From NCBI RefSeq assembly GCF_000025545.1, contig NC_013889.1, forward strand, positions 186,001-250,000: 64,000 nucleotides of DNA, written 5' to 3'. Shown here piece after piece: positions 1-64,000 of the stretch. The notes beneath the pieces are model-generated. The model saw nothing but the letters and a program-made list of their open reading frames with translations, was not told the origin of the DNA and did not search any database. A program made the translations under genes and the position numbers. Origin of the DNA: Thioalkalivibrio sp. K90mix (GTDB lineage Bacteria; Pseudomonadota; Gammaproteobacteria; Ectothiorhodospirales; Ectothiorhodospiraceae). Numbering within the stretch: position 1 is the stretch's first letter; every line of letters starts with the position of its first letter.

Positions 1-1353
<1,353 letters not shown>

Positions 1354-1830
1354 GCGGGGCCTCGAAATCGCGTCAAAACGATCATTATATCGAACGTTCG
1401 GGGCCGGTGGCCCGGCCCGGGCCCGGGGCGGCGCGCCCGGCCTCAGCTTGTAATTTTTGCGCAAAACCTTCAGGGTATAAAAACGATTTCGGACACAACG
1501 CCCGCGTTCAGACGCAGCGCGCGGCGCCGTAAACGATCCCCGAGCCAGGCGGGATGGGCCCGCCAGACCACGGCTCGGCATCCGGGTAACGAATGACCCT
1601 CCGGATGTACAGGATGAACCGGCCATGCCGGTGCCGGGCGCTATTACAACGCGCCCGTTGCATTGCTTCCCGAACACCAGGCCTGGCCTGGGCGGATCGG
1701 GCGAATGGCGAGACCGCCGGGATATGCGGGGGTCGCGGTTCTCTGCGTTTGCGCGGTGTTGTGCCGACGGATCGGCCCCGGGCCGTCCGTTCACGCTTAC
1801 GACAGCAGCAAAAAGCCAAGAGGAATCAGC
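1354..1830. other. Divergent intergenic region between purH and GSMT
   Basis: This 477-nt stretch has no convincing gene; the small open frames in it lack ribosome sites and family resemblance. It must hold the purH promoter (leftward) and the betaine operon promoter (rightward). Rightward there is a TATAAA at 1476-1481 after an AT-rich patch with the palindrome TTTGCGCAAA (1456-1465), but no -35 at proper spacing, so a transcript start about 340 nt ahead of GSMT is only a guess. A long leader would leave room for osmotic control, but I see no recognisable riboswitch. Confidence 0.6.
1384..1389 (-). promoter_or_regulatory. Possible -10 element of purH
   Basis: A perfect TATAAT on the minus strand, about 30 nt upstream of the purH start codon. 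No good -35 hexamer is seen at 16-18 nt, so this may be an activator-dependent or weak promoter. No PurR-type operator was recognised. Confidence 0.35.
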
Positions 1831-2649
1831 ATGTCCGCGAACATCAAGAACGATCAGGATTTCGGCGAGAAGCCGACCGAGCGTCGCGATACCGAGAACT
1901 ATCGCAACGAGTACACCACCGGTTTCGTCGACAAGTGGGATGACCTGATCGATTGGGACAACCGCGCCAAGAGCGAAGGCACCTTCTTTATCGAGGAGCT
2001 GAAGAAGCGTGGTGCCAAGCGCGTGCTGGATGTGGCGGCCGGTACCGGCTTCCATTCCGTGCAGCTGCGCGAGGCGGGCTTCGACGTGGTCACGGCCGAC
2101 GGCAGCCCGGAGATGCTGGCCAAGGCGTTCGAGAACGGTCGCAAGCGGGGTCACATCCTGCGCACCGTGCAGGCCGACTGGCGCATGCTGAACCGCGACA
2201 TCTACGGCCGCTACGACGCGGTGGTCTGCCTGGGTAACTCCTTTACCCACCTGTTCAACGAACACGACCGCCGCAAGGCCCTGGCCGAGTTCTACTCCGC
2301 CCTGAACCACGATGGCGTGCTGATCCTCGATCAGCGCAACTACGACACCATCATGGATCACGGCTACTCGTCCAAGCACACGTACTACTACTGCGGCGAC
2401 GACGTCCAGGTGCAGCCGGCGCATGTGGATGAGGGTCTGGCCCGCTTCCAGTACCGCTTCCCGGATGGCTCCGAGTACTTCCTGAACATGTTCCCGCTGC
2501 GCAAGGCCTATGTGCGTCGCCTGATGCGCGAGGTCGGCTTCCAGCAGATCGAGACCTACGGCGATTTCCAGGAGACCTACCGCGAGACGGATCCGGACTT
2601 CTTCATTCACGTCGCCGACAAGCGTTACATCGAGGACGAGAACCGATGA
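1831..2649 (+). CDS. Glycine/sarcosine N-methyltransferase (GSMT)
   Basis: SAM-dependent methyltransferase making sarcosine and then dimethylglycine from glycine, the first two methylations of de novo betaine synthesis in halophiles. The class I fold motif VLDVAAGTG is at about residues 65-73 of 272; length matches the GSMTs of Halorhodospira and related organisms (about 268). I chose the ATG preceded by AAGAGG about 7 nt upstream; an in-frame upstream extension exists but is GC-rich and unlike the family. The stop overlaps the SDMT start (ATGA), so the two are translationally coupled. Betaine here would be a compatible solute against high salt. Confidence 0.92.
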
Positions 2650-3494
2650 GCAACCAGTATTCCGACGTCGTCGAGACGGCGCGCGACTACTACAACAGCG
2701 AAGACGCCGATACCTTCTACAAGCTGGTGTGGGGTGGCGAAGACCTCCACATCGGCATGTACGAGTACCAGGGCGAGCCGATCGGTGACGCCAGCCGGCG
2801 CACCGTCGCGCACATGTCCGACCTGCTCGGCGAGCCGCAGCCGGAATGGCGCGTGCTCGACATGGGCGCCGGGTATGGTGGCGTGGCCCGCTACCTGGTC
2901 GAGAACTACGGCTGTGACGTGACCGCGCTCAATCTCTCCGAGAAGGAGAACGAGCGTGATCGCGAGATCAACAAGGCGCGTCATCTCGACCACAAAATCA
3001 CCGTGGTCGACGGCTCCTTCGAGAAAGTCGACGAGCCGGATGCCTCCTACGATGTCGTCTGGTCCGAGGACTCGTTCCTGCACAGCCAGAACGACAAGAA
3101 AAAGGACGTGATCAAGGAGGCCGCGCGCGTGCTGAAGCCGGGTGGCTGGCTGATCTTCACTGATCCGATGCAGACCGACAACTGCCCGGATGGCGTGCTC
3201 GATCCGATCCTGGCCCGCATCCACCTCGACTCGCTGGCCAGCCCCTCGCTCTATCGCGAGGCGGCCAAGGAAGCGGGGCTCTACGAGGTCGGGTTCGAGG
3301 AACACTCCAGCCAGATCGCGACGCATTATGGTCGTGTGAAGCAGGAACTGGAGTCGCGTGAAGAGGAACTGCGTGGCTATATCTCCCAGGACTACATCGA
3401 CCGCATGAAGCAGGGTCTGCAGCACTGGGTGGACGGCGGCCAGTCGGGTTATCTGACCTGGGGCATCTTCCGCTTCCGCAAGCCGGCCGAGTAA
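2646..3494 (+). CDS. Sarcosine/dimethylglycine N-methyltransferase (SDMT)
   Basis: Second enzyme of the SAM-dependent betaine pathway, converting sarcosine and dimethylglycine to glycine betaine in the cytosol. SAM motif [11 protein letters not shown] is at residues 70-79, followed by a class I methyltransferase core ([25 protein letters not shown]). At 282 residues it is the normal family size. It overlaps the GSMT stop by four bases, so the pair forms one operon. Three SAM are used per betaine; metH lies 0.9 kb downstream, past the divergent bpt gene, which fits heavy methyl demand although they are not one operon. Confidence 0.92.
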
Positions 3495-3533
3495 GTCGGC
3501 CGGGGAGTGCTGGCGGCCGCTACGGGCCGGCCG

Positions 3534-4274
3534 TTATGGGCGGCTCGTCAGTCGCTTCCAGACCCCGCTCACCCGGCCCTCGATGGGCCGGAAGCGGGTC
3601 TTGTAGGCCATCTTCGGGGCCTGGTCGATCCAGTATCCGAGGTAGACATGCGGCAGGCGCAGCCGCCGGGCATGCGCGATCTGCGTAAGCACGGCGAGGG
3701 TCCCCAGGCCGCGATCCGGGGTCTCCGGATCGAAAAAACTGTACATGGCTGACAGCCCCTGAGGGGTGCGGTCGGTGAGCGCAACGGCCACCAGGGTGTG
3801 GTCCCGGCGGAATTCGAGGATATCCACCGGACCGTTGCGGTGGCTGAGCATGCCCGCGTAATCGTCGCGCCCCATGCGTTCCATGCCGCCGCCGGTATGG
3901 CGATGGGCGAGATAGCGCGAGAACAGCGGCATGTGTTCGTCCAGGTCCGCGCAGGGCGTATGCCCGGGCTGGTCCGGGGGGCGCGTAATCGTGACCGCGA
4001 GATCATGATTGCGTTTCAGGCAGCGGCGCTGGCTGCGGCTGGGTGCGAAGTCCGTAACCGGGATGCGCACCGGGACGCAGGCCGAGCACGTCGGGCAGTG
4101 GTGGCGATAGACGAACTGGCCACTGCGGCGAAAGCCCTCGGCAAGCAGTTGCCCATAGCGCGCCCCGCCCAGGCTGACCGCGGGGTCGACCAGCAGGCTC
4201 TGCATCTCGCGGTCGTCCAGATAGGGACAGGCCTGCGGGGCCGTAACAAACCAACGGATCGGGTGCTCCTGCAT
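3534..4274 (-). CDS. bpt: Aspartate/glutamate leucyltransferase
   Basis: Transfers leucine from Leu-tRNA to proteins with N-terminal Asp or Glu, marking them for the ClpS/ClpAP N-degron pathway. The start MQEHPIRWF gives 246 residues, the usual size. The N-terminal ATE domain shows ACPYLDDREMQ and the cysteine set HCPTCSACVPVRIP; the C-terminal ATE domain shows LGTLAVL and YLGYWIDQAPKMAYKTRF. It faces metH head to head over about 160 bp and converges on SDMT. I see no aat or infA neighbour, which often accompany this gene. Confidence 0.93.
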   Translation of the reverse strand: MQEHPIRWFVTAPQACPYLDDREMQSLLVDPAVSLGGARYGQLLAEGFRRSGQFVYRHHCPTCSACVPVRIPVTDFAPSRSQRRCLKRNHDLAVTITRPPDQPGHTPCADLDEHMPLFSRYLAHRHTGGGMERMGRDDYAGMLSHRNGPVDILEFRRDHTLVAVALTDRTPQGLSAMYSFFDPETPDRGLGTLAVLTQIAHARRLRLPHVYLGYWIDQAPKMAYKTRFRPIEGRVSGVWKRLTSRP

Positions 4275-4431
4275 GTGGCTATCGTGACACGACTCGCGAC
4301 GGGCGCAAAAGAGGATGCCGGGCCCGTACATCAATATCCGGAACACCGCCCCGCAAGGCGGGTTCCCGCCGGGCTGCACCGCGCTGCCCGGCCACGACAA
4401 TGAATCCATTCAACACAATGGTGTACCGCAC

Positions 4432-8223
<3,792 letters not shown>

Positions 8224-8248
8224 TCGGCTGCAAGATGTGCCGCTAATC

Positions 8249-8278
8249 GAAGCCCCGCCTCGTGCGGGGCTTCTTTTT
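8249..8278 (+). terminator. Intrinsic terminator of metH
   Basis: A perfect 10-bp stem (GAAGCCCCGC with GCGGGGCTTC), a 5-nt loop and a following TTTTT tract, 25 nt after the metH stop. It also lies just beyond the end of the convergent TSUP gene. Confidence 0.92.
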
Positions 8279-8298
8279 GTTCGCGTTTTCTACCGTGA

Positions 8299-9060
8299 TC
8301 AGGGCACCGGGGCCAGTAGAGCGATCCCGGTCAGCACGGTCACCACCTCGAATGTCCGCTTGACCAGCCGGTTGCCGTAGCGGTGGGCCAGGGCCGCCCC
8401 CAGATAGCCGCCAATGAAACTGCCGACCAGCAGCGCCGGCAGCCAATCCCACTGGACGGTGCCGAAGGTGCCGAGCAACAGGGCCCCGGCGCCATTCCAG
8501 ACCAGCCCCACCAGTACCATGGTGTACCCGACCGCCTGGGTGTAGCTCATCCCGTACCAGCGCACCAGCCAGAGTGTCACCATGAGTCCGGTGCCGGAGG
8601 CCAGCGAGCCGTTCAGGATGCCGATGATGAACAGCCCCAATGCACCGATCACGGCGTGGTGCAGCGTCTTGTCGGTCTCGCGAACGGCCTGCCCTAGTTG
8701 CGGCCGGCGCCAGGAGTACCAGCCCAGTGCAATCGTCAGCAGGCCCAGGGCGATCTCGCCGGCCCGCGGGGGGATCCCCAATACCAGCCAGGCACCGATC
8801 AGCACCCCGGGAAGACCGGCCGCAAGAATGACGGCTAGGCGTGCCGGTTCGAATGTGCTTTGCTTGAGGTGCCGCAGACTGGCCCCGGCGCCCAGCGCAA
8901 CGGTGGCAATCTTGTGTGTGGCCAGGGCAACGGGATAGGGGAGTCCCAGGAAAATGAGGACCGGCAACTGCAACAGGCCGGCCCCGCCGCCCGCAAGGGC
9001 GGAGAATCCATTCGCCAGGATGGCGATGAAAAGCAGGCCGAGGTGTTCGAGTATGGTCAT
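8299..9060 (-). CDS. TSUP-family (TauE/SafE) membrane permease
   Basis: A 253-residue inner-membrane protein of the TSUP family, whose characterised members move sulfite, sulfoacetate or other organosulfur anions. About seven to eight hydrophobic segments are visible, with the typical glycine-rich N-terminus (FSALAGGGAGLLQLPVLIF) and a second-half repeat (LASGTGLMVTLWLVRWYG). Substrate cannot be read from sequence; sulfite or thiosulfate export would suit a sulfur oxidiser but is inference. The ATG has no clear ribosome site and overlaps the start of the divergent DUF4124 gene, so leaderless initiation or a slightly different start is possible. Confidence 0.85.
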   Translation of the reverse strand: MTILEHLGLLFIAILANGFSALAGGGAGLLQLPVLIFLGLPYPVALATHKIATVALGAGASLRHLKQSTFEPARLAVILAAGLPGVLIGAWLVLGIPPRAGEIALGLLTIALGWYSWRRPQLGQAVRETDKTLHHAVIGALGLFIIGILNGSLASGTGLMVTLWLVRWYGMSYTQAVGYTMVLVGLVWNGAGALLLGTFGTVQWDWLPALLVGSFIGGYLGAALAHRYGNRLVKRTFEVVTVLTGIALLAPVP

Positions 9061-9709
9061 GTCAGGGGGCAGAAAGCGCGGTTCCGTGTGGTGGCACGGT
9101 GTTTTTTGGGGGACGTTGGCACTGGTGCTGGCGCTGCCGGCTCATGCGGATATCTACCGCTGGGTTGATGATGGCGGCACGGTGCACTACTCGAACACCC
9201 CGCAGCCCGAGGCCAGCCAGCGCGAGCGCCGCGTATTTGATTCCCACGGCCTGATGCGGGAGATCATACCCGCTCCCCCTACCGCCGAGGAGCGTGAGCA
9301 GGCCCGGGCCGAACAGGAACGTGCGCAGCAAGAGCTGGAGGCCGCGCGTCAGGCGCGGGCCGACCGGGTGGCGCGCGAGCGTCAGCTGCGTCAGGCCTAC
9401 GAGAATCTGGACGAGATCGAAGAACTGCGCGCGCGCCGCGAGGCGGCCATTGGTGGCGATATTGCGCGTTCCGAGGCGCAGGAGATCACCCTCTTGCGCG
9501 AGCGCGAGCGTATTCGTCGTCAGTATGAGTCCAGCGAGTCCGCGTCGGCGCGCGCACGGTTCGAGGTGCAATTGGAGGATTTGGAGGTGCGTATCGACCG
9601 CGAGCGCGCCTACCGTCGCGGGCAGGAAGATCGCCTCGCCGCCATCCAGCAGCGGCTGGATCTGGACCGTGAGGACTATCAGCGCCTGGTCGGCAACGGC
9701 GAAGGCTAG
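9053..9709 (+). CDS. Secreted DUF4124-domain protein
   Basis: 218 residues: a short basic N-terminus, a hydrophobic segment (about 18-32) ending in PAHA as a likely signal peptide, then the DUF4124 signature DIYRWVDDGGTVHYSNTP, then a long charged coiled-coil region rich in Arg and Glu with an ERE/RER pattern to the end. Function is unknown; such proteins are periplasmic or envelope-linked and common in Gammaproteobacteria. I chose ATG 9053 because GAGGTG sits 7 nt upstream; ATG 9059 is also possible. The 5' end overlaps the divergent TSUP gene by 8 bases. It converges on argB, 8 nt apart. Confidence 0.8.
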   Translation: MVMSGGRKRGSVWWHGVFWGTLALVLALPAHADIYRWVDDGGTVHYSNTPQPEASQRERRVFDSHGLMREIIPAPPTAEEREQARAEQERAQQELEAARQARADRVARERQLRQAYENLDEIEELRARREAAIGGDIARSEAQEITLLRERERIRRQYESSESASARARFEVQLEDLEVRIDRERAYRRGQEDRLAAIQQRLDLDREDYQRLVGNGEG

Positions 9710-9717
9710 AAACGCCT

Positions 9718-10629
<912 letters not shown>

Positions 10630-10670
10630 TTACCACTGCCAATCTTCTTCAGGTGGGCGTTCTCCAGAAC

Positions 10671-10687
10671 ATGCAAAATATATGCAT
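10671..10687 (+). promoter_or_regulatory. NsrR-like operator of the sNOR-type operon
   Basis: Dyad ATGCA-N7-TGCAT ending 3 nt before a -35 hexamer. The half-sites and the 7-nt spacer match the NsrR site I recall at E. coli hmp (ATGCA-N7-TACAT). NsrR is an NO-sensing Fe-S Rrf2 repressor. The same arrangement recurs in front of the flavohemoglobin gene. No nsrR gene is in the window. Confidence 0.7.
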
Positions 10688-10690
10688 CGT

Positions 10691-10719
10691 TTGACGGTCG
10701 GGGGCGGCATCGGTATAAA
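10691..10719 (+). promoter_or_regulatory. Sigma-70 promoter of the sNOR-type operon
   Basis: TTGACG, exactly 17 nt, then TATAAA. It lies 35 nt upstream of the subunit II start codon, so the leader is short. Sequence after the -10 (AAAGCTGCATC) is shared with the flavohemoglobin promoter. Confidence 0.85.
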
Positions 10720-10753
10720 GCTGCATCGCGTGTATAACAAAAGGGAGCTCGCG

Positions 10754-11272
10754 ATGCTGCAATCCATCTCGCTGTGGTTGACGATCCTGCTGGTCGTCCC
10801 TGTAACGGCCACCTTTCTATGGGTCGCCTTTTCCCGCCCTGCTGCGGTCGATGCCGGTGATCTGACGGCCCGATCCTATCGCCTGCGCGACTGGAGCTTC
10901 TGGGTCCTGCTGGCGGTAGTCACCCCGGTGTTTCTGTACACCCTCACCCTGATGCCCTACGGCACCGATCCGGAGGCCGAGGGGGTGCAAGCCGTCAACG
11001 TGACCGGCCACATGTGGCGCTGGGACCTGTCGCAGGACGAGTTTCGCGTCGGTGAGCCGGTGCAGTTCCGCGTGACCAGCCAGGACGTGAACCACGGGTT
11101 CGCCATCTACGACGAGGACATGACCCTGCTGACCCAGACCCAGGCGATGCCGGGCTACACGAACATCCTCGAGTACACCTTCGAGCAGCCGGGTACCTAC
11201 CAGGTCCTGTGCCTTGAATACTGCGGCGTCGCGCATCACGCGATGGTCGCTGAACTCACCGTCACGGAGTAA
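10754..11272 (+). CDS. Heme-copper oxidase/NO reductase subunit II with CuA site
   Basis: 172 residues: two hydrophobic segments (about 5-27 and 47-67), then a periplasmic cupredoxin domain. All CuA ligands are present: H114, C153, E155 (backbone carbonyl), C157, H161 and M164 in CLEYCGVAHHAM. It would pass electrons from a cytochrome c to subunit I. A strong AAGGGAG ribosome site precedes the ATG. Gene order with subunit I, SenC and a small membrane protein is that of the norSY-senC-orf1 cluster (sNOR) known from ammonia oxidisers, so I favour a role in NO reduction over ordinary respiration; a ba3-like oxidase is the alternative. Confidence 0.85.
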   Translation: MLQSISLWLTILLVVPVTATFLWVAFSRPAAVDAGDLTARSYRLRDWSFWVLLAVVTPVFLYTLTLMPYGTDPEAEGVQAVNVTGHMWRWDLSQDEFRVGEPVQFRVTSQDVNHGFAIYDEDMTLLTQTQAMPGYTNILEYTFEQPGTYQVLCLEYCGVAHHAMVAELTVTE

Positions 11273-11278
11273 ACGGTC

Positions 11279-12730
11279 ATGAGTGATACGACGATGGAAC
11301 CGGCCGTGCCGCGCGGCGCACGCAACGCGGTGATTACCTATCTGGCGACCACGGTGGTCGTGCTGTTGCTGATGATGGTCTTTGGGCTGCTGATGCGTCT
11401 GGAACAGGCGGGCATGGACCTGATGGGAGCCGCCGGCTTCTACCAGGTGCTGACCGCGCATGGCGCCGGCATGGTCGGGGCAGTGGCCCTCGGGTCCAGC
11501 GCGGTGATGTGGTACTTCCTGCGTCGTCATGTGGCGTTGTCCACCGGCGTGTTCCTGCTCAATCTGGCGCTGTTCCTGCTGGGGGCGGTGCTGATCCTGG
11601 GCGGCATCTTCATTGGCGGCTTTGCCGGCGCCTGGACCTTCCTCTACCCGCTGCCGCAGACCCCGATGGGCCTGTGGACGCAGGCGGCCGCGGCGTCGTT
11701 CTTCCTCGGGTTGCTGGCAATCGGCGTAGGCTTCTTGCTGCTGTACATCGATATCGCGCGGGCGCTGATCACGAACTATGGCGGGCTGGGCCGCTCGCTC
11801 GGTCTTCCGCAGCTGTTCGGTCGGGCGGGTGATCCGCCACCGCCCGCGGTGGTGGCCAGCACCATGGTGCTGATCGTGAACACCCTCGGCATCGTGGCAG
11901 GCGCGGCGATTCTGAGCATGAGCCTGATCAACCTGTACCAGCCGGCTTTCGAGATTGATTCGCTGTGGGCGAAGAACCTGACCTACTTCTTCGGCCACGT
12001 GTTCATCAACGCCACGATCTACATGGCGGTCATCGGGGTCTACGAGATCCTGCCCCGTTACACCGGGCGTCCCTGGAAGGTGTCGCGGGTGTTCCTGGCG
12101 GCATGGGCGGCTTCTACCGTGATGGTGCTGCTGGTCTACCCGCACCACCTGCTGATGGACTTCTCGCAGCCGACCTCGCTGCACGTGCTGGGGCAGGTGA
12201 TCTCCTACACGAGTGGTCTGCCGGTACTGCTGGTCACGGCCTGGGGCGCGCTGACCAACGTCTACCGCTCGGGCATCCGCTGGGATATCGCCTCCGGCTT
12301 CGTCTTCCTCGGTGTGTTCGGCTGGGCGGCCGGCGTGATCCCGGCCATCATCGACGCGACCATCGTGGTCAACACGGTGATGCACAACACCCTCTGGGTC
12401 CCGGGCCACTTCCACTTCTATCTGCTGCTGGGTGTGGTCGCGATGATGTTCGGCTTCATGGCGTGGCTGACCCGTTCGCAGGCGGAGGGCGATGGCTTCT
12501 TCGACCGGTTGGGGTTCTGGACCTTTACCGGTGGCGGCCTGGCCCTGGTGGCCGTGTTCCTCTACAGCGGCGCGTCCAGTGTACCGCGACGCTTTGCCGA
12601 GCACCTGCCCGAATGGGCGGCCTATGCCCAGCTGGGTTCGGTTGCCGCGGCTCTGGTGATCCTTGGAACGCTGTTGCTGGCGTTGCGTTTCTTCCTCGGA
12701 CTGAAGCGGGTGGCGAACAATGTGGCGTAA
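11279..12730 (+). CDS. Noncanonical B-type heme-copper subunit I, probable sNOR catalytic subunit
   Basis: A 483-residue, twelve-helix heme-copper protein. Metal ligands are complete: low-spin heme H61 and H379, high-spin heme H377 (WVPGHFHF), and copper or iron B ligands H240, H289, H290 (YPHH). Late motifs HNTLWVPGHFH and VPRR resemble ba3-type enzymes. However, the residue four after H240, a cross-linked Tyr in A- and B-type oxidases and a Glu in cNOR, is Asn244 (GHVFINATIY). Loss of that Tyr, with the SenC and orf1 neighbours and a flavohemoglobin downstream under a matching promoter, points to NO reduction. Its 3' end overlaps senC by 11 bases. Confidence 0.85.
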   Translation: MSDTTMEPAVPRGARNAVITYLATTVVVLLLMMVFGLLMRLEQAGMDLMGAAGFYQVLTAHGAGMVGAVALGSSAVMWYFLRRHVALSTGVFLLNLALFLLGAVLILGGIFIGGFAGAWTFLYPLPQTPMGLWTQAAAASFFLGLLAIGVGFLLLYIDIARALITNYGGLGRSLGLPQLFGRAGDPPPPAVVASTMVLIVNTLGIVAGAAILSMSLINLYQPAFEIDSLWAKNLTYFFGHVFINATIYMAVIGVYEILPRYTGRPWKVSRVFLAAWAASTVMVLLVYPHHLLMDFSQPTSLHVLGQVISYTSGLPVLLVTAWGALTNVYRSGIRWDIASGFVFLGVFGWAAGVIPAIIDATIVVNTVMHNTLWVPGHFHFYLLLGVVAMMFGFMAWLTRSQAEGDGFFDRLGFWTFTGGGLALVAVFLYSGASSVPRRFAEHLPEWAAYAQLGSVAAALVILGTLLLALRFFLGLKRVANNVA

Positions 12731-13331
12731 TGCGATCTACGGCCTGACCATCATCGCCCTCGGGCTGGGTGGTTTTACCACCCTGTCCCTGGCCACCGAC
12801 GGTTTTCGTGCGTTTACTGCGGAGGAGGCGCGCCGCCTCGCCGCCCGCGAGAATCCGGCGCCGGTGCCCGCAATGAAGCTGGAGGATGCGCGCGGTGGGG
12901 AGTTGGACCTGGCCGAGCTGGGCGATCGCTATGTGGTGCTGGACTTTATCTACACCGGCTGCCACCACGCCTGCACGACGCTGGGGGCAAGCTTCCACCG
13001 CATCCAGGAGGCGCTGCCGGAGGATGTGTTGGGCGAACGCGTAGCCTTGCTCAGCATCACCTTCGATCTCGAGAACGACGATGCCGCGCGCCTGCTCGAG
13101 TATGGCGAGCGCTTCTCGGCTAACCCCGAGGCCTGGCATCTCGCACGCCCGAAAACCCGAGAGGACCTGGATCGCCTGCTGCGCCACTTCCAGGTGGTGG
13201 TGATCCCGGACGGCCAGGACTTCGTGCACAACGGTGCCATTTACGTGGTGGAGCCAGACGCCCGCGTGGCCGGGATTCACGACATCGATGCGGTGGACGA
13301 CGTGCTGGCCTACCTGGAGCCGCGTTGGTGA
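12720..13331 (+). CDS. senC: SCO1/SenC-family copper chaperone
   Basis: A 203-residue membrane-anchored thioredoxin-fold protein: an N-terminal hydrophobic anchor (about 7-25), copper-binding CxxxC at C81-C85 (TGCHHACTTLG) and the distal copper ligand H170 (DFVHNGAIY). Such proteins deliver copper to the CuA site, matching the CuA subunit two genes upstream. It overlaps subunit I at its start, and its TGA shares a base with the next gene's ATG, so the operon is tightly coupled. Gene order agrees with norSY-senC-orf1. Confidence 0.92.
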   Translation: MWRNAIYGLTIIALGLGGFTTLSLATDGFRAFTAEEARRLAARENPAPVPAMKLEDARGGELDLAELGDRYVVLDFIYTGCHHACTTLGASFHRIQEALPEDVLGERVALLSITFDLENDDAARLLEYGERFSANPEAWHLARPKTREDLDRLLRHFQVVVIPDGQDFVHNGAIYVVEPDARVAGIHDIDAVDDVLAYLEPRW

Positions 13332-13948
13332 TGCGGCCGTCCACCGTCTGGGCGGGGCCGGCATTGCTGGCAGTACTCGTCCTGACGCCCCTGAGGCCCT
13401 GGCTCGAGGCCAGCCTGATCGGCCACATGCTGGTGCAGATCCCGCTGCTGGTGCTGGCGGGTGCGCTGATGGCCCGGTCGCTGCCGGAGGCCTGGCGCAT
13501 CCGGGCTGCGCGCCTGGATGCGTACGGGGTGCTGGGACTGCTTCTGGCGCTGTTCGTTGTTGTCTATTGGCTGTTGCCCCGCAACCTGGATGCGGCCGTA
13601 CTCGAGGCCGGGGCGGGCTGGCTGAAGATCGTGACGCTCGTGCTGCTGGCCGGGATGCCGCTGGGACTGACTGCACCCCTTCTCCCGCTGCTGGTGCGGG
13701 GCGTGCTGTGGGTCAAGGGCACGGCCATGTTCTTCGTGATGGGCTGGCTTTACCGCGAGGCGCCGGATCGGCTGTGCAATGCGTACCTGCTGGGCGAGCA
13801 ATTGATGCTGGGCAACATCATGCTGGGGCTAGGGGCGATCAGTCTGGCTGCAATCCTTGCGCTTTTGTTTTTCGGGCCACCCAATCGGCACCGCCAGGTG
13901 GTCGCCGGCGAGACTCTTGATCAGAGTCAATTGTCACGGGCGCTATGA
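13331..13948 (+). CDS. Polytopic membrane protein, Orf1 of the sNOR-type cluster
   Basis: 205 residues with about five hydrophobic segments. GHMLVQIPLLVLAGAL in helix two and LCNAYLLGEQLMLGN near the end faintly recall CtaG-type oxidase assembly factors, but I do not claim membership. The position as last gene after senC matches the orf1 described in norSY-senC-orf1 clusters, whose role is, as far as I know, unproven; assembly or heme/copper insertion is a reasonable guess. TTG and GTG codons lie just upstream in frame; I prefer the ATG that overlaps the senC stop. Confidence 0.75.
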   Translation: MRPSTVWAGPALLAVLVLTPLRPWLEASLIGHMLVQIPLLVLAGALMARSLPEAWRIRAARLDAYGVLGLLLALFVVVYWLLPRNLDAAVLEAGAGWLKIVTLVLLAGMPLGLTAPLLPLLVRGVLWVKGTAMFFVMGWLYREAPDRLCNAYLLGEQLMLGNIMLGLGAISLAAILALLFFGPPNRHRQVVAGETLDQSQLSRAL

Positions 13949-14094
13949 ATGGTCCCACCTGTGCCCGGCCATGCGCTGATGGCCGCTCGTGTGCCGCGGG
14001 TGTTCGGGCGCCAGGGCAAGCCGATGTCCGGGTGTGTTTCGGAGCGATATCGACGGGATAGCGGTCCCCGTATTGCATGGGGCTGCCCTTAAAC

Positions 14095-14111
14095 ACGCAT
14101 TGGGTATCCAT
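14095..14111 (+). promoter_or_regulatory. NsrR-like operator of the flavohemoglobin gene
   Basis: Imperfect dyad ACGCA-N7-TCCAT, placed exactly 3 nt ahead of a TTGACG hexamer, as at the sNOR-type operon. The match to the half-site ATGCA is weaker than in the other copy, but the identical geometry supports a shared regulator. Confidence 0.55.
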
Positions 14112-14114
14112 TAT

Positions 14115-14143
14115 TTGACGGCGTCGCAAGTCGCCCGTATAAA
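14115..14143 (+). promoter_or_regulatory. Sigma-70 promoter of hmp
   Basis: TTGACG, 17-nt spacer, TATAAA, then AAAGCTGCATC as in the promoter of the sNOR-type operon. The -10 lies 33 nt upstream of the hmp start codon. Confidence 0.85.
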
Positions 14144-14176
14144 GCTGCATCTCGATTAAAACATAAGGAAGCCTAC

Positions 14177-15358
14177 ATGCTGTCAGACGACCACAAGGCC
14201 ATCATCCAGAAGACGGTCCCCATCCTGGAATCCGGGGGCGAGGACCTGACCCGCCACTTCTACAGCATCATGTTCCGCGACTACCCCGAGGTACGGCCCC
14301 TGTTCAACCAGGCCCATCAGGCGAGCGGCCAGCAGGCGCGGGCGCTGGCCAATGCGGTGCTGCAGTACGCGCGGCATATCGACGAGATGGAGGCCCTGGG
14401 CCCGCTGGTCGGACAGATCGTGAACAAGCATGTGTCGCTGCAGGTGCAGCCGGAACACTACCCGATTGTGGGCGAGTGCCTGCTGCGGGCGATGCGCGAG
14501 CTGCTGGGCGAGGAGATCGCGACCGATGCTGTGCTGGAGGCCTGGGGTGCGGCCTACCAGCAGCTGGCGGATATTCTGATCGCCGCCGAGGAGGATGCCT
14601 ATCAGCAGGCCGAGGCGCAGGCGGGCGGCTGGCGCGGGCTGCGTTCCTTTGTCGTGCGCCGCAAGGTGCCGGAGAGCGAGGAGATCACCTCGTTCTATCT
14701 GGAGCCCCAGGACGGCGGGCCGGTCCCACCGTTCCAGCCCGGTCAGTACATCGGGCTGAAGGTGGACATCGATGGCGAAGAGCTGCGCCGAAACTACTCG
14801 CTCTCCATCCCGCCGGGTGCGGACGGGTTACGCATCAGCGTGAAGCGGGAGCCGAAAGGCCGGGTATCGCGCTTTCTGCACGACCGCATCCGGGAGGGCG
14901 ATGTGCTGCAACTCACGCCGCCGGCCGGTGATTTCGTCCTGCGCGAAAGCGATCGTCCGCTGGCCCTGATCTCGGCGGGTGTGGGGATTACCCCGACCAT
15001 GGCCATGCTGGACCCGGCACTGCAGGCCGGTCGCCGGGTGCACTTCATCCATTGCGCCCGCCACAGCGGGGTCCATGCCTTTCGCGAGCAGGTCGAGGCG
15101 CGGGCGCGCGAGCACGATCACCTGCGCCCGTACTTCTGCTACAGCGAGCCTGCCAACGAGGATGCCGCCGATGCGACCGGCTTCCTGACCCGGGACAAGC
15201 TCGCCGAATGGCTCCCGCATCGCACGGAGGTCGATGTGTATTTCTTGGGGCCGACGCCCTTCATGCGGCAGGTGCGTCAGCAGCTGCGTGAACTGGGTGT
15301 GCCGGACGAGCGTTGTTTCTTCGAGTTCTTTGGCCCGGCCCGGGCCCTGGAAGCCTGA
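14177..15358 (+). CDS. hmp: Flavohemoglobin (nitric oxide dioxygenase)
   Basis: Oxidises NO to nitrate with O2 and NAD(P)H in the cytosol. The 393 residues comprise a globin domain (about 1-140) with B10 Tyr in FYSIMF, E7 Gln in the FNQAHQASGQQ region and the proximal His in NKHVSLQV; an FAD domain with RNYSLS (about 200-205); and an NAD domain with ISAGVGITPTMAML. AAGGA precedes the ATG by 7 nt. The promoter matches that of the upstream sNOR-type operon, so both respond together, most likely to NO. Its TGA directly abuts the stop of the convergent C26 hydrolase gene. Confidence 0.96.
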   Translation: MLSDDHKAIIQKTVPILESGGEDLTRHFYSIMFRDYPEVRPLFNQAHQASGQQARALANAVLQYARHIDEMEALGPLVGQIVNKHVSLQVQPEHYPIVGECLLRAMRELLGEEIATDAVLEAWGAAYQQLADILIAAEEDAYQQAEAQAGGWRGLRSFVVRRKVPESEEITSFYLEPQDGGPVPPFQPGQYIGLKVDIDGEELRRNYSLSIPPGADGLRISVKREPKGRVSRFLHDRIREGDVLQLTPPAGDFVLRESDRPLALISAGVGITPTMAMLDPALQAGRRVHFIHCARHSGVHAFREQVEARAREHDHLRPYFCYSEPANEDAADATGFLTRDKLAEWLPHRTEVDVYFLGPTPFMRQVRQQLRELGVPDERCFFEFFGPARALEA

Positions 15359-16183
15359 TCAGACGGACCGCGTGGCCGCCACCAGCGCACGGAACAGGCG
15401 CTGGTGGCGGGTCTTCTGCGGCAGGTATTCGGGGTGCCACTGCACGCCGATACACCAGCCGTGTTCGGCCTCGATCGCCTGGACGACACCTGTCTCCTCG
15501 CGCCCGACGATGCGCATCCCCTGGCCCAGTTGGTCCACCGCCTGATTGTGCAGCGCGTTCACATGGATCGCGCCTGCGCCCAGTATCTCGGCCAGATGGC
15601 TGCGGCCGTCGAGCATGACCGGCTTGACCGGCAGCAGGCTGCGCGCCTGCGGGGTCTCGACATAGAACTCCGCCAGATCCTGCTGTAGCGTCCCGCCGCG
15701 CACCACATTGATCAGCTGCATCCCGCGGCAGATGCCCAGTACTGGCCGGTGCTCGTCCAGCGCGCGATGGATCAGCGCCTTTTCCAGCCGGTCACGCTCC
15801 ACGTCCAGTACGCCGCCGTGCGACTGGAACATCCGCCGCAGCAGCCACAGCGCGGGATAGAACAGGTACCCGATCAGTCGTTGCGACAGGCGGCGTTCCG
15901 CGCCGCGAATGGCCTCGGGGTTCGGGCCCTGAGGCAGCGACTCCCCGTACAGTTCGGGATCGACATCTGCACCGCCGCCGACCACCAGGGCGTCGAACGA
16001 CCGCTGGGGACGGGGCTTGCCGGGGCGTACGCGCAGGGGGCGTCCGCCGGCGCGCCAGACGGCCAGCGCAGTGAACAGCCAGGCCGGGCCCCCGCCCTGG
16101 TCGGGCCCGGTGATCGCAACCACCGGACGCCGTGGCCGCGGGTGGTCGCTCGGGGCCGCGGCATCCTGTTCAGAACCAGCCAC
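15359..16183 (-). CDS. Class I glutamine amidotransferase-like (peptidase C26) hydrolase
   Basis: 274 residues from a GTG start supported by AGGAAG a few nt upstream and by overlap with the preceding gene; no ATG gives a full domain. The fold is gamma-glutamyl hydrolase/PuuD-like: VVGGGADVDPELYGE, nucleophile elbow GICRGMQLINV with its Cys, and catalytic HPEYLPQ. PuuD-like enzymes cut gamma-glutamyl amide bonds. Its partner here is an amidoligase, a pairing discussed by Iyer and colleagues for amidoligase clusters, so it may trim or recycle a gamma-linked amide product. Substrate unknown. Confidence 0.85.
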   Translation of the reverse strand: MAGSEQDAAAPSDHPRPRRPVVAITGPDQGGGPAWLFTALAVWRAGGRPLRVRPGKPRPQRSFDALVVGGGADVDPELYGESLPQGPNPEAIRGAERRLSQRLIGYLFYPALWLLRRMFQSHGGVLDVERDRLEKALIHRALDEHRPVLGICRGMQLINVVRGGTLQQDLAEFYVETPQARSLLPVKPVMLDGRSHLAEILGAGAIHVNALHNQAVDQLGQGMRIVGREETGVVQAIEAEHGWCIGVQWHPEYLPQKTRHQRLFRALVAATRSV

Positions 16184-17162
16184 GCAGCTTCCTGGCCCAG
16201 TCGTCAGCCCAGCGGCCCAGTGCCTGGCTGGGGCGTTCCAGGTACTCGCGGCCCATCCGCTCCAGGCGTTCGCGGTCTGCGGCGAGCCGTTCCACTTCGA
16301 CCCAGCCGTTAAAGGGGTGGGCCAGGCTCCATTCGGGATCGTCGATCTCGCAGTTGGGCAGGCGATAGTGGAACGCGGGGCGGGCCTTGACCAGCTCATG
16401 TTCCACCGGGGCCGCGTCGATGCGTTCCTGGTCCAGTTCGGCATACAGCGGCAGCATGTCCAGCGGCCGATTGCGCGTGGTGTTGTGCGCGAGGTAATGG
16501 TCGATCAGTTGCCCCTGGTCCGGCTGGAAGTCCGGGTTCAGGGTCTCACGGACGAAGGTGCCGGGGAACGCGCGGATGTAGGGAGACAGGCGTCTGGCCA
16601 GGTCGATCTCGCCCGCGTTCGTCAGCATCTCGTACAGCAGCAGGAAGGCCCGCAGGACATCCAGTATCCAGGCGGCATCGGTGCTGTGAACCTCGATATT
16701 GAGCTGCAGCCCGAACGCGTAGAGCAGCGAGCGCTCGGTCCCGAGCGCGCCGGCTTCCTGCAGTGCGGCACGGACGCGGTCCAGGCGCGGGAGCGCCGAG
16801 GCCGGTATCGGCGGTGCGACGATCTCGTGCGGTACCAGCCGCCCGGCGGCATCGGCCAGCCAGCGGTCCAGCGCGGCCTCGTCGGAGTCGTCGAGTTCGA
16901 TCCCCAGCCGCCGCAGGTGGCTGCGATAGGCCCGGTCCTTGAGTACCCGGGCATCCAGCTCGACCCGGAAATCACCCTGGTCTGTATCGCAGACCCGGGC
17001 GACGAACGGGCTTTCACAGCGGACCTGCCCGCCGAATTCGGCGCGGATCGCCTCGGCCATGCGCTCGAGCGAGACGCCGGCCATCTCGATCTCCACGCCC
17101 ACCTTTCGGGGTGACCCTTCCGGATTGTCTGGCCAGGGCAGATCGTGAAAGCGCTCGGGCAT
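16170..17162 (-). CDS. Putative amidoligase (COOH-NH2 ligase, Amidoligase_2 type)
   Basis: 330 residues. The N-terminal KVGVEIEMAG strand is the hallmark of the glutamine-synthetase-like amidoligase family, followed by VCDTDQGDFRVELDARV and LQLNIEVHS, the paired metal/ATP-binding acidic strands. Members ligate an amino group to a carboxylate (often gamma-Glu) at ATP cost, but products of this lineage are unknown to me. It overlaps the downstream C26 hydrolase gene by 14 bases, so both are made together. No peptide substrate gene is evident nearby. The gene is divergent from folB. Confidence 0.8.
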   Translation of the reverse strand: MPERFHDLPWPDNPEGSPRKVGVEIEMAGVSLERMAEAIRAEFGGQVRCESPFVARVCDTDQGDFRVELDARVLKDRAYRSHLRRLGIELDDSDEAALDRWLADAAGRLVPHEIVAPPIPASALPRLDRVRAALQEAGALGTERSLLYAFGLQLNIEVHSTDAAWILDVLRAFLLLYEMLTNAGEIDLARRLSPYIRAFPGTFVRETLNPDFQPDQGQLIDHYLAHNTTRNRPLDMLPLYAELDQERIDAAPVEHELVKARPAFHYRLPNCEIDDPEWSLAHPFNGWVEVERLAADRERLERMGREYLERPSQALGRWADDWARKLRGWF

Positions 17163-17273
17163 CAGGAATGTCCTTGGGAAGCTGCCGCGTCATGATAACG
17201 GTTCGGTGTACCTGCTGTGGGCAAGCCAGTACGATAGGCGCCGGCCACCACGGCCGGACCGCGAAGGTACGGG

Positions 17274-17639
17274 ATGGATCGAATCTACCTCAAGGATCTG
17301 CGCATTGATGCCGTCGTCGGCGTCTATGACTGGGAACAGCGCATCCAGCGCCCCCTGCGCTTTGATATCCAGCTGGCCACCGACACGCGCATCGCCGCGC
17401 ACTCGGGCGAGATCACCGATACGGTCGATTACGAGGCGGTGGCCAACGCCGTGCGCGCGATCGTCACGCGCGAGCCCCACGCGCTGCTGGAATCGCTGGC
17501 CGAAGAGATCGCGGAGGCCCTGATGGCCGAGTTTCGCACCCCGTGGGTGCGTATCGAACTGGGCAAGCCCGGTGCGGTCGCCGGTGTGGCCGAGGTCGGC
17601 ATCGTGGTCGAACGCGGCACCCTCCCGGCCTCCGCCTGA
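17274..17639 (+). CDS. folB: Dihydroneopterin aldolase
   Basis: Converts 7,8-dihydroneopterin to 6-hydroxymethyl-dihydropterin in folate synthesis. The 121 residues begin MDRIYLKDLRIDAVVGVYDWE, with conserved Glu and Tyr (DTVDYEAVA), LLESLAEEIAE and a terminal VRIELGKPGAV with the catalytic Lys. Size and motifs are standard. Folate supply links loosely to metH but there is no operon; the next gene has its own sigma-54 promoter. Confidence 0.95.
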   Translation: MDRIYLKDLRIDAVVGVYDWEQRIQRPLRFDIQLATDTRIAAHSGEITDTVDYEAVANAVRAIVTREPHALLESLAEEIAEALMAEFRTPWVRIELGKPGAVAGVAEVGIVVERGTLPASA

Positions 17640-17743
17640 TCCCTCCGCGTCGGTTCCTGCCGTAGGTCGTCTCGACGCCGGCCGTGCGGCCGGTCACAGA
17701 TTCCTCATTCTTTGACCCAATATGGTGCGTGTGCACTTTTAGT

Positions 17744-17762
17744 GCGCACCGCTTTTGTGCGC
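17744..17762 (+). promoter_or_regulatory. NtrC-like enhancer dyad
   Basis: Perfect inverted repeat GCGCAC-N7-GTGCGC, the GCAC-N7-GTGC pattern of NtrC sites, centred about 75 nt upstream of the -24 element. A second, overlapping dyad (GTGCAC-N5-GTGCGC, 17731-17746) lies just ahead. Together they look like a two-site nitrogen enhancer for porin-glnK-amtB. Confidence 0.65.
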
Positions 17763-17824
17763 GCCTGCGTCGTTCCACCGCAACAGGTGTTGTGAAAAGC
17801 CGATCTGGCTCCGTTTTCCCGATA

Positions 17825-17840
17825 TGGCACGGCCTGTGCA
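17825..17840 (+). promoter_or_regulatory. Sigma-54 (RpoN) promoter
   Basis: TGGCAC-N5-GTGCA, matching the -24/-12 consensus TGGCAC-N5-TTGCA at all but one position. It lies about 55 nt upstream of the porin start codon and downstream of NtrC-like sites. Confidence 0.82.
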
Positions 17841-17893
17841 AGGACCGGGTGTCGACTACGCGACACTCGATTGCACAACTGGGAGAACACAAT

Positions 17894-18631
17894 ATGAAGA
17901 AGTTCACTCGTTCCGCGCTGGCCGCCGCCATTGTCACTGTCGGCTCCACCGGTGGTGTGGCCTTTACCTCGACTGCCACCGCGGAGCTTTCCGTGAACAT
18001 TGGGGCGGTCTCCAACTACTACTTCCGCGGTGGTTCGGAAACGGATGGCGGTGCCGCCATCCAGGGCGGCATTGATTATGAACACGAATCCGGATTCTAC
18101 GTTGGCACTTGGGCCTCCAATGTGGATTTCGGGACTGACGATGAAGGTGTCGAAGATCAAACGAGCTATGAGCTCGATTTGTACCTTGGCTTCGCCGACG
18201 AATTTGCTAACGGTTTCGGTTATGACGTCGGCTATGTCTATTACGCCTACCCCGATGCCCGTGATGACAGCGGCTCGCTGAGCGCCGACTTCGGCGAGAT
18301 CTACGGCGAGCTGAGTTTCGATACCGGCCCCGTCGGCCTGTACACCGGCATTGCGCACGTCGTTACCGATAGCTCCGACTCCGCCCTGGAGCGCAAGGAT
18401 ACGTATTACTACGGCGGCCTCGACATCCCGTTCATGGATGTCTACAGCGTCGGCTTCCTGGTCGGTCGCCAGACCTTCGACGACACCGACGAGAACGACA
18501 ACTACACCCACTACACCGCGAGCCTCACCCGCGATGCCGGCGACTGGGGCGAGTTCAGCTTCAACCTCGAATACGTCGACGAGTCCGACGAGGACGTTGG
18601 TGCCTGGGTGGGCTGGACCAAGACGTTCTAA
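17894..18631 (+). CDS. TorF-family putative outer-membrane porin
   Basis: 245 residues with a signal peptide (MKKFTRSALAAAIVTV, cleaved near residue 30 at ATAE), then alternating aromatic beta strands (SNYYFRGGSETDGG) and a C-terminal TKTF ending in Phe as outer-membrane barrels do. The GGSETDGGAAIQGGIDYEH opening is typical of the Gcw_chp/TorF family. Very acidic (many Asp, Glu), as expected for a halophile surface protein. It is first in a probable nitrogen-regulated operon with glnK and amtB, so it may admit ammonium or nitrogen solutes; that is inference. Confidence 0.82.
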   Translation: MKKFTRSALAAAIVTVGSTGGVAFTSTATAELSVNIGAVSNYYFRGGSETDGGAAIQGGIDYEHESGFYVGTWASNVDFGTDDEGVEDQTSYELDLYLGFADEFANGFGYDVGYVYYAYPDARDDSGSLSADFGEIYGELSFDTGPVGLYTGIAHVVTDSSDSALERKDTYYYGGLDIPFMDVYSVGFLVGRQTFDDTDENDNYTHYTASLTRDAGDWGEFSFNLEYVDESDEDVGAWVGWTKTF

Positions 18632-18654
18632 ACCCGGCTTTTCCACTCAAGTAA

Positions 18655-19035
<381 letters not shown>

Positions 19036-19072
19036 GGGTTTTCGCTCTTCCATCGAATGAGGAATTTCAATC

Positions 19073-20326
19073 ATGGAAATTGAACAACAAGTTGTCGAAC
19101 TCGCCTATGCGATGGACACCTTTTACTTTCTGGTGGCCGGCGCACTGGTGATGTGGATGGCCGCGGGCTTTACCATGCTCGAGGCCGGGATGGTGCGCAC
19201 CAAGAGTGTCGCCGAAATCGCTACCAAGAACATCGCCCTGTATTCGATCGCCAGCATCATGTACATGCTGATCGGCTACAACATCATGTACGGCGATGGC
19301 CTGAGCTCCGTGATCCCGAGCCTGGGCTTCCTGATCACGGGTGACAATGCCGTGGGTGACGTGCTGGGTAGCGATGGCGACATCTACTACTCCGATCGTG
19401 CCGACTTCTTCTTCCAGGTCGTATTCGTGGCCACCGCGATGTCCATCGTCTCGGGTGCCGTGGCCGAGCGGATGAAGCTGTGGGCCTTCCTCGCCTTTGC
19501 GGTCGTGCTGACCGGCTTCATCTACCCGATCCAGGGCTTCTGGAGCTGGGGCGAAGGCTTCCTCGACCAGATCGGCTACCTCGACTACGCCGGTTCCGGC
19601 ATCGTCCACTTCACGGGTGCCGCCGCGGCGCTGGCCGGTGTGCTGGTCCTCGGGGCGCGCAAGGGCAAGTACGGCAAGGACGGCCAGATCAACGCGATCC
19701 CGGGCTCCAACATGCCGCTGGCCACCCTGGGTGTACTGATCCTGTGGCTGGGCTGGTTTGGCTTCAATGGTGGCTCCGAACTGAAGGTCTCGGACATCGA
19801 GTCCGCCAACGCCGTGGCCGCTGTGTTCGCCAACACCAACCTGGCCGCGGCCGGGGGTGTGGTCGCCGCCTTGATTACCACCCGTCTGGTGTTCGGCAAG
19901 GCCGATCTGACCATGGCACTGAACGGCGCGGTCGCGGGCCTCGTGTCCATCACGGCGGAGCCGCTGATGCCCAGCCCGTTCCTGGCGATGATCATCGGTG
20001 CCATCGGTGGCGTGATCGTGGTGTTCTCGATCGTCGCGCTGGACAAGCTGAAGATCGACGACCCGGTTGGCGCGATCTCCGCGCACGGTACTGCCGGTAT
20101 CTGGGGTGTGATGGCGGTGCTGCTGTCCAACCCGGACGCGACGTTCTTTGGCCAGATCGCGGGCCTGCTCGCCATCTTCGCCTTCGTCTTCACGGCCTCC
20201 CTGATTGTCTGGGCCATCCTGAAGGCCGTGATGGGTATTCGCCTGAGCGAAGAGGACGAGGACATCGGTGCCGACATCACCGAGTGTGGCCTCGAGGCCT
20301 ACCCGGAATTCACCGGGAAGCAGTAA
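19073..20326 (+). CDS. amtB: Ammonium transporter
   Basis: 417 residues and about eleven helices, an inner-membrane trimeric ammonium channel. The pore twin histidines are in HFTGAAAALAG and ISAHGTAGIWG; the signature FTMLEAGMVRTKS is near the N-terminus. GlnK from the adjacent gene plugs it. Start MEIEQQVVELAYAMDTF lacks a cleavable signal; a GAGGAA-type site lies upstream. The gene ends the operon and is followed by a large hairpin and an intrinsic terminator. Confidence 0.96.
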   Translation: MEIEQQVVELAYAMDTFYFLVAGALVMWMAAGFTMLEAGMVRTKSVAEIATKNIALYSIASIMYMLIGYNIMYGDGLSSVIPSLGFLITGDNAVGDVLGSDGDIYYSDRADFFFQVVFVATAMSIVSGAVAERMKLWAFLAFAVVLTGFIYPIQGFWSWGEGFLDQIGYLDYAGSGIVHFTGAAAALAGVLVLGARKGKYGKDGQINAIPGSNMPLATLGVLILWLGWFGFNGGSELKVSDIESANAVAAVFANTNLAAAGGVVAALITTRLVFGKADLTMALNGAVAGLVSITAEPLMPSPFLAMIIGAIGGVIVVFSIVALDKLKIDDPVGAISAHGTAGIWGVMAVLLSNPDATFFGQIAGLLAIFAFVFTASLIVWAILKAVMGIRLSEEDEDIGADITECGLEAYPEFTGKQ

Positions 20327-20344
20327 ACGCTCGAAACGCGAGTA

Positions 20345-20376
20345 GGGGTTCGGCCCGGAGGGCCGGGTCGAACCCC
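20345..20376 (+). repeat. Stable hairpin after amtB
   Basis: GGGGTTCG pairs with CGAACCCC, with extra G:C pairing inside, but no T-tract follows. It may protect the 3' end of the amtB mRNA or help the terminator 60 nt further on. Confidence 0.6.
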
Positions 20377-20437
20377 CAAAGTGTCTCCTCCGACGCCGAC
20401 AGCAACAGTCTCCCAGGACTCAAGGATGTTGGCTTTC

Positions 20438-20466
20438 AGGGCGCCTCCCCGGCGCCCTCTTTTTTT
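20438..20466 (+). terminator. Intrinsic terminator of the glnK-amtB operon
   Basis: 8-bp stem AGGGCGCC/GGCGCCCT with a 5-nt loop, followed by C and seven T residues. Confidence 0.9.
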
Positions 20467-20528
20467 GCCCCCGCGAAGCCCCGCGGGTTCGGTTACGATT
20501 CCGCTTTCGCCTGACCGGAACCGCCAGC

Positions 20529-21149
20529 ATGGATCGCCTGTTCGAAGCACATGAACTGAAAACGGCCCACCTGGGCCCGCTGGAACTGCAACTCCAGCCG
20601 GGCGAGCTGGTGCAAGTCACCGGTGCCTCCGGCTCCGGCAAGTCCCTGCTGCTGCGCGCGCTGGCGGACCTGGACCCGAACACCGGCGAGGTCCGTCTGG
20701 CTGGTGCGCCCCGCGACTCGATGCCACCGGTGCAGTGGCGCCGGCAGGTTGCCTATGTACCGGCCGAGACCGCCTGGTGGGACGAGCGCGTGGATGATCA
20801 TCTGCCCGCCGATTTCTCCCGCGAGACGGTGCTGCACCTGCTGGAGCAGGTCGCCCTTCCGGAAGAGTCCCTGCACTGGGAGGTCGAGCGCCTATCCAGC
20901 GGCGAGAAGCAGCGCCTGGGTCTTCTGCGGGCGCTGCTGAATCATCCACGCGTCCTCCTGCTGGACGAGCCCACGGCCAACCTCGACCTGGAGAACACCA
21001 GGCGCATCGAGCGCGCGGTACGCACATACCTGGCGGAGGAAGAGGCGGCGGCCCTTTGGGTCAGCCATGACACGCTGCAACGCCAGCGTCTCGGTGGACG
21101 CATCCTGACCATCAGCAACGGCAAGCTGGAGGCCCCCGCATGGAGCTGA
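20529..21149 (+). CDS. fetA: ABC transporter ATPase, FetA/YbbL type
   Basis: 206-residue ATPase: Walker A GASGSGKS, Q-loop region, signature LSSGEKQR, Walker B VLLLDEP, and switch His in LWVSHD. Short length and pairing with a FetB-type permease mark it as the YbbL/FetA exporter ATPase, linked in E. coli to iron efflux and peroxide resistance. It overlaps the permease gene by 10 bases. Confidence 0.85.
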   Translation: MDRLFEAHELKTAHLGPLELQLQPGELVQVTGASGSGKSLLLRALADLDPNTGEVRLAGAPRDSMPPVQWRRQVAYVPAETAWWDERVDDHLPADFSRETVLHLLEQVALPEESLHWEVERLSSGEKQRLGLLRALLNHPRVLLLDEPTANLDLENTRRIERAVRTYLAEEEAAALWVSHDTLQRQRLGGRILTISNGKLEAPAWS

Positions 21150-21946
21150 TCTCGCTTTCCCCATTCGACCTGAGCCTGGCGGCGCTGCTGGTCGTCGCGC
21201 TGGCCGGGGTGACCGTCTGGGCGCGTATGGGTCTGGGGCGCAGCCTGCTGATCGCCGGGGCGCGTACCGTGATCCAGCTGCTGCTGGTCGGGCTGATCCT
21301 GCAGACGCTGTTCGACCACGCCCAGCTTGGCTGGGTGGCGCTGATGGCCGTGGTCATGCTGGCGGTGGCCGGCTACGAGGTGATGGCGCGCCAGCAGCGC
21401 CGCTTCGCCGGGCTGTGGGGCTACGGGATCGGCACCGTCACCATGTTCATCTCGGCATTCGCGGTCACGGTGCTGGCACTGACCACCATGGTCGGCCCAA
21501 CCCCCTGGTGGGAGCCGCAGTACGCGATCCCGCTGCTGGGCATGCTGCTCGGCAACACCATGACCGGCATCGCACTGGGACTGGACCGCCTGACCCAGAC
21601 CGTCTGGCGCGAGCGCCGAACAATCGAGGGCCGGCTCGCGATGGGGGCCTCCTGGAGCGAGGCGGTGACGACCATGCGCCGCGAGGCCGCGCGCTCCGGC
21701 CTGATGCCGACCATCAACGCCATGGCCGCCGCCGGCATCGTCAGCCTGCCGGGCATGATGACCGGCCAGATCCTGGCCGGCGCCCCGCCGGTGGAGGCCG
21801 TGAAATACCAGATCCTGATCATGTTCCTGATCACCGCCGGCACCGGCTTCGGCACCCTGGGTGCCGTCTGGTTCGCCTCCCGCCGCCTGTTCGATACCCG
21901 CGAGCGCCTGCGCCTCGACCGCCTCAAGGCCGGCCGCCACGCCTAG
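21140..21946 (+). CDS. fetB: ABC exporter permease, FetB/YbbM (UPF0014) type
   Basis: 268 residues with about seven hydrophobic segments and the UPF0014 signatures GARTVIQLLLVG, GMLLGNTMTGIALGL and SLPGMMTGQILAGAPP. It forms an iron (or other metal) exporter with the ATPase encoded just upstream, which it overlaps. The metal is inferred from E. coli FetAB. A long interspersed repeat begins about 12 nt after its stop. Confidence 0.88.
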   Translation: MELISLSPFDLSLAALLVVALAGVTVWARMGLGRSLLIAGARTVIQLLLVGLILQTLFDHAQLGWVALMAVVMLAVAGYEVMARQQRRFAGLWGYGIGTVTMFISAFAVTVLALTTMVGPTPWWEPQYAIPLLGMLLGNTMTGIALGLDRLTQTVWRERRTIEGRLAMGASWSEAVTTMRREAARSGLMPTINAMAAAGIVSLPGMMTGQILAGAPPVEAVKYQILIMFLITAGTGFGTLGAVWFASRRLFDTRERLRLDRLKAGRHA

Positions 21947-21958
21947 TCACGAGCTCAA

Positions 21959-22175
21959 TGCACCCTGCGGCGTTTGTGGTGCCCGTCATCGCGAGGCGCG
22001 CAGCGCCGTGGCGATCTCCGTGGGCGGCCCTGACGCCGGCCGGGGAAGGCGTCGGGGGGTTCGTTGGGAGATTACTCGCTGCGCTCGCCCTTCGGGCCGG
22101 CCGGCGGCCGTTCAACGCGCTTCGCGCTTTTTTGCCACGGCCCCTGCGGGGCCTCGCAATGACGGGTTATTGAAG
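21959..22175 (+). repeat. Interspersed repeat R1, copy A
   Basis: 217 bp, almost identical to copy B 650 bp away in the same orientation. The inner core is bounded by imperfect inverted ends (CCCGTCATCGCGAGGC and GCCTCGCAATGACGGG). It is noncoding. With copy B it brackets a toxin-antitoxin pair. Confidence 0.9.
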
Positions 22176-22179
22176 CCCC

Positions 22180-22210
22180 GTAGGATGCGCTGAGCGCAGC
22201 GAACCGCATC
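22180..22210 (+). repeat. Short repeat R2, copy next to R1
   Basis: GTAGGATGCGCTGAGCGCAG and so on to GCATC: a roughly 31-bp imperfect palindrome with a GCTGAGCGCAGCGAA centre. Related copies occur at 44994, 45707 and 59206 and at the site split by the first IS110. Confidence 0.75.
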
Positions 22211-22234
22211 GGTCAGATACACGTCCGGGCGGCA

Positions 22235-22519
22235 TTAAGAATCGCGTTTCAGGTCCCGGTAGAAGTTCTCGTGTGTCCCCAGCAGGAGCAGGTGGCGCGT
22301 GCGAGGATCGTACTCATAGGCGAGCAGCATCAGTTGCCCGCGTGATTTGAACTTGTAAACCATGACCCCCGCCAGATCCCCTTTCTTGCTGGTACCCAGC
22401 TCGGGGTCGCGGATGATGTCGGCGACCGCGTCGTCCACGTCCGCCTTCTGGGCAGGGTGCAGGCGCTTGTAAGCGCGTCGGAATCGGGTGCTTTGCAGCA
22501 CCTCCACGCCTGTAGTCAT
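22235..22519 (-). CDS. RelE/ParE-superfamily toxin
   Basis: 94 residues with the RelE/ParE fold pattern: FRRAYKRLHPAQKADVDDAV, a central GDLAGVMVYKFKSRGQLMLLAYEY beta sheet and a final LGTHENFYRDLKR helix. Such toxins cleave mRNA on the ribosome or poison gyrase; which applies is not clear. It is the second gene of a toxin-antitoxin pair, its ATG overlapping the antitoxin stop (TGATG). Confidence 0.85.
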   Translation of the reverse strand: MTTGVEVLQSTRFRRAYKRLHPAQKADVDDAVADIIRDPELGTSKKGDLAGVMVYKFKSRGQLMLLAYEYDPRTRHLLLLGTHENFYRDLKRDS

Positions 22520-22746
22520 CAGTCGCGCTGGCCCTCGGGCGTGAACGGCGTGGCCAGCTCCCGGCCCTCGGCACGCGCGATCAGGAGTTCACAGATGAAG
22601 TCGATGGGCAGGTCGGGATTGTCCATGGCGGTACGCCCGACCTCGGCCCAGAACTCGATCTGGCCGGCGATGGTTCGGTGCTCGGCCTTCGCGTGGGCGC
22701 GGGCCTGCTGGTAGAGCGTTTCATCAATGCGGACGGGCAAACTCAT
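22519..22746 (-). CDS. ParD-like antitoxin
   Basis: 75 residues: an N-terminal ribbon-helix-helix-like strand (LPVRIDETLYQQARAHAKAE) followed by RTIAGQIEFWAEVGRTAMD, as in ParD-like antitoxins, and a C-terminal tail that would wrap the toxin. It precedes and overlaps the toxin gene and probably represses the operon. The whole cassette sits between two R1 repeats. Confidence 0.82.
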   Translation of the reverse strand: MSLPVRIDETLYQQARAHAKAEHRTIAGQIEFWAEVGRTAMDNPDLPIDFICELLIARAEGRELATPFTPEGQRD

Positions 22747-22821
22747 GGCCTGCTCCTATTGCTACAAATGTAGTAATGGTAGCGCGCGCCCGAATTGCCA
22801 GCAAGAAAACGCCCGGATTGG

Positions 22822-23037
22822 TGCACCCTGCGGCGTTTGTGGTGCCCGTCATCGCGAGGCGCGCAGCGCCGTGGCGATCTCCGTGGGCGCCCTGACGCCG
22901 GCCGGGGCAGACGTCGGGGGTTTCGTTGGGAGATTACTCGCTGCGCTCGCCCTTCGGGCCGGCCTGCGGCCGTTCAACGCGCTTCGCGCTTCTGTGCCGC
23001 GGCCCCTGCGGGGCCTCGCAATGACGGGTTATTGAAG
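22822..23037 (+). repeat. Interspersed repeat R1, copy B
   Basis: 216 bp, near-identical to copy A in the same orientation, sharing the same outer borders (TGCACCCTGCGGCG on the left, TTATTGAAG on the right). It ends close to the 3' end of speE. Confidence 0.9.
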
Positions 23038-23063
23038 GGCCCCGTCAGGGGCCTGGCGCGCGA

Positions 23064-23915
23064 TCAGGCGAACAGCTTGCGACGGAAGAACTCCGGAGTA
23101 GCACCGGCGGCGCGGTGGATCGCGGCGTTGTAGTAGTGCGTGACAAACGGCAGTTCCTCGGCCGCCTCTTCGCGCAGGAATGACACCGGACAGTCCTTCG
23201 CGGCGATGGTGCAGGTCCACCAGCCGGAGGGGTAGGTGGCCTGCGGGAAGTGCATCGTCAGGGCGTCGATGAAATTCGCCGCGCGCAGGCTGTCGTGCAT
23301 CGGGCGGATGATGCTGTCGGTGTGCAGCAGCGGCGATTCGCTCTGCTGCACCAGCAGGCCATCCGCGCCCAGGGCCTTCACGCAGTCCCTGTAGAACGCG
23401 GTGGAGAACAGGCCCTCGGCCGGGCCGACCGGGTCGGTGGAGTCGACAATGATCACGTCGATGGAGCCGGGGGCGGCGTCCTTCAGGTACTGCACGCCGT
23501 CATCGAACAGCAGCTCGGCGCGCGGGTCGTCGTTGGCATCGCACAGCTCGGGGAAGTACTGCTCGGACAGGCGCGTGACGCGTTCGTCGATGTCCACCTG
23601 GACGGCCTTTTCGACCTCGTCGTGCTTGAGCACCTCGCGCAGGGTGCCGCAGTCGCCGCCGCCGATGATGACCACGTTCTTCGGTGCGCTGTGCGAATAC
23701 AGCACCGGGTGCGACATCATCTCGTGGTAGATGAAGTTGTCGCGGCCGGTGAGCATCACGCAGTCGTCGATCACCATCAGGTTGCCGAAGGCCTCGGTCT
23801 CGTAGATCTCGATCTTCTGGTACGGGGTCTGTTCCTCGTGCAGCTTCTGCTTGATGCGCAGGGACAGCGCCATGTCTTCGTGCGGTTCGCTGAACCAGTT
23901 GTTGTCGAGTGCCAT
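23064..23915 (-). CDS. speE: Spermidine synthase
   Basis: Aminopropyltransferase making spermidine from putrescine and decarboxylated SAM. The 283 residues show the family motifs: QKIEIYETEAFGNLMVIDD, IYHEMMSHPVL, GGGDCGTLREVLKH, VDIDERV and IVDSTDPVGPAEGLF. Length and start (MALDNNWFSE) match E. coli SpeE. It is divergent from speA, the arginine decarboxylase supplying agmatine, with an R1 repeat between them. No speD is in the window. Confidence 0.96.
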   Translation of the reverse strand: MALDNNWFSEPHEDMALSLRIKQKLHEEQTPYQKIEIYETEAFGNLMVIDDCVMLTGRDNFIYHEMMSHPVLYSHSAPKNVVIIGGGDCGTLREVLKHDEVEKAVQVDIDERVTRLSEQYFPELCDANDDPRAELLFDDGVQYLKDAAPGSIDVIIVDSTDPVGPAEGLFSTAFYRDCVKALGADGLLVQQSESPLLHTDSIIRPMHDSLRAANFIDALTMHFPQATYPSGWWTCTIAAKDCPVSFLREEAAEELPFVTHYYNAAIHRAAGATPEFFRRKLFA

Positions 23916-24000
23916 TGGCGGCTCCCCTTGCCGGTGCGGTGGACGGTATGATGCGCCGCTATGATAGTGCCCTGTATCCTGCGGGCAACTCCGCTCTTCT

Positions 24001-24197
24001 CGTCATTGCGAGGAGCCGAAGGCGACGACGTACAAAAGCAGCGAAGCTGCGTTGAACGGCCGCCGGCCGGCCCGAAGGGCGAGCGTAGCGAGTAATCTCC
24101 TGAATGAGGGCAATGCGCCTGGTTGCCCTGATCGCCCCTGGTGTTCGGGGGGGATGATGAAGGCGATTGCCACGTCGCTTCGCTCCTCGCAATGACG
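24001..24197 (-). repeat. Interspersed repeat R1, copy C (inverted, divergent)
   Basis: 197 bp with perfect 16-bp terminal inverted repeats (CGTCATTGCGAGGAGC and its complement). The inner part matches copies A and B in reverse (GGCCGCCGGCCGGCCCGAAG, GAGTAATCTCC) but the rest differs. It fills the speE-speA intergenic region and may have displaced or become part of their promoters. Confidence 0.85.
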
Positions 24198-24230
24198 GGG
24201 CTTTCCTAGCTTTTGAAATCCGGGAACACC

Positions 24231-26135
24231 ATGACCGTCACGCCCTGGAATCTGGACGAGGCCCGCGCCACCTACGGGATCGATCACTGGAACGGTGGCT
24301 TCTTCGAGGTGAACGCCGCGGGCAATGTGGCGATGCGCCGCGCGGACTGGCCGGATCACCCCGGCGTGGACCTGTACGAGCTGGCGGGTCGCCTGCGCGA
24401 GGAGCATGTGGGTCCGCCGGTGCTGGTGCGGTTCCAGGACGTGCTGGACGGCCGGGTACGCCGCCTGGCGCGGGCCTTCGACGCCGCCGCGCGCGAGCTG
24501 GAGTACGAAGGCGCGTTCACCGCCATCTACCCGATCAAGGTCAACCAGCAGCGCAGCGTGGTGGACCAGATCCTGGCGGCCGGCGATCAGCCGGATGCCG
24601 AGGGGCTAACCCCGCGTGTGGGGCTGGAGGCCGGCAGCAAGCCGGAGCTGATGGCCGTACTGGCGCAGTCGCGCCCGGGTGCGGCGATCATCTGCAACGG
24701 CTACAAGGACCGCGAATACGTGCGCCTGGCGCTGATCGGGCGCCAGCTCGGGCACCGCGTGTACATCGTGATCGAGAAGCCCTCCGAGCTGGAGGAGGTG
24801 ATCCGCCAGGCCGAGGCCATGCAGGTCGAGCCGCTGCTGGGCCTGCGCGTGCGCCTGGCCTCGATCGGCAAGGGCAAGTGGCAGAACACCGGCGGCGAGA
24901 AGGCCAAGTTCGGCCTGTCGGCGGCGGACGTGCTGGGCATCCTGGGGCGCCTGCGTGGCCTCGGCTGGCTGGACCGGCTGCAATTGCTGCACTTCCACAT
25001 GGGCTCGCAGATCGCGAACATCCGCGACATCCAGAATGGCATGGGCGAGGCGGCCAGCTACTTCGCCGCGCTGACCGAGGCCGGTGCGGCCCTGCGGGTG
25101 GTGGATGTCGGCGGCGGTCTCGGAATCGACTACGAGGGCTCGCGTTCGCGCAACGAGTGCTCCATCAACTATTCGGTGGAGGAGTACGCGCTGAACATCC
25201 TGCGCCCGCTCAAGCGCATCTGCGAGGAGCAGGGCCTGGCCATGCCCGAGGTCTTCAGTGAGTCCGGCCGCGCCCTGACCGCGCACCACGCGGTGCTGAT
25301 CACCAACGTGATCGACTGCGAGCCGGCCCCGGGTGATGGCGACGTCCCGCCCGCCGAGAATGGCGAGCTGCCCGAGATCGCCGCCATGCGCGCCCTGCTG
25401 GAGGACGGCGAGCGCCCGGCCTCCGAGATCTACCACGATGCCGCCTACGGCCTGTCCGAGGTGCAGGCACGCTTTGCCCGCGGGATGCTGTCGCTGGCGG
25501 ACCGTGCCCGCGCCGAGGCGATCTACTTCGCCCTGTGCCAGCGCCTGCTGGCGCGGCCCGAGGCCCTGCCGGCGGAGATCCACGCGGAACTGACCGACAA
25601 GCTGGCGGACAAGGTCTTCTGCAACTTCTCCGTGTTCCAGTCGATCCCGGACACCTGGGCGATCAACCAGATCTTCCCGATCATGCCGCTGCACCGGCTG
25701 GCCGAGCGGCCCACCCGGCGCGCGGTATTGCAGGACCTGACCTGCGACTCCGATGGCCACATCGAGCACTACGTGGAGCGCGAGGGCACGCATACCACGC
25801 TCGCCCTGCACCCGTGGAACGACCGCGAGCCGTACTACCTCGGCATCTTCCTGGTGGGCGCCTACCAGGAGATCCTTGGGGATCTGCACAACCTGTTCGG
25901 CGACACGGATACCGTGAACGTTGAGCTGCTGCCCGAGGGCGGGTACCGACTGGTCGACCCGGAGCGTGGCGACACCGTCGACGAACTGCTCTCCTATGTG
26001 CACTTTGCCCCGGATGACCTGCGCCGCACCTTCCGCGCCAAGATCGACGCCGCCGGCCTGCGTGGCGAGGCCGCGGGCCGGCTGCTGGCGGAGCTGGAAC
26101 AGGGCCTGACCGGCTACACCTATCTCGAGGACTGA
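24231..26135 (+). CDS. speA: Biosynthetic arginine decarboxylase
   Basis: PLP enzyme converting arginine to agmatine for polyamine synthesis. The 634 residues show PLP lysine K103 in AIYPIKVNQQRSV, substrate-loop LGLRVRLASIGKGKW, HFHMGSQIANI, VDVGGGLGIDYEGS and ESGRALTAHHAV. The family size is about 630-660. The ATG follows a modest GGGA site; an upstream in-frame TTG is less likely as it lies at the edge of the R1 repeat. It is adjacent to ycgL and divergent from speE. Confidence 0.96.
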   Translation: MTVTPWNLDEARATYGIDHWNGGFFEVNAAGNVAMRRADWPDHPGVDLYELAGRLREEHVGPPVLVRFQDVLDGRVRRLARAFDAAARELEYEGAFTAIYPIKVNQQRSVVDQILAAGDQPDAEGLTPRVGLEAGSKPELMAVLAQSRPGAAIICNGYKDREYVRLALIGRQLGHRVYIVIEKPSELEEVIRQAEAMQVEPLLGLRVRLASIGKGKWQNTGGEKAKFGLSAADVLGILGRLRGLGWLDRLQLLHFHMGSQIANIRDIQNGMGEAASYFAALTEAGAALRVVDVGGGLGIDYEGSRSRNECSINYSVEEYALNILRPLKRICEEQGLAMPEVFSESGRALTAHHAVLITNVIDCEPAPGDGDVPPAENGELPEIAAMRALLEDGERPASEIYHDAAYGLSEVQARFARGMLSLADRARAEAIYFALCQRLLARPEALPAEIHAELTDKLADKVFCNFSVFQSIPDTWAINQIFPIMPLHRLAERPTRRAVLQDLTCDSDGHIEHYVEREGTHTTLALHPWNDREPYYLGIFLVGAYQEILGDLHNLFGDTDTVNVELLPEGGYRLVDPERGDTVDELLSYVHFAPDDLRRTFRAKIDAAGLRGEAAGRLLAELEQGLTGYTYLED

Positions 26136-26139
26136 ACCC

Positions 26140-26388
26140 ATGCAGTGCTATGTCTACCGCGCGACCCGGCGCGCCGATACCTACGTCTACCTGCCGCAGA
26201 AGGACGACTTCTCCGAGCTCCCCGATGGCCTGACCCGCGCCCTCGGCCGTCTCGAATTCGCCCTGGAGTTCGAGCTGACCCCGGAGCGCGCCCTGGCCCA
26301 GGAAGACCCGCAAAAGGTCTTGGCCAACCTCGAGGAGCAGGGTTTCCACCTCCAGCTCCCGCCCCCGGAAGACGAACCCAGCACCTGA
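26140..26388 (+). CDS. ycgL: YcgL-domain protein
   Basis: 82-residue conserved gammaproteobacterial protein: MQCYVYRATRRADTYVYLP, LPDGLTRALGRLEFALEFEL and a C-terminal ANLEEQGFHLQLPPP are the family signatures. Molecular function is not established to my knowledge. It starts 4 nt after speA and is probably cotranscribed with it. Confidence 0.9.
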   Translation: MQCYVYRATRRADTYVYLPQKDDFSELPDGLTRALGRLEFALEFELTPERALAQEDPQKVLANLEEQGFHLQLPPPEDEPST

Positions 26389-26805
26389 TCTCCCGCGCGG
26401 TCGCCCGCACATGGCGCCGCCAACCCCCTCGAACCGACCCTTGCTCGGGCTATCCCGGACCCTCGAAGCCTCCACACGGTCATCCCGGAAACCGCCAAGC
26501 GGTTATCCGGGATCTCATGCGTCGGGGTATTCCCAACCCTTGAGGCCGATCCGGCGCGGGAGATCCCGGCTCTTCGCTGCGCTGCGGCCGGGATGACCAG
26601 GGCAGGGTGACTGTGGGCGGGGTAACGAGGTGAATCGGTTGCGGCCGAGGGCGCCGGTTACCGATGCAGGGCGGGTGGCCGCTGTGCTTCCCTGGCGGCG
26701 AGTGAAGGCGAAGGAGCCTGCGCACAAAACAGGGAAGTCGCAGCGCGGTCACGAATAAGTCTGTATAGTGTCGGCCCTTTTGCCAGTATCCAGAGTTCGT
26801 ATTCC
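26389..26805. other. Intergenic region ycgL-typA
   Basis: 417 nt without a gene. It contains the R4 repeat, then about 200 nt of unremarkable sequence. A TATAGT at 26764-26769 about 37 nt ahead of typA may be its -10, without a recognisable -35. Confidence 0.6.
26479..26598. repeat. Interspersed repeat R4 with 11-bp inverted ends
   Basis: A 120-bp unit bounded by perfect inverted repeats GGTCATCCCGG and CCGGGATGACC. A small hairpin at the left (CCCGGAAACCGC with GCGGTTATCCGGG) is repeated in the partial copy at 28782. Confidence 0.75.
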
Positions 26806-28623
26806 ATGACCGAGAAGCTTCGCAACATCGCCATCATCGCCCACGTTGATCATGGCAAGACCACGCTGGTCGACCAGCTCCTGCGCCAGTCCGGCACGCT
26901 CGATGCGCGCGGCGACCACGGCGAGCGGATCATGGATTCGAACGCGATCGAGAAAGAACGCGGGATCACCATCCTGGCCAAGAACACGGCCATCGAATGG
27001 CAGGACTACCGCATCAACATTGTCGACACACCCGGACACGCCGACTTCGGTGGCGAGGTCGAGCGCGTCCTGTCCATGGTCGACTCCGTGCTGCTGCTGG
27101 TGGACGCGGTTGACGGCCCGATGCCGCAGACCCGCTTCGTGACCCAGAAGGCCTTCGCGATGGGCTTCAAGCCGATCGTGGTGGTCAACAAGGTCGACCG
27201 CCCCGGCGCGCGCCCGGACTGGGCCGTGGACCAGGTGTTCGACCTGTTCGATCGCCTCGGCGCGACCGACGAACAGTTGGACTTCCCCATCGTGTTCGCC
27301 TCCGCCCTGAACGGCTTCGCCGGCATGGATTCCAGTGTCACCGAAGGCGACATGACCTGTCTGCTGGAGACGATCGTCGAGCATGTGTCCCCGCCGAACG
27401 TCGACGCCGACGGCCCGTTCCAGATGCAGGTCTCCTCGCTGGACTACAACTCCTACCAGGGCCTGATCGGCATCGGCCGCGTGAAGCGCGGGCGCATCAA
27501 GCCGAACACCCCGGTCAAGGTGGTAGACCGCGAGGGCAAGGTGCGTAATGGCCGCATGCTGCAGATCATGGGCTTCCATGGCCTGGAGCGTGTCGAGGTC
27601 GCGGAGGCCCGCGCCGGCGACATCATTACCTTCACCGGCATGGACGAGCTGTACATCTCCGACACCCTGTGCGACCCGAATAACGTCGAGGCGATGGAAC
27701 CGCTGACCGTGGATGAGCCGACGGTGACCATGACCTTCCAGGTCAACACCTCGCCGTTCGCCGGGCGCGAAGGCAAGTACGTGACCTCGCGTGTGCTGCG
27801 CGACCGCCTGCTGGAAGAGCTCAAGCACAACGTCGCCCTGCGCGTGGAAGAGACCGACGACGCTGACAAGTTCAAGGTCTCCGGGCGTGGCGAACTGCAC
27901 CTGGGCATCCTGATCGAGAACATGCGCCGCGAAGGCTACGAGCTGGGCGTCTCGCGCCCGGAAGTGGTCATCAAGGAAGTGGACGGCGTGAAGCAGGAGC
28001 CCTACGAGGCCGTCACCGTTGACGTCGAGGAGCAGCACCAGGGCACGATCATGGAAAAGCTCGGCGAACGCCGCGGCGACATGACCAACATGGTGCCCGA
28101 CGGCAAGGGCCGCGTGCGCCTGGACTTCATCATCCCGTCGCGCGGGCTGATCGGCTTCCAGACCGAGTTCATGACCGCGACCTCCGGCACTGGCATCCTG
28201 CACCACATCTTTGACCACTACGGCCCCTATCAGCCGGGTGCGGTCGCCTCGCGCCAGAACGGCGTGCTGATCGCCAACGCCGCCGGCAAGGCGCTCGGCT
28301 TTGCCCTGTTCAACCTGCAGGATCGCGGCAAGCTGTTCATCGGCCCCGGCGACGAGGTCTACGAGGGTATGGTCATCGGCCTGCACTCGCGCGAGAACGA
28401 CCTGGTCGTCAACGCGCTCAAGGCCAAGCAGCTGACCAACATCCGCGCCGCCGGTACCGACGAGAACATCCAGCTGACCCCGCCGATCCGCATGACGCTG
28501 GAACAGGCCATCGAGTTCATCGACGACGACGAACTGGTCGAGGTCACCCCGGAAAACCTGCGTATCCGCAAGAAGTTCCTGCTGGAGCACGAACGCAAGA
28601 AGGCCTCCCGCGCCTCGGCGTAA
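26806..28623 (+). CDS. typA: Translational GTPase TypA/BipA
   Basis: Ribosome-associated GTPase for stress adaptation and 50S assembly. The 605 residues run through a G domain ([35 protein letters not shown]), EF-G-like domains II, III and V ([25 protein letters not shown]) and the TypA-specific C-terminal domain ending [20 protein letters not shown]. Only a weak ribosome site is seen. A near-copy of the last 74 codons lies 1.4 kb downstream beyond a toxin-antitoxin pair. Confidence 0.97.
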
Positions 28624-28663
28624 CGGCCAAGACCTTGGCCCCTTCGCCGGGGCCCAGCCAACG

Positions 28664-28700
28664 AAAAGCGCCCGGTCGGATCATCCGCCGGGCGCTTTTT
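28664..28700 (+). terminator. Intrinsic terminator of typA
   Basis: Stem AAGCGCCCGG/CCGGGCGCTT with a 12-nt loop followed by a T-tract, about 40 nt after the stop. Confidence 0.9.
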
Positions 28701-28781
28701 GTGTGTATAGCCTGTGCGCGTCTTGGAGGGCCTCAGGTAAAAGGCGAGCTTTGAGCCATGATCAAGGCCATCAAGGCCGGT

Positions 28782-28820
28782 GTCATCCCGGAAATCGCAG
28801 TGCGATTATCCGGGATCTCC
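28782..28820 (+). repeat. Partial R4 repeat
   Basis: GTCATCCCGGAAATCGCAG followed by TGCGATTATCCGGGATCTCC, which folds as a hairpin with a one-base bulge. It matches the left part of the 120-bp R4 element; the right part is missing. Confidence 0.6.
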
Positions 28821-28887
28821 ATGGGCTACTTGGGCGTGCCCGGAAAGCCCTGTTCTAGAAGGGGACCGGAAAACGCTGGATCACCCC

Positions 28888-29274
28888 CTACCAGATGCAA
28901 CGTATCGGAAAGTCGCGCAAGGCCGGATCGGTGGTCAGCAAAGGGATCTGCTCGAGCTCTGCCTGGGCAGCCAGTATGCGGTCGAACGGGTCGCGATGGT
29001 CGACAGAATACGTCCCGGCGTGAATCGCTTGCGGGTAGTTAACGGCCAGATGCGTAAAGCCATCTGCCGTGACCAGCTCATCGAAGCGCTGGATGACAAC
29101 GCCGCCAATCTGCAGTTTGCCGAGCCGATGCTTGGTAGCAATCTCCCACGCGCTAGCGGCGCTTACGAGGACGGTGCTCTCCAGGTCTCCAATAACTTCC
29201 CGTGCGCGTGCCGATAGCCGCGAATCGTTCGTGAACCACCAGAGCAGGGCGTGGGTATCGAGCAGGATTCGCAC
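28888..29274 (-). CDS. PIN-domain (VapC-type) toxin
   Basis: 128 residues from GTG: RILLDTHALLWWF with the first catalytic Asp, SAASAWEIATKHRLGKL with the Glu, HRDPFDRILAAQA with two further Asp and a terminal LLTTDPALRDF. This acidic set is the metal site of PIN ribonucleases. The GTG sits one base after the antitoxin stop, so translation is coupled; a longer ATG-started form would extend over the antitoxin and is unlikely. The module lies between typA and a duplicated typA end. Confidence 0.9.
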   Translation of the reverse strand: MRILLDTHALLWWFTNDSRLSARAREVIGDLESTVLVSAASAWEIATKHRLGKLQIGGVVIQRFDELVTADGFTHLAVNYPQAIHAGTYSVDHRDPFDRILAAQAELEQIPLLTTDPALRDFPIRCIW

Positions 29275-29275
29275 C

Positions 29276-29506
29276 CTATTTCTCCCAGGCGGCGAGTTCA
29301 TCCTCCGGCAAGGGGGCGAAGAATGCGTCTTCAACCTGGCCTGTTACCCGCCCGGGCTGGCGCCGTAGCGGAGTGGGCTCCAGCGGTACCAGCCGCGCAT
29401 ACGGCCGCCCGGACTTCGCCAGGATGATTTCCTCGCCGTCATGCGCGCGCTTTAACAGCCGGGAAAGGTGCGTCTTTGCTTCGTGTACGTTGACCGTTGT
29501 GCTCAT
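29276..29506 (-). CDS. Phd/YefM-type antitoxin
   Basis: 76 residues: TVNVHEAKTHLSRLLKRAH, GEEIILAKSGRPYARLVPL are the Phd/YefM DNA-binding signatures; the C-terminal tail (AFFAPLPEDELAAWEK) would bind the PIN toxin encoded next. First gene of the module and probable autoregulator. Confidence 0.9.
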   Translation of the reverse strand: MSTTVNVHEAKTHLSRLLKRAHDGEEIILAKSGRPYARLVPLEPTPLRRQPGRVTGQVEDAFFAPLPEDELAAWEK

Positions 29507-29788
29507 GAGCTCGCCTCATCCGACTAAGTCTCATGACTAAGCCTATGTGCCGGTGGCGATTTAATCAAATCGTTCCTGCAGACCATCTCGTCGAGTGGGT
29601 CTCCACCGGCCTGTTAAGTCCGAAGGTAGACCCCGGTTCTTTGGCAGGTACTTTACGATCGCTTGTGCCGGTCCGCGCCTGAGGGTGGGTGCACGCCCCG
29701 GCAGTAGGCCGCAGGTAGGGACGTCCCGGTCAAGGCTCGAGGAAAACAGCAGGGATAGAGACGGAAAATAAATCTGTCCCCGTTTCCG

Positions 29789-30011
29789 GGTCGTCAACGC
29801 GCTCAAAGCCAAGCAGCTCACCAACATCCGTGCTGCCGGGACCGACGAGAACATCCAGCTGACCCCGCCGATCCGCATGACGCTGGAGCAGGCCATCGAG
29901 TTCATCGATGACGACGAGCTGGTCGAGGTCACCCCGGAAAACATCCGTATCCGCAAGAAGTTCCTGCTGGAACACGAACGCAAGAAGGCCGCCCGCGCCG
30001 CTTCGGCCTGA
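29789..30011 (+). pseudogene. Duplicated 3' end of typA
   Basis: Encodes the last 74 codons of TypA in frame ([14 protein letters not shown] to the stop) without any start or upstream domain. It differs from the intact gene by scattered, mostly synonymous changes plus a few substitutions (PENIRIR versus PENLRIR; AARAASA versus ASRASA), so it is a diverged, not recent, copy. The junction is immediately preceded by AATAAATCTGTCCCCGTTTC. The frame is too short to be functional alone. Confidence 0.88.
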
Positions 30012-30071
30012 ACGGGGCCAGAGCGGAGAACCGAGAGGTCCAGCCGGCCGGTGCTGACGTCGCGGGTGCAG

Positions 30072-30491
30072 TCACCAGCATTCGCCTGAGTTGTCGTTGG
30101 CTGCTGCGCCGCGTTCCCCGCGTTCGTTCAGGGTCAGGGTGCCGCACTGGGTGTCGCGGCTGGCCTGTACGCCTTGGGGTACGGCCTCGAGCCGGAAGGC
30201 GGCTCGTTCGACCTCGGCCAGGCGGAAGTCATAGCGTTCCGGCATGCCGCTTTCGTTCATGCAGCCACGCTGCGGCAGGTCGCCTTCGTAGCTCATTTCG
30301 CGGGTGTATCGGCGCTCCATGGACTGTGCTGTTTCAGTCAGGCAGCCTGCGGCGTTGGCGCGCCAGGTGTTGGTGACGTGGTTTTGGTAGGACGGGTAGG
30401 CGATCGCGGCCAGTATCGCCACCACCGCGACCACGACCATCAGCTCGATCAGCGTGAAGCCTGCTGGAATGAACCGGGCCCGAGTGTTCAT
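30072..30491 (-). CDS. pilE: PilE-like type IV minor pilin
   Basis: 139 residues with prepilin peptidase site [19 protein letters not shown] (methylated Phe, Glu5), followed by a YPSYQNHV helix and a C-terminal disulfide region ending SGECW. The position as last gene of the fimT-pilV-pilW-pilX-pilY1-pilY2-pilE run agrees with Pseudomonas minor pilin operons. It overlaps pilY2 by 4 bases. Confidence 0.88.
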   Translation of the reverse strand: MNTRARFIPAGFTLIELMVVVAVVAILAAIAYPSYQNHVTNTWRANAAGCLTETAQSMERRYTREMSYEGDLPQRGCMNESGMPERYDFRLAEVERAAFRLEAVPQGVQASRDTQCGTLTLNERGERGAAANDNSGECW

Positions 30492-30805
30492 TGTGCACGC
30501 TCCATGTGGACGATCCTGCCCTTTACGATCCTTGCCACCACGCGACTACCGATGACTGGCTGGCTGCCATCCTGATGGCCTCGCCCAGGCGGGGCCGGGC
30601 GCGGTGCGCGCGGATGCAGACGATACCGCTCGCCCGCAATGATCACGATGTCTTCCCCGGGCAGGTGTCGTTCCAGCACCCCCTCGACTGTGCGCTCCTG
30701 TGGCAGATAGGCAGCGGCGTGAATGGGGGCCAGCGAGAGGCTGCCCAGCAGTACAGCAAGGACGCGTCGACGGGCAAGGGTGGTTGGTTTCTCGGGTGTT
30801 TTCAT
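30488..30805 (-). CDS. pilY2: PilY2-like secreted small protein
   Basis: 105 residues with a basic N-terminus and signal peptide (LARRRVLAVLLGSLSLAPIHAAA), then a small beta-rich domain (RTVEGVLERHLPGEDIVIIAG). Identified mainly by size and position between pilY1 and pilE, as PilY2 in Pseudomonas; sequence identity alone is weak. Role in pilus assembly is poorly defined. Confidence 0.65.
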   Translation of the reverse strand: MKTPEKPTTLARRRVLAVLLGSLSLAPIHAAAYLPQERTVEGVLERHLPGEDIVIIAGERYRLHPRAPRPAPPGRGHQDGSQPVIGSRVVARIVKGRIVHMERAQ

Positions 30806-30828
30806 CCGTGTTCTCCCGCGATTGCCGC

Positions 30829-33800
30829 TTACCGGAGCTGGCGCCAGCTGCGCCAGGTAAAGCCTGGCCGTTCCTCGTCCGGCATCTGCCAGACCTGCCC
30901 CTCGGATCCGGTCGGCAGCTTGTATTCGCGGTCACGGCGCTCGGTGTCCTCGACTACGGTCGGGCGGGTGGGGATACCGACCGGAGAGCGAATGCCGTGC
31001 GCAGGGATACGGACCGATTCGACGGAGCCATCCTCGTTTTCGGTCTCGACCTCGACGAAGCTCTCGTCGCCAAAGCCCTCGCCGCTGAGGTCCCAGGGCG
31101 ACCGCTGCAGGCGCCCACCCCCGAAGGCGTCGAATTCCATAATCCAGCCCGTTCCACCGCCGACATCACAGGGATCATCACTGGGTTCCGGAATCAGGGT
31201 CGCGAAGACGACACGGTCGCCATGGCGGATCAGGGCATCTTCGACCACTCGCTCGCCCTGGAACCCGAATAGCGGTGAGACCAGGTCCATCACCCAGCCG
31301 GCATGGTTGTCTTCCATGGTGTGATCGCTGGTGACGCGCAGGTCGAATCCAAACGCATGCACCTCGTGCAGGATCTCCTGAGTCAGAAGCTCCGGGCGCG
31401 TTACGGATGCTTCGTCGGTATCGCGGATCCCGTACAGGCTTTGTACGCCGATGTTGTCCGGGTCGTTGTCGCCGACCTCGAAATACTGCCCGGTCCCAAA
31501 GAACAGATTGACGTGGCCGCTGTCGTCCCGAGCCACGGCCGGGCGTGCCGTGATGGGCTGTGGCACCCCGCCTGCATCGCGTGCCTGGAACAAGGGTGCG
31601 GTCTGCGTGCCAGTGGTCAGAAAACCGGGTGCCCCCCACTGCGCCGGGCCGTTACCACCCAGATCCAGCCGCCAGAGGTTGCCGCCCAGGTCTCCGGCAT
31701 ACACCCGGTCGATCCGGCGGTCACCATTGCTGTCGACAGGGACCGGGGTAAACATGCCGTTGTCGTCGCCGTTGTCGGGGTGGTTCGGTGTCCATTCGAG
31801 CAGCATCTCGCCGCTCAGGGTATCCAGGATGAGCAGCGAGGCCTGGCCTTGGCTGCTGCCGTAGCCGTTGGGGATGATCGTTACCCAGTCGCCGCTCGCA
31901 GCGCGTCCGAGGACCGGGTCACCGAGTACCCGGCCTAGCGAGGTGCTGAAGGCGTCATGCTCCGCATCGATCTCCCACAGTACCTCCTGTCGGTCGACAT
32001 CCAGGGCGAATACACCGGTGCCCCCCGCGCCCTGGGAGGCAACGACGATCCGGCGCCATTCGGAGCCATCATGCACATGACCAAGGCGTGGCGAACCATC
32101 GAGCACGTAGCGACGATCATAGTTCGGGTGCGACAGCTCGGAGAGATCGTCGTACACCGCGTTCGGGATCAGCGCGAAAACCTCGCTTCCACCCTCGGAC
32201 GAGCAGCCGCCAATCGGCTCGGGGACATCCGTCTGGCACGGCAGGCGGCCATCGAAGGCGTGAAACTTGCCGTCGTTGGCTCCGACCATGACCAGCGGAC
32301 GTTCTGAAGACCAGGCCGTAAGGGCGTCCGTGTATGCCTCGCCCACACCCTCGAACTGTCCATACCCGAAATCCTGCGCATGCACGAACAGGGGGCGCGA
32401 ATGCACGATGTCACCGAGCAGGCGTTGGCGGGGGCGGAACTGGTCTTCACCGAAGCCTTCGTGGGCCTGGTCGCCGCGCACCCAGTCGAGCCGGCGGGGG
32501 CCGTCCTCTTCGCCGCCCAGGGCATCCCGCTGGGTCTGCGTCAGGGCGTCGAACTCGAAGGGTACGGTGTTGCCCTGGCTCCAGGCCGGCAGGCCCTCTT
32601 CGGGGTCCGCTGCGGGTGCCCAGGTGATCAGGTTGCGATTCGTCGGCGCGGCCAGGTTGGATTCGGCATCCCACGCGGGGCTGGTATCGATCAGGCTTTC
32701 GTTGTCGGCAGCGGGGGCGAGCAGCCGGAAGGCGCGCAACTCGCCCGACCAGTCGCTGGAGTCAAAGCCAGCCTGGAAAATCGCGGATCCGGCCTGGAGG
32801 CTGGTGGAGTTGGCAGCCACGGCGGCCGAGCTGCCAGTCGCCTCCGCGATTACGCTCTCGAAGACGCGTGACATGGCGTCCAGCAGGCCGTCCTCGCTGG
32901 TCGCGTCATATGCGGAACCGGTACCACCGGAGTCGGCAAGAAGATCCAGCGGGTTCTCCGGCATGGCGTCGTCCAGTTCGCCGATGCCGGGGGGCAGCGC
33001 GAAGCCCACGATGTAGGTGTCCACGTCGGTTGTGGTGTGGAAATCCTCGATCGCATCGGACGCCTGGCGGATCGCGGTGGCCGGGTCGTCGCCCAGCTCG
33101 GTGCCGTCGGCCTGCACCGATGGCAGGCCGTCGGTGACCCAGACGGCGGCGTTGACATCGCAGCTACGCGGGATCTCGGGCGTGTCGAGATTCCCCTGTT
33201 CAGTCCCGAAGTGCTCGGTTTGCCCGAGGAAGTAGTCGCGCGCGGTGCGCATCGTGCCCTCGAGTGGCGTGAGACCGGCGGCGATCAGCGGCCAGTCCGG
33301 ATCCACCAGGACATTGCCATCACCCGGTGACCAGTCGTGGCGTTGCGGTTCCAGCTTGCGCTCGATCGCTTCCCAGTGCTCGGGGTCGATGTTCCCGTCC
33401 GCGTCGAAACCTCCGATCGGAACATGCAGATAGCCAAGCCCCGGCGAGTGATTGGCACGCCATTCCGGCTGGTTGAGCTGGGAGAAGATCATGTGCTCGC
33501 CCCAATGCGTGACGCCGCGCTGGCGCATGCTGTCGGTCAGGGTTCCGAGCAGGTTCAGCGGAATCTGGTTCGAATAGACGGGCTGCTCGCCGGGACCCGC
33601 GGTGACATCGCGGTAGCAGTCGAACGGAAACAGATCGTCTTCGGTGAAGTTTCCCGCGTATTCACAGAACCAGGTTTCGTCGTGTACCGGAAAGCCGGTC
33701 GCCCCGTCCTCCGCCGTGATCCACTGGTAGCCGGGGACGGCCACGTTATAGAAGACCCACACATCGTCGCGGGTGGGATGTGGCTCGCGAAAGCGCTTGA

Positions 33801-34353
33801 TGTCCGAATCCCACGGGCCCTCGTGGTCTGGATCGTAGAAGGCGGGCTCGGGTGTAGAGGCGTAGCGCACGTCATGCGGGCGGTGGACCAGGCGCCAGAG
33901 TACGGTGCCCAGGTCGGCCGGGTCGTCGACCGCGCTGATGAAGACGTCGTTGCGGGCATTGCTGGGCGGATGCTGCTGATAGGCCATCAGTCCCAGGTTG
34001 ATACGGCCCCGGTATTCATTGATCAGACTGCGCCCAACACGCTTGACGATGCTGCCCTTGCTGTCTTCGTAGCGGGCGCCGGCCGGGCAGGCCTCCGGGT
34101 CCAGGTCCTCGCCCGGAGCACACTGATCCCAGTCCAGGGCGACCCGGCCCTGGCTCAGGCCCTCCTGCATGCTGTCGGAGTTATCGAGGATCAGCAGTAC
34201 GTTGGGCGGCAGGCCCGGCCCGGTGAGGAACAGCGGCTTGTTGGCGACCTGTGCCGTCACGCTCGCTGGCATACTGGCCAGCGCGAGGCCCAGCGCAGCC
34301 GCAACCAGGGCGCGGCGGGGTGCAGCTCTTGGTGTGGAGGTTCCTGGCGTCAT
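30829..34353 (-). CDS. pilY1: Type IV pilus tip adhesin PilY1
   Basis: 1174 residues: a signal peptide, then a von Willebrand A-like region with the MIDAS pattern DxSxS at D57-S61 (LILDNSDSM), a long variable middle, and the C-terminal PilC/PilY1 beta-propeller with a calcium-loop-like DSNGDRRIDRVYAGD near residue 872. PilY1 sits at the pilus tip, controls extension/retraction and takes part in adhesion and surface sensing. I prefer ATG 34353 to ATG 34359 because AAGG lies 6 nt before it. It follows pilX and precedes pilY2. Confidence 0.93.
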   Translation of the reverse strand: MTPGTSTPRAAPRRALVAAALGLALASMPASVTAQVANKPLFLTGPGLPPNVLLILDNSDSMQEGLSQGRVALDWDQCAPGEDLDPEACPAGARYEDSKGSIVKRVGRSLINEYRGRINLGLMAYQQHPPSNARNDVFISAVDDPADLGTVLWRLVHRPHDVRYASTPEPAFYDPDHEGPWDSDIKRFREPHPTRDDVWVFYNVAVPGYQWITAEDGATGFPVHDETWFCEYAGNFTEDDLFPFDCYRDVTAGPGEQPVYSNQIPLNLLGTLTDSMRQRGVTHWGEHMIFSQLNQPEWRANHSPGLGYLHVPIGGFDADGNIDPEHWEAIERKLEPQRHDWSPGDGNVLVDPDWPLIAAGLTPLEGTMRTARDYFLGQTEHFGTEQGNLDTPEIPRSCDVNAAVWVTDGLPSVQADGTELGDDPATAIRQASDAIEDFHTTTDVDTYIVGFALPPGIGELDDAMPENPLDLLADSGGTGSAYDATSEDGLLDAMSRVFESVIAEATGSSAAVAANSTSLQAGSAIFQAGFDSSDWSGELRAFRLLAPAADNESLIDTSPAWDAESNLAAPTNRNLITWAPAADPEEGLPAWSQGNTVPFEFDALTQTQRDALGGEEDGPRRLDWVRGDQAHEGFGEDQFRPRQRLLGDIVHSRPLFVHAQDFGYGQFEGVGEAYTDALTAWSSERPLVMVGANDGKFHAFDGRLPCQTDVPEPIGGCSSEGGSEVFALIPNAVYDDLSELSHPNYDRRYVLDGSPRLGHVHDGSEWRRIVVASQGAGGTGVFALDVDRQEVLWEIDAEHDAFSTSLGRVLGDPVLGRAASGDWVTIIPNGYGSSQGQASLLILDTLSGEMLLEWTPNHPDNGDDNGMFTPVPVDSNGDRRIDRVYAGDLGGNLWRLDLGGNGPAQWGAPGFLTTGTQTAPLFQARDAGGVPQPITARPAVARDDSGHVNLFFGTGQYFEVGDNDPDNIGVQSLYGIRDTDEASVTRPELLTQEILHEVHAFGFDLRVTSDHTMEDNHAGWVMDLVSPLFGFQGERVVEDALIRHGDRVVFATLIPEPSDDPCDVGGGTGWIMEFDAFGGGRLQRSPWDLSGEGFGDESFVEVETENEDGSVESVRIPAHGIRSPVGIPTRPTVVEDTERRDREYKLPTGSEGQVWQMPDEERPGFTWRSWRQLR

Positions 34354-34384
34354 GGGCATCCTTGCGTCATGCGGTGGCCGGGGG

Positions 34385-34888
34385 TTAGTGGCGGAAGGTG
34401 GCCTGCAGGATCACGACAGCCTCGGGTGATCCGCCCTGCGCGCGTACCGTGATCCGGTAGAGATCCTGATTGGGCAGGGCTTCGTCTGCGGCGAGTGCAT
34501 CCACCGGGGGAACGGGCACGGCCTCGATGTAGTAGCGCGGCATCGCGTACAGCCCGAAGCTCTCCGCGTCCGGCGGGGCATAGGCCGTTCCGCCGCCGTT
34601 GGCGAGGCGTTCTTCCCAGGCGAGAGGGTCGGCTGGCGCGTCCACGGGCTCCGCCGCTGCACCTGGATCAAGATTCATCTGGCCATGCCGCAGGGCCGCC
34701 TCGGCGGCCTGAAATGCCAGGTTGCGATCCAGCATGTTGCCGGTCATGCGCTCCTGGAGAATGGTGTTGCGCATGCCGGTAACGGCGATCAACGTGATTA
34801 CCAGCAGCAGTACCAGGCCGACGATCAGAGCCGAGCCCTGCTGCCGATGCCGAGGGGGCGCGCTTCGAGGTGTCGTGTTCATGGTCAT
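34385..34888 (-). CDS. pilX: Minor pilin assembly protein PilX
   Basis: 167 residues; basic leader then QGSALIVGLVLLLVITLIAVTG, the PilX-type N-terminal helix lacking the standard FTLIE, and NTILQERMTGNMLDRNLAFQAAEAALR, a strong PilX signature. Acts in the tip priming complex with PilV, PilW and FimT/U. Overlaps pilW by 4 bases. Confidence 0.93.
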   Translation of the reverse strand: MTMNTTPRSAPPRHRQQGSALIVGLVLLLVITLIAVTGMRNTILQERMTGNMLDRNLAFQAAEAALRHGQMNLDPGAAAEPVDAPADPLAWEERLANGGGTAYAPPDAESFGLYAMPRYYIEAVPVPPVDALAADEALPNQDLYRITVRAQGGSPEAVVILQATFRH

Positions 34889-35919
34889 TCCAGCCGGTTG
34901 CGCGTGGCGACGGTGGTGGTGAACACCAGATACAAACGCCGGTCCGGCGCATCGAACAGCTCGTTGGCGAAGAGCAGCCCGGTGCGGGGCTGGTCCACCA
35001 CGTTGTTGTCCAGCCCGTTGTAGACGAGCAGATGGACACGCACAGCCGCGACCTGGGCCCAGTCGCTATCACTCCAGCTCGCGGTGTTGCTCGCGGCCAC
35101 GAAGCGATCGATTTGCTGGTTGTCGTTGGTGTCCTGCCCAAACTCCAGGCGCAAGTCATACACGCCTTCGGCGATCTCGCGGCGCACCGGGTTGCCACTG
35201 CTGTCCGTATCCGCCGTGCTGCGGCGGAACAGGCTCGCCACGCCTGGGCTGGCGGAAGATTCGGCGATGTAGTAGGTGATCGTCTCCAGGCGCGAGACCG
35301 AAATGGTGGCAGGACCGGAGAAGTCCGTCAGGTCGCCCGCCACATTGCCGGGCGAGATGTTCGCGCCTGTCGCTCGGCTGAGTACACCCGGTTGGGCCGG
35401 TGCGTTCTGGAACAGCTCGCAGGTGGTGCCGGCCTGGTCGGCGACCAGCACGACCTCCCCTTGAGCAACATCGACGGTCTCGTCGGTGTTGATCGGCGCG
35501 GTGGTGTTCGGGACCGATACGGGTATCGATCCGATGGCGGTCATTCCGTGCAGGGTGAGCACATCGCCGCGCAAATGATCGTTCGGTTGTTCCGGTGGCA
35601 GAAAGGCGGATTCGACACCATGCACCCACGGATCGTAATCAGCGCTTGCCGTATCCAGAAGATTGTTGATGTTGCCGCCACGGCACCCCTGGTGACCGGC
35701 TTCCCGGGCATCGCGAGCGATCCGTTCAATCACGAAGCGTCCGGTTTCCTGCGCGCGTGACATCGCCTCCTGAGTACGCGACGTCTGCTGGGTGGAGACG
35801 AACAACGCGATCACTCCACCCACGATCAGCAGCCCCAGCACCATGGCGACCATCAGTTCCACTAGTGTGAAGCCGCGAATGCGCTGCCTGATTGAAGCGA
35901 ATGACCGCGCGGTGCTCAT
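34885..35919 (-). CDS. pilW: Minor pilin PilW
   Basis: 344 residues: class III signal with G-FTLVELMVAMVLGLLIVGGV and RAQETGRFVIERIARDAREAGHQGC, typical of PilW. Overlaps pilV at its start (ATGA) and pilX at its end. Part of the tip complex that initiates pilus assembly. Confidence 0.93.
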   Translation of the reverse strand: MSTARSFASIRQRIRGFTLVELMVAMVLGLLIVGGVIALFVSTQQTSRTQEAMSRAQETGRFVIERIARDAREAGHQGCRGGNINNLLDTASADYDPWVHGVESAFLPPEQPNDHLRGDVLTLHGMTAIGSIPVSVPNTTAPINTDETVDVAQGEVVLVADQAGTTCELFQNAPAQPGVLSRATGANISPGNVAGDLTDFSGPATISVSRLETITYYIAESSASPGVASLFRRSTADTDSSGNPVRREIAEGVYDLRLEFGQDTNDNQQIDRFVAASNTASWSDSDWAQVAAVRVHLLVYNGLDNNVVDQPRTGLLFANELFDAPDRRLYLVFTTTVATRNRLE

Positions 35920-36386
35920 ATGCCGGTCCTCGTGACAAACACTTCAATGGGGTCTTCTCCGTCCTCTGCCAGGCGCCGGTTGTCCCAGCGAATGGTGATG
36001 GTGAACACATCGCCGTCGCGTTCGATTCGGCCCTGCCCCTCGGGCAGCGCGCAAGCCAGTGCCATCCGCCATTGCGCCAGGTCGGCACTCGCCAGATCAC
36101 CCCCAGCCTCCGGGGCTTCGCAGACGGGGGGTGGCTGGAAATCCGTGTCATAGGCGCCATCCAGGGCGACCTCTCGATTCGTGCGCATGCGATCGGCGAT
36201 GTCATAGGCGAGGTTGGTCGCCTGGGCGCGCATGTACGCGCCCTGGTTGAGCTGGAGTGCCTGCGCCTGCAAGGCCGCGAGCCCGATCACGCCAATGGAT
36301 AGCACCACCAGCGCGACCAGCACCTCAATCAGAGTGACGCCGCGTGTGCGGGCGACGAAGAAAGCGGGGGATGAGCGGTATAACAT
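35916..36386 (-). CDS. pilV: Minor pilin PilV
   Basis: 156 residues: TRG-VTLIEVLVALVVLSIGVIGL and the AALQAQALQLNQGAYMRAQA helix followed by ADRMRTNRE are classic PilV. Start overlaps nothing upstream but lies 9 nt after the fimT-like gene; end overlaps pilW. Confidence 0.93.
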   Translation of the reverse strand: MLYRSSPAFFVARTRGVTLIEVLVALVVLSIGVIGLAALQAQALQLNQGAYMRAQATNLAYDIADRMRTNREVALDGAYDTDFQPPPVCEAPEAGGDLASADLAQWRMALACALPEGQGRIERDGDVFTITIRWDNRRLAEDGEDPIEVFVTRTGI

Positions 36387-36395
36387 CGCCGGCGC

Positions 36396-36914
36396 CTATT
36401 CCGGACAGTTGTCGGGTCGTGTCGACACGCGCCCGCCCGGCTCGACATGCAGGGAACGAGCGCGTTCGCCGCTGCAGCCTTGCGGCCATATGCGCATGGT
36501 GGCGTCCGTCGGTTCGGGGCTGGACTGGGCACCCAGTGCGTCGAAAGCGAGTGGGCCATTGGCCGCGACCTGTATGGTGCTGGCAGGGCCTGCCCAATGC
36601 TGCAACACGGTGCCCTGGCCGCAGTCGCTCGGGTCCTCGTCCATTGCATACACGCGTGTCTCCCAGCCGTCCTCCCAGTCGTTTCCGTCCGGGCACACGG
36701 CGGCGTCCAGCCCGCGGCGGACGGCCTCGCTACGGGCGAGGTTCAGGGCGCTGGCGAGCGCATTGGTGGTCGACGACGTACGGTGATTCTCCACGAGCGT
36801 GGAGAAGTGCGGGGCGGCCAGGCTGATCAGGATTACCAGCACGGCAATCGTGATCATCAGCTCCACCAGCGAAAATCCCTTTCGCCGGGTTTGTCGGATA
36901 GGCGTGTCTTCCAT
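36396..36914 (-). CDS. GspH/FimT-family minor pilin
   Basis: 172 residues: RRKG-FSLVELMITIAVLVILISL followed by the FimT/FimU marker TNALASALNLARSEAVRRG and a C-terminal CSGERARSLHVEPGGRV. First gene of the standard minor-pilin operon. Start ATG 36914 (MEDTPIRQ) has AAGAG upstream; a longer start is in frame but unlikely. Confidence 0.9.
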   Translation of the reverse strand: MEDTPIRQTRRKGFSLVELMITIAVLVILISLAAPHFSTLVENHRTSSTTNALASALNLARSEAVRRGLDAAVCPDGNDWEDGWETRVYAMDEDPSDCGQGTVLQHWAGPASTIQVAANGPLAFDALGAQSSPEPTDATMRIWPQGCSGERARSLHVEPGGRVSTRPDNCPE

Positions 36915-37006
36915 GACAGGCTCTTTTCTAGATGATCGGGTGGGCCGCGTGTAGACCTGTTCTAACCGGCGGTCCAAATACAGCAATGGACGGTGTCTTG
37001 ATCACT

Positions 37007-37531
37007 TCAGCCGCATGTTGCTTCGCCCACTCGCGGCCGGCCAGTATTCGCCAGTACGATCGCCCGGCCCGAGCCTTCGCCCGCGCAGATGCGGATGGTC
37101 CCCATCAGCCATGCCCCGGAGAGTTGCTGTGACTGCCCAAGCGCGTCGAAGGTGATGTACTCCCGCGTCGGGGTGTTGCCAGCGATCTCCACGCGCGGGG
37201 TCTCCCGCCCCACGCGCAAAATCGCATCGGGGCCTGAGGGATGGGTGGCCAGCGCGGGGTTCTGGTAAAGAATCCAGCCGCCGTCCCAGTCGCTGCCCGG
37301 GGAACAGGTGGCGCCATCCTGTGACGTGCAAAGCGTAACCGGCGAGCCACGGCGAACCGCCTCGCTACGCGCCAGGTGCAGGGTGGTCAGAAAAGAGTTC
37401 GTCGCGCTGGTCACGCGATTCTGCTCGACCAGCTTGCCGAAAGCGGGCGCCGCGATGCCGATCAGCACCGCAAACACCGCCAGCGTCACCATCAACTCCA
37501 CGAGCGTCAGCCCGAGCGCGTCCTTGCGCAT
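37007..37531 (-). CDS. Second GspH/FimT-family minor pilin
   Basis: 174 residues: ALG-LTLVELMVTLAVFAVLIGIAA and SATNSFLTTLHLARSEAVRRG, with TGRPRVGEATCG at the end. Paralogue of the adjacent fimT-like gene, about 90 nt apart. I chose ATG 37531 because GGAGGAG lies 6 nt ahead. It may belong either to the standard operon or to the second, larger pseudopilin set upstream. Confidence 0.88.
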   Translation of the reverse strand: MRKDALGLTLVELMVTLAVFAVLIGIAAPAFGKLVEQNRVTSATNSFLTTLHLARSEAVRRGSPVTLCTSQDGATCSPGSDWDGGWILYQNPALATHPSGPDAILRVGRETPRVEIAGNTPTREYITFDALGQSQQLSGAWLMGTIRICAGEGSGRAIVLANTGRPRVGEATCG

Positions 37532-37722
37532 GCCAGACTCCTCCATGAGTCGAAACGTTTGCTAACTGTAGCCGTGTCCGTAGAGGCGATCAAACCACTT
37601 TCTGCTCTTCGATGCCGTCTTTCGATGACGTTCTGCGGAGGAGACAAGGAAAACCTGGTCTCTCAATGGAGCCAGGCATTGGTGCATCTCGTTAGAGGCT
37701 CTTCCTTCCTTAGAAATAGGAC

Positions 37723-39378
37723 CTATGGGCAGTCTGCATCTTCGTGCGCGACTGCAAAGTCAAACTGTAGCGCTTCGGTTTGGCTGATGCGGTCAAAGAT
37801 GAGCACATTGTCGCCCGATTTCGTTACGGTTCCGCCGCCAAGTTCAGCCGTGCCTACGTCGCAGAGTTTGGTGTTTGGTCCAAGCGTCAGGATCATGTCG
37901 CTGGACCATGTCTCGCCTGTCCAGCCTTCCCAGTCGATGACGCACTCATAAGAAGTGATCGACTCGACCTCATTCCTTCCTTGTCCCAGAGACTCTCGGT
38001 TCGGTCCGCAGGTGGCGTAGACGCTGTCGAAGGTCAGGTCTTCCAATACTGGGCGGCTGTTCCCGGTGGGCGAATTAATCTGCTCGACGTTGCCGGCGAC
38101 TAGGGTGGTTTCCTGGTCACCGGGTTGTGGCAAAGAGTCTCCGTCGTCTGTGCCGCAGCCCATGCCGCCCTCGTAAAGACAGACATGCCGGCCCGCGTTG
38201 TCCTCGAATGCACCTTCGCCATCTTCAAGGGCCTCGAAGCAGTCCCTCGGGCGATTATTTCCGCTCCGGAAGCGCGTAAGCATGAAATCGTGGCTTGTCA
38301 GGTTCTGGGCAACGTAGGTTGGGTTCTGGCTGTCCCCTTCGGCTGGAGTGATCCCGATGCCGATGGCTCGAATACCACTTGTTGTCTCGATGAACGAGCG
38401 GTAGAAGCGGTTCGAGCTTGTGCGTGGCTCGCGACTGTCCCAGGCGCTCGTTTCCTCCGCTAAGTGGTCGCCGACGCAGGAGCGGTCATTCGGGTTCGCA
38501 TTCTCCTGGCGGACGATCCCCACGTTCCCATACCATCCCTCGCCAACGTAGCACTGGTAGTAAAAGTACGAGTACCCCGAGGCGCTATCCACGAAGGGCT
38601 TCAGAGCACTACCCAAGGGTTCCTGGCCACGGCGGGTGCAGAAGCCTGCGTCGGACGAAAGAACGCGCGTGACGACGGGATTCAGACTGATCGTTCCTCC
38701 GTAATACACCCGGCCGCTAATAGTGCTGAATAGCTCCCCGGGGTTGGTGGTGTCCATCGTCATAACCACTTCACCGTCACGCACGAGCTGAACTTCTCCG
38801 TCGCGCTGGCGGGTCTCGGTGCCGTCTTCGATGGACGTGCCTTCGATGACGTTGGTGACCGTGGTGACGTCGGTTCCCTCAAGCAGCTCTCCGCCTCCCA
38901 TTCTCGCGCGGCCCGTTGGCGCATTAAGGAAGTTTCCACCTTCGGAATCCGCGCGCGCGGCTGCGACACTGAATCGGGGGTTGCTCCAGGCCACCGCCGT
39001 GCTGATGAGGACGCTCTGCGCGTCACCCCGCCGGTCAATCCAAGTGACGCGCACCTCGGGCTCGAAAAACCCGAAATCCGAGGTGTCTGGTAGGTTGCTC
39101 CATTCAAGCGTGTAGTCGGCGTTGCGCCCTGGCGCCTCTGTTCGGACATTCTCAAGCCGTCGATTGAGATCCGTTAGCGTCGAGGCGTTGCGCAGCTTTT
39201 CGATTTCCGTTTCCGCAATCTGCATCGCTTCCGCGCGAGCCTTTGAGTCCCCTGCACTCGAAAGCAGGTCGCCGTGGAGTCGTGCTATTGCCAAAAGGCC
39301 GACAGAGACCACCGCTATAGCGATCAGGGCCTCGATCAGCGATATGCCACAGACTCGGAATCTGGTGTGGTTGTGCAT
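37723..39378 (-). CDS. Large PilV-like pseudopilin with 500-residue extension
   Basis: 551 residues, over three times normal PilV. The leader and helix are PilV-like (RVCG-ISLIEALIAIAVVSVGLLAI, then AEAMQIAETEIEKLRNAS). The remaining roughly 480 residues are acidic, beta-rich and cysteine-containing, unlike any domain I recognise; an exposed adhesin or ligand-binding tip is plausible. AGGAG precedes the ATG. It ends a lower-GC four-gene set (FimT, PilW-, PilX-, PilV-like). Function inferred only from leader and context. Confidence 0.75.
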   Translation of the reverse strand: MHNHTRFRVCGISLIEALIAIAVVSVGLLAIARLHGDLLSSAGDSKARAEAMQIAETEIEKLRNASTLTDLNRRLENVRTEAPGRNADYTLEWSNLPDTSDFGFFEPEVRVTWIDRRGDAQSVLISTAVAWSNPRFSVAAARADSEGGNFLNAPTGRARMGGGELLEGTDVTTVTNVIEGTSIEDGTETRQRDGEVQLVRDGEVVMTMDTTNPGELFSTISGRVYYGGTISLNPVVTRVLSSDAGFCTRRGQEPLGSALKPFVDSASGYSYFYYQCYVGEGWYGNVGIVRQENANPNDRSCVGDHLAEETSAWDSREPRTSSNRFYRSFIETTSGIRAIGIGITPAEGDSQNPTYVAQNLTSHDFMLTRFRSGNNRPRDCFEALEDGEGAFEDNAGRHVCLYEGGMGCGTDDGDSLPQPGDQETTLVAGNVEQINSPTGNSRPVLEDLTFDSVYATCGPNRESLGQGRNEVESITSYECVIDWEGWTGETWSSDMILTLGPNTKLCDVGTAELGGGTVTKSGDNVLIFDRISQTEALQFDFAVAHEDADCP

Positions 39379-39422
39379 GTCCCGATCTCCTGCGGCACAG
39401 TAAAACATTCTAGGCGTAATCA

Positions 39423-40625
39423 TTATTCGTTGACCCAATGCGTCCAGTCTCGCCAAGCACCAGATATGGCACCTCGTGCACCTAGTTCCGCCGCTCCTGA
39501 CGCAGCCACAGGGTCGAAGACAAAGTACGGAGTGCCACCTGCATCGGTGGTGTCGCCTTGAATAACGGAGGCACCGTAGATGGTGGGCGTACCGCTTGCT
39601 CTTAGATTGCCACGGACGTATAGAACGCCATGTAACTCAAAATTCCCACGGAGCTGGGCGTCTCCTTCCACCACAAGTACTACAGGGTTGTCACGGTCTC
39701 CTACAGTTTCGTTAAGGTCGGCATCGCCGGTCATCCAGATGACCTCGTTGGTCATCCCGTCAATGTTGTCCGGGTCGAGTTGCGTGACCACGTTGTCCCG
39801 GTAGCTATTCGGCTCTTGGCCCATGAAATTCCGGAAAAAGTCGTCATCGGACAGCGAGCTGAGTTGAAGGTCCCCAGTGATGACGTCAGGACCGCGCATG
39901 TTTGCATCCGTGGTGCACACGTATACCGTTCCCACGCCGCACTGGGCGGGTTCGTCGGGGAGTGGGTCACTCTCGCGAAGCGGCGGGTGGTCCTGGTTGC
40001 GGATAAACGTGTTGCCGGGGTTGCCGGTGACATCCAGGTCCTGGCCGGACCAGATGGTCAGATTGTTGTAGGCGTTGAACACGCGGGCGCGGCCATTGGT
40101 GTTCACGCCACCACGCGTTGTAAGCGGATTGGTCGGCGGGTCGGCGAGAGAGGGTGCGCCACGGATGGTCGTGGTTACGCCCCGTCGTGCGCTCTGGTCG
40201 TCACTCCAGCCACAAGACCAGATGCCCGCGTTCCGCAGGCTGTCTGGCTGGCCAAGGGCCGTTGCTACCCCTGGAAAGTCATCGGGAGAATCGGGGCAGC
40301 CGGGAATCTCGTCCACGGCATCTGGACTTATAAAGGCAGAACGATAAAACACCGGTCGCTCTAACGTGCGGTCGTGTTCAAATATCTCGCTGACGTTGTC
40401 CTCGCCGTCCTGAGCAAAGGCAACCGCGAGCTCAAGCCCCGCTTGAGCGGCATTGGTGGTCTGCTTCATGCGGGTTTCATTGGCGGCCATGCGCTCTTCG
40501 AGGATGCTGGTCTGCGCTGTAAACAAGACAGTCAAAGTGACAGCAACCATGATGATCAAAGCGACCACCAGCGTAGCGAGTCCGCGTTGTTTTGCTGGGG
40601 GTGTGGTGAAAGGCACGTGGTTCAT
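39423..40625 (-). CDS. Large PilX-like pilus protein
   Basis: 400 residues. N-terminus QRGLATLVVALIIMVAVTLTV and TSILEERMAANETRMKQTTN match PilX, but the protein is more than twice PilX size. The middle and end carry DLDVTGN, VVLVVEGDAQLRGNFELHGVLYVRG, a right-handed beta-like repeat seen in large PilX-type proteins. Acidic. It abuts the PilW-like gene and precedes the large PilV-like gene by 44 nt. Confidence 0.8.
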   Translation of the reverse strand: MNHVPFTTPPAKQRGLATLVVALIIMVAVTLTVLFTAQTSILEERMAANETRMKQTTNAAQAGLELAVAFAQDGEDNVSEIFEHDRTLERPVFYRSAFISPDAVDEIPGCPDSPDDFPGVATALGQPDSLRNAGIWSCGWSDDQSARRGVTTTIRGAPSLADPPTNPLTTRGGVNTNGRARVFNAYNNLTIWSGQDLDVTGNPGNTFIRNQDHPPLRESDPLPDEPAQCGVGTVYVCTTDANMRGPDVITGDLQLSSLSDDDFFRNFMGQEPNSYRDNVVTQLDPDNIDGMTNEVIWMTGDADLNETVGDRDNPVVLVVEGDAQLRGNFELHGVLYVRGNLRASGTPTIYGASVIQGDTTDAGGTPYFVFDPVAASGAAELGARGAISGAWRDWTHWVNE

Positions 40626-41497
40626 TAGTTGGCCTCCACCGCGAAGATTCGGTTATTTCGGACGCGAACACTTTCGTCGAAGGTTACCTGCGTGTTTCCG
40701 CTGGATCGGTCGGCAGCTTCAAGGGTGACCCGGATCTGACGGCTTTCGATCAGTACGTTGTCCCGATCGGGCTCGAGGGCTCCGTTGTAAGCCTGCTCGC
40801 AAAAGCTACGGCTCTCTTCTTCCGCTTCCCAAAATGCGTCGTCTTCTGTGTTTCCGCTGTCGCTACTAAGGTCCAGTGATGTATTGAGGCATGTCGAGCC
40901 TTCGGTGCTGAAGACCAGCGAGTTGACGCGAATTGTTCTGGGATCGGTTAGTGCTTCCCAACTGCCGTCTGCACAGCTCTCGGTGGTGGTCACATCAGAT
41001 GACGCCAGGATCTGGATAACACCTGCTGAGTTAAGACGGTAGCCAAAGACAAACTGCCGGGACCCTATCAGGTCCGAAAGGTCGAACTCGAGAGATGCGT
41101 CTTCAGGGGCGTACTGGAAAGTCGGGTCGTAGCTCACCAGGATGCAGTTTGCAGTTCCGCCGTCATGGTCATGAATGGTGATGTTGCGGGTTTCGTCCAT
41201 GAATGGGTTTTCTGGCATTCCGGTTTCTTCTGACACCTCGATACGGCTCGGATGTGAGTAGCCAGCTCGCCGGATGTCGCTAGCCATGAGGTCCATCGAA
41301 ATTCGTGTATCTTGTGTCACCCGGGCTTCTGTAACGACAAAGGCGCTGCCGCGTATCACGGTGATGTACAGAGCAATAACACCCGCTACCACGATCGTCC
41401 CGACGAGGATTCCGATCATCAGTTCAACTAATGTGAAGCCTCGGCTAGGACGGATTCGGGGGAGGCAGCACTCTGGACGGAGTCGGGTGGTCAGCAT
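40625..41497 (-). CDS. PilW-like minor pilin (second set)
   Basis: 290 residues: SRG-FTLVELMIGILVGTIVVAGVI and TQDTRISMDLMASDIRRAGY match PilW. The C-terminal half is acidic and Ser-rich. It overlaps the upstream fimT-like gene by 7 bases and shares one base with the PilX-like gene. Confidence 0.88.
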   Translation of the reverse strand: MLTTRLRPECCLPRIRPSRGFTLVELMIGILVGTIVVAGVIALYITVIRGSAFVVTEARVTQDTRISMDLMASDIRRAGYSHPSRIEVSEETGMPENPFMDETRNITIHDHDGGTANCILVSYDPTFQYAPEDASLEFDLSDLIGSRQFVFGYRLNSAGVIQILASSDVTTTESCADGSWEALTDPRTIRVNSLVFSTEGSTCLNTSLDLSSDSGNTEDDAFWEAEEESRSFCEQAYNGALEPDRDNVLIESRQIRVTLEAADRSSGNTQVTFDESVRVRNNRIFAVEAN

Positions 41498-42039
41498 GCT
41501 GGGTAAGCCCCCATTGTGCGATTCGTTCCGCAGGCACTTGGCCGCCCAATCGGATTAATCTGAACTTCCATCTGGAAACTGTTGGGTGACGAGGTGAATG
41601 CGATGGTTTCGCGTGACCCCGAGACCATGCTGCGGACATGGTCGAATCGTAATTCCTGGTCACCGGTCATGTTGATGTTTCGGTAGTCACTAGAAACGGT
41701 GGTTCGCAGGATGGGGTCTTCCTCGCCTGCTATCGTGATCTCGCACGCGTCACCCGCACCCGCGGGCTCAAAGCAGTCACAGCCGGCCGTCTGCGAGATG
41801 CCGTGGCACCAATCGTCACCATCGGTCTGACTCACGAACCAGATGTCCCGCCCCTGCTTGATTGCCTCGCTACGGGCGGTCTGAATCTGATCGAGGGCGC
41901 TTTCCGCCGCCCCGACCAGGCGGCGTTGCTCGGCCAGGTTGAAGGCTGGGACGGCTAGCGTAATCAGAATCACCAGGACGGAAATGGTGATCATTAGTTC
42001 GATCAGGGTAATCCCGAATTGGCGTGACAACTGGGACAT
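41491..42039 (-). CDS. GspH/FimT-like minor pilin (second set)
   Basis: 182 residues from MSQLSRQFG-ITLIELMITISVLVILITLA, with AESALDQIQTARSEAIKQG as the FimT marker and a Cys-rich centre (CHGISQTAGCDCF). First gene of the second minor-pilin set, divergent from a PilE/A-like pilin gene. The start chosen places a normal class III leader; in-frame upstream codons run into the divergent gene. Confidence 0.88.
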   Translation of the reverse strand: MSQLSRQFGITLIELMITISVLVILITLAVPAFNLAEQRRLVGAAESALDQIQTARSEAIKQGRDIWFVSQTDGDDWCHGISQTAGCDCFEPAGAGDACEITIAGEEDPILRTTVSSDYRNINMTGDQELRFDHVRSMVSGSRETIAFTSSPNSFQMEVQINPIGRPSACGTNRTMGAYPAC

Positions 42040-42242
42040 GGGTGCTCCGGTCGGTGCGCGCGGCGCGCGTGTAGCGTTGTCTGTAGTATACGATTTGGCC
42101 CATGTACCCGGGGTGGCTGAGCGGCGCGATTGGCCACCGTTGGAGGTGCGTAATCCACCGTTCGCCTGTGCTAGGCATTGCAGTGGGGGGGGATGTGGTG
42201 AAATCAAAGACAGTCGTTTTCGCTCGAACGAGGGAGGCCGCC

Positions 42243-42665
42243 ATGCGCCGCCAACAAAACAGACCCAAAGGTTTTACGCTGATCGAGTTGATGATTGTGG
42301 TGGCCGTGATCGCGATCATTGCCGTAATCGCCTATCCCGCTTATCAGAACCACATCCTGAAAGCGCAGCGTGCCGATGCGCACGACTCTCTGCTGCGGAT
42401 TCAGCTCGAGCAAGAACGTTTCCGGGCAAACAACCCGGAATACGCAGGAAACTCCGAGCTGACCGAGAGTCGCCCGGTGGGGCTGGGGTTGAACGACGTA
42501 ACGGATGATGGTCATTACAACCTGGCGATTTCCTCCTCATCCGGCTCCGGGTTTACTGCCACGGCGACCGCTACTGGGCGGCAGGCAAACGACAGCAGCT
42601 GCGGCACCATCACGTTGGAAGTCTCTGGTGGGCAGGCAGCGCGTACGCCGGAGGCGTGCTGGTAG
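42243..42665 (+). CDS. PilA/PilE-like type IV pilin
   Basis: 140 residues: [33 protein letters not shown] is a perfect type IVa leader and helix; the globular part is small and Ser/Thr-rich, ending in the disulfide region [10 protein letters not shown]...PEACW. A GGGAGG site precedes the ATG by 5 nt. It could be the minor pilin PilE of the divergent second set or a major-like pilin; length suits either. A terminator follows. Confidence 0.9.
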
Positions 42666-42721
42666 CGCCCGCTATCTCGCCAGTCCGCAGGATTTTGTTC
42701 GTGAGAACGTGCTATCGGGGC

Positions 42722-42755
42722 GACAAGCCACCAAGCGGTGGCTTGTCTGCTTTTT
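42722..42755 (+). terminator. Intrinsic terminator after the pilin gene
   Basis: Perfect 11-bp stem GACAAGCCACC/GGTGGCTTGTC with a 4-nt loop and a following TTTTT. Confidence 0.92.
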
Positions 42756-42849
42756 GTGTCAGCAATGGAACGGTTTGGAAACTTGCGTGCCTATCTGGAC
42801 AAGGGCTTTGTGCTGACGAGGTCCTCATTCCATGTGGTGAAAGGGCGCT

Positions 42850-43731
42850 ATGACGGCTGAGGCGGCAACACGCAACGTTCAGGCAATGGAACAGGCGGAT
42901 CTGCTGGATCTCCAGCAGCGAGCGGCGCGCAAGGTGCGGCTGGATGTCACGTTTCGTGACGAGGCGCGTTCGGGGGCGGTGACGCCCGAGTTGCAGGTGA
43001 TTCCGGCGGGTGAGGGCGAGATCGGTTCGGATGCCTCGGAGTACGGGCATCAGGAACACGAGTCGCCGCGGCGTTATGTGGTGCTGGAGAGGCCCTTTGC
43101 GCTGGGCCGCTTCGCGGTCACGCGCGAGGAGTGGGACGCCTTCGCCGAGGCGACGGGCTGGGAGCCCTGGGACTGGCTGGTATGGCCGCGGACACCGCGC
43201 ACGCCGATCTTTAACATCAAGCCGGCCAGCATCCAGCAGTATCTCGAATGGCTGAGCGAGGAGACCGGCAAGCGCTATCGCCTGCCCACGGAAGCCGAGT
43301 GGGAATACGCCTGCCGGGCCGGTACGCGTACGCCTTTTGCCTTCGGCGAGGTGGTGGGCTGCCGCGATGTGCACTTCAACTCCCTGTTCCCCTACGAGGA
43401 GCGCCGCCAGCGCCGCAAGTGGTACCTGCCCGCCTGTTTCCCGCTGTCCCGCCCGCTGGATGTTGGCAGCTTCCAGCCGAACCTGTGGGGCCTGTACGAC
43501 ATGCACGGCAACGTGCAGGAATTTACCTCCACCCCTTGGCATGATGACCATGCCAGCCTGCCGCGCGATGGCGTATACCGCCGCGATCCGGACAACGAGT
43601 GGGTCGTGGTCAAGGGCGGCTCCTGGTTCGACCCGGCAGTCGCCACCCGAAGCGCCGCCCGGCGTCGCCGCAACATCGACGAGATGGACACCAACCTCGG
43701 TTTCCGCGTCCTGCGGGAGCTGGATGATTAG
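42850..43731 (+). CDS. FGE/SUMF1-superfamily protein lacking the catalytic cysteines
   Basis: 293 residues of the formylglycine-generating-enzyme-like fold: RYVVLERPFALGRFAVTREEWDAF, RLPTEAEWEYACRAGT, NLWGLYDMHGNVQEF and VVKGGSWFDP. In true FGEs two Cys follow the GGSW motif; here the corresponding stretch (GGSWFDPAVATRSAARRRR) has none, so sulfatase activation is unlikely. The family also includes EgtB-like oxygenases, kinase fusions and carbohydrate-binding proteins. No sulfatase gene is nearby. It lies just upstream of an IS110. Confidence 0.85.
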   Translation: MTAEAATRNVQAMEQADLLDLQQRAARKVRLDVTFRDEARSGAVTPELQVIPAGEGEIGSDASEYGHQEHESPRRYVVLERPFALGRFAVTREEWDAFAEATGWEPWDWLVWPRTPRTPIFNIKPASIQQYLEWLSEETGKRYRLPTEAEWEYACRAGTRTPFAFGEVVGCRDVHFNSLFPYEERRQRRKWYLPACFPLSRPLDVGSFQPNLWGLYDMHGNVQEFTSTPWHDDHASLPRDGVYRRDPDNEWVVVKGGSWFDPAVATRSAARRRRNIDEMDTNLGFRVLRELDD

Positions 43732-43799
43732 GCGTTTGGTTGCCTGAGCACGATGCGTTTCGCCTTGCTCAACGCATCCTTGTGTCTTGCGGTTCACGG

Positions 43800-43962
43800 A
43801 TCGCTACCATGGACCGCACCGGGCTCGGGGTAACCCGATCGCATCCTGAGGTCACGAACCTGTGCCGTAGATGGGCCCCCGAGTCCTTTTTCATCTCGAA
43901 GTTTGAACGGTATCCAAGCCCCCCGTAAGGGACGGGTGAGGCTGTACGGACAAGGCGAGAGG
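43800..43962 (+). ncRNA. Predicted bridge RNA of IS110 copy 1
   Basis: Guides can be read in the noncoding left end, in the order expected for IS110 bridge RNAs. CGCATCCT (43840-43847) equals the left target flank (43773-43780). CCGTAG (43865-43870) is complementary to right target CTACGG (44974-44979). ACGGTATC (43907-43914) equals the right end of the element (44967-44974). ACAAG (43950-43954) is complementary to the left end CTTGT (43779-43783). RNA limits are approximate. Confidence 0.75.
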
Positions 43963-43967
43963 ACGAG

Positions 43968-44960
43968 ATGGCCCATATCGGCATTGATGTCAGCAAGAAC
44001 AAGCTCGACTGCATGTGGGTCCGGGATCTGGAGGCGGGCAAGGTCAAGCCGAAGGTATTCCCGAACCGCCCGGACCAGTACCCGGAGTTGCTGCGCTGGC
44101 TGCAGCGCAACACGGGTGAAGCGCCCGAGACGCTTCAGGTGTATCTGGAAGCCACCGGCATCTATCACGAACCGCTGGCCTACTGGCTGCATGAGCAGGG
44201 GGTTCGGGTCCATGTGCTGAACCCGGCCCAAGTGCGCTTCCACGCCCAGGGCATGGGGGTGCGCAACAAGACCGACCGCAAGGACAGCATGATGCTGGCG
44301 CGTTACGGCATCGAGCGCGCGCCACGGCGCTGGCAGCCCGAGCCGCCCGAGGTGCGGGAGCTCAAGCGCCTGCTCAGCCGGCTGGAAGCCCTTGAGGAGG
44401 ACATCCGGCGCGAGGAGAATCGCCTGGAGAAGGCGCAGTTCAGCGAGGACACCCTCGCCCAGGCGTCGATCGACAACGTGCTGCAAGCCCTGCGCGAGGA
44501 ACACCGTCGGCTACAGCAGCAGATCGATGATCACTTCGACGCGCATGATCATCTCAAGCGGGATCGGGCCTTGCTGGAGAGCATCCCCGGCATCGGCCGG
44601 GTGTTGTCGGCGTCGATGGCCGCGACGTTGCGCAGCCGTGCGTTCACGAGTGCTCGGCAGGCGGCGGCGTTCCATGGGCTGGTACCGGTCCTGCAGGAGT
44701 CCGGGACCTCGGTCCAGCGACCCCCGCGGCTGGCGAAGGCCGGCTCGGGGCGGCTGCGCAAAACGCTCTACATGGCCGCTGTGGTGGCCACCCGCTACAA
44801 CCCGGACGTGCGGCGCCAGTACCACCGCCTCCTGAGGCGGGGCAAAGCCAAGATGGCCGCCATCGGGGCGGCCATGCGCAAGCTCCTGCACATCGCCTTC
44901 GGCGTCCTCAAGTCGCAAACCCCGTATCAACCCCGAAATGACACGCCTTGCACCTCATAG
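43968..44960 (+). CDS. IS110-family transposase (DEDD recombinase)
   Basis: 330 residues. The N-terminal RuvC-like DEDD domain shows AHIGIDVSKNKLDC, LEATGIYHEPL and NKTDRKDSMMLARYG; the C-terminal Tnp_20 domain shows SIPGIGRVLSASM and the region with the presumed catalytic Ser (AAFHGLVPVLQESGTSV). A coiled coil with EEDIRREENRLEKAQ links them. Intact, so probably active. The 5' leader holds a predicted guide RNA. Confidence 0.96.
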   Translation: MAHIGIDVSKNKLDCMWVRDLEAGKVKPKVFPNRPDQYPELLRWLQRNTGEAPETLQVYLEATGIYHEPLAYWLHEQGVRVHVLNPAQVRFHAQGMGVRNKTDRKDSMMLARYGIERAPRRWQPEPPEVRELKRLLSRLEALEEDIRREENRLEKAQFSEDTLAQASIDNVLQALREEHRRLQQQIDDHFDAHDHLKRDRALLESIPGIGRVLSASMAATLRSRAFTSARQAAAFHGLVPVLQESGTSVQRPPRLAKAGSGRLRKTLYMAAVVATRYNPDVRRQYHRLLRRGKAKMAAIGAAMRKLLHIAFGVLKSQTPYQPRNDTPCTS

Positions 44961-44993
44961 GGCAAGACGGTATCTACGGTTGGGTGGCGATGC

Positions 44994-45024
44994 GTAGGGT
45001 GCACTGAGCGCAGCGAACTGCACC
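44994..45024 (+). repeat. Short repeat R2 upstream of higBA
   Basis: About 31 bp, GTAGGGTGCACTGAGCGCAG through GAACTGCACC. A second copy in the same direction lies at 45707-45737, so the two bracket higBA. Confidence 0.75.
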
Positions 45025-45065
45025 ATTAGTTTGCTGCTTACCGTTAAGCGTTATATTCTGTTTCC

Positions 45066-45344
45066 ATGATCAGAAGCTTTCGGTGTAGGGAAACCCGGGC
45101 GCTGTTCGAAACGGGCAGGAGTCGGCGTTGGTCGAGCGTCCGAACAATCGTGGAGCGCAAGCTGATTCAGCTTCAAGCGGCGGAGACACTGCAGGATTTG
45201 CGTTCTCCGCCGGGGAACCGGCTGGAGGCCCTGTCTGGCGACCGCGAAGGGCAGCACAGCATCCGAATCAACGCCCAGTGGCGCATCTGTTTCCGGTGGA
45301 CGGACGAAGGTCCCGAGGATGTGGAGATCGTCGATTACCACTGA
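45066..45344 (+). CDS. higB: HigB-type toxin
   Basis: 92 residues of the HigB/RelE killer family: MIRSFRCRETRALFETG, LQAAETLQDLRSPPGNRLEAL and QHSIRINAQWRICFRW with the conserved Arg/Trp active region, ending VDYH. Ribosome-dependent mRNA interferase by family. Toxin precedes antitoxin, the HigBA order. The gap to higA is 24 nt with AAGGAG. Confidence 0.92.
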   Translation: MIRSFRCRETRALFETGRSRRWSSVRTIVERKLIQLQAAETLQDLRSPPGNRLEALSGDREGQHSIRINAQWRICFRWTDEGPEDVEIVDYH

Positions 45345-45368
45345 AGGGTTCCGGAAGGAGGTTAGACC

Positions 45369-45668
45369 ATGAGCACAAGCGGTATGCGACCCATCCATCC
45401 AGGTGAGGTCCTGCGCGAGGAGTTTCTTGCCCCGTTGGGTCTCAGTGTGAACGCGCTTGCTGGGGCATTGCATGTTCCGACGACGCGCATGAACGACATT
45501 GTGCGCGAGCGTCGTGGCATTTCGGCTGACACGGCCATGAGGTTGGCGCGTTATTTCGGCACTTCCGAGCGTTTCTGGCTGAACCTCCAGCTCGAGTATG
45601 AACTGAGGCAGGCGCAACTCGAACTTTCGGAACGCGTGCGTCGTGAAATTGAGCCGCGGGCGGCTTGA
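45369..45668 (+). CDS. higA: HigA-type antitoxin
   Basis: 99 residues with a helix-turn-helix XRE domain: IHPGEVLREEFLAPLGLSVN, TRMNDIVRERRGISADTAMRL, FGTSERFWLNLQLEYELR. Neutralises HigB and represses the operon. An AAGGAGG site precedes it. Confidence 0.94.
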   Translation: MSTSGMRPIHPGEVLREEFLAPLGLSVNALAGALHVPTTRMNDIVRERRGISADTAMRLARYFGTSERFWLNLQLEYELRQAQLELSERVRREIEPRAA

Positions 45669-45706
45669 GTGGCGGCCGCGAGGGCGTGGGTGGATATGAG
45701 GTCGGC

Positions 45707-45737
45707 GTGGGGCGCGCTGAGCGCAGCGAATTGCACC
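45707..45737 (+). repeat. Short repeat R2 downstream of higBA
   Basis: Same family and direction as the copy upstream of higB (GCTGAGCGCAGCGAATTGCACC), with more divergence at its left end. Confidence 0.65.
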
Positions 45738-45765
45738 GTCTCGACGTGAGACTGCTCAGTTTTCC

Positions 45766-46305
45766 CTACAGCCAGCGGGCGAGCCAGAGGCGCAGGCGCA
45801 ACTCCAGGGGCGGGGCGTAGCCCTGCTTGCGGAAGACGATCTCGCCGTCGGGGTTGATGATGAAGGTCGCGGGTACGCCGCGGACGTTGTATTGCGAAGC
45901 GAGTTCGCCCTGCGGGTCGTTGATCACGGCCAGTTCGCGCTCGCGTTCGTTCAGGTGCTCCAGCACCTCCTCCGGCGTGCCGGACTGCATGGAGACCGTG
46001 AGCACCGGGTGGCTCTGCGACAGGCGCACGATCTCGCCTTCCTCCAGGCGGCAGATCGGGCACCAGGTGGCCCAGAAGTGCAGCAGCATGGGCTCGTCCG
46101 CGTAGTCGGCGAGCGTTACTGGCGTGCCATCCAGCAGTTGTGCCTCGAATTCGGGTGCCGGGCCCTCGACCATGTCGCGCGCCATCCAGGCGCGTACGGC
46201 CAGGAAGATCAACAGCGCGATGCCGATCTGGACGCCCCAGCTCAGGGCGCGGCGGCGCCGGGAAGGCTTCGGGCGTTGCGGTTTTTCGGGGCGAGTCTCG
46301 GTCAA
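45766..46305 (-). CDS. TlpA-like membrane-anchored thioredoxin
   Basis: 179 residues: a basic cytoplasmic start, one membrane helix (about 22-40) and a periplasmic redoxin domain with active site WATWCPIC (C82, C85) and cis-Pro loop GVPATFII. Could reduce cytochrome c or copper-site cysteines, or act like ScsD. It overlaps the LRV-repeat gene start region by 4 bases, so they are cotranscribed. Confidence 0.85.
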
Positions 46306-46733
46306 CGGATCATCTCGGCTTGTCCGGGGCGGGCGCGGGTCCCGCGTTTTTTCGGGCCCTTGCGCACCGCAATGCGCACCAGTTCGTCTTCGTCATCCAT
46401 CAGTTGTTCCCGCTGCGCTTCGGTCAGAAGCGGATTGCGCGCGACGAAGTAGCGCAGGTTCGGGTCGCGGTCGTTCACGCAGGCCTCGACCTGTTCCGGT
46501 GTCAGGTCGGGGCGCTTGGCGCAGTTCAGGCGTACGGTCTGGTTGGGGTCGGCCAGCAGCAGGGCGACCTCCTCGGGCGTGAGGTCCATGCGGCGGGAAA
46601 AGTAGGCCTTCACCTGGGCGTGCTGGTCGCGGACCAGCAGGGGACGCCAGTGCACCTCGAGGTCCACGGACAGGGCGAGGTCCATGCGTTCCTCGAATGT
46701 CATTGCCTTGTATTGCTGTTTCAGGTCGGTCAT
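46302..46733 (-). CDS. LRV/HEAT-like repeat protein
   Basis: 143 residues with about three 23-25-residue repeats: [40 protein letters not shown] and [20 protein letters not shown], the leucine-rich-variant pattern of helical solenoids. No Fe-S cysteine cluster as in classic LRV proteins. The extreme C-terminus is basic. Function unknown; overlaps the TlpA-like gene, and is divergent from nadA. Confidence 0.75.
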
Positions 46734-46868
46734 GGCCGGGGCATTATAGGCGCCCGGGTTGGGATGCGCGGGCACGCCCCCACAATGTGTAGGAACGACA
46801 GCGCCTTGGGGCCTGTCGTACTATTAGCTAACGATAATTTGCCCCGCATGCCGGGATGTCGAGGACCC

Positions 46869-47951
46869 ATGACCGCACCGGTGGCCGAAATTCCGATCTT
46901 CCAAGTGCCGCGCACGGATCACGTGACGGCTTCGCTGCATGCGTTGACCGATGCCCAGCGCGACGAACTGGTGCGCCGGATCAAGCGCCTGCTGATCGAG
47001 CGCAACGCGGTGCTGGTGGCCCATTACTACGTGGACGAGTCGCTGCAGCGGCTGGCGGACGAGACCGGCGGCTGCGTAGCCGACTCCCTGGAGATGGCGC
47101 GCTTCGGCAAGGAGCATCCGGCCGAGACGCTGGTGGTCGCCGGGGTGCGCTTCATGGGCGAGACGGCCAAGATCCTGAGCCCGGAGAAGCGCGTGCTGAT
47201 GCCGACGCTGGAGGCCGAATGTTCGCTGGATCTTGGCTGCCCGGCGGACGAGTTCGCGAAGTTCCGCGCCCAGTATCCGGACCACACAGTGGTCGTGTAC
47301 TCCAACACCTCGGTAGACGTGAAGGCGCAGGCCGATTACGTCGTCACCTCCAGCATTGCCGTGCCGCTGGTCGAGCACCTGCGCGATCAGGGCAAGAAGG
47401 TCCTGTGGGCCCCGGACAAGCACCTGGGCGACTACATCCGCCGCACCACCGGTGCCGACATGGTGCTGTGGGACGGCTCCTGCGTGGTGCACGACGAGTT
47501 CCGCGCGTGGGCACTAGAGGATCTGCGTGGTCGCCACCCCGGCGCGGCGGTGCTGGTGCACCCGGAGTCCCCGCGCGAGGTGATCCACCAGGCCGATGTG
47601 GTCGGTTCCACCAGCCAGCTGATCGCGGCCGTGAAGGATCGCCCGGAGCAGGAATTCATCGTTGCAACCGACAAGGGCATCTTCTACAAGATGCAGCAGG
47701 CCGCGCCGGACAAGACGCTGATCGAGGCCCCGACCGGCGGCCACAGCGCCACCTGTACCAGCTGCGCCCACTGCCCGTGGATGGCGATGAACGACCTGGT
47801 CTCGCTGGCCGAGACCCTGGAAGACACCGCGGAGCCGGCGAAGAACGAGATCTTCGTCGACGAGACCGCGCGCCAGAAGGCCCTGGTGGCCACCCAGCGC
47901 ATGCTCGACTTCGCCGCCGAACACCGCAAGGCCACCGCCGGCGATGCCTGA
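46869..47951 (+). CDS. nadA: Quinolinate synthase
   Basis: Condenses iminoaspartate with dihydroxyacetone phosphate to quinolinate in NAD synthesis, using a 4Fe-4S cluster. The 360 residues show [26 protein letters not shown], the cluster Cys in [23 protein letters not shown] and [10 protein letters not shown], and [21 protein letters not shown]. The ATG follows GAGGA. The stop is only about 15 nt from the IS110 copy 2 border, so the original 3' untranslated region (a REP-like palindrome) is disrupted. Confidence 0.96.
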
Positions 47952-47981
47952 CACGACGCCCCCGGTAGATACCGTCTTGCC

Positions 47982-48974
47982 CTACGGGGTGCAAGGGGTT
48001 TCATGGCGGGCTTGATACGGGGTTTGGGATTTGAGCACACCGAAGGCGATGTGCAGGAGTTTGCGCATAGCCGCCCCGATCGCCGACATCTTGGCCTTGC
48101 CGCGTGTCAGCAGACGTTGATGCTGGTGTCGCACGTCCGGGTTGTACCGGGTCGCCACCACCGCCGCCATGTAGAGCGCCTTGCGCAGTCGGCTGGAACC
48201 GATCTTCGCCAACCGCGAGGGCCGCCGGACCGTGGTCCCCGATTCTTCCAGGACCGGTGCCAGCCCATGGAACGCCGCCGCTTGTCGAGCGCTCGTGAAC
48301 GCGCGGCTGCGCAGCGCTGCGGTCATCGAGGCCGACAGCACGCGGCCGATGCCGGGGATGCTCTCCAGCAAGGTCCGATCCCGCTTCAGGTGGTGATGGG
48401 CGTCGAAGTGATCGTCGATCTGCTGCTGGAGCCGACGGTGTTCCTCACGCAGGGCCTGCAGGACGTTGTCGATCGACGCCTGAGCGAGGGTGTCCTCACT
48501 GAAACGCGCCTTCTCCAGGCGGTTCTCTTCGCGCCGCATATCCTGTTCCAGAGCCTCCAGGCGGCTGAGCAGGCGCTTGAGTTCCCGCACCTCCGGCGGT
48601 TCGGGCTGCCAGCGTCGTGGTGCGCGTTCGATGCCGTAGCGGGCCAGCATCATGCTGTCCTTGCGGTCGGTCTTGTTGCGCACCCCCATGCCCTTGGCAT
48701 GCGAACGCACCTGGGCCGGGTTCAGCACGTGGACCTGCACCCCCTGATCATGAAGCCAGTACGCCAGCGGCTCGTGGTAGATGCCGGTGGCCTCCAGATA
48801 CACATGGAGCCCCTCGGGGGTCTCGCCGGTGTTGCGCTCGAGCCAGTGCAGCAGCTCCCGGTACTGGTCTTGGCGGTTCGGGAACACCTTGGGCTTCACC
48901 TTGCCCGCCTCCAGATCCCGGACCCACATGCAGTCGAGCTTGTTCTTGCTAACATCAACGCCAATATGAGCCAT
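47982..48974 (-). CDS. IS110-family transposase, copy 2
   Basis: 330 residues, close to identical to copy 1 apart from scattered substitutions (for example QDQYRELLHWLERNTGETPEG), with the same DEDD residues (HIGVDVSKNKLDC, LEATGIYHEPL, KTDRKDSMMLARYG) and Ser domain (FHGLAPVLEESGTTV). Intact. Divergence between the copies suggests separate arrivals rather than a fresh local transposition. Confidence 0.96.
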   Translation of the reverse strand: MAHIGVDVSKNKLDCMWVRDLEAGKVKPKVFPNRQDQYRELLHWLERNTGETPEGLHVYLEATGIYHEPLAYWLHDQGVQVHVLNPAQVRSHAKGMGVRNKTDRKDSMMLARYGIERAPRRWQPEPPEVRELKRLLSRLEALEQDMRREENRLEKARFSEDTLAQASIDNVLQALREEHRRLQQQIDDHFDAHHHLKRDRTLLESIPGIGRVLSASMTAALRSRAFTSARQAAAFHGLAPVLEESGTTVRRPSRLAKIGSSRLRKALYMAAVVATRYNPDVRHQHQRLLTRGKAKMSAIGAAMRKLLHIAFGVLKSQTPYQARHETPCTP

Positions 48975-48979
48975 CTCGT

Positions 48980-49145
48980 CCTCTCGCCTTGTCCGTACAG
49001 CCTCACCCGTCCGTCACGGAGGGGGGTCTTGGATACCGTTCAAACTTCGAGATGAGAAAGGACTCGGGGGCCAATCTACAGAACAGGTTCGTGACCTCAG
49101 GAGCCTGACGGGTTACCCGAGCCCAATACGGTTCATGGTAGCGAT
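48980..49145 (-). ncRNA. Predicted bridge RNA of IS110 copy 2
   Basis: Read on the minus strand: CAGGCTCCT (49099-49107) equals its own left target flank (49165-49173). CTGTAG (49076-49081) is complementary to five of six bases of right flank CTACCG (47963-47968). ACGGTATC (49032-49039) equals the element's end (47968-47975). ACAAG (48988-48992) is complementary to the other end. The first two segments differ from copy 1 while the last two are the same, as expected for target versus donor guides. Confidence 0.75.
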
Positions 49146-49164
49146 CCGTGAACCGCAAGACACA

Positions 49165-49240
49165 AGGAGCCTGCTTGCAGGCGAAGCTCCCGCCAGAGTC
49201 GGACGCGGGCAAGGGCATTCGCCTGCAAGCAGGCTCCTAC
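49165..49240. repeat. REP-like inverted repeat split by IS110 copy 2
   Basis: AGGAGCCTGCTTGCAGGCGAA on the left pairs perfectly with TTCGCCTGCAAGCAGGCTCC on the right, across a 32-nt loop. It resembles the GTAGGAGC...GCTCCTAC REP family of Pseudomonas. Its first bases now lie beyond the IS at 47964-47968. Confidence 0.85.
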
Positions 49241-49254
49241 GGTGCGGCGTTCGG

Positions 49255-49461
49255 CTAGCGGTCGTTCAGCCAGGCGGCCCACTGGGAGTGGGTGGAGACG
49301 TCCACGCCGTCGGCCTTGGCGGCCTTTTGCAGGTGGGTCTGCAGGTCGGCCATCAGTTCGGAATCCATCAGCTCGGGCTCCAGGGTGAGCTGCGCGTGCA
49401 GCGTGCTGTAGACGAGCTTCAGTTCATTTGTCGGATAATGCGACCAGTCGAGGTGGGCCAT
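49255..49461 (-). CDS. Small uncharacterised protein
   Basis: 68 residues, MAHLDWSHYPTNELKLVYSTLHAQL..., predicted helical and acidic, ending in SQWAAWLNDR. No motif recognised. A GGAG lies about 10 nt upstream of the ATG, and codon use is normal for this genome, which argues for a real gene. It lies between a REP-like repeat and a MITE-like element. Confidence 0.6.
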   Translation of the reverse strand: MAHLDWSHYPTNELKLVYSTLHAQLTLEPELMDSELMADLQTHLQKAAKADGVDVSTHSQWAAWLNDR

Positions 49462-49534
49462 GGTGTCCGTTCTCCGTTTCGATCATGTGCGTTATAGCCT
49501 GACGCCAGTCGGTCGTGCCATACAAAAGCACCTG

Positions 49535-49745
49535 CCAGGGGAGCACTGATTAATGTACACACTCGCGTTGGCACCCCAGGTTTTCCGAGACAAGGCGCGG
49601 TGCGCAGCCGGTAGTGGTTCTACCGGCAAGGGCCGCAACGCAGGATCGGAGAACCTGGGGTGCCAACCCCGAAGGGGCTCGGCCGCTTTTGCGCGCGCAA
49701 AAGCGACTCGAGCGCGAGCGTGTACATGGATCAGTGTTCCCCTGG
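49535..49745. mobile_element. MITE-like element with nested inverted repeats
   Basis: 211 bp with no coding capacity. Outer ends of about 33 bp are inverted repeats with 29 matches (CCAGGGGAGCACTGATTA on the left). A second pair inside (TTGGCACCCCAGGTTTTCCG at 49568, complement at 49646) matches 20 of 21. The centre is a hairpin (CCGGTAG-TGGTT-CTACCGG). A perfect 20-bp palindrome GCTTTTGCGCGCGCAAAAGC is at 49685-49704. The whole unit could fold into one long stem. No transposase with such ends is in the window. Confidence 0.8.
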
Positions 49746-49754
49746 GGGGCGGAG

Positions 49755-50108
49755 ATGTTTAAGCGGCGCGCGCGGTTGCTGGTGGCGGCCGAGCGTCCCG
49801 ATGGCCGCGCCTCGCGCGTGGCCGAGCTGGCTGCGGCGGCGGAGTTCGAGGACTGGATCGAGGTACATCCTGCGCGCGCGATGGCCGAGGTGAGACCGGA
49901 GGAGCTGGCCTGGGCCGACCTGCTGGTGGCCGTCGACGAGCCCGCGGCAAGGGCTATGCCGGCCGAACGCCCCGCCACCTGCCGTCCGAAGTACTGGCGA
50001 CTCCCGAGCGAGACCGGGGCGGATTTCGACCTGCAGACGCTCGAGGCGCTGCGCTGCATGGTGGGTGGCATGCGCATGCTGGCGCGCGTGGATGCCGACG
50101 AGGCCTGA
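49755..50108 (+). CDS. Uncharacterised protein, possibly a degenerate LMW-phosphatase-like protein
   Basis: 117 residues from MFKRRARLLVAAERPDGRAS. The part EEFE-DWIEVHPAR and WADLLVAVDEPAARAMP followed by PKYWRLPSE is reminiscent of the second half of low-molecular-weight phosphotyrosine phosphatases, but the P-loop CxGNxCRS is absent, so activity is not expected. The resemblance is weak. Its ribosome site (GGGGGG, 5-10 nt upstream) overlaps the right end of the MITE-like element. Confidence 0.5.
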   Translation: MFKRRARLLVAAERPDGRASRVAELAAAAEFEDWIEVHPARAMAEVRPEELAWADLLVAVDEPAARAMPAERPATCRPKYWRLPSETGADFDLQTLEALRCMVGGMRMLARVDADEA

Positions 50109-50160
50109 ACCCTGGTAGTAGCCCCAACGGTTGTCCGGGCCCGAACGCCGGGGCGGGTCC

Positions 50161-50196
50161 CGGAGATCGCCACGGCGCTGCGCGCCTCGCGATGAC
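50161..50196 (-). repeat. Fragment of repeat R1
   Basis: 36 bp matching the left end of R1 copies A and B in reverse (GTCATCGCGAGGCGCGCAG). The rest of the 290-nt gap between the neighbouring genes has R1-like but degraded sequence (CGTCATGGCGAGGCCCCG, 50206) and no gene. Confidence 0.7.
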
Positions 50197-50399
50197 AGTG
50201 CTTCTCGCAGTCCTCGTCATGGCGAGGCCCCGCCAAGGGCTGTGGCCATCTCCGGGCGCAACCCCGAGGTTCGCCTGGCCCCGCGTCGAGGCTATTGGCG
50301 GAGATCGCTGCTACACGCCACATGGTGGCGTTCCTGGGCAGCTTTTTGCCGGCTTTTCGGGGTCGCACGCCGGGCGTCAACCTTGGAGTCGACGGGGTC

Positions 50400-50930
50400 C
50401 TAGTCGGGGGTGTAAGGCGTTGGTGCACGGGCGTGCAGCTGGGCCAGGTGGTCCTCGTAGAGCGCCCAGATGCGCGGGGCGATGGCGCCGCGCGAACCGG
50501 GGTAAGTCAGGCGGTCGGGGTTGAAGCTGGCCAGGCGCTCGATCTCGGTGCAGCGCAACTCCTCGTTGATCACGTTGAAGATCAGGATTTGCGTGCCCTG
50601 ATCGGCGATCGGCAGCAGGGCCCCGATGATGCCGCTGTCATTGAGTCCGGGTTCGCCACGGGCGTCGCCCAGCTCGGCCGGCGGGCGTACCAGCGTGCCG
50701 AGCAGCTCCTGGTAGGCCTGGCCGCAGGCAAAGCAGATCTCCGGTGCACGCAGCCCCTGCACACGTTCGCAGGCCTGGCGCACGGTATTGTCCGGCAGTG
50801 CCATGCGCGCGGGTGGGACCGGGATACGGTTGCTGTCGCCATTGGGCAGCAGGCGCGGGACGGCCTCCTGGCAGGAGGGGCAGCGCCAGGTGGCGACACG
50901 CGGGCCGTCGATCACGTTGCTGGGCGGCAT
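50400..50930 (-). CDS. Uncharacterised zinc-ribbon-like protein
   Basis: 176 residues with two CxxC pairs (WRCPSCQEAV near the N-terminus and ICFACGQAYQ in the middle) that could bind one zinc, and a C-terminal acidic/Arg-mixed region (LIFNVINEELRCTEIERLASF). I do not recognise the family. The start is uncertain: ATG 50930 has no strong ribosome site, and in-frame sequence upstream (YWTHTLNYGHR) looks protein-like. It lies downstream of the peroxiredoxin-like gene on the same strand, about 110 nt apart. Confidence 0.6.
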   Translation of the reverse strand: MPPSNVIDGPRVATWRCPSCQEAVPRLLPNGDSNRIPVPPARMALPDNTVRQACERVQGLRAPEICFACGQAYQELLGTLVRPPAELGDARGEPGLNDSGIIGALLPIADQGTQILIFNVINEELRCTEIERLASFNPDRLTYPGSRGAIAPRIWALYEDHLAQLHARAPTPYTPD

Positions 50931-51039
50931 GCGGTGGCCATAGTTCAGGGTGTGCGTCCAGTATACGGCGGGCGCGGCGGCCGCGCGGGTCAGCCCGCTC
51001 CCGCTTGGTCGATTCGGTTGACCCGCTGCGGCAGGTGCG

Positions 51040-51621
51040 TCAGCCGTAGTAGCCCGGCTCGTTGCCCGGACGCCACTTGATGTTGCAGCCGAGGCTCGGG
51101 TGCTGCGGCTCGGGGGCGGGCTGCCCGGCCAGCAGGGCATCGCTGGCGGCGCGCAGGTCACGCCCCGTCACCGGGTTGTCAGAGCCGGGGCGGGTCTCGT
51201 CGAACTGGCCGCGATAGAACAGCTTGCGGTTGGCATCGAACAGGTACAGGTCCGGGGTGCAGGCCGCGTGGTAGGCCTTGGCCACGGACTGGTCCTCGTC
51301 CAGGCAATAGGGGAAGTTGTAACCGAAGCGGCGGGCGTCATCCTTCATCTTGTCCGGGGCATCATCTGGCACGGCCTGGATGTCGTTGGAGTTGATCGCG
51401 ATCACCGCGATGCCCTTGTTGGAGTACTCGCGGCCGTAGCGCGCGAACTCGTGGCGGATCAGTTGCACGAATGGGCAGTGATTGCAGATGAAGGCGATCA
51501 TGTAGCCTTTCGCGTCGGGAAAGCTGTCGAGGCTGATGGTGTCGCCGGAGACGACGTCCGGCAGGGAGAAGTTCGGGGCCTCGGTGCCCAGTTCGATCAT
51601 CTGCGAGGGGGTGCGGGCCAT
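51040..51621 (-). CDS. Thioredoxin-fold peroxiredoxin-like protein
   Basis: 193 residues of the AhpC/TSA-Redoxin superfamily: ELGTEAPNFSLPDVVSG, MIAFICNHCPFVQLI (the CNHC pair as presumed redox centre), VIAINSNDIQAVPDD and YHAACTPDLYLFD. GGAG lies 5 nt before the ATG. Probable thiol-dependent peroxidase or oxidoreductase; the exact substrate is not evident. Confidence 0.88.
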   Translation of the reverse strand: MARTPSQMIELGTEAPNFSLPDVVSGDTISLDSFPDAKGYMIAFICNHCPFVQLIRHEFARYGREYSNKGIAVIAINSNDIQAVPDDAPDKMKDDARRFGYNFPYCLDEDQSVAKAYHAACTPDLYLFDANRKLFYRGQFDETRPGSDNPVTGRDLRAASDALLAGQPAPEPQHPSLGCNIKWRPGNEPGYYG

Positions 51622-51770
51622 GGTTGCTCCATTAAGCTGTGATTGGGGATATGGGCGCCGATTATACGGATTGGGGCGGGGCGGATTAATCCGCATCGTC
51701 TGAAGGACCGCTTGAAACCATCCGGGCGCGGCACCAGTCTGGATAATACTTGAGTAATGGAGTCGGAAAT

Positions 51771-52511
51771 ATGGGCTGGGTCACGGGGACCGTGCAGGAG
51801 CGCAAACAGTGGACGGACCGTCTCTTCTCGCTACGGGTAGAGGCGGATGTGGAGCCGTTCAAGGCCGGGCAGTTCAACCGGCTGCGCCTGGAGATTGACG
51901 GCGAGCCGGTCGCGCGCCCCTATTCCTATGTGAACGCACCGGACGAGACCCCGCTGGATTTCTACCTGATCACGGTCCCCGAGGGCCCCTTGTCGAACCG
52001 GCTGGTGCAGCTGGAGCCCGGGGACACGGTAGAACTGATGCCGCGCGCCACGGGGTTCTTCACGCTGGACGAGCTGCCCGACAGTCGCGACCTGTGGCTG
52101 TTGTCTACCGGCACCGCGCTGGGGCCCTTCCTGTCGATGCTGAAGACCGACACTCCGTGGCAGCGTTTCGAGAATATCCGGCTGATCCACGCCGTGCGCA
52201 AGGCGGACGAACTGACCTACCAGGATACGATTCGGCAGTTTCAGGAGCGCGACCCGAAACAGTTCCAGTACATCCCGTTCGTCAGCCGCGAACCTTGCCC
52301 GGGAGGGCTCGAGGGCCGTGTCCCTGCGGCGATTGCCGAGGGGCGCCTGGAGCATCATGCCGGGCTCAAGATCGCGCCGGAGCACTCGCAGGTGATGCTG
52401 TGCGGCAACCCGGCCATGGTGAAGGACACGTCCGCCATCCTCCGCGAGCGAGGCCTGGAGAAGAACCGCCGCCGCACGCCGGGACACATCACCACCGAGA
52501 ATTACTGGTAG
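51771..52511 (+). CDS. fpr: Ferredoxin-NADP(+) reductase
   Basis: 246-residue FAD enzyme exchanging electrons between ferredoxin/flavodoxin and NADPH. Motifs: FKAGQFNRL, RPYSYVNAP (FAD), LLSTGTALGPFLSML (NADP), VMLCGNPAMVKD and the C-terminal HITTENYW typical of bacterial subclass Fpr. The ATG chosen has GGAG 8 nt upstream; a TTG seven codons earlier is possible. It is divergent from the peroxiredoxin-like gene. Confidence 0.94.
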   Translation: MGWVTGTVQERKQWTDRLFSLRVEADVEPFKAGQFNRLRLEIDGEPVARPYSYVNAPDETPLDFYLITVPEGPLSNRLVQLEPGDTVELMPRATGFFTLDELPDSRDLWLLSTGTALGPFLSMLKTDTPWQRFENIRLIHAVRKADELTYQDTIRQFQERDPKQFQYIPFVSREPCPGGLEGRVPAAIAEGRLEHHAGLKIAPEHSQVMLCGNPAMVKDTSAILRERGLEKNRRRTPGHITTENYW

Positions 52512-52525
52512 GGCCTGGGTCATGG

Positions 52526-52596
52526 TGTAGGAGGCCAGCCCTCTGGCCGATGGGACGCCGAGAAAACCCCATTGGCCAGAGGGCTGGCCTCCTACA
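52526..52596. repeat. REP-like palindrome after fpr
   Basis: A perfect 23-bp inverted repeat (TGTAGGAGGCCAGCCCTCTG... and its complement) separated by 25 nt that can pair partly (ATGGG/CCCAT). The GTAGGAG...CTCCTAC ends link it to the repeat hit by IS110 copy 2. It may also act as a bidirectional mRNA end for fpr and the convergent hydrolase gene, though no T-tract is present. Confidence 0.85.
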
Positions 52597-52616
52597 AATC
52601 GTGGTGTGCGCTGGGG

Positions 52617-53387
52617 CTAGTCGAGCAGGTTGGCGGCCCAGGCGTGGATCAGCCCGGCGACATACCGGGTGTGCTCCGGACGCGAGAGCAGGTGGTCGGT
52701 CTGATGCAGGGCGATGAAGCTCTTGGGGTGGTGGGCCTGCTGGAAGATCTTGCGGGCATGGTCGACGCTGACCACCGTGTCGCCGGGGGCATGCAGGAGG
52801 AGCAGCGGCTGCGACATGCGTTCCAGCGCGCTGTCCAGTGTCGGTGCTTCGATCGAATCCAGGAATGCCCGTCCGATCTCGACCGGGCGACCGCCGATAT
52901 TCACGCGCGCGAAGCCCTCGTGCTGGATGGTGTCGGCGATGTCGCCAAACAGGTGTGCGACATGCCCGGGCCGGCTCGGCGCGGCGATGGTGACAATACC
53001 GGCCAGCTCCTCGCGCTGGCTGCCGACATGGATGGCCATCGCCCCGCCGAAGCTGTGGCCGATCAGCAGGTCGGTGGGCTCGCCGGTCGCCTGTTTCAAT
53101 GCGTCCAGTGCCGCGTTCAGGTCCTCGCAATAGGTGTCCAGCGTGCTGTCGCGAAAACGGCCCTCGGAGTCGCCCAGGCCGGCGAAGTCGAAGCGCAGCG
53201 TGGCGATGCCCTCTTCGCCCAGGGCACGCGCCAGGCGTACGGTCGCGGGGAAGTCCTTGGAGCAGGCGAAGCAGTGTGCAATGCAGGCCTGGCCCAGCAG
53301 TGGGCCGTCATGCGGTTCGACCAGGACGCCGTTCAGTCGGATGCCGCGTGGGGTGTCGATAGGCAGGCTGGTGTTGCGGATGGCCAT
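52617..53387 (-). CDS. Alpha/beta hydrolase
   Basis: 256 residues: N-terminal LNGVLVEPHDGP, oxyanion ACIAHCFACSKDF, nucleophile elbow IGHSFGGAM with Ser, LLLLHAPGDTVV with Asp and LHQTDHLLS with His. The combination is like the hydrolase half of OsmC-linked proteins (HCFACSKD motif); no OsmC gene is seen adjacent. Esterase or peroxide-related role possible. ATG 53387 (MAIRNTSLPIDTPRG) best matches the family start. Confidence 0.85.
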   Translation of the reverse strand: MAIRNTSLPIDTPRGIRLNGVLVEPHDGPLLGQACIAHCFACSKDFPATVRLARALGEEGIATLRFDFAGLGDSEGRFRDSTLDTYCEDLNAALDALKQATGEPTDLLIGHSFGGAMAIHVGSQREELAGIVTIAAPSRPGHVAHLFGDIADTIQHEGFARVNIGGRPVEIGRAFLDSIEAPTLDSALERMSQPLLLLHAPGDTVVSVDHARKIFQQAHHPKSFIALHQTDHLLSRPEHTRYVAGLIHAWAANLLD

Positions 53388-53446
53388 GGGTTCGGGATGG
53401 TTCGGGCGAGGTGGGTCTGCGATGATACGCGAGCTGGAAGTATCTC

Positions 53447-53677
53447 GTGACCGCACAGACAAGCGAGGAGGGGCTGTTGGAGACGGAGAGTCAGATTCGT
53501 GCACGACTGGCGGAGCTTGAGTCCGAGCATCGGGCGCTGGATTCCGCGATCGCGGTGATGCACGAGCAGCCTGCACCGGATGCCTTCGCGATTCAGCGGC
53601 TGAAAAAGCGCAAGCTGCAGCTGAAAGACGCCATCCAGCGGCTGCGCAGTCGCCTGATCCCCGACCTGAATGCCTGA
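53447..53677 (+). CDS. YdcH/DUF465-family protein
   Basis: 76 residues starting at GTG: a helical hairpin with ESQIRARLAELESEHRALDSAI and a terminal RLKKRKLQLKDAIQRLRSRLIPD, typical of YdcH/DUF465. Function not established. GGAAG precedes the start by about 8 nt. It ends next to a hairpin terminator. Confidence 0.88.
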   Translation: MTAQTSEEGLLETESQIRARLAELESEHRALDSAIAVMHEQPAPDAFAIQRLKKRKLQLKDAIQRLRSRLIPDLNA

Positions 53678-53694
53678 GACGAACCGAAGCACCC

Positions 53695-53722
53695 AAAAGA
53701 AAACGGCGCCCGCAGGCGCCGT
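53695..53722 (-). terminator. Intrinsic terminator of fccAB (minus strand)
   Basis: Stem ACGGCGCC/GGCGCCGT with a 4-nt loop; on the minus strand it is followed by TTTTCTTTT. On the plus strand there is no T-tract, though it may slow transcription from the DUF465 gene. A second hairpin (CGTTCACAGC/GCTGTGAACG, 53733-53759) directly follows the fccB stop. Confidence 0.88.
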
Positions 53723-53762
53723 CTCTGTCCATCGTTCACAGCTGTAACGGCTGTGAACGAGT

Positions 53763-55058
53763 CTAGCCCCAAATATCGTGGGTGATCCCGGCGTACCAGG
53801 CGCGGGTGTATTCGGCCTCGCGACGACGGAAGCTTGAGGTCTCGCCCGAGGGGCTCACACCGCCAGAGCCTTCGACGCCCGCCTGGGCACCATCCTGGTA
53901 CTTGTACACGGCCGCCACGCTGATCCCGTGCTCCGGGGTGATCAGGCTGTAGCAGGTGTTGGCCGAGGAGGGATCGAGCGGCTCCTGGTCCATCAACTCG
54001 CGCACAATCGCCGCGGCGACGATCTTGCCCTGATTGTTGGCCGAGTGACCGGACTTCGGCATGGCGCCCGCCACGCTGGCATCCCCCAGTACGTAGATGT
54101 TGTCGTCCATCTCCGACTTGAAGGTGCGCTGGTCGACCGGGACCCATCCTTCGTCGTTGGTCAGGCCGACATCGTGGGCGATCTGGCCGGCCCGCTGCGC
54201 CGGGATGAAGTTCATCACATCTGCGCGGACGCGCTCGAAGCCGCTGTCGGAGCGGGCGGTCATTCCGCCGACGTCGATCTCCTCGACCAGGCCACCGTCG
54301 GAGGCGCCGCGCCACTCGATCATGTCGCCGTAGTGCATCGCCCAGCCTTCCTCGAACAGGCCCTGCTTGGAGAAGTTGTCCTTGGAGTCGAGCACGATGA
54401 TCTTGGAGCGTGGCTTGTGCTCCTTCAGGTAATGCGCGATCAGCGAGACGCGCTCGTACGGCCCCGGCGGGCAGCGGAACGGGTTCGGCGGGGCGACCAT
54501 GACGAACACGCCGCCGTTCGGCATCTCCAGCAGCTGCGAGCGCAGCAGTTCGGTTTGCGAGCCGGCCTTCCACGCGTGCGGGATCGTCTCCGCGTCGGCC
54601 TCTTCGATGCCGGGCATGTCGTCGTAGCGGAAGTCGATGCCCGGAGACATGACCAGCTTGTCGTACTGCAGGCTGCCGCCGCTTTCGAGGCGCACGGTAC
54701 GGCTGTCGGCATCCACACCAACGACCTTGTCTTCGATCACGTCGATACCGTCGCGGTCGCGCAGGTTCTGGTAACCGTGAGTGATGGCATCCATGCTTTC
54801 GAAACCGCCGATCACCCAGTTACTGCCGTAGCAGGTGACGTAGGTGGCGTTGGGTTCGATCAGTGTGACCATCATGTCCGGCGAGAACTGCTTGAGGTAG
54901 CGCGCCGCGGTGGCACCGCCGGAGCCGCCCCCGACCACGACCACATGGGCCTTGGCGCCGTTACGGGCGGCACGCGGGGCGCAGCCAATACCGGTCAGCG
55001 CAGCCGCGCTGGTGATCCCGAAGGCCTTCAGGAAGTGGCGTCGAGTAAAATTGTGCAT
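53763..55058 (-). CDS. fccB: Flavocytochrome c sulfide dehydrogenase, flavoprotein subunit
   Basis: Oxidises sulfide in the periplasm, passing electrons to the cytochrome subunit FccA. 431 residues: Tat signal TRRHFLKAFG, FAD motif VVVVGGGSGGATAARYL, redox-active Cys in TYVTCYGSNW and later NTCYSLITP, APPNPFRCPPGPYERVSLIA and VLGDASVAGAMPKSGHSAN. It is downstream of fccA by 18 nt. Consistent with a sulfur-oxidising lifestyle. SoxF-type paralogues exist, but the tight fccA linkage favours FCSD. Confidence 0.93.
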   Translation of the reverse strand: MHNFTRRHFLKAFGITSAAALTGIGCAPRAARNGAKAHVVVVGGGSGGATAARYLKQFSPDMMVTLIEPNATYVTCYGSNWVIGGFESMDAITHGYQNLRDRDGIDVIEDKVVGVDADSRTVRLESGGSLQYDKLVMSPGIDFRYDDMPGIEEADAETIPHAWKAGSQTELLRSQLLEMPNGGVFVMVAPPNPFRCPPGPYERVSLIAHYLKEHKPRSKIIVLDSKDNFSKQGLFEEGWAMHYGDMIEWRGASDGGLVEEIDVGGMTARSDSGFERVRADVMNFIPAQRAGQIAHDVGLTNDEGWVPVDQRTFKSEMDDNIYVLGDASVAGAMPKSGHSANNQGKIVAAAIVRELMDQEPLDPSSANTCYSLITPEHGISVAAVYKYQDGAQAGVEGSGGVSPSGETSSFRRREAEYTRAWYAGITHDIWG

Positions 55059-55076
55059 TGTGGTTATCCCCCGTGA

Positions 55077-55391
55077 TCAGAAGCGCGAGAAGTAGACCGA
55101 CATCGCTTCGATCTCTTCGTCCGTGTAGCCCTTGGCGTGACGATCCATGATGGTCGCGTCACGGTCCCCATCGCGGAATGCGCGCATCTGGCTGCGGATG
55201 ACATCCGCAGAGATGCGGCCCAGATCCGGGACGCCCTTCTCGGCGCCCGCCGCGTTGTGGCAGGCCTTGCAGGAAGCGGCCATCAGCTGGCCACGGGTGA
55301 TTTCGTCATTGTCGGCGATTGCCTGGGATGCAGTACCGGCCATCGCCAGCGAGGCCACCAGCCCCGCCACGAACAAACGTGATTGCTTCAT
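55077..55391 (-). CDS. fccA: Flavocytochrome c sulfide dehydrogenase, cytochrome subunit
   Basis: 104 residues: signal peptide (VAGLVASLAMAGTASQAIA), one heme c motif SCKACHNAAG, and KGYTDEEIEAMSVYF, a conserved C-terminal feature of this cytochrome family; the axial Met is probably in ATIMDRH. Single-heme version, as in Thioalkalivibrio-type FCSD (Allochromatium has two). A strong GGAGGAG site is 9 nt ahead of the ATG; an upstream TATAAA on this strand may be the -10. Confidence 0.92.
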   Translation of the reverse strand: MKQSRLFVAGLVASLAMAGTASQAIADNDEITRGQLMAASCKACHNAAGAEKGVPDLGRISADVIRSQMRAFRDGDRDATIMDRHAKGYTDEEIEAMSVYFSRF

Positions 55392-55619
55392 GTGAACGGA
55401 CTCCTCCGTCTAGAAGTGGCTTTTTTATATGGCGACAGCTATCTCGGTACTGCCTTGCTTCTGCTGCCCGGTGCGGTTGCCGGGCCGGTATGCACTTCCG
55501 GGTGTGTTCGCCCGGAGTTGCGCCTGATCGTGTGATGGAACGATCATTGAGCTGGGATATAGCACAACGTATCCATCTTTTCGATGCATTGAGAAGGCAT
55601 CTGCAGCAGGAGAAAGGCC

Positions 55620-55931
55620 ATGACAGGGGAACGTCGGCGCCATCCGCGCATCCCGATGACCGTCGAGGTGGTGGCGGAATGCAGTGACGGGAGCCAGGTA
55701 CGGCTTACCACGAACGATATCTCCGGTGGTGGGGCCTTCCTGGCCTGGGAGGATCGCGACCAGTCCGGAATTGATGTCCTGAAGGGCTTGGGTCCGGGCG
55801 ATCAGTTCATGCTGCAGGTGTTCGGCCTGCTCGGGGACGGCGGCGAACCGCCGCGGGTGCAGGCGCAGGTGGTGCGGGTGATGGAAGACGGGGTTGCCGT
55901 ACAGTTCGATTCTGCCGCGCTGGGGGCGTGA
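55620..55931 (+). CDS. PilZ-domain protein
   Basis: 103 residues: RRRHPRIPM near the N-terminus and NDISGGGAFL are the RxxxR and (D/N)xSxxG c-di-GMP-binding motifs. A single-domain PilZ receptor. An AGGAGAAAGG site precedes the ATG. Its target is unknown; pilus or motility control would be inference from the pilin genes elsewhere in the window. Confidence 0.9.
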   Translation: MTGERRRHPRIPMTVEVVAECSDGSQVRLTTNDISGGGAFLAWEDRDQSGIDVLKGLGPGDQFMLQVFGLLGDGGEPPRVQAQVVRVMEDGVAVQFDSAALGA

Positions 55932-55964
55932 TTCGGCCCTGGTCGGGCCTGGGGCGCCGTTTCC

Positions 55965-56360
55965 TTAACGGTCGGCGGCCTGCATCTGCTCCAGCCCGGC
56001 CTCCCATTCGTCCGCGATCATCGGGTTGGCAATCAGGCGATGGGCCGTGTCCGGGCTCCAGTCGTCGCGGGCATCCTCCAGCGCGCCCTCCCATTCCTCC
56101 ACCGCGTAGTCGCCCCGGCCGACCGCACTGAGCGCCTGCAGCTCCGCCTGGTACTCCGGCCCGAGCCCGCTCAGGGTGTCCTCCAGCTCGCGCAGCGTCA
56201 GATCGCCCGCGTGATCCGCCAGGACCTGCATGGCCCAGTCATCGTCCGAGGTGTCGGGGCTCGAGTCCGGAAACACGACCTCCTCCTTGGCGTGGAACTC
56301 CCGCGCCGCCTGGATCAGGCGGGCCAGCGTGTCGTCCTCGATGCCCAGTGGCAAGGTCAT
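55965..56360 (-). CDS. DUF3775-domain protein
   Basis: 131 residues, acidic, with LSAVGRGDYAVEEWEGALEDA and ANPMIADEWEAGLEQM, the hallmarks of DUF3775. No function known. Cotranscribed with the DUF2288 gene, 7 nt upstream. Confidence 0.85.
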   Translation of the reverse strand: MTLPLGIEDDTLARLIQAAREFHAKEEVVFPDSSPDTSDDDWAMQVLADHAGDLTLRELEDTLSGLGPEYQAELQALSAVGRGDYAVEEWEGALEDARDDWSPDTAHRLIANPMIADEWEAGLEQMQAADR

Positions 56361-56367
56361 GGCGGTA

Positions 56368-56682
56368 TCAGTGGGCCGTGCTGCGTTCCTGGGCAAGCAC
56401 CCAGGGGGCGGCGACGATCGCGGTGAACACGGGGTCGTTCGCGGCCCAGCGGCGTGCATCGTCATCCGAGGCGCGGGCGACCTGGTTATTGGCCAGCCAT
56501 TCGCTGACCTGATGGGTGGCGTCGTCGCGAAACGCGCGGGCCACTTCGATCAAGTCCAGTTCGGGCGCCACACGAATCACCACGCCACGGGCAAAATGCG
56601 GCATCAGTTCGTCCCAGCGCAGGGGGCCGGCTTCTTCCTCCAGAGGTACCTCGGGTTCGGAGGGGGCGGGGGCTTGGGTCAT
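56368..56682 (-). CDS. DUF2288-domain protein
   Basis: 104 residues: LRWDELMPHFARGVVIRVAPELDLIEVARAF, DDARRWAANDP and APWVLAQE are the DUF2288 signature. Function unknown. First gene of a two-gene unit with the DUF3775 gene; divergent from the PepSY gene. Confidence 0.88.
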   Translation of the reverse strand: MTQAPAPSEPEVPLEEEAGPLRWDELMPHFARGVVIRVAPELDLIEVARAFRDDATHQVSEWLANNQVARASDDDARRWAANDPVFTAIVAAPWVLAQERSTAH

Positions 56683-56778
56683 GACGGGAACATCCGGTTT
56701 CAGATAACGTTCAGGCTAGGCCTATAGCCTTGTAGCTGCAAGAGTTTGTTCGCCCACACCGTCACGGAGACTACCGCT

Positions 56779-57105
56779 ATGCGCCCCGGACCGGAGACCG
56801 TTGCCAAAGGCGATGGCCGGAGACGCCGAGTCATCGGCGGTGCGGGTATGCTCGGGCTTCTGCTGGCGGTCCTCGTGGCGCCCTTCGCGGCGCAGGCCCA
56901 GTTCATCACCGAAGACCCGCGCGCGGCCGTCTGGACCCTGGACGAGGCCGTCTCGCGCGTCGAGGCCAACTACCCGGGACGGGTCCTCTCCGCACGCGAA
57001 GATTTGACCGAGTACGGGAATCGCGTGTTCATCGTGCGTATCCTGACCGACAACCAGCAGGTACGAACGATCAAGATCGAGGAAGGGACGGAGCTCGACC
57101 CATGA
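56779..57105 (+). CDS. Secreted PepSY-like protein
   Basis: 108 residues: signal peptide (GGAGMLGLLLAVLVAPFAAQAQ), then AVWTLDEAVSRVEANYPGRVLSA and RVFIVRILTDNQQVRTIKIE, the PepSY pattern. Periplasmic. It overlaps the response regulator start by 4 bases, so it probably belongs to the same signalling operon; it may inhibit or sense for the kinase. GGAG lies 9 nt upstream of the ATG. Confidence 0.85.
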   Translation: MRPGPETVAKGDGRRRRVIGGAGMLGLLLAVLVAPFAAQAQFITEDPRAAVWTLDEAVSRVEANYPGRVLSAREDLTEYGNRVFIVRILTDNQQVRTIKIEEGTELDP

Positions 57106-57818
57106 ATCTGCGCGTGGTAGTGATCGAGGACGACCTGGCTCTGCGCAGCCAGATCGCCGAGGAGATGGAGAACAACGGCTGCCGCGTGGATACCGCCTCG
57201 GATGGCGACACCGGCCTGTACCTGCTGACCGAATACCACTGCGACATCGCGGTGGTGGACCTGGGGCTGCCGGGCATGGACGGGCTCGACGTCATTCGCA
57301 AGGCCCGCGAGGTGAAACCGCAGCTGCCCATCCTGATCCTCACCGCCCGTGACCGCTGGCAGGACAAGGTCGAAGGGCTTGAGGCCGGGGCCGACGACTA
57401 CCTGACCAAGCCGTTTCACATCCAGGAGCTGGTGGCGCGCCTGCGTGCCCTGGCGCGCCGCAGCCTGCAGGCCGGCCGCGAACAACTGCAGTTCGGGCCG
57501 CTGGTGATCGACACCGCCACCGACGATGTCCGCCTGAACGACGAGCCGGTCTCGCTGACCACCTTCGAGTACCGCCTGCTGCTGACGCTGGTGCGCCAGC
57601 CGGGGCGCGTGCTGAGCAAGGAAGTGCTGGCGGACTACCTCTACGAGCACGACGAGGATCGCGAGAGCAACGTGATCGAGGTGCTGATTGGCCGCCTGCG
57701 CCGCAAGCTGGACCCGGGCGGCAGCCTGGGGCTGATCGAGACCCTGCGCGGTCGGGGCTACCGCTTCGTGCGCGAGGCGGATACCGCGACCCCGTCGGAT
57801 TCCACCTCGGGCTCATGA
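57102..57818 (+). CDS. OmpR-family response regulator, PhoP-like
   Basis: 238 residues: receiver domain with acidic pocket EDD (10-12), phospho-acceptor D53 (VVDLGLPGMD), Thr in ILTARD and Lys in LTKPF; winged-helix domain with TTFEYRLLLTLVRQPG and VIEVLIGRLRRKLDPGG and RGRGYRF. Closest in style to PhoP. The kinase gene follows. Confidence 0.94.
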   Translation: MNLRVVVIEDDLALRSQIAEEMENNGCRVDTASDGDTGLYLLTEYHCDIAVVDLGLPGMDGLDVIRKAREVKPQLPILILTARDRWQDKVEGLEAGADDYLTKPFHIQELVARLRALARRSLQAGREQLQFGPLVIDTATDDVRLNDEPVSLTTFEYRLLLTLVRQPGRVLSKEVLADYLYEHDEDRESNVIEVLIGRLRRKLDPGGSLGLIETLRGRGYRFVREADTATPSDSTSGS

Positions 57819-57858
57819 CGCCGCATACAGGCTGCATCGCCCCTTTGTCCGCCATCTC

Positions 57859-59181
57859 ATGAGACACCCCCTGCGCCAGATCCGCAGCAGCCTGACCCTG
57901 CGCCTGGCGCTGGTCGCTGGGGCTACCGTACTGGTGTTCTCCCTGCTCACGGCCTGGGTGCTGGAAGCCGCCTTTCGCGACAACGCGGCGGATGCCGTCG
58001 AGACCCGTCTGGAGGCCCAGGTCCTGCTGTTGATGGGGCTGGTTGAAGTCGTCGGGCGCAACGAGGTCCGTGTCCCCGAGATGCTGCCGGAGAGCCGTCT
58101 GCAATTGCCCGCCAGCGGTCTTTATGCCCGTATTCTCGGGCCGGACGGTCGCACGCTCTGGCGCTCTCCTTCCGCGGTAGGGGTCTCCCTGCGTGGCTGG
58201 TCGGAGGACGACTTCTTTGCCTTCAGTCTCCCCGTGCAGTGGGAGCTGGACGGTGGCCAGGTCGGGCTGACCTTCCAGATGCTGGAGGACCGCGAGGCCT
58301 TCGAGGAACAGGTCGAGCAGTATCGCGCCAGCCTCTGGCAGGGGCTGATGACGATGACGTTCTCGCTGATCGTCGCCCTGGGGCTGGCGCTATGGTTCTG
58401 GGGGTTGTGGCCGCTGCGGCGCGTGCAGGGCGACCTGGAGGCGTTACGGCACGGGGACCACGGCCGGCTGGAGGGCCCGTACCCGACCGAGGTGCAGGCC
58501 CTGACCGGGAGCATTAACGACCTGATCGAGTTCGAGCGCGCGCGGCTGAAACGCCAGCAGAATGCCCTGGCCGACCTGGCGCACAGTCTGAAAACCCCGA
58601 TCTCCGCGCTGCGTCTCAACCTCGAGAGCCAGAACCCCGACCCCGAGGACATGCGGCGCCAGGTCGATCGGCTGCAGGCGATGGTGCAGCACCAGCTCAG
58701 CCAGGCACAGCGCCTCGGTCCGGCGCCGTTCCAGGCGCCCGAGCCGCTAGCCCCCATCATCGAACGTACCTGCCAGGCGCTCGGGCGTCTGGCCAGCCAG
58801 CAGGGCGTGGACCTGGGCAGCGAGCTCGATCCGGGCTGTGCCCTGCGCATGGAGCCGGGTGCGATCTTCGAACTGTTGGGTAACACCCTGGACAACGCGA
58901 TCCGCCACGCGACCAGCCGGGTGCGGATCTCGACACAGTGCACGCCGCAGGCTGTCACTCTGACCATCGACGACGACGGACCCGGCATCGCGCCGGCGGA
59001 TCGTGCCCGGGTACTGGAGCGGGGAGAGCGCGCGGACGTACGCGGCGCTGCCGAGGCCGGTCAGGGCCTGGGGCTCAGCATCATCCAGGCCCTGGTGCAG
59101 GACCACGGTGGCGAGCTGCATATCGAGCAGGCACCGGAGCTGCATGGGGCCCGTATCCGGATGGTGTTCCCCACGTCGTAA
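57859..59181 (+). CDS. Sensor histidine kinase, PhoQ-like
   Basis: 440 residues: TM1 (about 15-37), a periplasmic sensor region, TM2 (about 166-188), HAMP, a dimerisation box with phospho-His H242 in LADLAHSLKTPISALR, N box LLGNTLDNAIRHA, and G boxes DDDGPGI and GQGLGLSI. ALAHSLKTPL is typical for PhoQ. It starts 40 nt after the regulator stop. The periplasmic part is short and moderately acidic; divalent-cation sensing is possible but not shown. Confidence 0.93.
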   Translation: MRHPLRQIRSSLTLRLALVAGATVLVFSLLTAWVLEAAFRDNAADAVETRLEAQVLLLMGLVEVVGRNEVRVPEMLPESRLQLPASGLYARILGPDGRTLWRSPSAVGVSLRGWSEDDFFAFSLPVQWELDGGQVGLTFQMLEDREAFEEQVEQYRASLWQGLMTMTFSLIVALGLALWFWGLWPLRRVQGDLEALRHGDHGRLEGPYPTEVQALTGSINDLIEFERARLKRQQNALADLAHSLKTPISALRLNLESQNPDPEDMRRQVDRLQAMVQHQLSQAQRLGPAPFQAPEPLAPIIERTCQALGRLASQQGVDLGSELDPGCALRMEPGAIFELLGNTLDNAIRHATSRVRISTQCTPQAVTLTIDDDGPGIAPADRARVLERGERADVRGAAEAGQGLGLSIIQALVQDHGGELHIEQAPELHGARIRMVFPTS

Positions 59182-59205
59182 GCGGGATGGCCTGCATTGC
59201 CTCAT

Positions 59206-59283
59206 GATGCGTTTCGCTGCGCTCAACACATCCTGCAGCCCGTCCTGCCTATCGTGGGATGCGTTGAACAACGCGAAACGCAT
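59206..59283. repeat. R2 repeat pair after the kinase gene
   Basis: GATGCGTTTCGCTGCGCTCA and, 46 nt on, GATGCGTTGAACAACGCGAAACGCATC form inverted, R2-related arms. No T-tract follows. Confidence 0.7.
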
Positions 59284-59298
59284 CGCCCCGGGCCGAGA

Positions 59299-60555
59299 TC
59301 AGAGCCTCAGGTCGTCCATCGGGAAGGACGGCGATTCGCCCAGCACCCCCGCGCGCACCAGTGCCGCCGCCCCGCAGGCAAAGGTCCAGCCCAGGTGTCC
59401 GGACCCGGTATTCAGGTGCAGGCCCTCGATGGTGGTGGGGCCGAGGATGGGCGTGCCACGGGCACTCATCGGGCGCAGCCCGGTCCAGGGCGCCATCGTC
59501 TGCGGGTCGAAGGTTGCGGGCAGGCCGGTCAGGGTGCGCCGGCATTGATCGAGGACATTGGCTGCGCGCTCGATGTTCAGGTGACGGTCGCGGCCGGCGA
59601 ACTCGGCCGTGCCGGCCAGGCGCAGGCGGTTGCCCAGCGGGGTCATCACCACCTTGTTGGCGTCATCGATCAGCGGCAGGTTCAGCCGGCAGTCGGCGTT
59701 CATCGGCAGGGTCAGCGAATAGCCCTTTACCGGGGCGACGGGCAGATGCAGCCCCAGCGGGCGCAGGAGGTCCGGGGCGTGGTAGCCGTTGGCGACCACG
59801 CAGGCATCCGCCGCGATCGGCCCTTCGGAGGTCTCCACCGCGTCGATGCGGCCGCGGTGGGTGCGCAGGCGCCGGACGGTGACGTTCGGGTAGTAGCGGA
59901 TGCCCCGGCGCTGGCCGATCGCGAGCAGTTGTTCGGTAAAACGTGCCGCGTCGCCGATCGCGTCCCCGGGGAAGAACAGCCCGCCGCACAGGCGGTCGCG
60001 CACCGGGGCCAGTGCCGGCTCCTCCGCGATGATCCGCTCTACGTCCCAGTCCTCGAAGCGCACGTCCTCGTCACGCATCGCCTCGCTGGCGCTGCGGTTG
60101 TGCGCCTGGCTGGCCGGGTCCTGAAACAGCTTCAGGATGCCGCAGCGGCGAAAGTCGAAGTCCAGCCCCTCGCTCGCCAGTTCTCGCTGCAGGCGGTCGA
60201 TCTCCCGGAGCGAGAACGCGGCCAGTTGGGCATTCAGGCGGGTGTGCTGCTCGAACAGTGAGCGGCGGCTGTTCCACAGGAAGCGCAGGCCCCACCCGGT
60301 CAGCCCCGGCAGGGCGCGCGGGCGCAGCAGGAGCGGTGACTCGGTGCGGCCGAGAAAGCGCAGCAGGTCCAGCCCGACGCCGGGGGTGTTCCAGGGTTCG
60401 GCGTGGCTGGCATGCAGCATGCCGCCGTTGGCCTGGCTGGAGCCGGTGGCGGGGGCGGGGGCGGCATCCACCAGCACGACCTCGGCCCCGGCCTCCTGCA
60501 GGTACCAGGCGGTGGTCACGCCGATGACTCCGGCCCCGATCACGACTACGCGCAT
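59299..60555 (-). CDS. dadA: D-amino acid dehydrogenase small subunit
   Basis: FAD enzyme oxidising D-amino acids to 2-oxo acids at the membrane, feeding electrons to quinone. 418 residues: Rossmann VVVIGAGVIGVTTAWYL, AAPAPATGSSQANGGML, WTGLRPMSARGTPILGPT and NTGSGHLGWTFACGAA. Normal family length. It precedes hrpA's end by 25 nt on the same strand; the alanine racemase dadX is not adjacent. Confidence 0.92.
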   Translation of the reverse strand: MRVVVIGAGVIGVTTAWYLQEAGAEVVLVDAAPAPATGSSQANGGMLHASHAEPWNTPGVGLDLLRFLGRTESPLLLRPRALPGLTGWGLRFLWNSRRSLFEQHTRLNAQLAAFSLREIDRLQRELASEGLDFDFRRCGILKLFQDPASQAHNRSASEAMRDEDVRFEDWDVERIIAEEPALAPVRDRLCGGLFFPGDAIGDAARFTEQLLAIGQRRGIRYYPNVTVRRLRTHRGRIDAVETSEGPIAADACVVANGYHAPDLLRPLGLHLPVAPVKGYSLTLPMNADCRLNLPLIDDANKVVMTPLGNRLRLAGTAEFAGRDRHLNIERAANVLDQCRRTLTGLPATFDPQTMAPWTGLRPMSARGTPILGPTTIEGLHLNTGSGHLGWTFACGAAALVRAGVLGESPSFPMDDLRL

Positions 60556-60580
60556 CCGCTGCTTCCCCTATCAAGAACGC

Positions 60581-63500
60581 TCATGTGCCACTGGCCAGGC
60601 GTTGGATCACATCTGCGTATTCGCGTTCCAGCCGCTTCGGCGACACCTTCTCGCGGGTGCCCAGCTCCTGGGCAAATTGCGACACGCGGAACTCTTCGAT
60701 GCGGTAGCGAAAGGCGAGCACGTCCGGGTGGTCCGGCGCCCGCGCGATCAGCTCCTGTGCCTGCTGCCACAGCGGCTCGACCGCCACGCGCCGGGCGCGG
60801 TCCTTGTCCGGGGCCTGGGTCAGGCGTTCCAGGCGCTTGTCGATTGCCTGCAGGTAGCGCGGCAGCTCGGGCAGCACGTCATGCGGGGTGCGCAGCAGGA
60901 AATCGGCCGGGACCAGCGCCTCGAGCTGACCGCGGATGTCGCGTGCGGCCTCGATCCAGGACAGCGGCAGATCCCCCTGCAGCCGGGTGCGCAGGTCGTG
61001 CCAGTGGCGCAGGATCTCGGCGGCCAGGCGCGAGAGCTCCATCACCGTGGGCGAGAACTCGGGCAGGCGGGCCTCCAGGCGCTCTCGAAAGGCCTCGGCA
61101 TCGCGCGGCCACGGTTCGGCCAGGAATACGCGGTCGGCCGCGGCCTCCAGGATCTGGTCGCGCAGGGCCTCGCAGCTGCCGAGCGTCGAGTAGTTCAGGC
61201 AGGCGCGTTCGATCTCCGGGAGCTGGCGGCGCAGGTCGCGGGCGGTCTTGCGCGCGCTCAGCAGGAACAGCCGGCGCAGGCCGGCGCGGTGAGCGCGTTC
61301 GGCCTTCGCGGGGTCGGGTTCCAGCTCCAGCGAGACGGCATCACCGCGGTCGACCAGGATCGGGAAGGCGCGCAGCTGGGCGCCCTGGTGGTCGAACTCG
61401 ACACTCTCCGGCAGCGCGCCGAAGTCCCATTCGGTGATGCCCTCGCGGGTGATCTCGTCCGGGCGGCTGGCGTCGAAGTGGGCCTCGGCGCTGCCGCCCA
61501 GCCGGCGCTTCAGCGCGGCCAGGTTGCGGCCGCTGGCCTGCTCCTGGCCCTCCGGGTCGAGGATGCGAAAGCGCATCACCAAGTGCGGTTCCAGGGTCTC
61601 CGGGCGCCAGGCATCCAGCGGGATCTCGGTGCCGGTCATCGCGCGCAGGGCCTCGGCCAGCGCCGGGATCAGCGGGCCCTGGCGGTGTTCGATCCGCGCC
61701 AGGGCGGCGGCTGCAAAATCCGGCGCGGGTACGAACTGCCGGCGCAGGCCCTTGGGCAGGCTCTTCAACAGGCCGGTCACGCGTTCCTCCAGCAACCCCG
61801 GTACCAGCCAGTCGCCCAGCCAGTCGGGCACCGCGTTCAGCGCGGCGATGGGGATGGTGACGGTCACGCCATCATCCGGCTGACCCGGCTCGAAGCGATA
61901 GGCCAGTGGCAGGCGCAGGCCCTCGAGCTCCAGGTGGTCCGGGTAGGCGCCCTGCGGGAGGGTGGCGTCCGGCTCGTTCAGCAGCTCCGCGCGGTCGATC
62001 CGCAGGGCGTCGGGGTCCTGCTTCTCGGCCTTGCGCGCCCAGGTCTCGAAGCTCGTGCCGTCGGTGATGTCCGCCGGCAGGCGGGCGTCGTAGAAGTCGA
62101 ACAGCCGGTCTTCCTCCACCAGCAGGTCGCGCCGGCGCCCGCGCGCCTCCTGCTCGGCGATCTCGGCCACCGCCTCGCGGTTCGCCTGCACCCCCTTCGA
62201 GCGGGTGCGCAGCTCGCCGCCGACCAGGCCCTCGCGGATCAGGATACGCCGCGCCTCGGACGGGTCGTGCTTCGCGAAGTCCACCGGCTTTTTCGGGGCC
62301 ACGACCAGGCCGTACAGGGTGATGCGGTCGAAGGCCCCGACGCGCCCGCTGCGGCGCTGGAAGTGCGGCTCGAAGATGTGGTGCTTGAGCAGGTGCGGCG
62401 CCGCGGCCAGGATCCAGTCGGGCTCGATGCGGGCGTTGTCGCGGGCGTAGACACGGGTGGTCTCGGCGATCTCCGCGCTCATCACCCAGGCGGGCTTCTT
62501 CTTCGCCAGGACCGATCCGGGATGGATCTGGAAGCGGCGGTTGCGTGCGCCGAGGTAGTCGCCGCGCTCGGTCTTCTGGCCGATCTGACTGACCAGCCCG
62601 GTCAACAGGGCGCGGTGCACGGGCTCGGCGTCGGCGGGCTGGTGGTTTGGCTTCAGGTCCATCTCTCGGGCCAGGCGCAGCAGCTGCACGCGCAGCTCCT
62701 GCCATTCGCGCATGCGCAGGAAGTTGAGGAAGTGCTCGCGGCACCAGCGCTTGAGGGCATTCGAGCCGAGGTCCTCGCGGGCCGTGTGCCAGGCCTCCCA
62801 CAGCCGCAGCATACCCATGAAGTCGGAGCCCTCGACCTGAAACTCGCGGTGGGCCTGGTCCGCCGCCTGAGTGGCCTCGGCCGGGCGCTCGCGCGGGTCC
62901 TGTAGCGACAGGAAGGCGGCGATGGTCGCGGTCTCGGTCACGCAGCCATGATCGGCTCCGGCCAGCAGCATCGCGCCGTGGCGCGGGTCGATGGGCATGC
63001 GCGCCAGCTGGCGGCCGCGCGGGGTGGTGCGCCCGCGCGTGTCCACTGCACCCAGCTCCTCCAGCAGGCGGTAGCCGTCCTTGACCAGGCGCGGATCGGG
63101 TGGATCCACGAATGGGAACTGGCGTGGCTGGCCCAGCTTCAGCGCGGCCATCTGCAGGATGACGGAGGCGAGGTTGGAGCGCTGGATCTCCGGGTCGGTG
63201 AACGGCGGGCGCAGGTTGTAATCGTCCTCCGAGAACAGGCGGATGCAGATGCCCGGGCCCAGGCGGCCGCAGCGCCCGGCGCGCTGGTCGCAGGCAGCCT
63301 GCGAGATCGGCTCCAGGCTCAGGCGCTGCACGCGCGAGCGCCAGGAGTAGCGCGAGATACGGGCCAGCCCGGAGTCGATCACGAAGCGGATGCCGGGGAC
63401 GGTCAGCGCGGTCTCGGCGACGTTGGTGGCCAGCACGATGCGCCGCCCGCTGTGCGACTGGAACACCCGCGCCTGCTCGCGCGCGGACAGGCGGGCGTAC

Positions 63501-64000
63501 AGCGCCAGGACCTCGGTGTCGGCGCGCACCTGGCCGCGCAGGGCCTTGTGGGCGTCGCGGATCTCGCGCTCGCCGGGCAGGAACACCAGGATGTCGCCGG
63601 GGCCGGCGCGTTCGCATTCCGCCACCGCGTCGCGGATGCCGTCGAACAGGTCGCGTTCGCCGCGTTCTGTGGAATTGTCCTCGTCGGCGTCTTCGGGCTC
63701 GATTGGGCGGTAGCGCAGCTCCACCGGGTAGGTGCGTCCGGCCACGGTCAGGATCGGGGCGTCGTCGAAGAATGCGGACAGGCGCTCCGGGTCCAGCGTC
63801 GCCGAGGTGATGATGATGCGCAGCTCCGGGCGCTTCTTCGACAGGCGCTTGAGTACGCCCATCAGGAAGTCGATGTTCAGGCTGCGCTCGTGCGCCTCGT
63901 CGACGATGAGGGTGTCGTAGGCGCGCAGCTCCGGGTCATGTGCCAGCTCCGCCAGCAGCATGCCGTCGGTCATCAGCTTGACCCAGTTGTTCGGCCCCGT
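60581..64000 (-). CDS. hrpA: ATP-dependent RNA helicase HrpA, partial
   Basis: DEAH-box helicase involved in rescue of stalled ribosomes. 1139 residues are visible of a usual ~1300; the N-terminus with Walker A lies beyond the right edge. Visible in order: NNWVKLMTDGMLLAEL (motif Ib region), DEAHERS (DEAH box), TSATLD (III), VFLPGEREI, ATNVAETALTVPG (V), QRAGRCGR (VI), then HA2/OB domains and the HrpA-specific DUF3418 C-terminus. The frame is open to the window end with no interruption. Confidence 0.95.
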   Translation of the reverse strand, partial: TGPNNWVKLMTDGMLLAELAHDPELRAYDTLIVDEAHERSLNIDFLMGVLKRLSKKRPELRIIITSATLDPERLSAFFDDAPILTVAGRTYPVELRYRPIEPEDADEDNSTERGERDLFDGIRDAVAECERAGPGDILVFLPGEREIRDAHKALRGQVRADTEVLALYARLSAREQARVFQSHSGRRIVLATNVAETALTVPGIRFVIDSGLARISRYSWRSRVQRLSLEPISQAACDQRAGRCGRLGPGICIRLFSEDDYNLRPPFTDPEIQRSNLASVILQMAALKLGQPRQFPFVDPPDPRLVKDGYRLLEELGAVDTRGRTTPRGRQLARMPIDPRHGAMLLAGADHGCVTETATIAAFLSLQDPRERPAEATQAADQAHREFQVEGSDFMGMLRLWEAWHTAREDLGSNALKRWCREHFLNFLRMREWQELRVQLLRLAREMDLKPNHQPADAEPVHRALLTGLVSQIGQKTERGDYLGARNRRFQIHPGSVLAKKKPAWVMSAEIAETTRVYARDNARIEPDWILAAAPHLLKHHIFEPHFQRRSGRVGAFDRITLYGLVVAPKKPVDFAKHDPSEARRILIREGLVGGELRTRSKGVQANREAVAEIAEQEARGRRRDLLVEEDRLFDFYDARLPADITDGTSFETWARKAEKQDPDALRIDRAELLNEPDATLPQGAYPDHLELEGLRLPLAYRFEPGQPDDGVTVTIPIAALNAVPDWLGDWLVPGLLEERVTGLLKSLPKGLRRQFVPAPDFAAAALARIEHRQGPLIPALAEALRAMTGTEIPLDAWRPETLEPHLVMRFRILDPEGQEQASGRNLAALKRRLGGSAEAHFDASRPDEITREGITEWDFGALPESVEFDHQGAQLRAFPILVDRGDAVSLELEPDPAKAERAHRAGLRRLFLLSARKTARDLRRQLPEIERACLNYSTLGSCEALRDQILEAAADRVFLAEPWPRDAEAFRERLEARLPEFSPTVMELSRLAAEILRHWHDLRTRLQGDLPLSWIEAARDIRGQLEALVPADFLLRTPHDVLPELPRYLQAIDKRLERLTQAPDKDRARRVAVEPLWQQAQELIARAPDHPDVLAFRYRIEEFRVSQFAQELGTREKVSPKRLEREYADVIQRLASGT

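What the first reader, a model, noticed from the sequence alone, without database searches (positions are those of the whole stretch)
43773..49173. Bridge-RNA guides of two IS110 copies can be read against their own insertion sites
In the left noncoding end of copy 1, CGCATCCT equals its left flank and CCGTAG is complementary to its right flank CTACGG. In copy 2 the same positions read CAGGCTCCT, equal to its own left flank over 9 nt, and CTGTAG, complementary to 5 of 6 bases of its right flank. The two elements are otherwise alike there, so the differences track the targets. Segments constant in both copies (ACGGTATC, ACAAG) match the element's own two ends, as donor guides should. CT is at all four junctions. 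Bridge RNAs are known for IS621 and relatives; this appears to be a separate lineage with paired evidence inside one window.
Basis: partly seen in the sequence, partly recalled or inferred. Interest (0 to 1): 0.9.

Follow-up and report, generated by a model that had tools for sequence, protein, structure and literature searches.

The report
RNA-guided jumping genes targeting genomic repeats
Two related bacterial jumping genes each carry a predicted guide-RNA stretch that spells out the site each one jumped into; this is a recently discovered kind of RNA-guided element, seen here retargeted to different repeats within one genome.

Summary
Both elements (43779-44975 +; 47967-49166 -) are IS110-group insertion sequences of IS621-like design, in a genome that is very likely Thioalkalivibrio. 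The genome has nine copies with three guide types, each at its own palindromic-looking repeat. Across 35 insertions with 18 distinct left guides, guide and own flank agree at 6.56 of 8 positions, against 3.37 with permuted flanks (0 of 100,000). A blind scan of 5,059 cells ranks the six left-guide cells first to sixth. The right guide tracks its target at position 4, weakly at 5-7. Donor guides track the element's own ends. Target-loop stems covary. Relatives hold uninterrupted sites with one CT. Catalytic residues align with IS621. This is the published bridge-RNA mechanism, so it is a new member of a known kind. What it adds is natural retargeting among copies in one genome, and guides that vary faster than the rest of the left end in most groups compared. 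Transcription and activity were not tested.

The parts
43779..44975 (+). IS110-group element, copy 1 (guide type 1), counted from left core CT to right core CT; 1197 nt
   Evidence: uninterrupted orthologous sites with a single CT in 8 relatives
43779..43780 (+). left core CT of copy 1
44974..44975 (+). right core CT of copy 1
43839..43847 (+). left target guide of copy 1, TCGCATCCT (own flank ACGCATCCT, 8 of 9)
43863..43870 (+). right target guide region of copy 1, TGCCGTAG (pairs with CTACGG of the right flank)
43871..43872 (+). AT after the right target guide, the place of the IS621 target-loop handshake guide (invariant in 21 of 21 aligned elements)
   Evidence: handshake guides as described in PMC11208158 section 11 and passages
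43907..43915 (+). left donor guide of copy 1, ACGGTATCC (element right end ACGGTATCT)
43946..43954 (+). right donor guide of copy 1, AC-GG-ACAAG (pairs discontiguously with CTTGTGT of the left end)
43788..43956 (+). predicted bridge RNA of copy 1 (start inferred from the 5' stem-loop; both ends approximate)
43968..44960 (+). DEDD recombinase of copy 1, 330 aa
47967..49166 (-). IS110-group element, copy 2 (guide type 2), from right core CT to left core CT; 1200 nt
   Evidence: uninterrupted repeat at the orthologous site in 6 relatives
49099..49107 (-). left target guide of copy 2, CAGGCTCCT (equals its left flank, 9 of 9)
49076..49083 (-). right target guide region of copy 2, TTCTGTAG
49031..49039 (-). 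left donor guide of copy 2, ACGGTATCC
48988..48996 (-). right donor guide of copy 2, AC-GG-ACAAG
47982..48974 (-). DEDD recombinase of copy 2, 330 aa, 89% identical to that of copy 1
49167..49240 (+). palindromic-looking REP-like repeat that copy 2 is inserted in; an intact GCAGGCTCCTAC end lies at its far side (49229-49240)
   Evidence: palindrome judged by eye

Best explanation
These are autonomous IS110-group insertion sequences that choose their insertion site with a bridge RNA from their left non-coding end. The RNA has a 5' stem-loop, a target-binding loop and a donor-binding loop. In the target loop, a 9-nt left guide (six variable bases, a nearly constant C, core CT) reads the bottom strand left of the site. 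A right guide (core CT plus up to about 5 nt) reads the top strand right of it. In the donor loop, ACGGTATC and AC-NN-ACAAG read the element's own two ends in the excised circle. The recombinase (RuvC-like DEDD plus a Tnp domain with a serine) then exchanges strands at CT. In this genome three guide variants of the element sit at three different palindromic-looking repeats ending in TCCTAC, with the donor guides unchanged. Shown here: anatomy, guide-target and donor covariation, RNA stem covariation, empty sites, conserved catalytic residues. Inferred from IS621: transcription from the circle, the RNA-protein complex and catalysis.
For: Nine copies and three guide types in one genome. Left guide: 6.56 of 8 own against 3.37 permuted, 0 of 100,000; top six of 5,059 cells in a blind scan. 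Right guide: positions 3-7 own 3.11 of 5 against 2.12, sd 0.19, 0 of 20,000 (31 insertions, 20 distinct guides, L070 and L102 added by hand). Without those two, positions 4-7 own 2.13 of 4 against 1.52, p 0.00025. Top cell of the blind right-flank scan is the guide column pairing with position 4. Right donor guide: left end with G at position 6 goes with AC in 16 of 16, A with AU in 6 of 7; left donor guide ACGG/ATGG follows the right end in 20 of 20 with a known right end. RNA: covariation score 0.576 against 0.221 shuffled; two pairs closing the target loop are standard in 21 of 21 with 7 and 8 double changes. Protein families; IS621 D11, E60, D102, D105 and S241 all matched. Uninterrupted sites with one CT: 8 relatives for copy 1, 6 for copy 2. 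Unoccupied target sequences in the genome: 19 GCAGGCTCCTAC against 1 control, 17 CGCATCCTAC against 4.
Against: Poor guide-flank agreement in some insertions: L087 0 of 8, L094 2 of 8, L033 4 of 8. L033, L066 and L087 fail the blind 7-base scan. Right guide: all eight positions together reach only p 0.026 and positions 5-8 p 0.19; the position-3 signal comes from the two hand-added relatives. In the blind right-flank scan cells outside the guide come close (z 4.42 and 3.94 against 4.53). Four of 20 left donor guides carry 1-2 mismatches to the element end (L033, L066, L067, L069), and right ends were found by a pattern that fixes GGTATCT, so only one base of that guide was free to vary. Single-sequence folding is unremarkable (z -1.30 and -0.42); RNAalifold did not recover a donor-loop stem; no Rfam match above threshold. 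One of the three closing pairs drawn (60-106) is unpaired in 14 of 21. Relatives are not independent, so permutation counts overstate certainty. No RNA or activity data exist here.
Confidence: 0.95

Rival explanations
1. The match is a by-product of insertion: the left end captured a piece of flank (or the target already resembled the element), and the protein alone picks the site.
For: Target repeats and guides share a constant CCT; copies at one repeat family share both guide and flank.
Against: The match lies about 60 nt inside the element, in the loop of a covarying stem, best or tied best there in 18 of 21 diverse elements. The right guide also tracks its target, more weakly, and the donor guides track the ends. 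Proteins 85-91% identical sit at different targets.
Confidence: 0.03
2. A shared-ancestry artefact: a few clades each fixed one guide and one target, so the covariation is inflated.
For: Several insertions share a guide (collapses 35 insertions to 18 guides); clades were not modelled on a tree; chance cells of the blind left scan reach z 4.10.
Against: Single-base tracking between close relatives: ACAGAGCCT in guide and flank of L090, ACAAAGCCT in both for L088 and L095. Three guide types with matching flanks in one genome. The six left-guide cells, z 4.66 to 6.01, lie on one diagonal and rank above every other cell.
Confidence: 0.02

Closest known systems
IS621 (Escherichia coli, IS110 group) and its bridge RNA; PMC11208160 (outline with abstract, sections 7 and 12, and passages seen) and PMC11208158 (section 11 and passages seen)
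   Same: DEDD RuvC-like plus Tnp serine recombinase, bridge RNA in the left end, CT core, 8-9 nt left guides, short right target guide, right donor guide pairing 9 RNA nt with 7 DNA nt discontiguously, AU handshake guide, insertion in palindromic repeats.
   Different: Distinct branch (phmmer E 1.5e-56 and 3.2e-59 for the two copies). Other target repeats; three guide types within one genome.
ISCro4 recombinase (PDB 9t56)
   Same: With IS621, one of the only two solved sequences matched.
   Different: Only its protein sequence was compared; its RNA was not examined here.
ISPpu9, ISPpu10, ISPa11 (IS110 family at REP sequences; PMC1525189, passages seen)
   Same: Copies sit at one point of a palindromic repeat.
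   Different: In the passages seen each is described at one repeat type in its genome; sequences not compared here.
seekRNA elements (ISEc11, ISXne4, ISEc21 and others; PMC11187229, passages seen)
   Same: RNA-guided target choice; natural redirection between relatives reported (ISEc11 and ISXne4, transposases 72% identical).
   Different: That natural example is of the IS1111 group, with the non-coding region downstream; here redirection is between copies 85-91% identical in one genome.

Membership tests
IS110 group, bridge-RNA insertion sequences (IS621-like) | DEDD RuvC-like domain plus Tnp domain with conserved serine | tested here: met
   PF01548 and PF02371 above cut-off; NF033542 212 and 208 bits, cut-off 140; D7, E61, D103, D106, S245 align with IS621 D11, E60, D102, D105, S241 (residues, alignment)
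IS110 group, bridge-RNA insertion sequences (IS621-like) | Long non-coding left end, short right end | tested here: met
   Copy 1: 189 nt before the gene and 15 nt after it, core included
IS110 group, bridge-RNA insertion sequences (IS621-like) | CT core at both junctions, single in the empty site | tested here: met
IS110 group, bridge-RNA insertion sequences (IS621-like) | Left target guide covaries with the left target | tested here: met
IS110 group, bridge-RNA insertion sequences (IS621-like) | Right target guide covaries with the right target | tested here: met
   Position 4 clearly, 5-7 weakly, 8 not; position 3 only through two hand-added relatives
IS110 group, bridge-RNA insertion sequences (IS621-like) | Donor-binding loop guides match the element ends, right donor guide discontiguous | tested here: met
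   AC with G 16 of 16, AU with A 6 of 7; ACGG/ATGG 20 of 20
IS110 group, bridge-RNA insertion sequences (IS621-like) | 5' stem-loop and target-loop stem conserved with compensatory changes | tested here: met
   16 of 20 pairs with double changes (shuffled mean 12.9, 5 of 500 as high); score 0.576 against 0.221 (0 of 500)
IS110 group, bridge-RNA insertion sequences (IS621-like) | Donor-loop stem | tested here: inconclusive
   Not recovered by RNAalifold on A3
IS110 group, bridge-RNA insertion sequences (IS621-like) | Promoter formed across the joined right and left ends | tested here: inconclusive
   TTGNNN 17-18 nt before a TATCTT in 19 of 19 joined ends, but TATCT was part of how right ends were found, most -35 matches are 3-4 of 6, and the integrated junction scores as high or higher in 4 of 19 (L001, L005, L027, L090)
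IS110 group, bridge-RNA insertion sequences (IS621-like) | RNA is transcribed, binds the recombinase and directs recombination | not testable with these tools
   needs RNA sequencing and recombination assays
IS1111 group | Bridge RNA in a long right end | tested here: not met
   Right end 15 nt; guides lie in the left end
IS1111 group | Long subterminal inverted repeats | not tested
   no search for subterminal inverted repeats was run

The most novel reading that the evidence does not exclude
The target loop of this lineage is rewritten faster than mutation and selection on the rest of the RNA would allow, by some active process (for example, copying target sequence into the guide during imprecise insertion, or conversion between copies), so the element can hop from one family of palindromic repeats to the next. 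In five Halomonas-group elements the variable left-guide columns differ in 27% of comparisons and the distal right-guide columns in 42%, against 2% for the rest of the left end.
Probability: 0.06. Interest if true: 0.8.

Novelty: new member of a known kind. Interest (0 to 1): 0.42.

Why it matters
Bridge RNAs are a recently found class of programmable DNA-recombination guide. This family shows natural reprogramming unusually clearly: copies 85-91% identical in protein, with the same donor guides, sit in one genome at three different repeats that match three different guides. That gives paired natural variants for testing which guide bases matter. Two distant relatives, in which a handshake base and a target or donor base differ together, are suggestive further support for the published handshake-guide model.

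Tried and rejected
Rfam search of 43600-49400: one sub-threshold match (snoTBR17, 18.5 bits, gathering 40, E 0.56), rejected as chance. Single-sequence folding: z -1.30 and -0.42, not evidence by itself. The first two automatic extractions missed many elements and were replaced plus reading others by eye. Allowing G-U pairs for the right guide did not strengthen it. Plasmid search: 1,107 records, all below 60% identity, not used further. A search of the whole order returned the same 47 genomes as the family. A covariance model was not built, because pair counting and blind covariation already answered the question.

Rows left out of the counts. One search gave 28 rows after dropping those with short left flanks (such as L023, L024). 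Eight were added by hand (L007, L025, L031, L064, L069, L071, L101, L093) and L093 was dropped (register unclear, N in its flank), giving 35. Insertions with the same 24-nt left flank and left end had been collapsed. L070 and L102 were read by hand and enter only. L065, L068, L089 and L092 gave no left end by pattern. L096 and L098-L100 were not matched and not examined further. Fragments such as L040, L041, L079, L081, L082 and L084 were not used. Of 24 loci fetched for the copy-2 site, 16 were examined (L103-L118).
Full report
What is there. The window holds two complete IS110-group insertion sequences: copy 1 at 43779-44975 (+) and copy 2 at 47967-49166 (-), counted from core CT to core CT. 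Each encodes a 330-aa transposase; the two are 89% identical. Both have PF01548 and PF02371 and match NCBIfam NF033542 'IS110 family RNA-guided transposase' at 212 and 208 bits, cut-off 140. The only solved sequences matched are IS621 and ISCro4, aligned over residues 3-327. The IS621 catalytic residues named in PMC11208158 (passages) are all present at aligned positions.

Where it is. The window is G000:C1:186001-250000. Relatives of the element in named genomes are Thioalkalivibrio, an Ectothiorhodospiraceae MAG, and Halomonas/Vreelandella. One same-genus genome (G018) has the element at the same contig coordinates as Thioalkalivibrio sp. ALJ3, so the host is very likely Thioalkalivibrio (inference).

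Nine copies, three guide types. The genome has nine copies (first nine rows): two of type 1 (guide TCGCATCCT), six of type 2 (CAGGCTCCT) and one of type 3 (TGGCCTCCT). Each type sits at its own palindromic-looking repeat (judged by eye), whose joined site would read ...CGCATCCTAC...CAGGCTCCTAC (one of the six has CAGACTCCTAC) and ...TGGCCTCCTAC. The type 2 target GCAGGCTCCTAC occurs unoccupied 19 times in the genome against 1 for the reversed control, and CGCATCCTAC 17 times against 4. The type 3 target was not counted.

Empty sites. For copy 1, loci of 22 same-genus relatives were examined. Eight have the uninterrupted sequence with a single CT: L128, L129, L130, L135 and L136 with CGCATCCTACGG; L133, L137 and L138 with AGCATCCT followed by ACGG, ACGC and GCGG. 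One (L131) is occupied by a related type 1 element. The other 13 have other sequence there or were not resolved. For copy 2, 15 relatives were examined (8 more fetched loci were not): the repeat is uninterrupted in six (L104, L105, L107, L108, L112, and L116 with one base missing), and nine have other sequence or were not resolved.

Left target guide. In one search, positions are counted back from the junction with core CT as -2 and -1. From 35 insertions with 18 distinct left guides, the guide agrees with its own flank at 6.56 of the 8 non-core positions. The permuted mean is 3.37 (sd 0.39), and 0 of 100,000 permutations reach the observed value. By position, own agreement is 0.81-0.90 from -9 to -4 against 0.22-0.39 for other flanks. 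Position -3 is C almost everywhere, and -10 (0.39 against 0.26) lies outside the guide. A blind scan over all alignment columns, both senses and 20 flank positions (21 elements, 5,059 testable cells) ranks the six cells of this diagonal first to sixth (z 4.66 to 6.01; the next cell is 4.10). Close relatives track single bases: ACAGAGCCT in guide and flank of L090, ACAAAGCCT in both for L088 and L095. Against: L087 (0 of 8), L094 (2 of 8) and L033 (4 of 8) fit poorly. L094 appears to be inserted in the transposase gene of another copy of its own kind (sequence), perhaps an off-target event.

Right target guide. In one search (29 insertions, 18 distinct right guides) position 4 tracks the target (own 0.94, other 0.69), position 3 does not (0.89, 0.90), and 5-7 are slightly raised (about 0.4 against 0.25-0.30). 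Positions 4-7 together give p 0.00025, all eight p 0.026, and 5-8 p 0.19. With L070 and L102 added by hand (31 insertions, 20 guides), positions 3-7 pair at 3.11 of 5 against 2.12 (sd 0.19; 0 of 20,000), because in those two relatives positions 3 and 4 differ in guide and target together; position 8 shows nothing. In the blind right-flank scan (18 elements) the top cell is the guide column that pairs with position 4 (z 4.53), but cells outside the guide come close (4.42 and 3.94).

Donor guides. The right donor guide has the discontiguous form described for IS621 (PMC11208160 section 7): AC or AU, two unpaired bases, then ACAAG. Of 23 elements, those whose left end reads CTTGTG carry AC in 16 of 16 and those with CTTGTA carry AU in 6 of 7 (exception L070). 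The left donor guide follows ACGG or ATGG of the right end in 20 of 20 elements with a known right end, with 1-2 other mismatches in four. Right ends were found with a pattern fixing GGTATCT, so only that C/T position was informative. In L102, whose right end was found separately, end ACGGTTACT and guide ACGGTTACC differ from the rest together. These changes may be few events, because relatives share them.

Handshake guides. PMC11208158 section 11 describes bases next to each right guide that pair with the other DNA after strand exchange. Here the target-loop pair AT is invariant in 21 of 21 and would pair with the donor AT before the core. The donor-loop base is G in 21 of 21, matching the C before the target core in 34 of 35 insertions (exception L087). 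In two distant relatives they differ together: L070 has A with target T; L102 has C with target G, and T with donor A. This is a hand reading of two elements, not a test.

RNA structure. On 21 aligned left ends, a structure with a 5' stem-loop, the target-loop outer and closing stems and its apical hairpin has 81.6% of cells paired (60.9% shuffled), 98 double-change cells (39.2 shuffled) and covariation score 0.576 (0.221 shuffled), each reached by 0 of 500 shuffles. Pairs with double changes are 16 (12.9 shuffled, 5 of 500), and further pair types 45 (40.5 shuffled, 31 of 500, not striking). Sliding the 3' side by one column lowers the score to 0.204 or 0.392. Pairs 61-105 and 62-104 are standard in 21 of 21; 60-106 is unpaired in 14 and 82-88 in 11. 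I drew the structure after seeing RNAalifold and the alignment, so these controls lean in its favour. A donor-loop stem was not recovered. Joined ends show TTGNNN 17-18 nt upstream of a TATCTT in 19 of 19, in keeping with the circle promoter of IS621, but the integrated junction scores as high or higher in 4 of 19 and no shuffle control was run.

Guide variability. Within five Halomonas-group left ends, the variable left-guide columns differ in 16 of 60 comparisons and the distal right-guide columns in 21 of 50, against 35 of 1,616 elsewhere. In four Thioalkalivibrio ones the figures are 22 of 36, 15 of 30 and 123 of 955. In the three of a second Halomonas-family group the left guide is not clearly raised (2 of 18 against 25 of 487), while the right guide is (8 of 15). 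Relaxed constraint plus selection for new targets explains this without a special mechanism.

Known or new. RNA guidance of IS110 elements and covariation of guides with targets and ends (PMC11208160 sections 7 and 12), insertion in REP sequences (PMC1525189, passages) and natural redirection between relatives (PMC11187229, passages) are published. I found no paper on IS110 guides in Thioalkalivibrio: 'Thioalkalivibrio' with 'IS110' returned five papers, seen as a listing only. The listings (65 lists 15 of 17 papers) showed no title or abstract start that reports several guide types of one IS110 element in one genome; this is not proof of absence. Verdict: a well-supported new member of a known kind, with an unusually clear natural retargeting series.

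Noticed in passing
L070 and L102 (left and right ends): In two distant relatives the handshake base of the donor loop and the target base before the core differ from the rest together (A with T; C with G), and in L102 the target-loop handshake base and the donor base too (T with A).
   Followed up: partly
L088, L090, L095 left flanks (L091 differs slightly): A second Halomonas-family group inserts at a common sequence TCGGACA[AG]AGCCT (preceded by TTT in L090 and L095) that does not look like a palindromic repeat and may be the end of another mobile element; its identity was not checked.
   Followed up: no
L094: A copy appears nested in the start of the transposase gene of another copy of the same element, at a site that fits its guide poorly (2 of 8).
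   Followed up: no
window 45066-45668: A HigB-like toxin gene (PF05015) and a helix-turn-helix gene that looks like its antitoxin (PF01381) lie directly downstream of copy 1.
   Followed up: partly
window 49567-49667: Inverted repeat with 22-nt arms, 95% complementary, 57 nt apart.
   Followed up: no
L131 (G039) against window 43779: The orthologous copy 1 site in another genome is also occupied by a type 1 element of a slightly different variant, so the same site may have been hit twice.
   Followed up: no
window 44992-45024 and 45705-45737, and L010, L011, L013: A short repeat (GTAGGGTGCACTGAGCGCAGCGAACTGCACC-like) recurs in the genome (last four rows) and lies beside the type 1 target.
   Followed up: no
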